Of a stretch of DNA of 41,786 nt, positions 1 to 41,786 are shown piece after piece (position 1 is the stretch's first letter; every line of letters starts with the position of its first letter). This DNA comes from Parvibaculum sp. GTDB lineage: Bacteria; Pseudomonadota; Alphaproteobacteria; Parvibaculales; Parvibaculaceae. The DNA lies in the NCBI GenBank assembly GCA_019635965.1, contig JAHBYK010000014.1, positions 1 through 41,786 on the forward strand. The letters run 5' to 3'. The position numbers and the translations under genes are program-made. Below the pieces are notes generated by a model. That model saw only the letters and a program-made list of their open reading frames with translations. It was not told the origin of the DNA and made no database searches.

Positions 1-240
1 GCCGCCGGTGGAGATCACCACGTCGATCGTCTCGTCGGCGATCCATGCCTTGAGCGCGGCGCGAATGAGCGGCTCGTCATCCGGCACGATGCGGCGCGCG
101 GCGACGCGGTGCCCCGCCTTTTCGATCCGCTCGGCCAGCGTGTCGCCCGACTTGTCGTCCTCGCTGGTGCGCGTGTCCGAGACGGTCAGGACGGCAATGT
201 TCAGCGGAATGAAGTCGCGTGTCTCGTCGATGCCGGGCAT
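1..240 (-). CDS. moaB: MoaB, molybdenum cofactor biosynthesis protein B (3' part outside window)
   Basis: The first 80 codons of a MoaB/MogA-family protein, which acts in molybdopterin cofactor synthesis (adenylation of molybdopterin, or a related role). The N-terminus reads MPGIDETRDFIPLNIAVLTV, followed by SDTRTSEDDKSGDTLAERI and, at the window edge, VVISTGG. The VSDTR segment and the ISTGG glycine loop are typical of the family's MPT-binding fold. The frame is open to base 1, so the C-terminal half is missing only because the window ends. It lies 73 bp downstream of the lytic transglycosylase on the same strand and is probably the last visible gene of a UDG-Slt-MoaB run. MogA is the main alternative, but the short N-terminus before the first strand favours MoaB. 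Confidence 0.88.
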   Translation of the reverse strand, partial: MPGIDETRDFIPLNIAVLTVSDTRTSEDDKSGDTLAERIEKAGHRVAARRIVPDDEPLIRAALKAWIADETIDVVISTGG

Positions 241-313
241 GGGCGCGCCTTTCGCTTGGGGAAGGCGGCATCATATAGCGCAAATGGCGGCGAGTGTCGC
301 GGCGGAAAGGCGC

Positions 314-2128
314 TCAGCGGCCGACGCTGTCATAGACCGGCCAGTCGCCGGAAGCGGTCGCATCGAGCGAGCCGACAGGCTGGCCAAGCCGCTCACGATA
401 AATCCAGTAATTGGTGACGACGCGTTCGATATAGCCGCGCGTCTCGGCGGCGGGGATCGACTCGATGAAGAGGAAGGGATCGCCGCGAAAGTCGACGCTG
501 GTGAGCCAGCGCGACAGATTGCCGGGACCGCCATTATAGGCCGTGGTCAGCATGAACAGGTTGCCGTTCGGCTCGCCCGAACCCATCAGCTCGGAAATAT
601 ATTCCTGTCCAAGCGTCAGGTTGAAGGAAGGATCGTAAAGACGGTCGCTGTTGTTGCCCGCAAGCGAACGATCCTGCGTGATGTGGCTCGCCGTTGCCGG
701 CATGATCTGCATCAGCCCGCGCGCGCCGGCCCATGAGGTCACATCCGGCCGGAAGCCGCTTTCCTGCCGCATGAAGGCGAGAAGAAGCGCGCGGTCCACC
801 TTGTAACCATTGCTCGGCTGGTAATCGGCAAGCGGGAAGAGACCCGAATTGAGAACGATGCGGCCTTCCTTCGTGCCCAGCGCGGGCAGGTGCGCGGCAT
901 TTGCGACCTGCAACTGGACCGCCGGCAGCGCATAGGCCGTCGCCAATGCGATCAGCGGCTGATCGAGCGAGGGGTCGATCAGCGCATGGGCGCGGATCAG
1001 CTCCTCGCGCGCGAGATCGCGCTTGCCGGTCTGCATCAGCGCGACGGCGCGGGCGATGGCCGGCGTTTGCGTGAGCGCGCGGAAGGATGCCTGATCGAGC
1101 CGCGGCTCGATCCAGTCGATCGCGAGATTGCGGCCAAGCTGCCGCGTCGCCAGGATGCCGTAGAAGGTTGCACCCGTATCGGCGGCGACTTCGAGCATCG
1201 GCGCGACTTTTTCCGGCTTGCCTTCCGCAAGATAGGCGCGCGCCGCCCAGAAGCCGCCCGCCGCCCGCGTCCAGGGCGAGACGCGCTCGCTTTTCGTCAG
1301 CCGTTCGAAATGCCGCGCGGCACTTGCATGATTTTCCATCCGCCACGCGGCGAGGCCGGCATACCAGTCGGCCATCGGCACCTCGCGCCAATGCGTGAGG
1401 AGAATTTCCGACGCCAGCCTGTAGGCGCGTTCGTCCTGGCCCTCGAGGAAATAGGAAGCGACGATGCGCTCGCGCACCTTGTCGAATTCCGCATTGGTGA
1501 GGGCATTGCGGGCATTCTTGCGGCGCAGATGCGCTTCCACCTGAGCCGCGCTCTCGCGGCGAAGCATGTCGCGCACTTCATTGTCGATTTCGCGGAAGCG
1601 CGGCGAGGTCGGTTCGATGTCGCCATCATCGACGGCATAGGTCGCGTGAACGGGCTGACGCCAGCGCCGGGGCAGCGGCCTTTCGGGCGCCGCGGCGGAG
1701 GCGGGGCGCCGCATCATCGCAAGTTTGTAGATGTCGGCGGCGCCGGGATGATCGTTGTACTTCGCAAGCCAGTCCCGCAGTTCCGCATAGCTCGTGCGGT
1801 AATGGGGCCCCATATATTTGACGTGAAGGACATGGCCCATGAGGCGCTTGTCGCGGAGCTGCGCGGCGAGCCTGTCGGCTTCCTTGAAATTGCCGCGCTC
1901 GGTGGCGGCGAAAATCTTGCGGTAGGTCTCGCGGTCGACACCGTCGAGAATTTCGGGGCTCCAGACGCCGGCGGCGGGCCTTGCATCCGTGCCGGCGGCG
2001 AGGGCACCGGCATGCGGCGCGAGAGCGGACAGAAAAAGAAATGCGGCCGCTGCTGCGGCCACAAGAACCATCCGGTGCGCTGCAGCCGCAGCGGCAAAGA
2101 GAGAAGCCCCCCGTTTCATGGGCGCCAT
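314..2128 (-). CDS. slt: soluble lytic murein transglycosylase (Slt family)
   Basis: A 604-residue periplasmic lytic transglycosylase that would cleave the MurNAc-GlcNAc bond of peptidoglycan to give 1,6-anhydro products. A basic start (MAPMKRG) and an Ala/Leu-rich hydrophobic stretch at about residues 12-47 form a signal peptide. A long helical superhelix region follows, as in Slt70. The C-terminal SLT domain has MRQESGF with the expected catalytic Glu at residue 456, then GARGLMQIMPATA and, near the end, LTTAYNGGPGNLSRWL. The length is close to E. coli Slt (about 645). It sits 75 bp downstream of the uracil-DNA glycosylase on the same strand. The family call is firm; the exact subclass (1A) is inferred from the long N-terminal region. 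Confidence 0.93.
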   Translation of the reverse strand: MAPMKRGASLFAAAAAAHRMVLVAAAAAAFLFLSALAPHAGALAAGTDARPAAGVWSPEILDGVDRETYRKIFAATERGNFKEADRLAAQLRDKRLMGHVLHVKYMGPHYRTSYAELRDWLAKYNDHPGAADIYKLAMMRRPASAAAPERPLPRRWRQPVHATYAVDDGDIEPTSPRFREIDNEVRDMLRRESAAQVEAHLRRKNARNALTNAEFDKVRERIVASYFLEGQDERAYRLASEILLTHWREVPMADWYAGLAAWRMENHASAARHFERLTKSERVSPWTRAAGGFWAARAYLAEGKPEKVAPMLEVAADTGATFYGILATRQLGRNLAIDWIEPRLDQASFRALTQTPAIARAVALMQTGKRDLAREELIRAHALIDPSLDQPLIALATAYALPAVQLQVANAAHLPALGTKEGRIVLNSGLFPLADYQPSNGYKVDRALLLAFMRQESGFRPDVTSWAGARGLMQIMPATASHITQDRSLAGNNSDRLYDPSFNLTLGQEYISELMGSGEPNGNLFMLTTAYNGGPGNLSRWLTSVDFRGDPFLFIESIPAAETRGYIERVVTNYWIYRERLGQPVGSLDATASGDWPVYDSVGR

Positions 2129-2203
2129 CTTAGCGGCGGAGTCAGGTCCGGCAAGCCCGCGATGGTTGAATCGGTCCAGATTCGTTGAATCCGCCCAATC
2201 CCG

Positions 2204-3070
2204 TCAGGATTGCAGGCGGGCCTTGAGCGACAGGAGGTCGCGCCAGGCAAGCTGCTTTTGCGCGGGCTGGCGCAGCAGATAGGCAGGATGGAGCGTCGGC
2301 AGGGCGGGCACATCGCGTCCGCCAACCTTCACATTCGTCCATTTTCCCCTGAGGCGCATGATGCCCGTATCGGTGCCGAGCATCTGTTTTGCGGCAACAC
2401 CGCCCAGCAGCACGAGAATATCGGGGTTCACCAATTCGACATGGCGCTCCACGAAGGGCATGCAGACGGCATGTTCGGCCGGTGTCGGCGTGCGGTTGCC
2501 CGGCGGACGCCAGGGCAAAGTATTGATGATGTAGACGCTCGTGCGGTCGAGACCGATCGCGGCCAGCATCCGGTCGAGCAGCTGTCCGGCCCGGCCGACA
2601 AAGGGCAGCCCCTGGAGATCTTCGTCGCGCCCCGGCGCCTCGCCGATCAGCATGATACGCGCCTGAGGATTACCATCGGCAAAGACAAGATTCTTGGCGG
2701 TATAGCGCAGCGGGCAGCCCTCGAAACCGGCCAGCGCCTGTCTCAATTCGTCGAGCGTGTTGCAGCGCGCGGCAATCTCGCGCGCGCTACCGGCGGCCTG
2801 CGTGTCCTCCAGGGGAATGGAGGAAGGCGGCACGGCGCGTGGCGCGGGTGCGGCGGGGGCTGCATCGCCGCGCGGATCGGGCCGGGCGCCGCGGACGGTA
2901 GCCGTCCGTGGAGCGGCTTCGGGCGCGGGCGCGGCCGCATCGGCAAGTTCGTAACGGTTTACAGGCTCGTCGCCCAGCGCGTCGCTCACGCCCGCCTCGA
3001 CATGGAAGGCGAGAAGCGCGATGGCCTGTTCGCGCGACAATTTCTGCTGTTCGTTGCCTGACGGGCTCAT
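2204..3070 (-). CDS. uracil-DNA glycosylase, family-4-like
   Basis: A 288-residue glycosylase that would remove uracil from DNA in base-excision repair. Motif 1 is GEAPG (143-147), followed by [18 protein letters not shown]; the second catalytic motif is HPAYLL (from 261). About 90 Ala/Pro-rich N-terminal residues precede the domain and are probably disordered. Family 4 enzymes usually bind a 4Fe-4S cluster through four cysteines. Here C119 and C203 align with two of them, but the partner positions look like F116 (in FEGC) and W187 (in [10 protein letters not shown]). An extra cysteine, C103, lies upstream. Cluster binding is therefore uncertain. It is divergent from the ETF-QO gene, with 245 bp between them. 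This type of protein is often labelled SPO1 DNA polymerase-related. Confidence 0.88.
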
Positions 3071-3223
3071 GGCGTGCCGGAGGGTTCCTGTTCCGGTTCG
3101 GATTTCGCTGCCGGCAGTTTGACGCCGCGCAAGCGAGACTTACAGTCATTTCGCGGCCCTGTCCGGTGTTTGTTGCGAATGGAGCGCAACTGGCGGGCCC
3201 GAGGCACCGGGTGCCCCCATATA

Positions 3224-3252
3224 TTGACCATGAGGATCATTCGCACCATAAC
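3224..3252 (+). promoter_or_regulatory. candidate promoter of the ETF-QO gene
   Basis: TTGACC at 3224-3229 and CATAAC at 3247-3252 are 17 bp apart, a sigma70-like arrangement. Initiation around 3259 would give a leader of about 57 nt before the ATG at 3316. Seen by eye only. Confidence 0.4.
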
Positions 3253-3315
3253 GGAGCCCGGTTTTCAGCGGCAATCCGGCACGGCGCAAGCGTCGGCGGC
3301 CAAGGGAGATGAAAA

Positions 3316-4986
3316 ATGAGCGAGGCGGCGGTCGAACGCGAATTTATGGAGTATGACGTCGTAATCGTCGGCGGCGGCCCTGCGGGCCTGTCGGCCGCGA
3401 TCCGCCTGCGCCAGCTCGCGGCGGAGCATGATTTCGACATTTCGGTCTGCCTGATCGAGAAAGGCTCCGAAGTCGGCGCGCATATCCTTTCGGGTGCCGT
3501 GATCGATCCGATCGGCCTCGACACGCTGATCCCCGACTGGCGCGAAAAGGGAGCCCCGCTCGATACCGAAGTCACGGCCGACCATTTCCTCTATCTCGGC
3601 CCGGCCGGCAGCCTGCGCGTTCCCAATTTCCTGTTCCCGCCGCTGATGAACAATCACGGCAATTACATTGCGAGCCTTGGCAATGTCTGCCGCTGGCTTG
3701 CCGAACAGGCCGAGGCGCTGGGCGTTGAAATCTATCCGGGCTTTGCGGGCGCCGAAGTGCTCTATGGCGAGGACGGTTCGGTGCGCGGCGTCGTGACCGG
3801 CGATCTCGGCGTGGCCAAGGACGGCAGCCACAAGGACAGCTATACGCCGGGCATGGAGCTGCGCGGCAAGTACACGCTCTTTGCCGAAGGCGTGCGCGGC
3901 TCGCTGTCGAAGGAGCTGATCCGCAAGTTCAAGCTCGACGAAGGCCGCGAGCCGCAGAAGTTCGGCATCGGCCTGAAAGAGCTCTGGGAAATCGACCCGG
4001 CGAAGCACAAGAAGGGCCTCGTGCAGCACACGATGGGCTGGCCGCTCGACAACTCGACCGGCGGCGGCTCCTTCCTCTATCACTTCGGCGAAAATCTCGT
4101 CTCGGTCGGCTTCGTGGTTCACCTGAATTACAAGAACCCGTACCTGTCGCCCTTCGACGAGTTCCAGCGTTTCAAGCATCATCCGGCGATTGCCGACACC
4201 TTCGTTGGCGGCAAGCGCATCGCCTATGGCGCGCGTGCGATCACCGAAGGCGGCTTCCAGTCCGTGCCGAAACTCATCTTCCCGGGCGGCGCGCTGATCG
4301 GCTGCTCGGCCGGTTTCGTCAACGTGCCGCGCATCAAGGGCAGCCACAACGCCATGCTCACCGGCATCATGGGCGCGGAAGCGGCCTTCGAGGCGGTGAA
4401 GGACGGGCGCCAGGGCGACGAGCTTTCCGCCTATCCGGAAGCCTATGAGAAGAGCCCGGTCTACAAGGATCTGAAGCGCGTCCGCAACGTGAAACCGCTC
4501 TGGTCCAAGCTCGGCACCTTCCTCGGCATCGGCCTTGGCGGTATCGACATGTGGATGAACAATCTCGGTATCGGTCTGCCCTTCACGCTGAAGCACGGCA
4601 AGCCCGACTACGCATCGCTCAAGGAAGCGAAGGACTGCAAGCCGATCGATTATCCCAAGCCCGACGGCAAGATTTCCTTCGACAAGCTGTCCTCGGTCTT
4701 CATCTCCGCGACCAATCACGAGGAAGACCAGCCGGTCCATCTGCGCCTGAAGGACCCGGCGATTCCGATCGGCTACAACCTGCCGAAATTCGCCGAGCCC
4801 GCGCAGCGCTATTGCCCGGCCGGCGTCTATGAGGTGGTGCGCGACGACAATGGCTCGAACCCGCGCTTCCAGATCAACGCGCAGAACTGCGTCCACTGCA
4901 AGACCTGCGATATCAAGGACCCGGCCCAGAACATCAACTGGACGGTGCCGGAAGGCGGCGGCGGGCCGAATTACCCGAATATGTAA
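3316..4986 (+). CDS. electron transfer flavoprotein-ubiquinone oxidoreductase
   Basis: A 556-residue ETF-QO. This membrane-associated flavoprotein passes electrons from reduced ETF (fed by acyl-CoA and other dehydrogenases) to ubiquinone. The N-terminal FAD site is YDVVIVGGGPAGLSAAIRL (about residues 13-31). The C-terminal domain binds a 4Fe-4S cluster: YCPAGVYE and the NCVHCKTCDIKDP segment supply four cysteines, and the end GGGGPNYPNM is typical. The length matches the family (about 550). A good ribosome site (gggaga) lies just before the ATG. The gene stands alone between a divergent UDG and a strong terminator. It points to active fatty-acid or amino-acid oxidation in an aerobic organism. 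Confidence 0.96.
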   Translation: MSEAAVEREFMEYDVVIVGGGPAGLSAAIRLRQLAAEHDFDISVCLIEKGSEVGAHILSGAVIDPIGLDTLIPDWREKGAPLDTEVTADHFLYLGPAGSLRVPNFLFPPLMNNHGNYIASLGNVCRWLAEQAEALGVEIYPGFAGAEVLYGEDGSVRGVVTGDLGVAKDGSHKDSYTPGMELRGKYTLFAEGVRGSLSKELIRKFKLDEGREPQKFGIGLKELWEIDPAKHKKGLVQHTMGWPLDNSTGGGSFLYHFGENLVSVGFVVHLNYKNPYLSPFDEFQRFKHHPAIADTFVGGKRIAYGARAITEGGFQSVPKLIFPGGALIGCSAGFVNVPRIKGSHNAMLTGIMGAEAAFEAVKDGRQGDELSAYPEAYEKSPVYKDLKRVRNVKPLWSKLGTFLGIGLGGIDMWMNNLGIGLPFTLKHGKPDYASLKEAKDCKPIDYPKPDGKISFDKLSSVFISATNHEEDQPVHLRLKDPAIPIGYNLPKFAEPAQRYCPAGVYEVVRDDNGSNPRFQINAQNCVHCKTCDIKDPAQNINWTVPEGGGGPNYPNM

Positions 4987-4996
4987 ATCCATCCCG

Positions 4997-5030
4997 AAAA
5001 CGGGGGCTGTATCCGGCCCCCGTTTTTTTT
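4997..5030 (+). terminator. Rho-independent terminator after the ETF-QO gene
   Basis: An 11-bp perfect stem (aaaacgggggc at 4997-5007 pairing with gcccccgtttt at 5016-5026) has an 8-nt loop and leads into a run of eight T (5023-5030). It begins 10 bp after the ETF-QO stop codon. Confidence 0.92.
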
Positions 5031-5100
5031 GCTTTTATAGCGGCATGTTGTGCCGCCTCACGGGGCGGCTGATTCCGAAGGCGCGAAGGCAGGCCCCTCC

Positions 5101-6873
5101 ATGATGAGTTCCGATGCGGCGCGAATGAGCGGAGCGCCGTTGTTGCGGTTGGCCAGGGTGATGGCCGTGACATCCCTTGTGGCCCTGCTTGGCGGTTGCG
5201 CCGGAACCGGCGGGTTTTCGGTCTTCTCGAAGGAACAGGCGGAATCGCCCTTCGGCGCCTATCTGGCCGGCCGCCATGCTGCGACCATGAACGATGGCAG
5301 CAAGGCAGCCGTCTTTTATGAACGCGCACTCAAGGATCAGCCGGACGATCCGGTCATTCTCGAACGCGCCTTCATGGCGGCGCTGACGGCGGGCGACATG
5401 GCGCGTGCCGTGCCGCTTGCGCAACGCCTGTCCGTCATCGAACCGTCAGAGCGCATGGCGCGGCTGACGCTGGCGCTGGCGGCGCTGCGCGAGGGGCGCT
5501 ATGGCGATGCCTCGCGCGAGATGGACGCGGCGGCACCTGGACCCTTCACGGCGCTGGTCGGCACGCTGACCCATGCCTGGGCCGCCGTCGGCGACGGCGA
5601 CCGGCAGCGCGCGCTCGACAAGATCGCCGCCTTCGAGGGCCGCGCCGCCTTCGCGCTGTTCCGTTCCTATCACGAAGCCCTGATGCTCGATGTGCTTGGC
5701 GACCGCGAGGGCGCGGCCAAGGCCTTTGAAAAGGCGATGGAAGCAAGCGGCGGCGGGTCGATCCGCGTGGTGCAGGCCTATGCCAGCTTCGCCGCGCGCC
5801 ATGGCGAGCGCGACGAGGCGCGCAAGGCGCTCACGAGTTTCATCGAAATGTCCGGCGAGCACCCGCTGGCCGAATATGAACTGAAGCGCCTCGATGCAGG
5901 CGAAACGCCGCCGCCTCTCGTCGCCAATGCGCACGAAGGGGTGGCCGAGGCGCTTTACGGCCTGGGCAGCGCCCTGGCGAGCGACACATCGACGAACCTC
6001 GCCGAGCTCTATCTCAATCTCGCGCTCTTCATGCGGCCCGATTTCGACATCGCGCGCTCGCTGCTCGGCGGCGCCTATGAAACGCAGAAGCGGTGGGCGG
6101 ATGCGGTCGACTCCTATCAGCGGATCGGCAAATCCTCGCCGCTCTATCTCAACGCGCAGATCCAGACCGCCATGTCGCTCGACAAGCTCGACCGCGAAGA
6201 AGAGGCGGTTCGCGTATTGCAGCGCCTTGCGCGCGACAATCCCGATCGCATCGAGCCGCTGGTCGCGCTTGGCGACATTCATCGCGCGAAGGAGAAATAT
6301 GCCGAGGCGGCGGCGGAATATGAACGCGCCATAATCCTTGCGGGCGAACCGGCGGAGCGCGACTGGACGCTTTACTATGCGCGTGGCATCTGCTTCGAGC
6401 GGCTTGGCGAGTGGGACAAGGCGGAAAAGGATTTGCAGCTCGCGCTCGAGCTTTCCGGCGAGCATCCGCTGGTGCTGAACTATCTCGGTTACTCCTGGAT
6501 CGAGCAGCATCACCGTCTCGACGAGGCGCTGGAGATGATCGAAAAGGCGGTCGAGCGCCGCCCGAATGACGGCTTCATCGTCGACAGCCTGGGCTGGGCG
6601 CGCTATCGCCTTGGCCAGTACGATCTCGCGGTGAAATATCTCGAGCGCGCGGTCGAGTTGCAGCCCGGCGATCCGACAATCAACGAACATCTGGGCGATG
6701 CCTTCTGGAAGGTCGGACGCCGCATCGAGGCGCGCTATCAGTGGAGCCATGCGCTGTCGCTCGAGCCGGAACCCGTCCGCGAGGCGATCCTGCGCACCAA
6801 GCTCGATTTCGGACTCGAGGCCGGCGAAAAGGCCGAGCAGGACGCCAAGGCGAAGCCTCAAGCAGGCTCGTGA
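5101..6873 (+). CDS. TPR-repeat lipoprotein
   Basis: A 590-residue protein of helical tetratricopeptide repeats, likely anchored to a membrane as a lipoprotein. From the ATG at 5101 the N-terminus has arginines, then a hydrophobic stretch ending in the lipobox LLGGC (Cys at about residue 33). Repeat-like segments run through most of the rest, for example the A-E-Y-A-I pattern around 6290-6350 and LGDAFWKVGRRIEARYQW near the C-terminus. TPR arrays bind other proteins; no enzyme motif is visible. The frame is open upstream to a GTG at 5050, but 5101 gives a normal signal peptide. The stop codon overlaps the ispE start (TGATG), so the two are probably co-translated, a pairing whose logic is unclear. 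Confidence 0.85.
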   Translation: MMSSDAARMSGAPLLRLARVMAVTSLVALLGGCAGTGGFSVFSKEQAESPFGAYLAGRHAATMNDGSKAAVFYERALKDQPDDPVILERAFMAALTAGDMARAVPLAQRLSVIEPSERMARLTLALAALREGRYGDASREMDAAAPGPFTALVGTLTHAWAAVGDGDRQRALDKIAAFEGRAAFALFRSYHEALMLDVLGDREGAAKAFEKAMEASGGGSIRVVQAYASFAARHGERDEARKALTSFIEMSGEHPLAEYELKRLDAGETPPPLVANAHEGVAEALYGLGSALASDTSTNLAELYLNLALFMRPDFDIARSLLGGAYETQKRWADAVDSYQRIGKSSPLYLNAQIQTAMSLDKLDREEEAVRVLQRLARDNPDRIEPLVALGDIHRAKEKYAEAAAEYERAIILAGEPAERDWTLYYARGICFERLGEWDKAEKDLQLALELSGEHPLVLNYLGYSWIEQHHRLDEALEMIEKAVERRPNDGFIVDSLGWARYRLGQYDLAVKYLERAVELQPGDPTINEHLGDAFWKVGRRIEARYQWSHALSLEPEPVREAILRTKLDFGLEAGEKAEQDAKAKPQAGS

Positions 6874-7754
6874 TGGCGGCGCCGGAGCGCGAAAGCGCCT
6901 TCGCCAAGATCAATCTGAGCCTGCGCATTTCCGGCCGCCGCCCCGACGGCTATCACGAGCTGCGAAGTCTCGCCGTCTTTGCAGCGATCGGCGACCGGAT
7001 CGAGGTGCACCCATCCGCGCAGCTCACGCTCGATCTCGAAGGCCGCTTCGCTTCATCGCTTGCCGGCGAAGCGGACAATCTGGTGCTGCGCGCCGCGCGC
7101 GGGTTGCGCGATCTTTGCGGCATCGGGGAAGGCGCCCGCATCCTTCTCGAAAAGAACCTGCCGGTCGCATCCGGCATCGGCGGCGGATCGGCCGACGCGG
7201 CGGCGGCGCTTCGCGCGCTGATGCGGCTCTGGCGGGTCAAGCCGGATGAAGCCGGCCTGATGCGGCTTGCGGCTTCGCTGGGCGCGGATGTGCCTGTCTG
7301 TCTTGGCACGGCGCCAGCGCTGATGAGCGGCATCGGGGAGAAGATCCGGCGCCTGCCGCGCCTGCCGGAAATCTGGCTGCTGCTGGCAAATCCGGGTGTC
7401 GCGCTTTCGACGGCGGATGTGTTCCGCGCGCTTGCCGCGCCGCCGCTTGCCGCCGCGCCTGCTGCGGCTCACCTGCCGGATTTCGCAACACTCGATGATC
7501 TCGTCGAATGGCTGCAAGGCGAACCGAACGATCTTGAGCGGCCCGCACGGGCGCTCCTGCCGCTGATCGGCGAGGTGATCGGGGCAATCGCCGCGACGCC
7601 GGGCTGCCGCCTTGCGCGCATGTCGGGCTCGGGCGCCACCTGCTTCGGCATCTATGCCAGCGCGAGCGAGGCGCAATCGGCCGCCGCAGCACTTTCCGCA
7701 GCTCACCCCGGCTGGTGGATCGCGGCGGCGCCTGCCGTCAGTGATTCCGGTTGA
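6873..7754 (+). CDS. ispE: 4-diphosphocytidyl-2-C-methyl-D-erythritol kinase
   Basis: A 293-residue GHMP-superfamily kinase of the non-mevalonate (MEP) isoprenoid pathway. It phosphorylates the 2-OH of CDP-methylerythritol with ATP. Visible family marks are AFAKINLSLRISGRRPDGYHEL at the N-terminus (substrate-binding Lys in AKINL), the glycine-rich ATP loop LPVASGIGGGSADAAA, and the third GHMP motif MSGSGATCFG near the C-terminus. The ATG at 6873 overlaps the stop of the TPR gene. The 3' end overlaps the convergent polyprenyl synthase by 17 bp, so two consecutive steps of isoprenoid metabolism meet tail to tail. Confidence 0.96.
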   Translation: MAAPERESAFAKINLSLRISGRRPDGYHELRSLAVFAAIGDRIEVHPSAQLTLDLEGRFASSLAGEADNLVLRAARGLRDLCGIGEGARILLEKNLPVASGIGGGSADAAAALRALMRLWRVKPDEAGLMRLAASLGADVPVCLGTAPALMSGIGEKIRRLPRLPEIWLLLANPGVALSTADVFRALAAPPLAAAPAAAHLPDFATLDDLVEWLQGEPNDLERPARALLPLIGEVIGAIAATPGCRLARMSGSGATCFGIYASASEAQSAAAALSAAHPGWWIAAAPAVSDSG

Positions 7755-8757
7755 TGCAGAATTCGACGAGCTTCGTCAGCGCCACGCGATAGGGGCTTTC
7801 CGGGAAGATCGCCAGCGCGTCGATGGCAATCGCGCCGTAATGCTTCGCCCGCGCGATCGTGTCGTCGAGCGCCGCATGCCGCTGCATCAGCTCGATCGCA
7901 TGTCCGAGGTCGCCGTCCCTGCGCTCGCCCTGTTGCAGGGTGCGCTGCCAGAAGGCGCGCTCTTCCGAATTGCCGCGCCGGTAGGCGAGGACGACGGGCA
8001 GCGTGATCTTGCCTTCGCGGAAATCGTCGCCCGTATTCTTGCCGAGCGCGGCCGAGCGGCCGCCATAGTCGAGCGCATCATCGACGAGCTGGAAGGCGAT
8101 GCCGAGATTGCGGCCATAGGAATGAAGCGCGGCGGCCTCGGTCTGATCGCGCTGCGCGATGACCGCCCCGATTTCCGAGGCAGCGGCGAAAAGCGCCGCG
8201 GTCTTGGCGGAAATCACGCGCATATAGGCGTCTTCGGTCGTGCTCGTGTCCTTTGCGGCAGCGAGCTGCATCACTTCGCCTTCGGCGATGATCGACGCCG
8301 CATCGGCGATGATCTCGAGCGCGCGGAGCGATTTCGTTTCGACCATGAGCTTGAAGGCGCGGCCGAGCAGGAAGTCACCGACCAGGACGCTCGCCTGATT
8401 GCCCCAGACCATGCGCGCCGTTTCCTTGCCGCGCCGGAGGTCGCTTTCGTCCACCACATCGTCATGGAGGAGGGTCGCCGTATGGAGAAATTCCACTGTC
8501 GCCGCGAGCTTGATGTGGTCCTTGCCCTGATAGCCGCACATCTTGGAGGCGGCGATGGTGAGCATGGGGCGAAGCCGCTTGCCGCCGGAATTGATGAGGT
8601 GGCTCGCAAGGTCCGGGATCATCGGCACGTCGGAAGCCATCCGCTCACGGATGAAATCGTTGACCGCTTCCATCTCGCCGCGAACCAGCGCCTGCAGCTC
8701 CGCAACCGCATTCGGTCCGCGGCCGCGATCTTCATCAAGGGGAACAACAACGCCCAC
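7738..8757 (-). CDS. ispB: octaprenyl/decaprenyl diphosphate synthase
   Basis: A long-chain trans-polyprenyl diphosphate synthase that extends FPP with IPP to make the ubiquinone side chain. The first Asp-rich motif is LLHDDVVDE (D99, D100, D103 from the chosen start) and the second is QLVDDALDYG. GGKRLRPML and KTAALFAAA are also typical. I chose the GTG at 8757 (protein MGVVVPLDEDR, 339 residues) because AGGAG lies a good distance upstream; an ATG at 8814 would add 19 residues of weak similarity. Octaprenyl versus decaprenyl specificity cannot be read from the sequence; ubiquinone-10 is common in alphaproteobacteria. Confidence 0.93.
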   Translation of the reverse strand: MGVVVPLDEDRGRGPNAVAELQALVRGEMEAVNDFIRERMASDVPMIPDLASHLINSGGKRLRPMLTIAASKMCGYQGKDHIKLAATVEFLHTATLLHDDVVDESDLRRGKETARMVWGNQASVLVGDFLLGRAFKLMVETKSLRALEIIADAASIIAEGEVMQLAAAKDTSTTEDAYMRVISAKTAALFAAASEIGAVIAQRDQTEAAALHSYGRNLGIAFQLVDDALDYGGRSAALGKNTGDDFREGKITLPVVLAYRRGNSEERAFWQRTLQQGERRDGDLGHAIELMQRHAALDDTIARAKHYGAIAIDALAIFPESPYRVALTKLVEFCINRNH

Positions 8758-8944
8758 GCGCCACTCCTGCTCCGGGAGGGCCGCCTTGCAGCCCGAGTTA
8801 TCCACAACCGGCATGTGTTATCCTGCCGTCATGAGGGAGCATAGGTTGACGCCCCCTGTGCGGCAAGGGCTGCAAGACCTAGATAAATCCTCAAGCGCGG
8901 CGCTTTTCGCCGCATTTCCGGCGGAGCGGAAAGGGCCAGTCCGC

Positions 8945-9157
8945 ATGAAGGAGTTGATTCGAACGAACGACCCCGTGCTGGTCTCGTTTCTGACGCACCG
9001 GCTGCGCGAGGAGGGTATTGAGCCCTTCGAAATGGATGTCCATATGAGCCTGACGGAAGGCTCGCTCGGCATCCTGCCCAAGCGTATCATGGTGGTGGAT
9101 GAGGATTACGGGCGCGCACGGATCATTCTCGACGAGGTTCAGAGGAGCGGCACCTGA
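8945..9157 (+). CDS. DUF2007 small protein
   Basis: A 70-residue protein beginning MKELIRTNDPVLVSFLTHRL and containing a FEMDVHMSLTEGS segment and VVDEDYGRARIILDEV near the end. This is the pattern of DUF2007, a small ferredoxin-like fold annotated as putative signal transducing protein; no activity is established as far as I know. The ATG at 8945 fits the family's start; the open frame extends further upstream without similarity. Its stop codon overlaps the start of the methyltransferase (TGATG), so the two are almost certainly one transcript. It is divergent from ispB. Confidence 0.85.
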   Translation: MKELIRTNDPVLVSFLTHRLREEGIEPFEMDVHMSLTEGSLGILPKRIMVVDEDYGRARIILDEVQRSGT

Positions 9158-9954
9158 TGAGCGCGACACTGACGGATGAGAAACCGGCCAATGACGTTAC
9201 CGATGACGGCTTTCTCGGCGGCAGGCTGAAGATCCTGCAACCGGCAAAGGGCTATCGCGCGGGGCTCGACGCGGTGCTGCTCGCCGCCTCCATTCCCGCG
9301 CGCGAAGGAGAGCGCGTGCTGGAAGCGGGCGCGGGCGTCGGCGTTGCGAGCCTCTGCCTCGCCTCGCGCGTGAGCGGGCTCGATGTCGAAGGTATCGAGG
9401 TGCAGCCCGAGCTTGTGCGTCTCGCCGGCGAGAATATCGCGCGCAACGGCCTTGCCGGCCGCGTCTCCGTTACCGAAGGCGATATTGGCCTGCCGGTGCG
9501 CGATCTGGCGGCGGCGGGCTTTGCGCCCAACAGCTGGCATCACGTCTTTGCAAATCCGCCGTTTCACGATCCGGCGGCAAGCCCCGCCCCGCCCGATGCG
9601 AGCAAGGCCCAGTCACATCACCTGACGCTCGGTTCCGATCTCGACGACTGGGTACGCTTCTGCTGCGTGATGGCGCGGCCCAAGGGCACGGTGACATTCA
9701 TTCACCGCGCCGACGCGCTGGCGGCGCTGCTCGGCGTCATGTCGGGCCATCTCGGCGGTATCGAGGTCTTTCCGCTCTGGCCGGCGGCCGGCAAGCCGGC
9801 CTCGCGCGTGATCGTGCGCGGCCAGCGCGACTCGAAGGCACCGCTGACGCTCCGCCCCGGCCTTGTGCTGCATGGCACGGATGGCCGCTTCACGCCGCGC
9901 GCCGAAAGCCTGCTGCGGGAAGGCGCGGCGCTCCGTTTCGACCAGCCGGGCTGA
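9157..9954 (+). CDS. TrmN6/YfiC-like N6-adenine methyltransferase
   Basis: A 265-residue SAM-dependent methyltransferase. The SAM loop VLEAGAGVGVASLCLASR, an acidic strand end (VEGIEVQPELV) and the catalytic NPPF motif in HHVFANPPFHDP mark the N6-adenine/glutamine methylase class. The opening LGGRLKILQPAKGYRAGLDAVLLAA is typical of tRNA1(Val) adenine-37 N6-methyltransferase-like proteins. The substrate is inferred from that likeness and could be another RNA or a protein. It is translationally coupled to the DUF2007 gene and lies 54 bp before the S49 peptidase on the same strand. Confidence 0.85.
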   Translation: MSATLTDEKPANDVTDDGFLGGRLKILQPAKGYRAGLDAVLLAASIPAREGERVLEAGAGVGVASLCLASRVSGLDVEGIEVQPELVRLAGENIARNGLAGRVSVTEGDIGLPVRDLAAAGFAPNSWHHVFANPPFHDPAASPAPPDASKAQSHHLTLGSDLDDWVRFCCVMARPKGTVTFIHRADALAALLGVMSGHLGGIEVFPLWPAAGKPASRVIVRGQRDSKAPLTLRPGLVLHGTDGRFTPRAESLLREGAALRFDQPG

Positions 9955-10008
9955 GGGAGCGGGGCCCCGCGCTTGCTGCCTGCGCCGCGCCACCCTATCT
10001 ATGGTGAC

Positions 10009-10917
10009 ATGAGAAACCGTATTGCGCCTTTCCTTCCCGGCCCGCTGCGCCGCCGCGTGGCACCCGGCTGGTCTCCGAAACCCGTGGTTGCCGTGGTGCG
10101 GCTTGCCGGCATCATCGGCCCGTCGCAACCGTTGCGCGGCGGGCTCAATCTCGCCGCCGTCGCCCCCGCGCTCGAGGCCGCCTTTTCCATGCGCGGCGTG
10201 AAGGCGGTGGCGCTCGTCATCAATTCGCCGGGCGGATCGCCCGTCCAGTCCTCGCTGATCTACAAGCGCATCCGCGCGCTGGCGGAGGAAAAGGGTTTGC
10301 CCGTCTATGCCTTTGCGGAGGATGTGGCGGCTTCCGGCGGCTACATGATCGCCTGCGCGGCGGACGAGATTTACGCCGATCAAAGCTCGATCCTCGGCTC
10401 CATCGGCGTCGTCTCGGCAGGCTTCGGCTTTACCGGCCTGATCGAGAAGCTCGGTGTCGAGCGCCGGGTCCATACGGCTGGCGAGAGCAAGGCCATGCTC
10501 GATCCCTTCCAGCCGGAAAAGCCCGAAGAAGTGGCCCGCCTGAAGGCGCTCCAGTCCGACGTGCATGATTACTTCAAGAAACTCGTCTCCGAATCCCGCG
10601 GCGAGCGGCTGAAGAAGGACGATGCGGACATCTTCTCCGGCGCCTTCTGGGCGGGCGAGGGCGCGGTTGCCCGCGGCCTTGCCGACGGCATTGGCGATGT
10701 CCGGGGCAAGATGCGGGAGCTTTTCGGCAAGGACGTGCGGCTGAAACTCGTGACCTCGCGCGGGCCCTGGTGGCGGCCTTCGGCGGGCGGCGGCGTCGAT
10801 TCGAGCCGTGCGGAGGGGCTTTTTGCCCGTCTCGGGGCCGGTTTTGCGGCCGAACTCGGCGACGGGCTCATTGCCGCAGCCGAGAGGCGTTCCCTTTGGA
10901 GCCGTTTTGGCCTTTAA
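10009..10917 (+). CDS. S49-family peptidase (SppA/SohB-like), no membrane anchor
   Basis: A 302-residue serine peptidase of the signal-peptide-peptidase A family. The nucleophile is Ser109 in AASGGYMIACAADEI. The general base fits Lys161 in AGESK, 52 residues later, the same spacing as the Ser147/Lys199 dyad of Bacillus SppA. INSPGGSPVQ and GSIGVVS are also family marks. The N-terminus (MRNRIAPFLPGPLRRR) is basic and proline-rich with no clear membrane segment, unlike many SppA proteins, so it may be cytoplasmic or peripheral. The ATG at 10009 is preferred over a TTG at 9973. It probably degrades cleaved signal peptides or similar membrane-derived peptides. Confidence 0.9.
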   Translation: MRNRIAPFLPGPLRRRVAPGWSPKPVVAVVRLAGIIGPSQPLRGGLNLAAVAPALEAAFSMRGVKAVALVINSPGGSPVQSSLIYKRIRALAEEKGLPVYAFAEDVAASGGYMIACAADEIYADQSSILGSIGVVSAGFGFTGLIEKLGVERRVHTAGESKAMLDPFQPEKPEEVARLKALQSDVHDYFKKLVSESRGERLKKDDADIFSGAFWAGEGAVARGLADGIGDVRGKMRELFGKDVRLKLVTSRGPWWRPSAGGGVDSSRAEGLFARLGAGFAAELGDGLIAAAERRSLWSRFGL

Positions 10918-10974
10918 TGGCCAATGCAGGCCGGTTCAGTTTCCGCCGGTCCGCCAGTTTGAGAGGACGATGAC

Positions 10975-11172
10975 ATGACGAAGATCGTCTTTGCCGCCAT
11001 TTTCCTGGTGGCATTCTACGCCGCCTATCAGGCGATCCAGCGCGCCGCGATGCGCCAGCGCGAGGCCTTTGCCCGCGCCCGCCCGCAGAGCCGCATGGAA
11101 CCGCGCGATCTCGGCACGCTGCGCGATGGCGGCGACGGCATCTATGTGCCGGAGCACAGCCGCCGCGACTGA
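10975..11172 (+). CDS. small single-helix membrane protein
   Basis: A 65-residue protein with one N-terminal membrane segment (IVFAAIFLVAFYAAYQAI, about residues 4-21) followed by a basic, Arg-rich tail ending GIYVPEHSRRD. A ribosome site (gagagga) precedes the ATG. It begins 57 bp after the S49 peptidase on the same strand and ends well before glyQ. I do not recognise a named family. Its placement beside a membrane-related peptidase hints at a shared role, but that is only positional. Confidence 0.7.
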   Translation: MTKIVFAAIFLVAFYAAYQAIQRAAMRQREAFARARPQSRMEPRDLGTLRDGGDGIYVPEHSRRD

Positions 11173-11243
11173 GCGGGCAGCGCCCTGAGCGCGTCCGGCG
11201 GGCAGACCCCGCACGGGCGCAAATCCCTTTTCCTGCCATGAAC

Positions 11244-11272
11244 TTGACCCTGTCCGGGGCGGCGGCTAGTTT
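11244..11272 (+). promoter_or_regulatory. candidate promoter of glyQS
   Basis: TTGACC (11244-11249) and TAGTTT (11267-11272, within GCTAGTTT) are 17 bp apart and resemble the alphaproteobacterial housekeeping promoter. The leader before the glyQ ATG at 11345 would be about 66 nt. Confidence 0.45.
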
Positions 11273-11344
11273 GCGCCCGCCCGAGGCAGCGCGTTCGCGG
11301 GCCTTGATTCCGCTGGCCGATCTCGCTTGAAAGCGCCTCCCGAC

Positions 11345-12229
11345 ATGACGGCGAAGCCCGATAATTCTTTCCAGTCGCTGATCCTGAAATTGCAGTCCTT
11401 CTGGGCCGCGCAGGGCTGCGTCATTCTTCAGCCCTACGACATGGCGATGGGCGCGGGCACCTTCCACCCGGCGACGACGCTGCGCGCGCTGGGGCCGAAG
11501 CCCTGGAAGGCGGCCTATGTGCAGCCCTCGCGCCGCCCGACCGACGGACGCTATGGCGAGAACCCGAACCGCTTTCAGCATTACTATCAGTTTCAGGTGA
11601 TCCTGAAGCCGAGCCCCGCGAACCTTCAGGAGCTTTATCTCGAAAGCCTGAAGGTGCTCGGCATCGATGCCGCCAACCACGACATCCGCTTCGTCGAGGA
11701 CGACTGGGAAAGTCCGACGCTGGGCGCCTGGGGCCTTGGCTGGGAAGTCTGGTGCGACGGCATGGAAGTCTCGCAGTTCACCTACTTTCAGCAGGTGGGC
11801 GGCATCGACTGCAACCCCGTCTCGGGCGAGCTCACCTACGGCCTCGAGCGCCTTGCCATGTATATCCAGGGCATCGACAACGGCTATGAACTCGATTTCA
11901 ACGGCGCCACCGGCGATGACCGTGTGACCTATGGCGATGTCTTCCATCAGGCCGAAGTCGAATTCTCCGCACATAATTTCGAGCACGCGAACACGGAAAT
12001 GCTGTTCCGCCATTTCGAGGATGCGGAGAAAGAGTGTGCCTCGCTGCTCGAAAAGGGGCTGGCGCTGCCGGCCTATGACCAGGTCATCAAGGCCTCTCAC
12101 AATTTCAACCTGCTCGATGCGCGCGGTGTGATCTCCGTCACCGAACGTCAGGCCTATATCGGCCGCGTCCGCGCGCTCGCCAAAGGCTGTGCCGAAGCCT
12201 GGGTGAAGTCGCAGGAGGCGCGCGCATGA
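11345..12229 (+). CDS. glyQ: glycyl-tRNA synthetase alpha subunit
   Basis: A 294-residue catalytic alpha subunit of the alpha2beta2 bacterial GlyRS, which makes glycyl-adenylate and charges tRNA(Gly). Nearly invariant family segments are visible: [67 protein letters not shown] and [14 protein letters not shown]. The ATG at 11345 ([10 protein letters not shown]) is chosen over a TTG six codons upstream because it gives the usual family N-terminus. Its end overlaps glyS by 4 bp (ATGA), so the two subunits are translationally coupled. Confidence 0.97.
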
Positions 12230-14385
12230 GCGAACTTCTGCTCGAACTCTTTTCCGAGGAAATTCCCGCGCGGATGCAGAAGCGCGCGGGCGAGGATCTC
12301 GTGCGCCTCGTAAGCGATGCGCTGAAGGAAGCAGGCGTCGAGGGAAAGAACGCGCGCGCCTATGCGACGCCGCGCCGGCTTACCCTCGTCGTCGAGGGCC
12401 TGCCCGAGCGCACGCCCGATGTGAAGGAAGAACGCAAGGGCCCCAAGGTCGGCGCGCCGCAACAGGCGATCGACGGCTTCCTGCGCGCGGCGGGCCTCGC
12501 CTCCATTGACGAAGCGAAGGTGCAGGAAGACAAGAAGGGCGCCTTCTATCTCGCGGTGACGGAGAGACAGGGCCGGGCGACGGCGGAGCTGATCGCCGAG
12601 ATCGTGCCCGGCGTGATCCGCGCCTTTCCCTGGCCGAAATCGATGCGCTGGGGCAGCGGCACGCTGCGCTGGGTACGCCCGCTTCACTCGATCCTCTGCC
12701 TGCTCGGCGGCAAGGTGGTGCCCTTCGAGGTGGATGGCATCAAATCGGGCGACACGACACGCGGCCACCGCTTCATGGCACCGGGCGCTTTCGCGGTGAA
12801 AGACTTTGCCGATTACGAGATGAAGCTGACGGAAGCGAAGGTCGTGCTCGACGCCGGCAAGCGCGCGCATTTCATCCATGCGGGCGCGAAGGCGCTGGCG
12901 GAAGCCGAAGGCCTGACGCTCGTCGAGGACGAGGCGTTGCTTCACGAAGTGGCGGGGCTTGTCGAATGGCCGGTGCCGCTGATCGGCCGCATCGACGATG
13001 AATTCATGTCCGTGCCGCAGGAAGTGCTGACCAGCACGATGCGCGCCAATCAGAAATATTTCGCGCTGCACGACGCGGGAGGCAAGCTCGCCCCGCGTTT
13101 TATCGTGGTGGCGAATCTCGAAGCGGAAGATGGCGGCAAGGCCATCGTGAACGGCAATGAGCGCGTGCTGCGCGCCCGCTTCGCCGATGCGCGCTTCCTG
13201 TGGGATCAGGACCGCAAGCAGACACTGACGAGCCGCTTGCCGAAACTTAATGAAGTCATCTACCACGCAAAGCTTGGAAACCTGCACGACCGTGCGATTC
13301 ACTTAGGCAGACGGGCGCAAGCCCTTGCCGCGTATGTGCCAAGCATTGATCCCGATAGAGCGAGAATAGCAGCTACCCTTTCTAAGGCAGATCTAGTCTC
13401 GCAGATGGTCTATGAGTTTCCCGAGTTGCAGGGCCTTATGGGCGCTTACTATGCAAGGAATGATCGTCTGGGCGAAGACATAGCTTGCGCCATCGCAGAG
13501 CATTACTCGCCACTCGGCCCTTCTGACAATGTCCCATCCTCGCCGCTAGGCAAGATCGTCGCGTTGGTGGACAAGCTCAATGCTTTGGCGGGATTCTGGT
13601 ATATCGAAGAACTGCCCACGGGCTCAAAGGACCCGTTTGCGCTTCGTCGGTCGGCGCTCGGTGTGATTCGAATTGTTCTCGAGGGTTCTCTGAGAATACC
13701 GCTGCGCAAATACTTGAAAGACGAAATTTCAAGCTTGCAGATTCTTGGGGTTGGACTGGACAGCTGGGTTGCAAAAGCGAAGCTCACCGCCGCGCAAAAG
13801 TTTGACCGAGCCTCGGTGGAATCTGATCCCGCAGACATAGACGTTTTTGGGTTTATTGCCGATGACCTCCTCTCCTTCTTCGCCGACCGTCTGAAAGTCT
13901 ATCTGCGCGATCGCGGCGCGCGGCATGATCTCGTCGATGCCGTGTTCGCGCTGGAAGGTCAGGACGATCTCGTGCTGATCGTGAAGCGCGTGGAGGCTCT
14001 GTCGGAATTCCTCAGCACCGAAGACGGCGCGAACCTGCTGGCCGGCTACAAGCGTGCGACCAATATCCTTCGGATCGAGGAGAAGAAGGACGGTGCGAGC
14101 TATGACGCTGCGCCGGATGCCGCGCTTTTCGCGCAGGACGAGGAAAAGGCACTTGCTGCCGCCATCGCCGCCGCGACGGGCCGCGCGAAGGAAGCCGTGG
14201 CACAGGAAGATTTCGCCGCCGCCATGTCGGCGCTCGCCACGCTGCGCGCGCCGGTCGATGCCTTTTTCGACAAGGTGACGGTCAATGCCGACGATGCGAA
14301 GGTTCGCGCGAACCGCCTGAAGCTGCTCGCGCAGATCCGCGCCGCGCTTCACGAGGTCGCCGATTTTTCGAAGGTCGAGGGGTAG
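12226..14385 (+). CDS. glyS: glycyl-tRNA synthetase beta subunit
   Basis: A 719-residue beta subunit of tetrameric GlyRS, needed for tRNA binding. The N-terminus [15 protein letters not shown] is diagnostic. Other family segments are [48 protein letters not shown], an HD-like region around [17 protein letters not shown], and [16 protein letters not shown]. The frame is intact and of normal length. The middle of the gene (about residues 338-547) has much lower GC and different codon choice from both ends, as if replaced by a homologous segment from another lineage; this is listed separately. Confidence 0.96.
13240..13865 (+). other. atypical-composition segment inside glyS (putative recombination tract)
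   Basis: Counting bases 13261-13860 gives 323 G+C in 600 (about 54%), against about 70% in sampled lines of the flanking glyS sequence. Codons rare elsewhere in the window (TTA, CTT, ATA, AGA, TCT) cluster here; RIAATL, for example, is aga-ata-gca-gct-acc-ctt. The protein motifs stay canonical across both edges. Edges are estimated by eye and may be off by tens of bases. Confidence 0.7.
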
Positions 14386-14410
14386 AATCCCGGCCTAAAA
14401 TAAACTCGTC

Positions 14411-14506
14411 ATTGCCGGGCGCTCCTTTGAGCTTTAAGGAGGCCGGCAATCCTGAGCGACAAGGCTCTGTGCGAGCGGCCCCTGGATGCCCGGATCAAGT
14501 CCGGGC
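14411..14506. repeat. pair of extragenic palindromes (REP-like) between glyS and ppdK
   Basis: First hairpin: attgccgg (14411-14418) pairs with ccggcaat (14443-14450), with inner arms ctcctt and aaggag. Second hairpin: gcccgga (14488-14494) pairs with tccgggc (14500-14506) around tcaag. The text around it (cctggatgcccggatcaag) resembles dispersed palindromic repeats common in alphaproteobacterial genomes. No T-run follows either hairpin, so neither is a clear Rho-independent terminator, though they may stabilise the glyS 3' end. Confidence 0.55.
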
Positions 14507-14554
14507 TGACGTTTGAGTGTGTAGCGCAGAAAGCCCAAACCAAAGGCAAGTGCG

Positions 14555-17254
<2,700 letters not shown>

Positions 17255-17712
17255 TGCGCTGCACAATCATCTGGACACGGATGGTCCCGTTTCGGGATGA
17301 TGTGTGTACGGATGATTAAGGAATTGGGCAAAATTGAGTCTAATTCGTTAACGCCTTGAGTCGTTGTAAAATGCATATTTGACGCATATTACGCTGCGTC
17401 ACATGCGTTGCATTTTTGCTGCGATGCGATTTGTCGCACCTTGAAAAGTGTTTCATTTCAACTACATAAGCGTTGTCATTCACTGAGCCGCAATTATGAC
17501 ATTGTTGCGCCCAATTCGCCGTGTTACCTCCCGGCCTGATTAATGAGTGATGTTTGCCCAGGTGTCGAAGCGGCATCGGGCTCTGGCACGTTTATAGCGG
17601 TGCTGTCCGACAGGCTTGAAAGCGGTTCCCGAAAGGGGCCGGACCGGAAACCCCGGAGAGGGTCGGTCCTCGGGTCTGCAAGAACAACAAAGCAGAGACG
17701 GTTTAGAGAACG
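17255..17712. other. gene-free, AT-rich intergenic region
   Basis: 458 bp without a credible gene. Bases 17281-17520 are about 43% G+C (104 of 240), far below the neighbours. The region holds an inverted repeat (17380-17401), a TTAAC half-site near 17347 and a G/C-rich stretch at 17620-17680 just before the hydrolase gene. It probably carries the regulatory region of the SleB-like gene; a small RNA cannot be excluded. A short hairpin (tcccg/cggga, 17285-17297) follows ppdK but lacks a T-run. Confidence 0.6.
17380..17401. promoter_or_regulatory. 7-8-7 inverted repeat, possible operator
   Basis: TGACGCA (17380-17386) and TGCGTCA (17395-17401) form perfect 7-bp arms around an 8-bp spacer. GCATATT also occurs twice at 11-bp spacing (17373-17379 and 17384-17390), about one helical turn. 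The binding factor is unknown. Confidence 0.4.
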
Positions 17713-18447
17713 ATGCGTAGATTGTTTCAATGGCTCGACCTGGGCCACCATGTCTCCGGCGCTGCGCAGATGGCTGCGGCAGTCCTTTGCCTTGGTTTCG
17801 TGTCGTTCAATGTCGTCTCGGCCATGACGACGCCCGATCCCGTCGTTGCCGTCCGTTCCTCCGATCTCCCGATGACCGCCGCAGCGCCCTCGCATGGCCG
17901 CGATCTCGCCGGTGCCTTCGCGGGCGACAGCTCCTTCCTCAATGCCCAGCTCGAAAATGCGAGTATCATCCTGCCGGCACCCGGGTCGCCGATGGATGTC
18001 GATACGCCGCTGGTCCGCCTGCGCGCGCAGCTCATCGAAGCGGAGCGCCGCTGCCTCGCGGCGGGCATCTATTTTGAGGCGCGCGGCGAATCCGTCGAGG
18101 GTCAGCTCGCCGTTGCCCGCGTCATTCTCAATCGCGTGAGCGCGCCGAACTATCCCGACAGCATATGCGGCGTGGTCTATCAGGGCGCGAGCCGCAAGAC
18201 AGGCTGCCAGTTCTCGTTCACCTGCGACGGTGCGCTCAGCAAGCGGCCGAATGAGCGCCGCGCCTGGGCGAAAGCCCGCCGCACTGCGGAATATGTGACG
18301 CTCGGCCGTGTCGATGTGCAGGAGCTTGCGCCCGCGATGTATTACCATGCCGATTATGTGCAGCCCTATTGGGCGTCGAGCATGGTGGAAGTGGCGAAGA
18401 TCGGCCGCCACATCTTCTATCGTCCGGCGCGCGAAGGCCGCTCGTAA
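17713..18447 (+). CDS. SleB-like cell wall hydrolase (Hydrolase_2)
   Basis: A 244-residue protein with an N-terminal membrane anchor or uncleaved signal (about residues 17-36, AAAVLCLGFVSFNVVSA) and a C-terminal Hydrolase_2 domain as in the spore-cortex lytic enzyme SleB. The catalytic Glu fits E122 in AAGIYFEARGES. Following segments EGQLAVARVILNRV, YPDSICGVVYQG, CQFSFTCDG and MYYHADYV are typical. A linker of about 70 residues joins anchor and domain. The likely role is peptidoglycan lytic transglycosylation in the periplasm of a non-sporulating bacterium. The gene stands alone after a long AT-rich upstream region and converges with the SDR gene. Confidence 0.9.
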   Translation: MRRLFQWLDLGHHVSGAAQMAAAVLCLGFVSFNVVSAMTTPDPVVAVRSSDLPMTAAAPSHGRDLAGAFAGDSSFLNAQLENASIILPAPGSPMDVDTPLVRLRAQLIEAERRCLAAGIYFEARGESVEGQLAVARVILNRVSAPNYPDSICGVVYQGASRKTGCQFSFTCDGALSKRPNERRAWAKARRTAEYVTLGRVDVQELAPAMYYHADYVQPYWASSMVEVAKIGRHIFYRPAREGRS

Positions 18448-18479
18448 GCGGCCTCCGCCTTATTGCTGCGTGAAGGGGA

Positions 18480-19304
18480 TCAGCCCTTCTTCGCCTGTTC
18501 TTCCATCATCTTGAGCATCGGCGCGATGGGTCCCGTCGTCGCGATCTGCTCGCGGACCATTTCCGGCGCATTGCCGGCGGCCTTGTCGAGCTCGACGAGT
18601 TCCGGCGGCACATACCAGTGCAGCTTGTCGGAGCCATAGGCTTCCCAGACGACCTTTGCCACCTCGACCGGCGGAATGGCGCGGAACATGCCTTCCTTCG
18701 GCGCATTGGCAACGGCGCCCGCTGGCAGGATCGGTGTGTCGATCAGCCCCGGCAGCACGTCGGCCGCACGCACGCCGATCAGACGGAATTCGATCGACAG
18801 GGCTTCGGTAAGCCCCTTCACGGCATGTTTCGTCGCCGAATAGACGGCGATGCCCGGCATGCCATAGGTCGCCGAGGATGAGGACGTGGTGAAGCAGAGC
18901 GAATTGGCGGTCGCCTTCAGAAGCGGCAGCGCGGCGTGGATACCGTTCAGCACACCGATGAAGTTCACCTGCACGACGCGCAGATTGTCCTCGAAATTCA
19001 TATCGGCAAAAAGGCCGCCCGCGCCGATGCCGGCATTGTTGAAGAGAATGTCCATCTTGCCGCCGGTCGCCTCGCCGAAATCGGCGACGGCCGCGTCATA
19101 GGCTTCCTTGTCGGTCACATCGAGCTTGCGGACGATGCAGTTGTCCGGCCCAAGTTCCTTTTCGAGCGCGACGAGACCAACGCCATTCACGTCATAGCCG
19201 CCGACGAACCAGCCCTTGCCGGCAAAGAGCCGCGCCGTCTCGAGCCCCATGCCCGACGCCGCGCCTGTGATGAAGATGGACTTCCGTCCGTTAGCCTGTC
19301 CCAT
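18480..19304 (-). CDS. short-chain dehydrogenase/reductase
   Basis: A 274-residue classical SDR. The cofactor motif is TGAASGMG (TGxxxGxG), the NNAG motif is present (FNNAGIGAGG), and the catalytic Tyr/Lys are in YSATK, preceded by a serine-rich strand (TTSSSSATYG). An aspartate at the end of strand 2 (GGYDVNG) suggests NAD(H) preference. A good ribosome site (gggagg) precedes the ATG. The substrate cannot be told; related proteins act on lipid-like or hydroxyacyl substrates. A short palindrome lies just upstream. It is not clearly part of the nad operon, being 76 bp downstream of nadC on the same strand. Confidence 0.9.
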   Translation of the reverse strand: MGQANGRKSIFITGAASGMGLETARLFAGKGWFVGGYDVNGVGLVALEKELGPDNCIVRKLDVTDKEAYDAAVADFGEATGGKMDILFNNAGIGAGGLFADMNFEDNLRVVQVNFIGVLNGIHAALPLLKATANSLCFTTSSSSATYGMPGIAVYSATKHAVKGLTEALSIEFRLIGVRAADVLPGLIDTPILPAGAVANAPKEGMFRAIPPVEVAKVVWEAYGSDKLHWYVPPELVELDKAAGNAPEMVREQIATTGPIAPMLKMMEEQAKKG

Positions 19305-19335
19305 GAGGTGCCTCCCGGTTTCTGTTCTGATTTTG

Positions 19336-19349
19336 TGGACCGTAGTCCA
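19336..19349. promoter_or_regulatory. short palindrome upstream of the SDR gene
   Basis: TGGAC (19336-19340) and GTCCA (19345-19349) flank CGTA, 31 bp before the SDR start codon. Its size and position resemble a TetR-type operator, but no regulator gene is adjacent. Confidence 0.3.
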
Positions 19350-19380
19350 GTTTTAGCTGCCGGGAAAGCGGGAAGCGCGG

Positions 19381-20244
19381 TCAGGAGGCGGTCAGGCTGT
19401 CGAAGTCGAGGCCGATATCGAGGCAGGGCGCCGAATGGGTGATCCAGCCGCAGGAAATGAGATCGACGCCCGAGGCGGCGATGGCCGGTGCCGTTGCCGC
19501 GGTGATGCGGCCGGAAGCCTCGGCAATGGCGCGGCCGCCAATGCGGCGCACGGCTTCGGCAAGCTGCTCCGGCGTCATGTTGTCGAGCAGCACGGCATCG
19601 ACGCCCGCCGCCAGCGCCTCGTCGAGCTGATCGAGCGTATCGACCTCTACCTCGATCTTGACCATATGGCCGCTTGCGGCCTTGGCGCGGGCGATGGCGG
19701 CGCTGATGCCGCCCGAGACGGCGATATGGTTGTCCTTGATGAGCACGGCATCATCGAGGCCGAAACGGTGGTTCATGCCGCCGCCAGCCTTGACCGCGTA
19801 TTTCTCGAAGATGCGCAAGCCTGGCGTCGTCTTGCGCGTGCAGCAGACATGGGCCTTCGTGCCTTCGATGGCGCGCGCGATCTCCCGCGTTGCCGTCGCA
19901 ATGCCCGACATGTGCCCGAGGAAATTGAGCGCCACGCGCTCGGCGGTGAGAATGCCGCGCGCCGGGCCTTCGATGGCGGCAATCGTGTCGCCCGGGTCCA
20001 CATCCGAGCCGTCGCCTTTCACCACCGCAACCTTGAGCGAGGGATCGACGAGGCGGAATGCCATGCGCGCGCAGTCGAGGCCTGCAATGCGGCCCGATTG
20101 ACGCGCATTGAGAAGGACGCGCGCCTTCGCTTCGGCGGGCACCGTTGCCTGCGTGGTGATGTCGCCCGCACGGCCAAGATCCTCGAGCAATGCGGTGCGC
20201 ACTGCGGGCTCGATCATCAGCGGCGGGAGAGGCGTCAACGTCAT
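19381..20244 (-). CDS. nadC: nicotinate-nucleotide pyrophosphorylase (carboxylating)
   Basis: A 287-residue quinolinate phosphoribosyltransferase, third step of de novo NAD synthesis: quinolinate plus PRPP gives nicotinate mononucleotide, CO2 and PPi. Family marks are [58 protein letters not shown] (the basic quinolinate/PRPP site), LIKDNHI and, near the end, EASGRIT and [14 protein letters not shown]. The start overlaps the nadB stop by 4 bp (ATGA). It is the last gene of the nadABC operon. Confidence 0.97.
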
Positions 20245-21854
20245 GCCGTAACCTGCGCTTCCCCGGCGCCCGAAAGGGCAAATTCTTCTGCCGCCGCATC
20301 GGCGATGCGCGTTGCTTCCTTCAATGTGATGAAGCTGCGATGCCGCCAGGCGGCGCGCGGCGCGGCAAAATCCGTGCGGTAGTGGCCGCCGCGGCTTTCC
20401 TCGCGCGCGAAAGCGGCCGCCGCGATGAGCTTCGCCGCCGTGGCGATATTGCCGAACAGGCTCGCCGCGCCTGCCGCGCGTTCAAGCCGCGCAATTTCGG
20501 TGAGTGCATGGGCAAGGCCCGCACCGTCGCGCTCCACACCGACATGCGCCGACATGATCTGGCGAAGCTGCTGCACGAATGGCGTGTCCGCCGCAGCGCC
20601 GCTGCCGATGACCGGCGGGGCGATGTCGCGGCCGGCACGCACGCCCGGCACCGAGCCGTCGATATCGGCGGCGATGCGCGCGCCGAACACGATCGCTTCG
20701 AGCAGCGAATTGCTCGCCAGCCGGTTCGCGCCATGCATGCCGGTGGAGGCCACCTCGCCGCAGGCCCAGAGCCCCTCAATGGTGCTGCGGCCGCGCGCAT
20801 CGACGAGAATGCCGCCCATGTGATAATGCGCCGCCGGTGCGACGGGGATCGCCATGCGCGCCGGGTCGATGCCGAGAGAGCGGCAATTTTCATAGACGGT
20901 CGGGAAGGCTTCGGCGAAGCGTGGTCCGAGCGCCGCCCGCGCATCGAGGAAGGCGCCGCGCCCGGCCGCGATCTCGCGGTGGATCGCGCGCGCCACGATG
21001 TCGCGCGGCGCAAGTTCCGCATCCTCATGGATCGCCGTCATGAAACGCTGGCCGGCCTTGTTGATGAGAACCGCGCCTTCGCCGCGCAGGGCTTCCGTGA
21101 CAAGTGGCGCTGGATCGCGCGTCGAGGCAATGGCGGTCGGATGGAACTGCACGAATTCGGGATCGGCGATCACCGCGCCCGCACGCGCCGCCATGGCGAC
21201 ACCTTCGCCACGCGCCTCGCGCGGATTGGTGGTGACGGCGAAAAGCTGGCCGACGCCGCCAGAGGCGAGCACGACGGCACGCGCCTTGATGAGAAGCGGC
21301 TGCGGCGCCGTCGCGGCATGGGCAGGCCGCGCGAATACGCCGGCGGCGCGCCCGTTCTCGATGGCAAGCTCATAGGCGGAGAGCCCTTCCATGACGCGGA
21401 TGGAGGGGCAGGCGCGCACGGCGGCGACAAGCGCCTGCATGATCGCCTTGCCGGCCTGATCGCCCTTCACATGCACGATGCGGCGATGGCTGTGTGCCGC
21501 CTCGCGGCCGACCGCGAGTTTGCCTTCGATGTCGCGGTCGAAGGGAACGCCGAGCCTGAGCAGATCCTCGATACGGGTGGCGGCTTCCCGCGCGATCGAA
21601 AGCGCGGCTTCCTCGTCCACCGTGCCGGCGCCTGCCGCGATCGTGTCGGCGGCATGGGATTCCGGCGTGTCGCCCGGCTCGATTGCGGCGGCGATACCGC
21701 CCTGCGCCCAGGAGCTCGACGCGCCGTCGCCGATCGGCGCGCCCGCGAGAACCGTCACCGGACGGGGCGCGAGTTTCAGCGCCGTAAAGAGACCGGCAAG
21801 CCCTGCACCGACGATCAGAACGTCGCCGGCATCGACGATGTTGCCTTGTGCCAT
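20241..21854 (-). CDS. nadB: L-aspartate oxidase
   Basis: A 537-residue FAD enzyme that oxidises L-aspartate to iminoaspartate, first step of de novo NAD synthesis. The N-terminal FAD loop is [28 protein letters not shown], the FVQFHPTAI region, [16 protein letters not shown] and [26 protein letters not shown] are characteristic of the succinate dehydrogenase/fumarate reductase flavoprotein group and of NadB. I prefer the ATG at 21854 (MAQGN) because GGAGGT lies 6 bp upstream; an ATG at 21872 is also in frame. It lies 28 bp after nadA and overlaps nadC. Confidence 0.96.
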
Positions 21855-21882
21855 GACGGCACCTCCAGACATGAGCCGGGGC

Positions 21883-22953
21883 TCAGTTGCCGAGATTGAT
21901 CATCCGTTCGACCGCCTGCCGCGCACGCACCGCGACCGCGGGATCGACCGTCACTTCCTCGCGCATATAGACGAGGCTCTCGAGAATGTTCCTCAGCGAG
22001 ATACGCTTCATATGCGGGCAGAGATTGCAGGGGCGGACGAATTCCACATTCGGATTCTCGACCGCCACATTGTCGCTCATGGAACATTCCGTCACCATGA
22101 CGACGCGCTTCGGCTGGTTCTGCTTCACCCAGTTGATCATGCCGGAGGTGGAACCGGAGAAATCGGCTTCCGCCACGACATCCGGCGGGCATTCGGGATG
22201 CGCGATGATGACGATATTCGGATCGTCGCGGCGATACTGGCGCAATTCCTCGGCCGTGAAACGCTCATGCACTTCGCAATGACCCTTCCAGGTGAGAATT
22301 TTCACCTTGGTCTGCTTGGCGATGTTCTGTGCGAGATATTCGTCGGGGATGCAGAGCACGCGGTCCGTGCCGAAGCTCTCGACAACCTTCAGCGCATTGG
22401 AGGAGGTGCAGCAGATGTCGCTTTCCGCCTTTACTTCGGCGGACGTGTTCACATAGGTCACGACCGGCACGCCGGGGAACTTTTCGCGGAGCAGGCGGAC
22501 ATCGGCGCCGGTGATGGAATCGGCGAGCGAGCAGCCGGCCTTTGAATCCGGGATGAGGACGATCTTCTCGGGGTTCAGGAGCTTCGATGTCTCGGCCATG
22601 AAGTGAACGCCGCACTGCACGATGACGTCCGCATCGACCTTCGCCGCTTCCTTGGCGAGTTGCAGGCTGTCGCCTGCGATGTCGCTCACGCAGTGGAAGA
22701 TTTCCGGCGTCTGGTAATTATGTGCGAGCACGACAGCGCCGCGCTCCTTCTTGAGCTTGTTGATGGCGTGAATATAGGGGGCGAAGAAGGGCCACTCGAC
22801 CGAAGGGATGACGTGTTTCACCTTCTCGTAGAGAGGCGCCATTTCCTTTGCGAGGCCGGGCGTATATTCGAGCTCGGGCATCTCCAGCGGCTTGAACGCG
22901 CGCGCCGCGGGCTTTGTACCCGTCTTCTGCAGCATGTCACCTGCGAGGGCCAT
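21883..22953 (-). CDS. nadA: quinolinate synthase A
   Basis: A 356-residue quinolinate synthase, condensing iminoaspartate with dihydroxyacetone phosphate using a labile 4Fe-4S cluster. Likely cluster cysteines lie in [18 protein letters not shown] and [46 protein letters not shown] and HPECPPDV are typical of NadA. The ATG at 22953 (MALAGDM) is chosen because AGGAGGT lies just upstream, although the frame is open 28 codons further. It is the first gene of nadABC. A perfect palindrome ends 23 bp before the start, so transcription is probably repressed through it. Confidence 0.97.
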
Positions 22954-22976
22954 ATCGACCTCCTGTCGCTGTCTTG

Positions 22977-22997
22977 ATATGCTCACTTTGAGCATAT
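22977..22997. promoter_or_regulatory. perfect palindrome, candidate NrtR operator of nadABC
   Basis: Arms ATATGCTCA (22977-22985) and TGAGCATAT (22989-22997) flank CTT, a flawless 9-3-9 inverted repeat. It lies between the nadA ribosome site and an A/T-rich stretch likely to hold the -10. With an NrtR gene nearby, it is the obvious operator candidate. Confidence 0.75.
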
Positions 22998-23074
22998 ATA
23001 GGATATCAAAAACACCGGCACCCATCTTCATGTCCAAAAGGAACCGGAAAGGGGCCGGGCTCTCTGTTCGGGGC

Positions 23075-23095
23075 TTATGCTATGTCTGAGCATTA
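23075..23095. promoter_or_regulatory. second, imperfect copy of the nadA palindrome
   Basis: Aligned base for base with 22977-22997 it matches at 14 of 21 positions, keeping TATGCT and TGAGCAT. Its own arms are ATGCT (23077-23081) and AGCAT (23089-23093). The centre is 98 bp from the first site. It may be an auxiliary or decayed operator. Confidence 0.4.
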
Positions 23096-23151
23096 TGCCC
23101 GTCAACATAGAAAAAAGGGCGGCCGACAGGGATTTCAAGTCCGCCCAGGCG

Positions 23152-23178
23152 TTGACCCATGGGAAAATCAGGAATAAT
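23152..23178 (+). promoter_or_regulatory. candidate promoter of the toxin-antitoxin pair
   Basis: TTGACC (23152-23157) and AATAAT (23173-23178) are 15 bp apart; TAATTT at 23175-23180 gives a 17-bp spacer instead. Initiation would fall in the first operator repeat, leaving a leader of about 20-25 nt. Confidence 0.4.
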
Positions 23179-23179
23179 T

Positions 23180-23204
23180 TTGACTGGTCAATTTGACTGG
23201 TCAA
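23180..23204. promoter_or_regulatory. tandem operator repeats before the antitoxin gene
   Basis: TTGACTGGTCAA occurs twice (23180-23191 and 23193-23204), separated by one T. Each copy is itself palindromic (TTGAC and GTCAA around TG). The second ends 4 bp before the antitoxin ATG. Such paired sites suit cooperative autorepression by an antitoxin-toxin complex. Confidence 0.7.
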
Positions 23205-23208
23205 AAAA

Positions 23209-23466
23209 ATGCGTGAAGTTCAAGCCTCGGAAGCCAAGACTCATTTGCTGCGTCTACTGGATGACGTGGAGCGTGGAGAAACGATCGTGATCAGGCGTCA
23301 TGGCCGGATTATTGCGCAGCTTGAGCCCCGGAAGGAGGTTGATGCCGCCTCGATCAGAAAAGCCATCGCAGGGCTGAAGGCGCTGCGGGAGGAGGTACGA
23401 AAGTCGGCGAAACCTCTCCCGACTGAAGAGCTGCTGGCGATGCGCCATGAAGGTCACAAATACTGA
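23209..23466 (+). CDS. Phd/YefM-family antitoxin
   Basis: An 85-residue antitoxin. Residues 1-40 (VQASEAKTHLLRLLDDVERGETIVIRRHGRIIAQLEP) are a textbook Phd/YefM DNA-binding and dimerisation fold. The C-terminal 45 residues are charged and helical and would wrap the toxin. Almost nothing but A's separates the tandem operators from the ATG, and no clear ribosome site is seen, so translation may be weak or start on a very short leader. Its stop overlaps the toxin start (TGATG). The base composition is a little lower in G+C than the neighbours, as expected of a mobile module. Confidence 0.9.
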   Translation: MREVQASEAKTHLLRLLDDVERGETIVIRRHGRIIAQLEPRKEVDAASIRKAIAGLKALREEVRKSAKPLPTEELLAMRHEGHKY

Positions 23467-23864
23467 TGGTGCTTGTCCTTGATGCCTCTGTCGTCGCGTG
23501 CTGGATATTACCGGACGAGCAGAATGCGCGAGCTGACCTGTCGCTGAACGCAATGGAGACGACATCGGCCTTCGTTCCCGACATCTGGGATTACGAGATT
23601 CGAAACCTTCTCCTTATGAACGAGCGTCGTGGCCGGATTTCACCGGAAACCGCAGCCGCTGGACTTTCATTCCTGTCGGCCTTGCCGATCGGGGCCGAGA
23701 GGATCGGAAACATGGATCTGGTGCTCGATCTCGCCCGGAAGCACCGCCTTACATTCTATGACGCGGCTTATCTCGAACTGGCGATGCGCAAGGGCGCAGC
23801 GCTGGCAACGCTCGACACAGCGCTAGCCTCCGCCGCGCGGGCGGAAGGTCTTGAAACAGTCTGA
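23466..23864 (+). CDS. PIN-domain toxin (VapC family)
   Basis: A 132-residue PIN-domain endoribonuclease, the toxin of a type II pair. The expected four acidic metal ligands are visible: D6 (VLDASVV), E44 (IWDYEIRNLL), D99 (FYDAAYLELA) and D117 (LATLDTAL). All are present, so the toxin is probably active; VapC proteins usually cut tRNA or rRNA, but the target here is unknown. It is coupled to the antitoxin by a 1-base overlap and converges with the nrtR gene, ending 3 bp from it. Confidence 0.92.
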   Translation: MVLVLDASVVACWILPDEQNARADLSLNAMETTSAFVPDIWDYEIRNLLLMNERRGRISPETAAAGLSFLSALPIGAERIGNMDLVLDLARKHRLTFYDAAYLELAMRKGAALATLDTALASAARAEGLETV

Positions 23865-23867
23865 TAT

Positions 23868-24923
23868 CTAGCTGTTCGCCCGGCTGCGCGAGGGGGCGAG
23901 GCGGAGCCCCGGTGCGGGGCGCTCGTTCAGCACTTCGCGGCGGAAGCGGAACTGTTCGGCAGGCCGCCCGCCCGTCCGGGTGGACATGCGCCCGGTGCGC
24001 TCCACAAGCCCGGCATTCTCCACCAGGCGGCGGAAATTCTGCTTGTGGACATGAAGGCCGAGCAGCGCCTCCACCGTCTTTTGCAATTCGTAGAGTGTGA
24101 AGGCAGGCGGCATCAGCTCGAAGGCCACCGGGCGGTATTTGATCTTGGCGCGCAGCCGGCTCATCGCGGTTGCAAGAATGCGGCGGTGATCGAACTGCAT
24201 CGGCCGCCCAAGCGGCGGCACGTTCTGCCCGGCAAGCGCCAGCGCATTCGGACGTCCGTCCCGCGCTGCTTCCTGCACCAGCCCCGCGCTGTAGAGAAGC
24301 TCGTAACGCTCGAGCGCCTTTTCATCGTCCCATGCCACGCCATCGACGCCGAAGCAGAGCCGCATCCGGTCGCGCCGCTTGCCGCGCGAAAGCTCGTCCG
24401 GCGTCGCCTCCGCCTGCCGCGACACCCATTCGCGCAGGAGCGGCACGATTGCCTGATCGATGATCGCCGGCTTGCCCTCGCGCCAGTCTTCCCAGGGGAA
24501 ATGACGGTACCAGTCGCTCCATGATGCGCCTTGCAGATCTTCGTCATGGCCGCGCGTCAGCGCGAGATAGCCGACCGAGACGACATGCTCGCCCGGCGTT
24601 TCCGCCTCGAGCGAATGGCGTCCGCGATCGCCGAACGTGTAGAGCTGCTCGACATAGCCAAGTTCGAGATGCGTTTGTTCCTGCACCCAGGAGCGCAGAC
24701 CGATTTCGAGCGTGCGGTGCTGCATCGGATTGAAGGGGCCGAAGGGGAGCGCGTCCCAGCCGCCCGAATCCTCCGCCTCGTCATGCGGAACGATCAGGAT
24801 TTTCGGTTCGTTTTCCGACACGGTGACGATCGCCGCGTTGAGGCCGATGACGACGGCCTTGTCGGCGCGCATCGCCGCTTCGGCGGCGGACTGGACGGAG
24901 ATGTTTGGCGCTTTCGCCTTCAT
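23868..24923 (-). CDS. nrtR: NrtR-family transcriptional regulator (Nudix-related)
   Basis: A 351-residue protein with an N-terminal Nudix-like domain and a C-terminal winged helix. The Nudix box is degenerate: the stretch after FGPFNPMQHRTLEIG reads RSWVQEQT where catalysts have REUxEE, so hydrolysis is unlikely and ligand sensing (ADP-ribose in studied NrtR) is expected. The DNA-binding part includes FTLYELQKTVEALLG, KQNFRRLVENAGLVE and TGGRPAEQFRFR, the hallmark NrtR C-terminus. It probably represses nadABC through the palindrome before nadA. It starts 6 bp after the phosphatase gene, hence is the last gene of an HD-phosphatase-nrtR operon. The call as NrtR is strong; its target is inferred. 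Confidence 0.88.
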   Translation of the reverse strand: MKAKAPNISVQSAAEAAMRADKAVVIGLNAAIVTVSENEPKILIVPHDEAEDSGGWDALPFGPFNPMQHRTLEIGLRSWVQEQTHLELGYVEQLYTFGDRGRHSLEAETPGEHVVSVGYLALTRGHDEDLQGASWSDWYRHFPWEDWREGKPAIIDQAIVPLLREWVSRQAEATPDELSRGKRRDRMRLCFGVDGVAWDDEKALERYELLYSAGLVQEAARDGRPNALALAGQNVPPLGRPMQFDHRRILATAMSRLRAKIKYRPVAFELMPPAFTLYELQKTVEALLGLHVHKQNFRRLVENAGLVERTGRMSTRTGGRPAEQFRFRREVLNERPAPGLRLAPSRSRANS

Positions 24924-24929
24924 CGTGCC

Positions 24930-25451
24930 TCAGCGTTGTTCGAGGCGGAGCGGCAAGGAGAAAAGCTCGCCTTCCCAGCAGGACCGGCCGGGCCCGAGCG
25001 CCTCGACCGCCGCCACCATGCGGCCGCCGCGCTCAAGCAGCGTGTCGGCATGGCGCACCATCAGCTTGTTCGGATGGGCGTGGGAGCCGCGCGCCCGCAC
25101 AAGCCGCGCAAGCTCGTCTTCGGGATGGTCTTCGTTCAGCGCACAGAGCGTGATGAAGGCCGCCGCCGTCGAGCGGCTGATCCCTGCCCAGCAATGGACA
25201 AGCATCGGGCTCGACTGATCCCAGCTCTGCACAAAGCGGATGAGCTCGGCGACATGGGCCGCGCCGGGCGGGACCAGCGTGTCGATCTCCTCGGAAATAT
25301 CGTTCACGCCAAGGCGCAGATGCCGCTCGCGCGCGATGCCTTGCGGCGTCTCGATCATGGTTTCGGGATCGAGCAGGCTCACGAGATGCGAGGGCCGCAC
25401 CTCGCGGATTGCCTCTTCGATCGCACTGAGGGGACTTACATAGATCAACAT
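24930..25451 (-). CDS. dual-specificity/tyrosine phosphatase-like protein
   Basis: A 173-residue cysteine phosphatase. The P-loop is HCWAGISRS (nucleophile Cys87, Arg93 from the chosen start), and Asp51 in VNDIS is a plausible general acid. The N-terminus MLIYVSPLSAIEEAI and SHLVSLLDP match the small alphaproteobacterial family often annotated protein-tyrosine phosphatase. The start at 25451 is preferred to an ATG six codons upstream, on family appearance only. The substrate is unknown: phosphotyrosine, phospholipid or a small phosphoester. It lies between an HD hydrolase and nrtR on the same strand. Confidence 0.85.
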   Translation of the reverse strand: MLIYVSPLSAIEEAIREVRPSHLVSLLDPETMIETPQGIARERHLRLGVNDISEEIDTLVPPGAAHVAELIRFVQSWDQSSPMLVHCWAGISRSTAAAFITLCALNEDHPEDELARLVRARGSHAHPNKLMVRHADTLLERGGRMVAAVEALGPGRSCWEGELFSLPLRLEQR

Positions 25452-25543
25452 GCTGTTTCGGACCCGCATCCACGCCGGAATCGACTGTATCGCCTGAATA
25501 ACACAGATTTGTGCAAAGGCAGCCGTAAGTCGAGCGAAAACGG

Positions 25544-26182
25544 TTACTTATCGTCCGAAAGGGCTTCCGAAAGCTGGTGAAAGCGGGCAAGGAAACGCGC
25601 CTGTGCCTGCTTCGTCGGAAGGGGCTCCAGCCTGAACGGCGTGAGGCCCCGAGGCCGCCCGAAGATTTCCGCCGCTTCCTCGTCGGAAAACCCGGCGATC
25701 TGCGTCGCCTCGAAAAAGGCGGACGCACGGTCCGCCCGCTTGATGAGCGCCTCGACCGCTTGCGGCACTTCCGCCGGCAAGCCGAAGCGCATATGGATCG
25801 CGGCCGCGAGCCGGTGTTCGAAGGCCTTGTAGTCGATGCCGAGCGCCGCCTTGAAGGGGCTTATCATGTCGCCGATGACATATTCCGGCGCATCGTGGAG
25901 GAGTGCCGCCAGCCGCCACTTCGCGGGCCAGCCGGGCCTGAGCCGGGCGCAGATATCGTCCACCAGCACGCAATGTTCGGCGACCGTGAAGGCGTGATCA
26001 CCTTTCGTCTGTCCGTTCCAGCGGGCAACACGGGCAAGCCCGTGGGCAATGTCGTCGATCTCGACATCGAGCGGCGAGGGGTCGAGCAGGTCGAGCCGCC
26101 GCCCGCTCAACATGCGCTGCCAGGCGCGGGGCTGCGTCTGTGATTTTGCCGGCCGGGCGGGACTCGTCTTTTTCGGTCTCAT
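25544..26182 (-). CDS. HD-domain hydrolase (YfbR-like)
   Basis: A 212-residue HD-superfamily metal-dependent phosphohydrolase. Metal ligands are visible in VAEHCVLV, LLHDAPEYVIGDM (the HD pair) and a later aspartate in KRADRASAFFEA. The layout resembles 5'-deoxynucleotidase YfbR and related nucleotidases, so a nucleotide monophosphate substrate is likely but not proven. The N-terminal 25 residues are basic and probably disordered. It is the first gene of the minus-strand run leading to the phosphatase (92 bp) and nrtR, and is divergent from the Lon-like protease. Confidence 0.85.
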   Translation of the reverse strand: MRPKKTSPARPAKSQTQPRAWQRMLSGRRLDLLDPSPLDVEIDDIAHGLARVARWNGQTKGDHAFTVAEHCVLVDDICARLRPGWPAKWRLAALLHDAPEYVIGDMISPFKAALGIDYKAFEHRLAAAIHMRFGLPAEVPQAVEALIKRADRASAFFEATQIAGFSDEEAAEIFGRPRGLTPFRLEPLPTKQAQARFLARFHQLSEALSDDK

Positions 26183-26276
26183 GGGAGCCGCAACTTACGG
26201 AGCTTCGTCATTCATGTCGATTGGGTGAATGGCAAATGCCTGCGCGGAACTGTCCGATTGCGGCGAAAGCCCGGTT

Positions 26277-26304
26277 TTGACCATGATGCCAGCAAGGATA
26301 TGCT
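26277..26304 (+). promoter_or_regulatory. candidate promoter of the Lon-like protease operon
   Basis: TTGACC (26277-26282) and TATGCT (26299-26304) are 16 bp apart. An in-frame ATG at 26300 lies inside the -10, which argues for the downstream ATG at 26360 and a leader of about 50 nt. Confidence 0.45.
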
Positions 26305-26359
26305 GCTATCTCGCCCGGCCCGAGAGCCACAAGAAACGCAAAGAGGCAAAGAACAGCGA

Positions 26360-28891
26360 ATGGCGGTCGACCCCGTACCCTCAGAGCTTCTCTATCGCGC
26401 CTGCGATACGAGCCAGTTCGATTTCGAGACGACGGCAGAACTCGACGACCATACCGGGCTTGTCGGGCAGGAGCGCGTGCTTGAGGCGCTGCGCTTCGGC
26501 ACCGGCATCCGCAGGCAGGGCTACAATATTTTCGTGCTCGGGCCGGACGGCGCGGGCAAGCACGAGGCGGTGCTGCGCTTCCTCGCCGGTGTCGCCATGC
26601 GCGAGCGGGCGCCGTCGGACTGGGTTTACGTCAATAATTTTGCGACGCCGCACAAGCCGGTGGCGCTGGAGCTTGGTGCGGGAACGGGCCGTCAGCTGAA
26701 GGAAGGCATGGCCCGCGTCATCGACGATCTGCGGGTCACGATCCCTTCGATCCTTGAAAGCGAGGAATATCAGAACCGCCGCCAGTCGATCGACGAGGAG
26801 TTTCAGGAAAAACAGGAACAGGCCTTCGAGGAGCTGCGCGTCAAGGCGGAAGCGGAAAATATCGCGCTGCTCCGCACGCCCGCAGGCTTTGCCCTTGCGC
26901 CCGTGCGCGATGGCAATGTGCTGAAGCCGGAGGAGTTCAATCGCCTGCCGGAAGCGGAGCGCAAGGCAATCGAGACGACCATCCAGTCGTTGCAGAAGGA
27001 ACTCGCCGAAACGCTGGAACATGTGCCGGGCTGGCAGAAGGAACATCATCAGCGAGTGCGCGAGCTGAACCGCGAAGTGGCGGAGCGCTCCGTGGAACGC
27101 GCCATGCGCGATTTGCGCTCGCTCTTTGCAGGCCTGCCGCTCGTCATCAAATGGCTCGATGCGGTGATGGCCGATCTCGTCGAGAACATTGGCACGTTTG
27201 CGAGCGGCGGCGGCGACGAGGTGCCGGAGCAGGTCCGCGTCATGGCGGCCATGCAGGCGCTGATGCAGGGCAGGGGCGGCGGCTTCGCCGCGGCCGATCC
27301 CTTCCGCCGCTACGAGGTCAATGTCGTCGTCGACAATGGCAAGGAAGCTCGCGCGACGCTGACCACGAGCCGCCGCCCGCAGGATATTGCCGATGCAGGC
27401 GGCTATATCGGCGGCGGTGCGCCCATTCTCTATGAAGATCATCCGACCATGGCGAACCTGCTCGGCCGCATCGAGCACATGCCGCAGATGGGTGCGCTTG
27501 TCACCGATTTCATGCTCATCAAGCCGGGTGCGCTGCACCGCGCAAATGGCGGCTATCTGCTGATCGACGCGCTGAAGCTGCTGCGCGAGCCGCTCTCCTG
27601 GGACGCGCTTAAACGCGCCATCCGCCGCCGCAAGATTCTGATCGAAAGCGCGGGCGAATATCTGAGCCTCGTCAGCACCGTGACGCTGGAGCCCGATCCC
27701 ATTCCGCTCGATGTGAAGATCATCCTGCTCGGCGACCGCTACCTTTATTACATGCTGAGCGAACTCGATCCCGATTTCGGCGAATTGTTCAAGGTTGCCG
27801 CCGACTTCGAGGATGAGATCGACCGCGAGACAGAAAACGATCTCCTCTATGCGCGGCTCATCGCCGGCACCTGCCGCGAGGAAAACCTGCTTCCCTTCGA
27901 CCGCTCCGGCGTCGGCCGCATCATCGAGCGATCGTCGCGCCAGGCGGAAGACGCCGAGAAATTGTCGACCGTCATGCGCCCGATCGTGGACCTGATGTGC
28001 GAGGCCGATCACATCGCGCGCAGCGCGGGCGCGCTTGTCGTCACCGCGCAGCATGTCGATGAGGCGGTCGAGGCACAGATCGGCCGCGCCGACCGCATGC
28101 GCGAACGCAGCCTCGAAATGATCACGCGCGACATCGTGATGATCGACACCGAGGGCGAGCGCATCGGCCAGGTGAATGGTCTCTCGGTCCTCTCCATGGG
28201 CGCCGTCTCCTTCGGCCGCCCGAGCCGCATCACGGCGCGCGTGCGGATGGGGCTTGGGGGCTCGCGCGTTATCGACATCGAACGCGAAGTGATGCTGGGC
28301 GGGCCGATCCACACGAAAGGCGTGCTCATTCTATCAGGCTATATTTCGGGGCAGTTCCTGCCTGAAATTCCGCTCTCCATGAGCGCAAGTCTCGTCTTTG
28401 AACAATCCTATGGCGGCATCGACGGCGACAGCGCCTCCTCGGCGGAGCTTTACGCGCTGATCTCAGCCCTTGCAGAGGCGCCGATTGCACAAGGGCTCGC
28501 CGTTACCGGCTCCGTGAACCAGATTGGCGAAGTGCAGGCGATCGGCGGCGTGAACGACAAGATCGAGGGCTTTTTCGACATCTGCATGCGCCGTGGCCTG
28601 ACCGGCGATCAGGGTGTCATCATTCCCGCCGCCAATGTGAAACATCTGATGCTGCGGCAGGATGTGGTCGATGCGGTGGAACGCGGCATGTTTGCGATCT
28701 ATCCTGTGGAGCATGTGGAAGAAGGCGTCGAGCTGCTGATGGGCGCGCCGGCGGGTGCGCGCGGCGCGGACGGAAAATTTCCGGCCGGTACGATCTACGC
28801 GCGGGCCGAAGAGCGCCTTGCCGCCTTCGCCGACAATCAGCGCCGCTTCGCGCAACGCTCCGACGACAACCCGGGAAAGAAGGGGTCGTGA
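26360..28891 (+). CDS. Lon-like ATP-dependent protease (AAA plus S16 domain)
   Basis: An 843-residue protease of the Lon superfamily, of the type lacking the classical Lon N-domain. An N-terminal AAA region has Walker A GPDGAGK (61-67), and a long charged helical insertion lies at about residues 125-260. The C-terminal S16 domain has Ser691 in DGDSASS and Lys734 in GGVNDKIEGF. Their 43-residue spacing equals that of the E. coli Lon dyad (Ser679/Lys722), so it should be active. GALHRANGGYLLIDALKLL fits the AAA sensor/Walker B region of this subfamily. Its stop overlaps the next gene (TGATG), so it leads an operon with two universal stress proteins. Substrates are unknown. Confidence 0.92.
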   Translation: MAVDPVPSELLYRACDTSQFDFETTAELDDHTGLVGQERVLEALRFGTGIRRQGYNIFVLGPDGAGKHEAVLRFLAGVAMRERAPSDWVYVNNFATPHKPVALELGAGTGRQLKEGMARVIDDLRVTIPSILESEEYQNRRQSIDEEFQEKQEQAFEELRVKAEAENIALLRTPAGFALAPVRDGNVLKPEEFNRLPEAERKAIETTIQSLQKELAETLEHVPGWQKEHHQRVRELNREVAERSVERAMRDLRSLFAGLPLVIKWLDAVMADLVENIGTFASGGGDEVPEQVRVMAAMQALMQGRGGGFAAADPFRRYEVNVVVDNGKEARATLTTSRRPQDIADAGGYIGGGAPILYEDHPTMANLLGRIEHMPQMGALVTDFMLIKPGALHRANGGYLLIDALKLLREPLSWDALKRAIRRRKILIESAGEYLSLVSTVTLEPDPIPLDVKIILLGDRYLYYMLSELDPDFGELFKVAADFEDEIDRETENDLLYARLIAGTCREENLLPFDRSGVGRIIERSSRQAEDAEKLSTVMRPIVDLMCEADHIARSAGALVVTAQHVDEAVEAQIGRADRMRERSLEMITRDIVMIDTEGERIGQVNGLSVLSMGAVSFGRPSRITARVRMGLGGSRVIDIEREVMLGGPIHTKGVLILSGYISGQFLPEIPLSMSASLVFEQSYGGIDGDSASSAELYALISALAEAPIAQGLAVTGSVNQIGEVQAIGGVNDKIEGFFDICMRRGLTGDQGVIIPAANVKHLMLRQDVVDAVERGMFAIYPVEHVEEGVELLMGAPAGARGADGKFPAGTIYARAEERLAAFADNQRRFAQRSDDNPGKKGS

Positions 28892-29754
28892 TGGCCGCAG
28901 CCAGGAAAGAGACGGAGGAGAATGGCGAGGCGCCACAGGCGCGGATCGTCGTCGGTCTCGATACATCTCTCGTCACGCGTGATGCGCTGGCTCTTGCCGC
29001 GCGGCTCGCCGCTTCCGTCGATGCGCGGCTCAAGGGCATTTTTGTCGAGGACGAAAACCTGCTCCATCTCGCCGATCTGCCATTCGCGCGTGAGATTTCC
29101 TTTTCCGGCGAAATCCGCGAACTCGATGCAGAGCGGATGCTCCGCGCCATGAAGGCGCAGGCCGAAAGCGCCCGCCGGATGCTGGCCCGTATTGCGTCCG
29201 AAGCGAAGATCGACTGGAGCTTCGATGTACGCCGCGGCCGTCCGCTGACCACGCTTGCCGAACATGCGGTCGAGGACGACACGCTGGTCATTCGTTCGGG
29301 CGCGACCGGCTCGCGCGAGGTGGGCAGGGCGGTTCGCGCCGCGACGCGCGAGGCGCGGGCCGATGTGCTGCTGGTTGCGCGGGGTGCCGGCCTGAAAGGC
29401 GCGCTTGTGCCGCCCCCGGCCTTGATGCGCGGAGCGCTGCAATCGCCCTTGCCGGGCCGGCCGGTCGCGGCGATCGACGATGGGTCGAGCCCTGGCGAAG
29501 CCTGCTGCGCCTTCGCTGAAACGCTGGCCGCGCGCATCGGTGCGCCATTCAGGCGGCTTGGCGCGCGTGGCCTGGCGCCTGCCGATCTTGCCGCTGCCGC
29601 GCGTCAGGGCGGCGTTGGAATTCTGGTCGTCGATGCCGCATGGCTCGGCGATGATGAGGATGCCGCGCGTCTGTCGGCAGCCGCAGGCTGTCCGGTTTTG
29701 CTGCTCGGAAAGGAACGCGGTTCCGTCGAAGGCCCGCAAAAAAAAGGAGGCTGA
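28891..29754 (+). CDS. universal stress protein, tandem domains, degenerate ATP sites
   Basis: A 287-residue protein of two UspA-like domains. The first starts ARIVVGLDTSLVTRDALALAARLA; the second starts near PVAAIDDGSSPGEACCAFAE and ends CPVLLLGKE. Neither half shows the ATP-binding pattern G-x2-G-x9-G-S/T, so it probably does not bind ATP like classical members. It is coupled to the Lon-like protease by TGATG (a GTG one codon earlier is an alternative start) and ends 3 bp before the next USP gene. A role as partner or adaptor is only suggested by position. Confidence 0.8.
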   Translation: MAAARKETEENGEAPQARIVVGLDTSLVTRDALALAARLAASVDARLKGIFVEDENLLHLADLPFAREISFSGEIRELDAERMLRAMKAQAESARRMLARIASEAKIDWSFDVRRGRPLTTLAEHAVEDDTLVIRSGATGSREVGRAVRAATREARADVLLVARGAGLKGALVPPPALMRGALQSPLPGRPVAAIDDGSSPGEACCAFAETLAARIGAPFRRLGARGLAPADLAAAARQGGVGILVVDAAWLGDDEDAARLSAAAGCPVLLLGKERGSVEGPQKKGG

Positions 29755-29757
29755 TCC

Positions 29758-30618
29758 ATGTCCGTTCGTAAAATTCTCGTGCCGCTCGCCGGAAGGCCGG
29801 CAGATGACGAAGTCCTTGCGACGGCGCTCTCCGTTGCCAAGGCTTTCGAGGCGCAGCTTGTGGCGCTGTTTGCCCGCGCCGATCCGACCGAGGCGCTGCC
29901 TTATCTTGGCGATGGCGTGTCGGGCCAGGTGATCGAGGATCTGATGCAGGCCGCCCGCGAGGGCGCGAATGAGGCTGCGGCCCGCGTCAAGGCATCGCTT
30001 ACAAAGGCGGCCGCCGCAGCGGGCATTCCGATGGTGGAAAAGGGCGGGGAGGCGGCAATGCCTTCCGTCCGTTTCGTCGATGTCACCGGGCGGCGCGATG
30101 AGGTGGTCGCCAAGCACAGCCGGCTGTCGGATCTGATCGTCTTTGGCGAGAGCACCACAGGCGTTGCCGGCGGCACCGCGCTTGAGGCCGCGATGATGAC
30201 GGCGGATCGCCCGGTTCTCATTGCGCCGAAAAAAGCCATGGCGCCGGCCGGCGGCTCGGTCTGCATCGGCTGGGACGACAGCCCGGAAGCATCGAGCGCT
30301 GTGCACGCGGCCATGCCCTTCCTCGAACGCGCGAAGAAGGTCACCATTCTCTGCATCGGCGGCAAGGAGCTCGATCCCGGCCCCGGCTCGACGCTCGCCG
30401 ATTTCCTCGCGTTGCATGGCGTCGTCGCCGATGTGCATATACTCGATGCAGCGGGCCGCGCCGTTGGCGAGGTCCTGCTCGAACAGGCAGAGAAGTCGAA
30501 GGCCGATCTTCTCGTCATGGGCGGCTATGGCCAGAGCCGCCTCGTCGAATTCCTCTTTGGCGGCACGACGCAGCATATTCGCTCGCACGCCACCATCCCC
30601 GTGCTCATGGCGCACTAA
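29758..30618 (+). CDS. universal stress protein, tandem domains, C-terminal ATP motif intact
   Basis: A 286-residue double USP. The N-terminal half begins MSVRKILVPLAGRP and ends DRPVLIAPKK with a degenerate loop (FGESTTGVAGG). The C-terminal half has the canonical nucleotide loop MGGYGQSRLVEFLFGGTTQ followed by IPVLMAH. A strong ribosome site (aggagg) precedes the ATG. It follows the degenerate USP directly, in the operon headed by the Lon-like protease. The role is probably stress resistance or energy-state sensing, as for the family; no specific stress is implied by the sequence. Confidence 0.9.
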   Translation: MSVRKILVPLAGRPADDEVLATALSVAKAFEAQLVALFARADPTEALPYLGDGVSGQVIEDLMQAAREGANEAAARVKASLTKAAAAAGIPMVEKGGEAAMPSVRFVDVTGRRDEVVAKHSRLSDLIVFGESTTGVAGGTALEAAMMTADRPVLIAPKKAMAPAGGSVCIGWDDSPEASSAVHAAMPFLERAKKVTILCIGGKELDPGPGSTLADFLALHGVVADVHILDAAGRAVGEVLLEQAEKSKADLLVMGGYGQSRLVEFLFGGTTQHIRSHATIPVLMAH

Positions 30619-30638
30619 GCAAGTAAAGGCTGAATTGA

Positions 30639-31010
30639 ATGACCCTTTATCACGTCCACATGACCCTTGCCCGCAATGAGGAGCATCCGAACGGCTCTTC
30701 CGCGCATGGCTACGACATCGTTCTGCCGCTCGATGGCGACATGAAACTCGACCCGGAAGCCTGGAAGTCTCATTCCAAGCAATGCACGGTTCGGCGTTTC
30801 TGGCAGGGCGAGCCGGATCAGAAGGGCCTGCTGCGCCATATCGGCCGCGGCTGGGTGATCGATTATGACGCGACGACGCGGGAAGGCGACGAGCCCTTCT
30901 TCAAGCTCGACCGCCATGAATTCAAGGCCGGCGAATATCTGTCGGTGCTGGAACAGGACGGCGAGATGCAGACCTTCCGCATCGTCACCGTGGAGCCGCT
31001 GAAGGGCTGA
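30639..31010 (+). CDS. conserved protein of unknown function
   Basis: A 123-residue soluble protein with no signal peptide or membrane segment. It begins MTLYHVHMTLARNEEHPNGS and ends FRIVTVEPLKG. The composition is hydrophilic, with many His, Asp and Trp and a beta-strand look (GRGWVIDYD; HEFKAGEYLSVLE). It resembles small conserved alphaproteobacterial proteins I remember without a named role. It starts 20 bp after the second USP and ends just before a strong terminator, so it is the last gene of the Lon-USP-USP operon. Confidence 0.75.
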   Translation: MTLYHVHMTLARNEEHPNGSSAHGYDIVLPLDGDMKLDPEAWKSHSKQCTVRRFWQGEPDQKGLLRHIGRGWVIDYDATTREGDEPFFKLDRHEFKAGEYLSVLEQDGEMQTFRIVTVEPLKG

Positions 31011-31031
31011 GCGCGATCTCCGCAAAAAAGC

Positions 31032-31057
31032 AATGGCCGGGCATTTGCCCGGCCATT
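31032..31057. terminator. bidirectional Rho-independent terminator
   Basis: A perfect 11-bp stem (aatggccgggc at 31032-31042 with gcccggccatt at 31047-31057) has a 4-nt loop, with A's on the left and T's on the right. It lies between the convergent small conserved gene and the ketoacyl synthase gene and can serve both. Confidence 0.88.
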
Positions 31058-31085
31058 TTCATTGTCGCAGATACGCTGCCTGCCG

Positions 31086-32210
31086 TTACGCCCGCTTGCG
31101 CACCAGCACGTTGCCTGCGGAGTAGCCCGCGCCGAAACTGCAGATCAGTCCGAGATCGCCTTCCTTCAGATCCTCGTTGAACTTGTTGAAGGCGATGATC
31201 GAGCCGGCCGAGCTCGTATTTGCATATTCCTGCAGGATGTTCGGCTGTTCGCCGGGCTCCGGGTCGCGGCCCAGCACCTTGCGGCCGATGAAGTCGTTCA
31301 TGTTCTTGTTGGCCTGATGAAGCCACATGCGCTTCAGGTCCTTCGGGTCGAGCCCTTCATCGGCCATGTGGTCGAGAATGAGCTGCGACACCATCGGCAC
31401 CACTTCCTTGAAGACCTTGCGGCCCTCCTGAACGAAGAGCTTGTCCTTCGCGCCGATGCCTTCCGGCGTGGCACGATTGAGGAAGCCGAAATTGTTGCGG
31501 ATATTGTTCGAGAACTTCGTGATGAGCCTTGTGCCGATGATCTCCCATGCGCCTTTCGCGGTGCATGTGTCCTCGCGCTCCACGATGATCGCGGTGCAGA
31601 CATCGCCGAAAATGAAATGGCTGTCGCGGTCGCGGAAGTTGAGATGGCCCGAGCAGATTTCGGGATCGACGATCAGCACGCAATCGACCGAGCCCGAACG
31701 GATCATGTCATAGGCGGTCTGGATGCCGAAGGTCGCCGACGAGCAGGCGACATTCATGTCGAAGCCGAAGCCCTCGATGCCGAGCAGCTCCTGCACCTCG
31801 ACAGCGATCGCCGGATAGGGGCGCTCAAGATTGGAGCAGGCGACGAGCACGGCGTCGATGTCGGCCGGCGTCTTGTTGGCGCGCGCCATCGCCTTCTTCG
31901 CCGCATCGACCGACATTTCCGCAAGGATCGACGGCTCGTCATTCGACCGCTGCCGCAGACGCGGCGCCATGATCTCGGGATCGACGATGCCGGACTTGTC
32001 CATCACATAGCGCGCTTCGATGCCGGACGCCTTGACGATGAACTCGACGCTCGATTCCTGCAGCGCCTCGACTTCGCCCCGCTCGATAGCGGCGGCATTA
32101 TCGGCATTGAACTTCCGCACATAGGCGTTGAAGGTCTCGACGAGTTCGGTATTGCTGACGGAGTTGGGCGGCGTGAAAACGCCCGTCCCGCTGATGACGA
32201 CTTTGGTCAC
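31086..32210 (-). CDS. beta-ketoacyl-ACP synthase III, PA3286-like
   Basis: A 374-residue KAS III-fold condensing enzyme. The catalytic triad is visible: Cys156 in NVACSSATFG, His in WLHQANKNMN and Asn in YANTSSAGSI. From memory it resembles Pseudomonas aeruginosa PA3286 more than housekeeping FabH: ISGTGVFTPPNSVSN, HLNFRDRDSHFIFGDV and FSNNIRNNFGFLNR are shared. PA3286 condenses medium-chain acyl-CoA (about C8) with malonyl-ACP, diverting beta-oxidation products into fatty-acid synthesis; that activity is inferred here. The gene stands alone and converges on the terminator. Confidence 0.92.
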   Translation of the reverse strand: MTKVVISGTGVFTPPNSVSNTELVETFNAYVRKFNADNAAAIERGEVEALQESSVEFIVKASGIEARYVMDKSGIVDPEIMAPRLRQRSNDEPSILAEMSVDAAKKAMARANKTPADIDAVLVACSNLERPYPAIAVEVQELLGIEGFGFDMNVACSSATFGIQTAYDMIRSGSVDCVLIVDPEICSGHLNFRDRDSHFIFGDVCTAIIVEREDTCTAKGAWEIIGTRLITKFSNNIRNNFGFLNRATPEGIGAKDKLFVQEGRKVFKEVVPMVSQLILDHMADEGLDPKDLKRMWLHQANKNMNDFIGRKVLGRDPEPGEQPNILQEYANTSSAGSIIAFNKFNEDLKEGDLGLICSFGAGYSAGNVLVRKRA

Positions 32211-32375
32211 TGTTCACCTGACGGTTCTTGATCTCGCCGCCCGCCCTCATCCCGTGCTTGATTGTCGTTATGCACGGACAGGCAAGGCGGCTTCCCCTGG
32301 GCCACTGCAGGTAAAATAGAACAGCCCTTCCGCCGATGCTACAGCGGAGCGGCAAGCAGCTTGGGAGGATGCAGC

Positions 32376-33026
32376 ATGGACGAAAGGGGCGGAACCGGCC
32401 TCGCGCTCCCCGCAGCGCCGCTGGAGGACGCGGAACTGAGGGCGCTGACGCTGGAGGGAATGGCGGCACTCGCCGCCGCCATGTTGCGGCTTGGCCTCGA
32501 AAATCCAAGCGCGCCCTTGCGTAAACCGGCCCTGGCGACCGTGAACGCGGCCGGCGGCCCGGCCGTGCGAACGGTGATTTTGCGCTCCGTGGACCTGGCC
32601 GCCCGCAGGCTCGGCCTTTTCACGGATGTCCGCTCGCGCAAGGTGGCCGAACTCCGGGCGGAACCGCGCGCGGAACTCATGTTCTACGATCCGGCTTGCG
32701 ACATGCAGCTGCGTCTGGCGGGCAGGGTGGAGATCAGGGTCGGCGACGAGGCGGCCTGGGCAAGTGCCGCGCCTGCGTCGCGCCGCGCCTACCTCGTGAC
32801 GGCGCCACCCGGCACGCCGTCGCCGGAGCCGGTCTCGGGCCTGCCTGCCGATGTAGCGGGCATCATCCCCTCGATCGAGAGGATGGAGGAAGGCCGCGCG
32901 AACTTCGCCTATATCGAGTTCAGCATCGCCGAGGCGGATATCGTCGTGTTGTCCCGCGCAGGCCACCGCCGCGCCCGCATCCGCTATGAAGCGGATGGTG
33001 AGCACGCCGAATGGCTGGTGCCTTGA
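32376..33026 (+). CDS. pyridoxamine 5'-phosphate oxidase-family flavoprotein
   Basis: A 216-residue FMN-binding split-barrel protein. AVRTVILRSVDLAARRLGLFTDVRSRKVAEL matches the FMN-binding part of the PNPO family, followed by MFYDPACDMQLRLAGRVEI. It lacks the full C-terminal PNPO dimerisation segment, so it may be a general flavin reductase-like member rather than true PdxH. The ATG at 32376 is chosen because GGGAGG lies upstream. It converges with the bactofilin gene, 7 bp apart. Confidence 0.82.
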   Translation: MDERGGTGLALPAAPLEDAELRALTLEGMAALAAAMLRLGLENPSAPLRKPALATVNAAGGPAVRTVILRSVDLAARRLGLFTDVRSRKVAELRAEPRAELMFYDPACDMQLRLAGRVEIRVGDEAAWASAAPASRRAYLVTAPPGTPSPEPVSGLPADVAGIIPSIERMEEGRANFAYIEFSIAEADIVVLSRAGHRRARIRYEADGEHAEWLVP

Positions 33027-33033
33027 GCCGGGC

Positions 33034-33690
33034 TCAGGCCAACGAGGCGGAGCGGGTCTGATTACCCGCGCTGTCTTCGTCGGTCTTCTTCTCGTCCCGG
33101 CCTGCGCTGGCGGCGAGGCGCGGCGTTTCCGGCTTTTCGTCCTGATCGGCAGCGCGGATTTCGCCGCTCACCTGTCCGCCTTGCTCGACTTTCAGCTCGC
33201 CATAGCGAACCTTGCCGGTCACGCGGCCGGACGAATTGATCGTGAGGCACTTCTTCACTGTCAGCGTGCCATTGAACTTGCCGTTCACTTCGGCTTCCTC
33301 AACGGTCGCTTCGCCACGCACGTCGCCGCTTTCCGTAATCGTCAACGTGCCGCTTTCGATGGTGGCCTGCACATCGCCCTCGATCACGAGGGAGTCGCAG
33401 GACTGGATCTTGCCCTCGAGTTTCAGTCCGCGTCCGACATGCAGATTGGCGGCGGGCGCGGCGCTGGACGACGTATTGATCGGAGACGGCTGGAGAGTTC
33501 GCACGGGCGGCTTCCTTGCTTGATAGGATGGTGTGATGGCGCGCGTGCCCGCGACTTCGGGGTCGTTGCTGCGGGCGTCCGCGGGCCGCGGGTCGTCGGG
33601 CGCTGGCGACGGCGTCTCGCTTTCGCTGCGCGTGGACGACGGCGCAGGCGGCGATGCGATGTCGGAAACACCCTTGGGGCGCTTGAACAT
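33034..33690 (-). CDS. bactofilin-family cytoskeletal protein
   Basis: A 218-residue protein with a central bactofilin domain (about residues 80-175): LHVGRGLKLEGKIQSCDSLVIEGDVQATIES and the repeating GEATVEEAEVNGKFNGTLTVKKCLTI / GRVTGKVRYGELKVEQGGQVSGEI pattern form a right-handed beta-helix that polymerises without nucleotide. Pro/Ser-rich and charged tails flank it. Bactofilins organise cell-wall synthesis or stalk growth at membranes. The ATG at 33690 (MFKRPKG) follows an aggggaa ribosome site and is preferred to the upstream in-frame starts. Confidence 0.92.
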   Translation of the reverse strand: MFKRPKGVSDIASPPAPSSTRSESETPSPAPDDPRPADARSNDPEVAGTRAITPSYQARKPPVRTLQPSPINTSSSAAPAANLHVGRGLKLEGKIQSCDSLVIEGDVQATIESGTLTITESGDVRGEATVEEAEVNGKFNGTLTVKKCLTINSSGRVTGKVRYGELKVEQGGQVSGEIRAADQDEKPETPRLAASAGRDEKKTDEDSAGNQTRSASLA

Positions 33691-33812
33691 TTCTGATTTC
33701 CCCTCCACTGACTGGAACGGACGTGAAGCTACGCGCGCAACATGGCTCGCATGTGCCGACAATGTGGCGGAACATTGATTGCGCCTGCATAGCTGCGCAT
33801 AACGGCGCTTAA

Positions 33813-34409
33813 TTATTGGTTTTGAATTCGCGCCATTGCGGAGCAAGTCTTGTGGCGATGACACGTCACAAGATGATCGTTGACGATGCCGACCGCTTGC
33901 GCGAAGGCATAGACGATTGTCGGGCCGCAGAATTTGAAGCCGCGCTTTTTCAGCTCCTTAGACATCGCAACGCTCATCGGCGTTTCCGCAGGAACCTGGG
34001 CAATGCTTTTCCATTTGTTCTGGACCGGCACGCCATCGGTGAAGTTCCAGAGGAAATCCGAGAAGTTGTCGCCTTCCTCCATCATCGCGAGATAGGCCTT
34101 CGCATTGCCGATCGTCGCTTCGATCTTGCCGCGATGGCGGATGATGCCGGGGTTCTGGAGAAGTTTCTCGACCTTGGCAGGCTTGTATCGCGCGATCGCC
34201 TCCGGGTCGAAGCCGTCGAATGCCTCGCGAAACGCCGCGCGCTTTCGCAGAATCGTGATCCAGGAAAGCCCGGCCTGAAACCCGTCGAGGATCAGCTTCT
34301 CGAACAGCGCCCGGTCGTCATATTCCGGCACGCCCCATTCCTCGTCGTGATAGGCAACATAAAGCGGATCTTCCCCCGGCCAGGGACAGCGTTTGGCATC
34401 ACTCGCCAT
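33813..34409 (-). CDS. tag: DNA-3-methyladenine glycosylase I
   Basis: A 198-residue Tag glycosylase that removes 3-methyladenine from alkylated DNA. The N-terminus RCPWPGEDPLYVAYHDEEWGVP, LFEKLILDGFQAGLSWITILRKR, NFSDFLWNF and the C-terminal zinc-site region CGPTIVYAFAQAVGIVNDH..TCHRH are all typical. The ATG at 34409 overlaps the ygfZ stop region by 11 bp, so the two are co-transcribed. An in-frame ATG at 34433 would add 8 residues within ygfZ. Confidence 0.96.
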   Translation of the reverse strand: MASDAKRCPWPGEDPLYVAYHDEEWGVPEYDDRALFEKLILDGFQAGLSWITILRKRAAFREAFDGFDPEAIARYKPAKVEKLLQNPGIIRHRGKIEATIGNAKAYLAMMEEGDNFSDFLWNFTDGVPVQNKWKSIAQVPAETPMSVAMSKELKKRGFKFCGPTIVYAFAQAVGIVNDHLVTCHRHKTCSAMARIQNQ

Positions 34410-35295
34410 CGCTTTCGCCCTCCATCCCCTCAAGGCTCACCTCGAGCCAGCCCGGAATCTCGGGGCGGATTTCGGCCTGACCGGCTTCGAGTATGGCGCT
34501 GCCAATGAGATCGAGCCGGAGCAGTGCCAGCGCGCGTTCCGATTCGGCATCCGTCGAATGGATCGTGCCGACTTCTCGGACGCCGCCCTTCACGGGCGTA
34601 CCGGGCGCTGGCATGTCGCCTTCCACATGGACGGGCAGGAGACGCTTGCGCACACTGCCGCGCCGCTTCGTGCGCGACGTCACTTCCTGCCCGACAAAGC
34701 AGCCCTTGTGAAAATCGATACCGTTAAGTTCCGCAAAATTCACCTCGAGCGGAAAGGTCCGATCCGGTTCAAAATCTTCCGCCGCCTCGCCGATTCCAAG
34801 CGAAATACGGTGCCGGTGCCACGCTTCTTCCGGCACTTCGGCGGCCTTGGCGGCGGTAATTGCGGCTTCGGCGCCCTTTGCGGGGAAGATCGCCCGCCTC
34901 CCCATTTGCGGATTGCGGGGGTCCGGCAGCCCCGGCCCATCCGTCATCGGGCTTCCATCCGCGTTCCAGAAGGCGATGACGGCGAAATCGCCGCTCCTGT
35001 CCTCGATCTCGACCTTCGCCCGGAGCTTGTACATGGAGAGCCGCTTCACGAGCTCGCCTGCGCGCGCGCCGTCGCAATCGAGCAGCACGGCCTCTGCGTC
35101 CGCCGGATCGCCCGCCATGAAGAAGTCGAAGAGGAATTTGCCTTGCGGCGTCAGCAGCGCGGAATAGACGAATCGCGTCCCGTCGGCCTGTTCCACATTG
35201 TTGGTCACAAGCCCCTGCAGGAAGCTTCGTGCCTCCGGCCCGCCGATCCGAACTATGCCGCGCCCCGAAAGCCGCGAGGCCCTTGCCCCAGTCAT
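34399..35295 (-). CDS. ygfZ: YgfZ/GcvT-family folate-binding protein
   Basis: A 298-residue tetrahydrofolate-binding protein related to GcvT. The signature KGCFVGQEVTSRTKRRG (K-G-C-[YF]-x-G-Q-E) is present, and the N-terminal GPEARSFLQGLVTNNVEQ and LLTPQGKFLFDFF are typical. YgfZ supports repair or assembly of certain Fe-S enzymes, such as MiaB. The ATG at 35295 has a good ribosome site (aaggcggg). It overlaps tag and is divergent from the GT9 gene. Several Fe-S proteins occur in this window (NadA, ETF-QO). Confidence 0.93.
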   Translation of the reverse strand: MTGARASRLSGRGIVRIGGPEARSFLQGLVTNNVEQADGTRFVYSALLTPQGKFLFDFFMAGDPADAEAVLLDCDGARAGELVKRLSMYKLRAKVEIEDRSGDFAVIAFWNADGSPMTDGPGLPDPRNPQMGRRAIFPAKGAEAAITAAKAAEVPEEAWHRHRISLGIGEAAEDFEPDRTFPLEVNFAELNGIDFHKGCFVGQEVTSRTKRRGSVRKRLLPVHVEGDMPAPGTPVKGGVREVGTIHSTDAESERALALLRLDLIGSAILEAGQAEIRPEIPGWLEVSLEGMEGESDGE

Positions 35296-35468
35296 CTGGT
35301 TCCCGCCTTGTTGGAGCACAAGATTTAGGCTTCGCCCGGCCGATCCGCAAGAAGCCTCGCATAGTGGCGGGCAAACTTGGCTTTGTCTGCCGCTCCACCT
35401 ATAAACCGGGCTTGAAGTCGGACCGGCCCCGCCGCTCCATTGCGTCCCCGCCCGCCGCCGGAATCCGA

Positions 35469-36419
35469 ATGCGCATTCTTTTCATCGCTTCAAATCGAAT
35501 CGGCGACGCCGTGCTCTCGACCGGCATTCTCGCCGGGCTGATGGAGCGTTATCCCGGCGCCGAGTTCTGGGTCGCCTGCGGGCCGCTGGCAAAGCCGGTT
35601 TTCATTCACGCGCCGGGTGTCACCCGCATCATCGAAATGCCGAAAGAAAAGCGCGGCGGCCATTGGGTGAAACTGCTGAAGGCGGTCGCCTTCCGCCGCT
35701 TCACAGCCGTGGTGGACCTGCGCGGCTCGCTGACGGCCTGGGTCACCTTCACCGGCAAGCGCCACATTCTGAAGCCCGATCCCGAGCTGCACCGCGTCGA
35801 GCACAATGCCGGCGTGGTCGGCATGTCCCCGCCGCCGGACCCGCGCGTCTGGCCGGGCGATGAGGCGCGCCGCCGTGCGCGCGACATCATCCCGGAAGGC
35901 ATGCGCGTTCTTGCTATCGGCCCAACAGCGGCATGGCGCTGGAAGATTTGGCCGGTCGAACGCTTCGCCGAGCTTGCAGGCCGCTTGCTGGCGCCCGGTG
36001 CGCCGCTTGAAGGCGCGCATCTCCTTGTCACCGGCGGCCCCGGCGAGCATGAACTCTGTCAACCCGTTCTGGATGTCGTGCTGCCCGAACGCCGTATCGA
36101 TCTCGTCGGCGCCGGCATCGACGAGACGGCGGCAGCCTTCGAGCGCATCTCGCTCTATGTCGGCAACGATTCCGGCCTCATGCATCTCGCCGCCGCCGCG
36201 GGCGCGCCCACCATCGGCCTGTTCGGGCCGACGGCGGATGCCATCTATTCGCCCTGGGGTCCGAAATCCGTCACCGTCCGCGTGCCCCGTTCGCTGGACC
36301 AGCTCAGGGAAGACGAGGGCGAGAACTTCGTGTTCTCGCGCAAGAACTTCATGGAAGACCTTGCCGTCGACACGGTCGAGCAGGCCGCCCGCGATCTGCT
36401 GACGAAACTCGGACGCTAG
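35469..36419 (+). CDS. glycosyltransferase family 9 (heptosyltransferase-like)
   Basis: A 316-residue GT9 enzyme, related to LPS heptosyltransferases. The N-terminal MRILFIASNRIGDAVLSTGILAGL and the C-terminal donor-binding YVGNDSGLMHLAAAAGAPTIGLFGPT are the family's two hallmark segments; GPTAAWRWKIWPVERFAEL lies between. It would transfer a nucleotide-activated sugar to lipopolysaccharide core or another surface glycan. It starts 173 bp from the divergent ygfZ and converges with usg. Donor and acceptor are unknown, and no other LPS gene is nearby. Confidence 0.92.
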   Translation: MRILFIASNRIGDAVLSTGILAGLMERYPGAEFWVACGPLAKPVFIHAPGVTRIIEMPKEKRGGHWVKLLKAVAFRRFTAVVDLRGSLTAWVTFTGKRHILKPDPELHRVEHNAGVVGMSPPPDPRVWPGDEARRRARDIIPEGMRVLAIGPTAAWRWKIWPVERFAELAGRLLAPGAPLEGAHLLVTGGPGEHELCQPVLDVVLPERRIDLVGAGIDETAAAFERISLYVGNDSGLMHLAAAAGAPTIGLFGPTADAIYSPWGPKSVTVRVPRSLDQLREDEGENFVFSRKNFMEDLAVDTVEQAARDLLTKLGR

Positions 36420-36435
36420 GGACGGTCGCGAGCGG

Positions 36436-36708
36436 TTAGTGAATCGCCCCCACGAAATCCGCATGCCGGAATTCGCTCGGATGGATGAGCCGCTTCGTGC
36501 CCACGCGCACGGAATGGATCGGTCCTTCGAGTTCCCGGTTCCAGAAATCGAGAAATTTGGAGAGCGCCGGATATTTCGGCTCGAGATCGTAGTCCTGCCA
36601 GATATAGCTTTGCAGGAGCTTTGGATGATCGGGCATCCGGTAGAGAATTTCGGCTGTCACCAGCCGGTAGCCATCGAGAAGCTTTTTCAGTTCCGAAACC
36701 TGTCTCAC
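36436..36708 (-). CDS. usg: Usg protein (alphaproteobacterial, function unknown)
   Basis: A 90-residue protein with the strongly conserved Usg core: LLDGYRLVTAEILYRMPDHP, LLQSYIWQDYDLEPKYP and FWNRELEGPIHSVRV. Usg is named from its place upstream of trp genes in Caulobacter; here no trp gene is near. The start is most likely the GTG at 36708, because GGAGG lies 7 bp upstream, although the frame runs open to 36813. The function is unknown. It converges with the GT9 gene, 16 bp apart. Confidence 0.88.
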   Translation of the reverse strand: MRQVSELKKLLDGYRLVTAEILYRMPDHPKLLQSYIWQDYDLEPKYPALSKFLDFWNRELEGPIHSVRVGTKRLIHPSEFRHADFVGAIH

Positions 36709-36852
36709 GCTTGAACCTCCAGATCGAACAATCCAGACGGCAACGCCGCACTCAAAAGGGTCTCTCAGTGCGAGAATCGTAGTCGCGAAAAATTCATGCG
36801 TCGATATTGACAATTCTGTTTTCGCGGCGATTCGTTCAATGAAATCAATGCA

Positions 36853-36882
36853 TTAGCACTCACCTTCGCAGGTGAGTGCCAG
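36853..36882. promoter_or_regulatory. CIRCE-like inverted repeat (atypical 12-bp spacer)
   Basis: TTAGCACTC (36853-36861) is an exact CIRCE half-site, and GAGTGCCAG (36874-36882) matches the other half at 7 of 9. Classical CIRCE, the HrcA operator, has a 9-bp spacer; here it is 12. The inner arms also pair as a perfect 10-bp stem (GCACTCACCT with AGGTGAGTGC around TCGC). A TTGACA lies at 36807-36812. The element is 114 bp before the AcuI-type gene and 144 bp from usg. Confidence 0.5.
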
Positions 36883-36996
36883 CGCCGCTCGGCACTGCCT
36901 TACGCTCGCTTGACCGAAGGGCGGATTTGGGTTCGTTTGTCGGCCAACAGGCATCCAAAAAGCCATCAAGGCATCAAACAGAAGTCAGGACGGGAA

Positions 36997-37986
36997 ATGA
37001 CGGGAACATTCCGCGCCATCCGCGCGTCGAAGGGCGAAAAGGCCCCGCTGATCGAATTCGTGAACATCACAGAAGCGGACCTCATGGAAGGCGATGTCAC
37101 TGTCGCCGTGGATTATTCCACCGTGAACTACAAGGACGGCCTCGCGCTCACAGGCGCTGCCCCCATCATCCGCCAATGGCCACTTATCCCCGGTATCGAC
37201 TTCTCGGGTAAGGTCGAGAAATCCGATAACCCGAACTTCAAGCCTGGCGACCGCGTGGTGCTGAACGGCTGGGGCGTCGGTGAAGGACACAATGGCGGTT
37301 ATGCGCAGAAGGCGCGCGTGAAGGGCGACTGGCTGGTGAAACTCCCCGACGCGATTTCCAATGAACAGGCCATGGCGATCGGCACGGCGGGCTATACGTC
37401 TATGCTCTCCGTCCTCGCGCTGGAAAAGAACGGCGTGAAGCCGGGCTCCGATGTGCTGGTCACGGGCGCGGCGGGCGGCGTCGGCTCCGTTGCCATCGCC
37501 ATTCTGGCAAAGCTTGGCTACCGGGTGATCGCTTCCACGGGTCGCACCTCGGAAGCGGAATATCTGAAGGGCCTCGGCGCCGATGAAGTGATCGACCGTA
37601 ACGAACTGTCGAACCCGGCAAAGCCGCTCGGCAAGGAACGCTGGGCAGGCGCCGTCGACGCGGTCGGCAGCCACACGCTGGCCAACGTGCTTTCCATGAC
37701 GAAATATGGCGGCGCCGTCGCGGCCTGCGGTCTTGCGCAGGGGCTCGACCTGCCGGCCTCCGTCGCGCCCTTCATCCTGCGCGGAATCACGCTTGCCGGC
37801 ATCGACAGTGTCATGGCGCCTAAGGAAAAGCGGGAAGAGGCTTATCGTCGCCTCGCCACCGATCTAGACATGAAGAAGCTCGAGGCCATGAGCTTCCGCG
37901 CGAAGCTCGACGATGTGCCGAAGCTCGGTCAGGAAATCCTGGCAGGCAAGGTGCGCGGCCGCGCCATCGTCGATGTGAACGCCTGA
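36997..37986 (+). CDS. acuI: acrylyl-CoA reductase/YhdH-type quinone oxidoreductase
   Basis: A 329-residue zinc-free medium-chain dehydrogenase/reductase of the AcuI/YhdH group. VDYSTVNYKDGLALTG, GIDFSGKVEKSDNPNFKPGDRV and NGWGVGEGHNGGYA are typical, and the NADPH loop is VTGAAGGVGSVAIAIL. AcuI reduces acryloyl-CoA to propionyl-CoA with NADPH, detoxifying acryloyl-CoA in DMSP or 3-hydroxypropionate metabolism; YhdH members may have broader use. The ATG at 36997 follows an aggacggg ribosome site. It lies 7 bp before the CoA-ligase gene, so the two are an operon. A CIRCE-like element lies upstream. Confidence 0.88.
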   Translation: MTGTFRAIRASKGEKAPLIEFVNITEADLMEGDVTVAVDYSTVNYKDGLALTGAAPIIRQWPLIPGIDFSGKVEKSDNPNFKPGDRVVLNGWGVGEGHNGGYAQKARVKGDWLVKLPDAISNEQAMAIGTAGYTSMLSVLALEKNGVKPGSDVLVTGAAGGVGSVAIAILAKLGYRVIASTGRTSEAEYLKGLGADEVIDRNELSNPAKPLGKERWAGAVDAVGSHTLANVLSMTKYGGAVAACGLAQGLDLPASVAPFILRGITLAGIDSVMAPKEKREEAYRRLATDLDMKKLEAMSFRAKLDDVPKLGQEILAGKVRGRAIVDVNA

Positions 37987-37993
37987 CGGGAGC

Positions 37994-39850
37994 GTGACGA
38001 CATTGGACCTCAATCTGCCGCCCTTCCGCGATCCGAAATATGTAGAACGCAAGGTGGAAGTGGAGCGCCGCGCCGACGGCTCCATCCTTCTGCGCAACCC
38101 GCATCCGCTGCGCGAGACGCCCGCAAACCTGATTGCGCCGATCCGCAAATGGGCGGCGGAAGCGCCGGACCGTGTCTGGCTCGGCAAGCGGCTTCCGGCA
38201 AAGGAAGGCTTCGGCGAGTGGGACTTGCTGACTTACGCGCAGGCGAACGCGAAAGTGAATGCCATCGCGCAGGCGCTGCTCGACCGAGGTCTCGACCAGA
38301 CGACGCCGGTGATGATCCTTTCCGGCAATTCGATCGAACATGCGCTGATGACCTATGGCGCGATTCTCGCGGGCGTTCCCGTCGCCCCGGTCTCGCCCTC
38401 CTACAGCACGATGAGCACGGATTTCGACAAGCTGCGCTATGTCTTCGATCTCGTCGAACCGAAGCTGATCTTCATGCAGGAGGCAGCGCCTTTCACGCGT
38501 GGCCTTGGCGCGCTGCCGCTCGATGGCGTCGAGCTCGTCACCGTCGATGCTTCGATGGGCACGCCCTTCTCCGCGCTGCTGGATACGACGCCGGGCGCGG
38601 CGGTTGAGGAAAGCTATGCCCGCCTGAACTACGACATGGTGGCGAAATATCTCTTCACCTCCGGCTCCACCGGCATGCCGAAAGCCGTCATCACCACGCA
38701 GCGCATGATGTGCGTGAACTCTGTGATGCCGCGCAGCGTCAATCTGGAAGAGGAGGGCGATGAGCCGCCCGTGCTGCTGAACTGGCTCCCCTGGAACCAC
38801 TGCTTCGGCGGCAATGCGATCCTGAACAACCTGCTTGTTTCCGGCGGCACGCTTTACATCGATGGCGGCCGCCCGGTGCCCGGCGGCTTTACCGAGACGG
38901 TGCAGAACCTCCGCGAGATTGCACCGACCGCTTATTCGAACGTCCCCGCAGCCTATACCATGCTGGTGGACGAACTCGAAAATGACGAGGCGCTGGCGAG
39001 AAATTTCTTCTCGCGGCTGCGCACGCTCGCCTATGGCGGCGCGGCGCTGAGCCAGGACTTGTATGAGCGCATCCAGCAGGTCGCGATCCGCGTGGCGGGC
39101 GAGCGCATCGTCTTCTCGTCGGGTTATGGCGCGACGGAAACCGCGCCGACGATCTGCAACGTGCATTGGCCGACCGAGCGCATGGGCCTTCTCGGCCTGC
39201 CGCTGCCGGGCGTCGAGCTGAAACTCGCGCCCGTCGGCGAAAAGCTCGAAGTGCGTGTGCGTGGCGATTGCATCACGCGCGGCTACCACAAGAACCCGGC
39301 AAAAACCGCCGAGGCCTATGACGACGAAGGCTTCTACCGGCTGGGCGACGGCGCGCGTTTCGTCGATCCCGATCGCCCGGAAGAAGGCCTCGTCTTCGAT
39401 GGCCGCGTCGCCGAGGACTTCAAGCTCTCGACCGGCACATGGGTGAGTGCGGGCAAGCTGCGCGTCGATGTCGTCGCAAGCTCGAACGGCGTGCTTGCCG
39501 ATGCGCTCGTCGCCGGTCTCGACCGCGCATATATCGGCATTCTCGGTTTCCCGAACATTCCCGCCTGCCGCAACATCGCCGGCGACCAGTCGCTTGCTGT
39601 GGAGGACCTCGTCCATCATCCCGCGGTGCTTGCGCGCCTCTCGGAAGGGCTTGCCGCGCATAACAAGGGTAATCCAGGTTCGAGCACGCGCGTTCTGCGC
39701 GCGCTCCTGATGATCGAGCCGCCAAGCGTCGATGCGGGCGAGCTCACCGACAAGGGCTATATCAATCAGGCGGTGGCGCTTGGCCGCCGGGCGGCGCTTG
39801 TCGAAAAACTCTATGCAGAACCGCCGGGCAATGATGTCGTGGTCGTCTGA
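37994..39850 (+). CDS. feruloyl-CoA synthetase-like acyl-CoA ligase
   Basis: A 618-residue adenylate-forming ligase. The AMP motif is LFTSGSTGMPKAV, with GYGATETAPTI later and FDGRVAEDFKLSTGTWVSAGKLR in the C-terminal part. That last segment, the NWLPWNHCFGGN stretch and the length of about 620 are typical of feruloyl-CoA synthetase (Fcs) proteins. True Fcs activates ferulate, coumarate or caffeate with CoA and ATP; the specificity here is inferred and could be another aromatic or branched acid. The start is the GTG at 37994. It follows the AcuI-type gene by 7 bp and precedes the LysE-family gene by 20 bp. Confidence 0.85.
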   Translation: MTTLDLNLPPFRDPKYVERKVEVERRADGSILLRNPHPLRETPANLIAPIRKWAAEAPDRVWLGKRLPAKEGFGEWDLLTYAQANAKVNAIAQALLDRGLDQTTPVMILSGNSIEHALMTYGAILAGVPVAPVSPSYSTMSTDFDKLRYVFDLVEPKLIFMQEAAPFTRGLGALPLDGVELVTVDASMGTPFSALLDTTPGAAVEESYARLNYDMVAKYLFTSGSTGMPKAVITTQRMMCVNSVMPRSVNLEEEGDEPPVLLNWLPWNHCFGGNAILNNLLVSGGTLYIDGGRPVPGGFTETVQNLREIAPTAYSNVPAAYTMLVDELENDEALARNFFSRLRTLAYGGAALSQDLYERIQQVAIRVAGERIVFSSGYGATETAPTICNVHWPTERMGLLGLPLPGVELKLAPVGEKLEVRVRGDCITRGYHKNPAKTAEAYDDEGFYRLGDGARFVDPDRPEEGLVFDGRVAEDFKLSTGTWVSAGKLRVDVVASSNGVLADALVAGLDRAYIGILGFPNIPACRNIAGDQSLAVEDLVHHPAVLARLSEGLAAHNKGNPGSSTRVLRALLMIEPPSVDAGELTDKGYINQAVALGRRAALVEKLYAEPPGNDVVVV

Positions 39851-39870
39851 CGGGAAGGGCGGCTCACGGC

Positions 39871-40512
39871 ATGTTTGATTTCGGTCTGGCTGCGAACGGG
39901 GTTGCGATCGGTCTGGCGGTCGCAGCGCCCATCGGCCCCGTCAATCTCATCGTCATCCGGCGGACATTGCGCTACGGCCAGTTGAACGGATTTCTGTCGG
40001 GCGGCGGCGCGGCCATCGGTGATGCGATCTTTGCCGCCATCGCCGCATTCGGCATCACGGCCGCGATGGATTTCGTGATCCGCGTCGAAACGCTGCTTCA
40101 GATTGCGGGCGGCTGCTTTCTTCTGTTCCTCGGGCTCCGTACATGGTTTGCGCGGCCGCATTTCAGCGAGGCCCCGGCCGAGGTGCAGGGCCGCGCGATG
40201 GCAGCGGTCTTCATGACGACCTTCGTTCTCACCATCACCAATCCGGCGACCATGCTCGGTTTCATCGCCATATTCGGAGGTGTGGCGGGTCTTGCGGGCG
40301 CGGGCGACGATTATGTCCATGCCGCCACGGTCGTCATCGCCGTCATGGCGGGCTCGGCGCTCTGGTGGGCGGGGCTGTCCGGCTTTGTCAGCCTCTTCCG
40401 CCATCGCTTGAATGACGATCTGCTGCGGATCGTGAACAGGGTGTCGGGCGTTCTCATTGCTATCTTCGGCGCCGTGGTGCTCGCGCGTGTCGTCATCGGA
40501 TTTTTGTTCTAA
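39871..40512 (+). CDS. LysE-family transporter
   Basis: A 213-residue inner-membrane exporter of the LysE/RhtB family with about six hydrophobic segments. The N-terminal GVAIGLAVAAPIGPVNLIVIRRTLRYG contains the family's conserved APIGP turn, and TITNPATMLGFIAIF matches the middle NP motif. LysE proteins export amino acids or related small acids; the substrate here is unknown. It is in one strand run with the CoA ligase (20 bp) and the ThDP enzyme (41 bp). Confidence 0.9.
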   Translation: MFDFGLAANGVAIGLAVAAPIGPVNLIVIRRTLRYGQLNGFLSGGGAAIGDAIFAAIAAFGITAAMDFVIRVETLLQIAGGCFLLFLGLRTWFARPHFSEAPAEVQGRAMAAVFMTTFVLTITNPATMLGFIAIFGGVAGLAGAGDDYVHAATVVIAVMAGSALWWAGLSGFVSLFRHRLNDDLLRIVNRVSGVLIAIFGAVVLARVVIGFLF

Positions 40513-40553
40513 GCTGCGTCAAACGGCAAAATAAGATCAGGGAGATCGGGAAA

Positions 40554-41786
40554 ATGAACGGTGCGGAAAGCCTTGTACGCACGCTGGTGAATTCCGGTGT
40601 GGAAGTCTGTTTCTCGAACCCCGGCACATCGGAAATGCATTTCGTCGCCGCCCTCGACAAGGTGGAAGGCATGCGCGCGATCCTCGGCCTGTTCGAAGGC
40701 GCGGTGACCGGCATGGCGGACGGCTATGGCCGCATCGCAGAAAAACCCGCCGCGACGCTCCTCCATCTGGGACCAGGCCTCGCCAATGGTCTCGCAAACC
40801 TGCACAATGCGCGGCGCGCGCAAACCCCGCTCGTCAATATCGTCGGCGACCACGCGACCTATCACGCCCAATATGATGCGCCGCTTGCCTCCGACCTTGC
40901 CGGCTTTGCGCGGCCTGTCTCCGGCTGGATTCATTCCTCCACCTCACCGAAAACCGTCGCTGCCGATGGCGCCCGCGCCGTTCAGGCTGCAATGCAGCCG
41001 CCCGGCCAGATCGCAACGCTGATCCTGCCCGCCGACACCGCTTGGCTCGATGCCGAACAGGCTGCGCCCGCGCTGCCGCGCATCGCACCCGCCGCGGTTT
41101 CATCCGAAGCTGTGGACCGTGTGACGAAGGCGCTGAAGAACGGCAAGAAGACCGCGATTCTCGTCCGCGGTCATGCGCTGAAGGAAAAGGGCCTCGCCGC
41201 CGCGGGCCGCATCGCCGCGAAATTCGGTGCGCGCATCATGTGCGACACCTTCGCCCCGCGCCTCCAGCGCGGCGCCGGGCGCGTCGCCATCGAGCGCATT
41301 CCCTACTTTGCCGAACAGATCGTCGAGACGCTTCAAAGCGTCGAGCAGTTGATCCTCGTCGGCTCGAAGCCGCCGGTGTCCTTCTTCGCCTATCCGGGCA
41401 AGCCGAGCTGGTGCACGCCGGAAAGCGCAGACATCATCTATCTCGCGCATCCGCATGAAGACGGCACGGCCGCGCTTGAAGCCGTCGCCGATGCCATTGC
41501 CGCACCGAAAGAGCCGGCGGGCATCGCGCCGCTGCAGAAGCCGGAGCTGCCGAAGGCCGGCGCGTCCTTCGACCAGTTCACCATCGGCCAGGTCGTCGGC
41601 CACTTGCTCCCGGAAAACGCCATCATCTCCGATGAGGCGGCAACCTCCGGCATCGGTTCCATGATCGCGACGGTGAATGCCGCGCCGCACGATCATCTCT
41701 CGCTCACTGGCGGTTCCATCGGGCAGGGCCTGCCGCTCGCGACAGGTGCGGCCGTCGCCGCGCCGGACCGCAAGGTCGTCTGCCTC
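40554..41786 (+). CDS. ThDP-dependent enzyme, acetolactate synthase large-subunit-like (3' part outside window)
   Basis: 411 codons of a thiamine-diphosphate enzyme. The catalytic Glu lies in GLFEGAVTGMADGYGR, and VCFSNPGTSEMHFVAALD opens the Pyr domain. The PP domain begins around FDQFTIGQVVGHLLPE, with GGSIGQGLPLATGAAVAAPDRKVVCL at the window edge, just before the expected GDG Mg-ThDP motif. Annotators usually call this type acetolactate synthase large subunit, but it resembles the benzoylformate decarboxylase-like side group more than IlvB, so the reaction is unsure. The ATG at 40554 follows gggaga. It is downstream of the LysE gene on the same strand. Confidence 0.88.
   Translation, partial: MNGAESLVRTLVNSGVEVCFSNPGTSEMHFVAALDKVEGMRAILGLFEGAVTGMADGYGRIAEKPAATLLHLGPGLANGLANLHNARRAQTPLVNIVGDHATYHAQYDAPLASDLAGFARPVSGWIHSSTSPKTVAADGARAVQAAMQPPGQIATLILPADTAWLDAEQAAPALPRIAPAAVSSEAVDRVTKALKNGKKTAILVRGHALKEKGLAAAGRIAAKFGARIMCDTFAPRLQRGAGRVAIERIPYFAEQIVETLQSVEQLILVGSKPPVSFFAYPGKPSWCTPESADIIYLAHPHEDGTAALEAVADAIAAPKEPAGIAPLQKPELPKAGASFDQFTIGQVVGHLLPENAIISDEAATSGIGSMIATVNAAPHDHLSLTGGSIGQGLPLATGAAVAAPDRKVVCL

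Follow-up and report, generated by a model that had tools for sequence, protein, structure and literature searches.

The glyS locus and its low-GC block

The window analyzed here, a stretch of 41,786 nucleotides from Parvibaculum sp., carries the genes for both subunits of glycyl-tRNA synthetase (GlyRS). The product of glyS contains the tRNA_synt_2f and DALR domains (Pfam) that identify the beta subunit of an (alpha-beta)2 enzyme. The features discussed below are as follows.

11327..12229, plus strand: glyQ, alpha subunit open reading frame; it overlaps the start of glyS, which follows directly, and its relatives served as an unlinked control
12226..14385, plus strand: glyS, glycyl-tRNA synthetase beta subunit, 719 residues, a single open frame from ATG (PF02092 at residues 4-574, PF05746 at 606-710)
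13243..13863, plus strand: low-GC3 block, codons 340-546, from a likelihood fit and shuffles
13249..13914, plus strand: tract replaced relative to the protein P0134, codons 342-563, fitted in a protein comparison
13339..13359, plus strand: second variable loop, codons 372-378, with an in-frame repeat insert in three relatives (G009, G021, and G023)
13621..13650, plus strand: codons 466-475, equivalent to the Escherichia coli loop and beginning of a helix that touch the acceptor stem; G466, S467, D469, R474, and R475 are invariant in 81 sequences
13702..13863, plus strand: hypervariable module, codons 493-546, between the end of the HD domain and the start of the DALR side, delimited by alignments and families
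13888..13890, plus strand: codon 555 (Arg), counterpart of E. coli Arg531, which contacts the acceptor-stem backbone; invariant in 81 sequences

A first-pass annotation of this DNA had described glyS as a mosaic whose middle third, at about 54% G+C, lies between flanks of about 70% and gathers rare codons. By direct count the G+C fraction at 13261-13860 is 0.538, in agreement with the annotation, and the flanks are poorer than claimed, at 0.655 (12226-13242) and 0.644 (13864-14385), i.e., about 65%. GC3 is 0.556 in codons 340 to 546 versus 0.809 elsewhere in glyS, with an intact frame. The edges of the block were set by a two-breakpoint likelihood fit on third positions, which gained 23.1 log units, compared with a maximum of 12.9 among 500 codon-order shuffles. 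The left edge is fairly sharp, with start codons 332 to 348 within 2 log units of the optimum, and the right edge is loose, with end codons from 541 to 585. Clustering of rare codons was borne out for ATA, TCT, and AGA (4 versus 0, 4 versus 0, and 4 versus 1 among 207 codons inside and 512 outside) and not for TTA, a single case (1 versus 0), or CTT, which is only mildly enriched (7 versus 9). Two family motifs described as normal, EFPELQG and another of 12 residues, are both intact, and the open frame is uninterrupted.

The dip in G+C is not by itself unique in the window, as 600-bp stretches around 17251, around 22700 to 22950, and at 36541 are as low or lower (0.53 to 0.54). The annotation had also held that the same dip in sister species would argue against replacement. 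Part of the dip is indeed shared: it is common to most Parvibaculum species over the central module, and the wide low-GC arm of codons 340 to 492 is strong in the window gene and in G001 and weaker in the others.

An intein or homing element was rejected as the nature of the block, as no splicing or endonuclease domain was found by Pfam in the window GlyS, nor above the cut-off in eight proteins with a long module. Rfam elements gave no match in the window at the gathering threshold. A search of the source genome (2.48 Mb in 116 contigs, 75% complete) returned one glyS match and no second copy.

Replacement of the block in the window gene

Comparison with P0134, a GlyS named Parvibaculum sp. 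(three contigs of up to 196,795 bases), shows directly that the block was recently replaced. Among the 88 substitutions between the two proteins, 3 fall in residues 1 to 341, 84, together with insertions and deletions, in 342 to 563, and a single one in 564 to 719. Another GlyS, P0002, differs from the window protein at 4 of 719 residues and carries the window's block; it belongs to a cluster of three sequences on five contigs, the longest of 3.38 Mb, for which the assignment of sequences to contigs is not given. Since P0002 is a separate sequence with the same block, an assembly chimera, which the annotation had named as a possible artifact, is unlikely.

In trees of the N-terminal and C-terminal thirds of the gene the nearest species are G002 and G021 (support 100/99 and 98/98), and the end branch of the window gene measures 0.049 and 0.038, respectively, against 0.82 for the middle part (codons 340 to 492). 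In the tree of the middle part the window gene still stands beside G002 (support 87/98), and the approximately unbiased (AU) test did not reject the grouping of G000 (the source genome of the window), G002, and G021 for the HD part (p 0.47). The case for replacement in this gene thus rests on divergence rather than on topology. Alignment of the contig with G002, the nearest species by GlyS for which DNA was available, extends from 316 to 23106 save for one gap at 13676-13874, within the block; nucleotide differences amount to 3/30 at codons 331 to 340, 13/30 from codon 351, and 3/30 from codon 571. The end branches, P0134, and G002 all show the sharply unequal divergence of block and flanks from the same relatives that marks a mosaic gene. 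The homologous replacement of the middle third proposed by the annotation is therefore supported by the outer-third trees, the long end branch, and the P0134 block; of the three separate segment phylogenies that it had suggested, the middle one is strongly divergent, and its topology is not significantly different for the window gene.

The lower-GC relative that the annotation had invoked as donor was not found: no donor of the block was identified, and the best match to residues 338 to 500 other than the gene itself is a Parvibaculum sequence at 73% identity. Phages and plasmids were rejected as carriers of the block, as tblastn matches to GlyS in 37 plasmid and 15 phage records were all below 60% identity; they covered at least 80% of the query in 36 of the 37 plasmid and 13 of the 15 phage records. 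Viral contigs were likewise rejected, the two viral loci in the scan being a whole gene at 32% identity and a contig-end fragment, residues 437 to 578, at 42%.

A hypervariable module probably exchanged among close relatives

The annotation had treated the replacement as a single event. Instead, the same region has been replaced repeatedly in Alphaproteobacteria, around a hypervariable module that the annotation had missed. In an alignment of 42 loci, residues 497 to 545 have no counterpart in most Parvibaculum species, and both flanks align easily. Across 345 distinct GlyS proteins the module measures 6 to 159 residues (median, 47). The 294 modules of at least 18 residues fell into 157 families, 118 of them singletons, by single-linkage blastp (E ≤ 1e-3, at least half of the shorter module covered; modules under 18 residues excluded), an upper estimate because blastp misses homology of short modules. 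The count omits loci of other classes and the two viral loci; L033, a fragment without the region, and L124, from E. coli, had been omitted beforehand, and L152 failed at the right anchor. With additional Bradyrhizobium and Methylobacterium-like sets, 353 modules formed 187 families at E ≤ 1e-4; these two names denote the genera of G094 and G087, respectively, as judged by similarity to named loci. The proteins P0002 to P0227 are a nonrandom sample, chosen for their similarity to the window; few are named, and they were taken as alphaproteobacterial by similarity.

Within Parvibaculum alone, 23 modules represent 15 families, and two species have a short type. One family is common to G000, G010, and G005, and the species nearest to G000 by flanks carry others, so that versions cross species against the species tree, as looked for under diversifying (balancing) selection. 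Where distant hosts have related modules, these mostly resemble each other less than the flanks do; the module was the more similar part in 2 of the 13 families listed at an N-terminal identity below 0.75. Some lineages keep one module: a short one is found in 23 of 35 Bradyrhizobium loci, and a common long family of 71 to 83 residues in seven rhodobacteral-type loci (L027, L083, L092, L094, L109, L114, and L115), showing that stability within a lineage is not confined to short modules. No known domain was found in the module above the Pfam cut-offs in the eight long-module proteins, and the 140-residue module of P0016 had no free-standing homologue among candidates of similar size.

Unrelated modules are frequent in proteins that are otherwise nearly identical. 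They occur in 102 of 167 pairs with identities of at least 0.95 in the N-terminal and 0.93 in the C-terminal part, a set that excludes modules under 18 residues and in which near-duplicate records make some pairs nonindependent. At stricter thresholds (at least 0.97 and 0.95), 29 of 77 close pairs have unrelated modules; these pairs, chosen for differing modules, involve only 29 sequences. The fitted tract covers residues 500 to 540 in all 29, which is expected because the pairs were picked by module; the tract ends and the clean remainder are informative. Left ends lie at 332 to 369 in 15 pairs, at 451 in one, and at 480 to 490 in 13, and right ends at 545 to 567 in 28 pairs and at 718 in one, a truncated record. 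This bimodality of the left ends indicates exchange of either the whole HD domain or little beyond the module. The 48 same-module pairs showed no comparable block outside 451 to 585; the gain exceeded 10 in 14 of them, which reflected N-terminal annotation ends, short stretches within 163 to 212, and two tracts at 451 to 585. The proteins of L079 (Xanthobacter tagetidis) and P0016 have two differences in residues 1 to 500, none after the module, and unrelated modules of 107 and 140 residues. P0062 and P0105, both named Xanthobacter aminoxidans, present a similar picture with a longer tract.

For other members of Parvibaculum, the conflict in topology between the block and its flanks is significant. 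When tested against the HD part, the 16-species clade recovered from the N part was rejected by the AU test (p 0.0017), and so, against the N part, was the clade in which the HD tree places G005 (p far below 0.0017); the groups in these genus-wide tests had been named after the trees had been seen.

Synonymous divergence, counted at codons with the same amino acid, peaks on the module. Among 16 of the 25 Parvibaculum loci, selected because their N-terminal parts resemble one another, it rises from 0.234 in glyQ and 0.281 in codons 1 to 335 to 0.450 in 340 to 420, 0.527 in 421 to 492, and 0.678 in the module, and then falls to 0.512 in 547 to 580, 0.342 in 581 to 620, and 0.327 beyond. The rise starts near codon 335 to 340, and the values decay on both sides of the maximum; values are higher in the HD part than in the N part for 119 of 120 pairs, and higher in codons 547 to 580 than further downstream for 104. 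A peak at the variable site that decays with distance is thus clear in Parvibaculum; it is graded in Bradyrhizobium and weak and one-sided in the Methylobacterium-like genus. The 35 Bradyrhizobium loci, 23 with one stable short module and 12 with others, provide an internal control. Beside the module, stable-stable pairs have an excess of +0.084, mixed pairs of +0.171, and alternative-alternative pairs of +0.209, and directly 3′ of the module the synonymous value is 0.266 versus 0.400. As 234 of 253 stable-stable pairs also show an excess, part of it is not tied to a change of module. In the 30 loci of the Methylobacterium-like genus, with 16 families, a small excess occurs in 347 of 411 pairs with different modules and in 18 of 24 within a family; on the right side it is absent.

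Composition follows the same pattern. Among loci with modules of at least 18 residues, the module has a lower GC3 than the remaining glyS sequence in 90 of 103 (means, 0.60 and 0.78), and the HD part does so in 74. The modules preserve the reading frame. Within module families, dN/dS ranges from 0.06 to 0.35 in the 12 of 20 pairs for which it could be computed (eight were saturated, and several others had a dS above 2). Taken together, base composition and divergence suggest that the module is under selection.

In other Pseudomonadota the linker at this site varies little. In the 16 usable genes among 17 loci of this set, E. coli included and L152 being the one that failed, it measures 23 to 40 residues, 26 or 27 in 11 of them, and its GC3 is mostly close to that of its own gene. 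A search with the E. coli glyS gene found it in 5,375 of 5,426 E. coli genomes, each time in one place, with at least 90% identity across all or most of its length; 51 genomes gave no match.

In the E. coli enzyme, the HD domain comprises residues 341 to 540, residues 473 to 482 grip the acceptor stem, and Arg531 touches the stem backbone (PMC9908026, PMC8464048). The module site corresponds there to a short linker of about 23 residues. The counterparts of the contact residues, at 466 to 475 and 555, fall inside the tract replaced relative to P0134, with the key positions (G466, S467, D469, R474, R475, and R555) invariant in 81 sequences, so a swapped block would keep the tRNA contacts. The predicted model of the window GlyS has a mean pLDDT of 92.5 and two helices in the module, where block means are 65 to 80 over residues 501 to 540. 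For the 140-residue module of P0016, predicted from a shallow alignment, about 60 of 140 residues have a pLDDT below 50, with ten-residue means of 37 to 69 over 521 to 640; at such low values, a folded surface is unsupported for this module.

The HD domain carries further in-frame inserts. At the counterpart of codons 372 to 378, an HD-domain loop, the three relatives listed above (loci L031, L026, and L028 for G009, G021, and G023, respectively) have an insert of about 40 residues, VIAGLDPAIQ...DARVKPGHDE, which we take to resemble a class of palindromic repeats known to enter alphaproteobacterial genes without disturbing the frame. A similar repeat makes up most of the module of P0003. Similar text (GLDPGIQ) is found on the minus strand of the glyS-ppdK spacer (14386-14556), where the same repeat family may sit. 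In G102, G110, G114, and G129, the GlyS matches break near residue 330 (up to 379 in G110 and G129) within open frames of 795 to 905 codons; in these genomes, another large variable insert may be present where the HD domain begins.

Selection, tolerance, and precedents

We consider it probable that the low-GC block was swapped in via conserved flanks and that the central module is repeatedly exchanged, with rare versions being favored by an agent that acts on GlyRS. Incoming DNA of other Alphaproteobacteria would recombine with glyS by ordinary RecA-type recombination, with the left end of the exchange falling either close to where the HD domain starts or immediately ahead of the module. The module, presumably located on the surface near the acceptor stem of the tRNA, could vary freely without loss of aminoacylation. 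It would represent the contact site of a putative antagonist, such as a phage protein, a competitor's toxin, or an inhibitor, and a cell with a rare module would escape that antagonist. The present sequence analysis revealed no antagonist, linked defense gene, or module phenotype, which counts against this explanation. A weak lead comes from avian pathogenic E. coli, for which a published table gives a single-nucleotide change in glyS in four phage-resistant variants (PMC8711792). More tentatively, and with lower confidence than for the exchange itself, the module might be an MHC-like polymorphic surface patch with hundreds of unrelated, exchangeable versions, driven by widespread phage or competitor weapons that attack GlyRS.

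The evidence bears unequally on other accounts. That only this strain imported a piece of glyS from a lower-GC relative, with no wider meaning, would fit the composition of the block, the P0134 comparison, and the long end branch of the middle third; however, similar blocks around the same module in 29 of 77 close pairs, the diversity of families, and the low module GC3 in 90 of 103 loci refute it as a full account, and we give it almost no weight. A more serious competitor is that the linker between the HD and anticodon-binding domains takes almost any in-frame sequence, so that drift and ordinary recombination would suffice with no antagonist. The position of the module at the short linker of E. 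coli, its lengths of 6 to 159 residues, the lack of domains above Pfam cut-offs in eight long-module proteins, and the low-confidence prediction of a long module all agree with such tolerance, which is still a live alternative, chiefly because many species get by with stable short modules. Nevertheless, we judge it rather unlikely. Unrelated modules in proteins that elsewhere differ by two residues imply that drift would be too slow without import, dN/dS is below 0.4 in all 12 computable within-family pairs, and neither the synonymous peak nor the fixed linkers of other Pseudomonadota is in keeping with free variation.

The purifying selection within families, the lineages with one stable module, and the proximity of the module to residues that contact the acceptor stem would also be compatible with a tuning function, in which the module fits GlyRS to a lineage-specific partner or regulatory role (a protein, the membrane, or tRNA) and exchange follows a change of partner. 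Unrelated modules in near-identical proteins would then require a new partner within a species, and glyQ shows no matching divergence; this account appears improbable. Exchange under an agent acting on GlyRS is the preferred reading; so many unrelated versions across near-identical synthetases suggest strong action on that spot.

The aminoacyl-tRNA synthetases are standard textbook cases of essential, conserved enzymes. Mosaic essential genes that arise by homologous recombination are known from the penicillin-binding-protein genes of naturally transformable bacteria, in which drugs select a few imported blocks. Like those genes, glyS presents a sharp divergent block in an essential gene with near-identical flanks; unlike them, it has more than 100 versions of one internal module. 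Restriction specificity subunits, BamA surface loops, and O-antigen loci are hypervariable loci kept diverse by antagonists, and they share with glyS the many versions, the exchange via conserved flanks, and the peak of divergence at the variable part. They serve surface or specificity functions, whereas GlyS belongs to a cytosolic essential enzyme of translation.

E. coli GlyS (PDB 7yse and 7eiv; PMC8464048, PMC9908026) has the same domain order, its HD domain (341 to 540) coincides with the replaced block, and the tRNA contacts are conserved. In contrast to its linker of about 23 residues, which the available passages of these two papers do not mention, the alphaproteobacterial one measures 6 to 159 residues, and close relatives often have unrelated versions. 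Earlier scans for balancing or positive selection have already picked out synthetase genes: a Ralstonia scan lists ileS, metG1, and tyrS (PMC6580516), and glyS was flagged in one Salmonella serotype (PMC2784778). The signals in those scans are within-species site or frequency signals, and the passages seen describe no exchangeable unrelated module. A literature search of open-licence papers gave no report of a hypervariable GlyS among the matches listed. Mosaic genes and hypervariable loci are already known; an exchangeable module of unrelated versions in an essential tRNA synthetase is, as far as this search goes, undescribed.

If an antagonist is at work, the module would reveal a point of attack in the translation apparatus that is new as a target and could lead to antibacterial proteins or compounds not yet known; if the MHC-like reading were true, the modules would expose a hidden front of the arms race between phages and bacteria within the translation machinery. 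For practical purposes, residues of about 340 to 565 should be masked when glyS is used for alphaproteobacterial phylogeny or strain typing.

Two synthetase loci were observed on records called plasmids. In Sphingomonas parapaucimobilis (NZ_CP155756.1, 197 kb), glyQ, glyS, and ppdK lie together at 4126-10131 of locus L123, and the encoded GlyS has a 75-residue module with a GC3 of 0.37 versus 0.84 in the rest of the gene. A 700-kb record called a Streptomyces plasmid (NZ_CP109164.1) has a glycine-tRNA ligase gene at 57170-59059. An extra synthetase gene of this kind can be a sign that a producer protects itself against an inhibitor.
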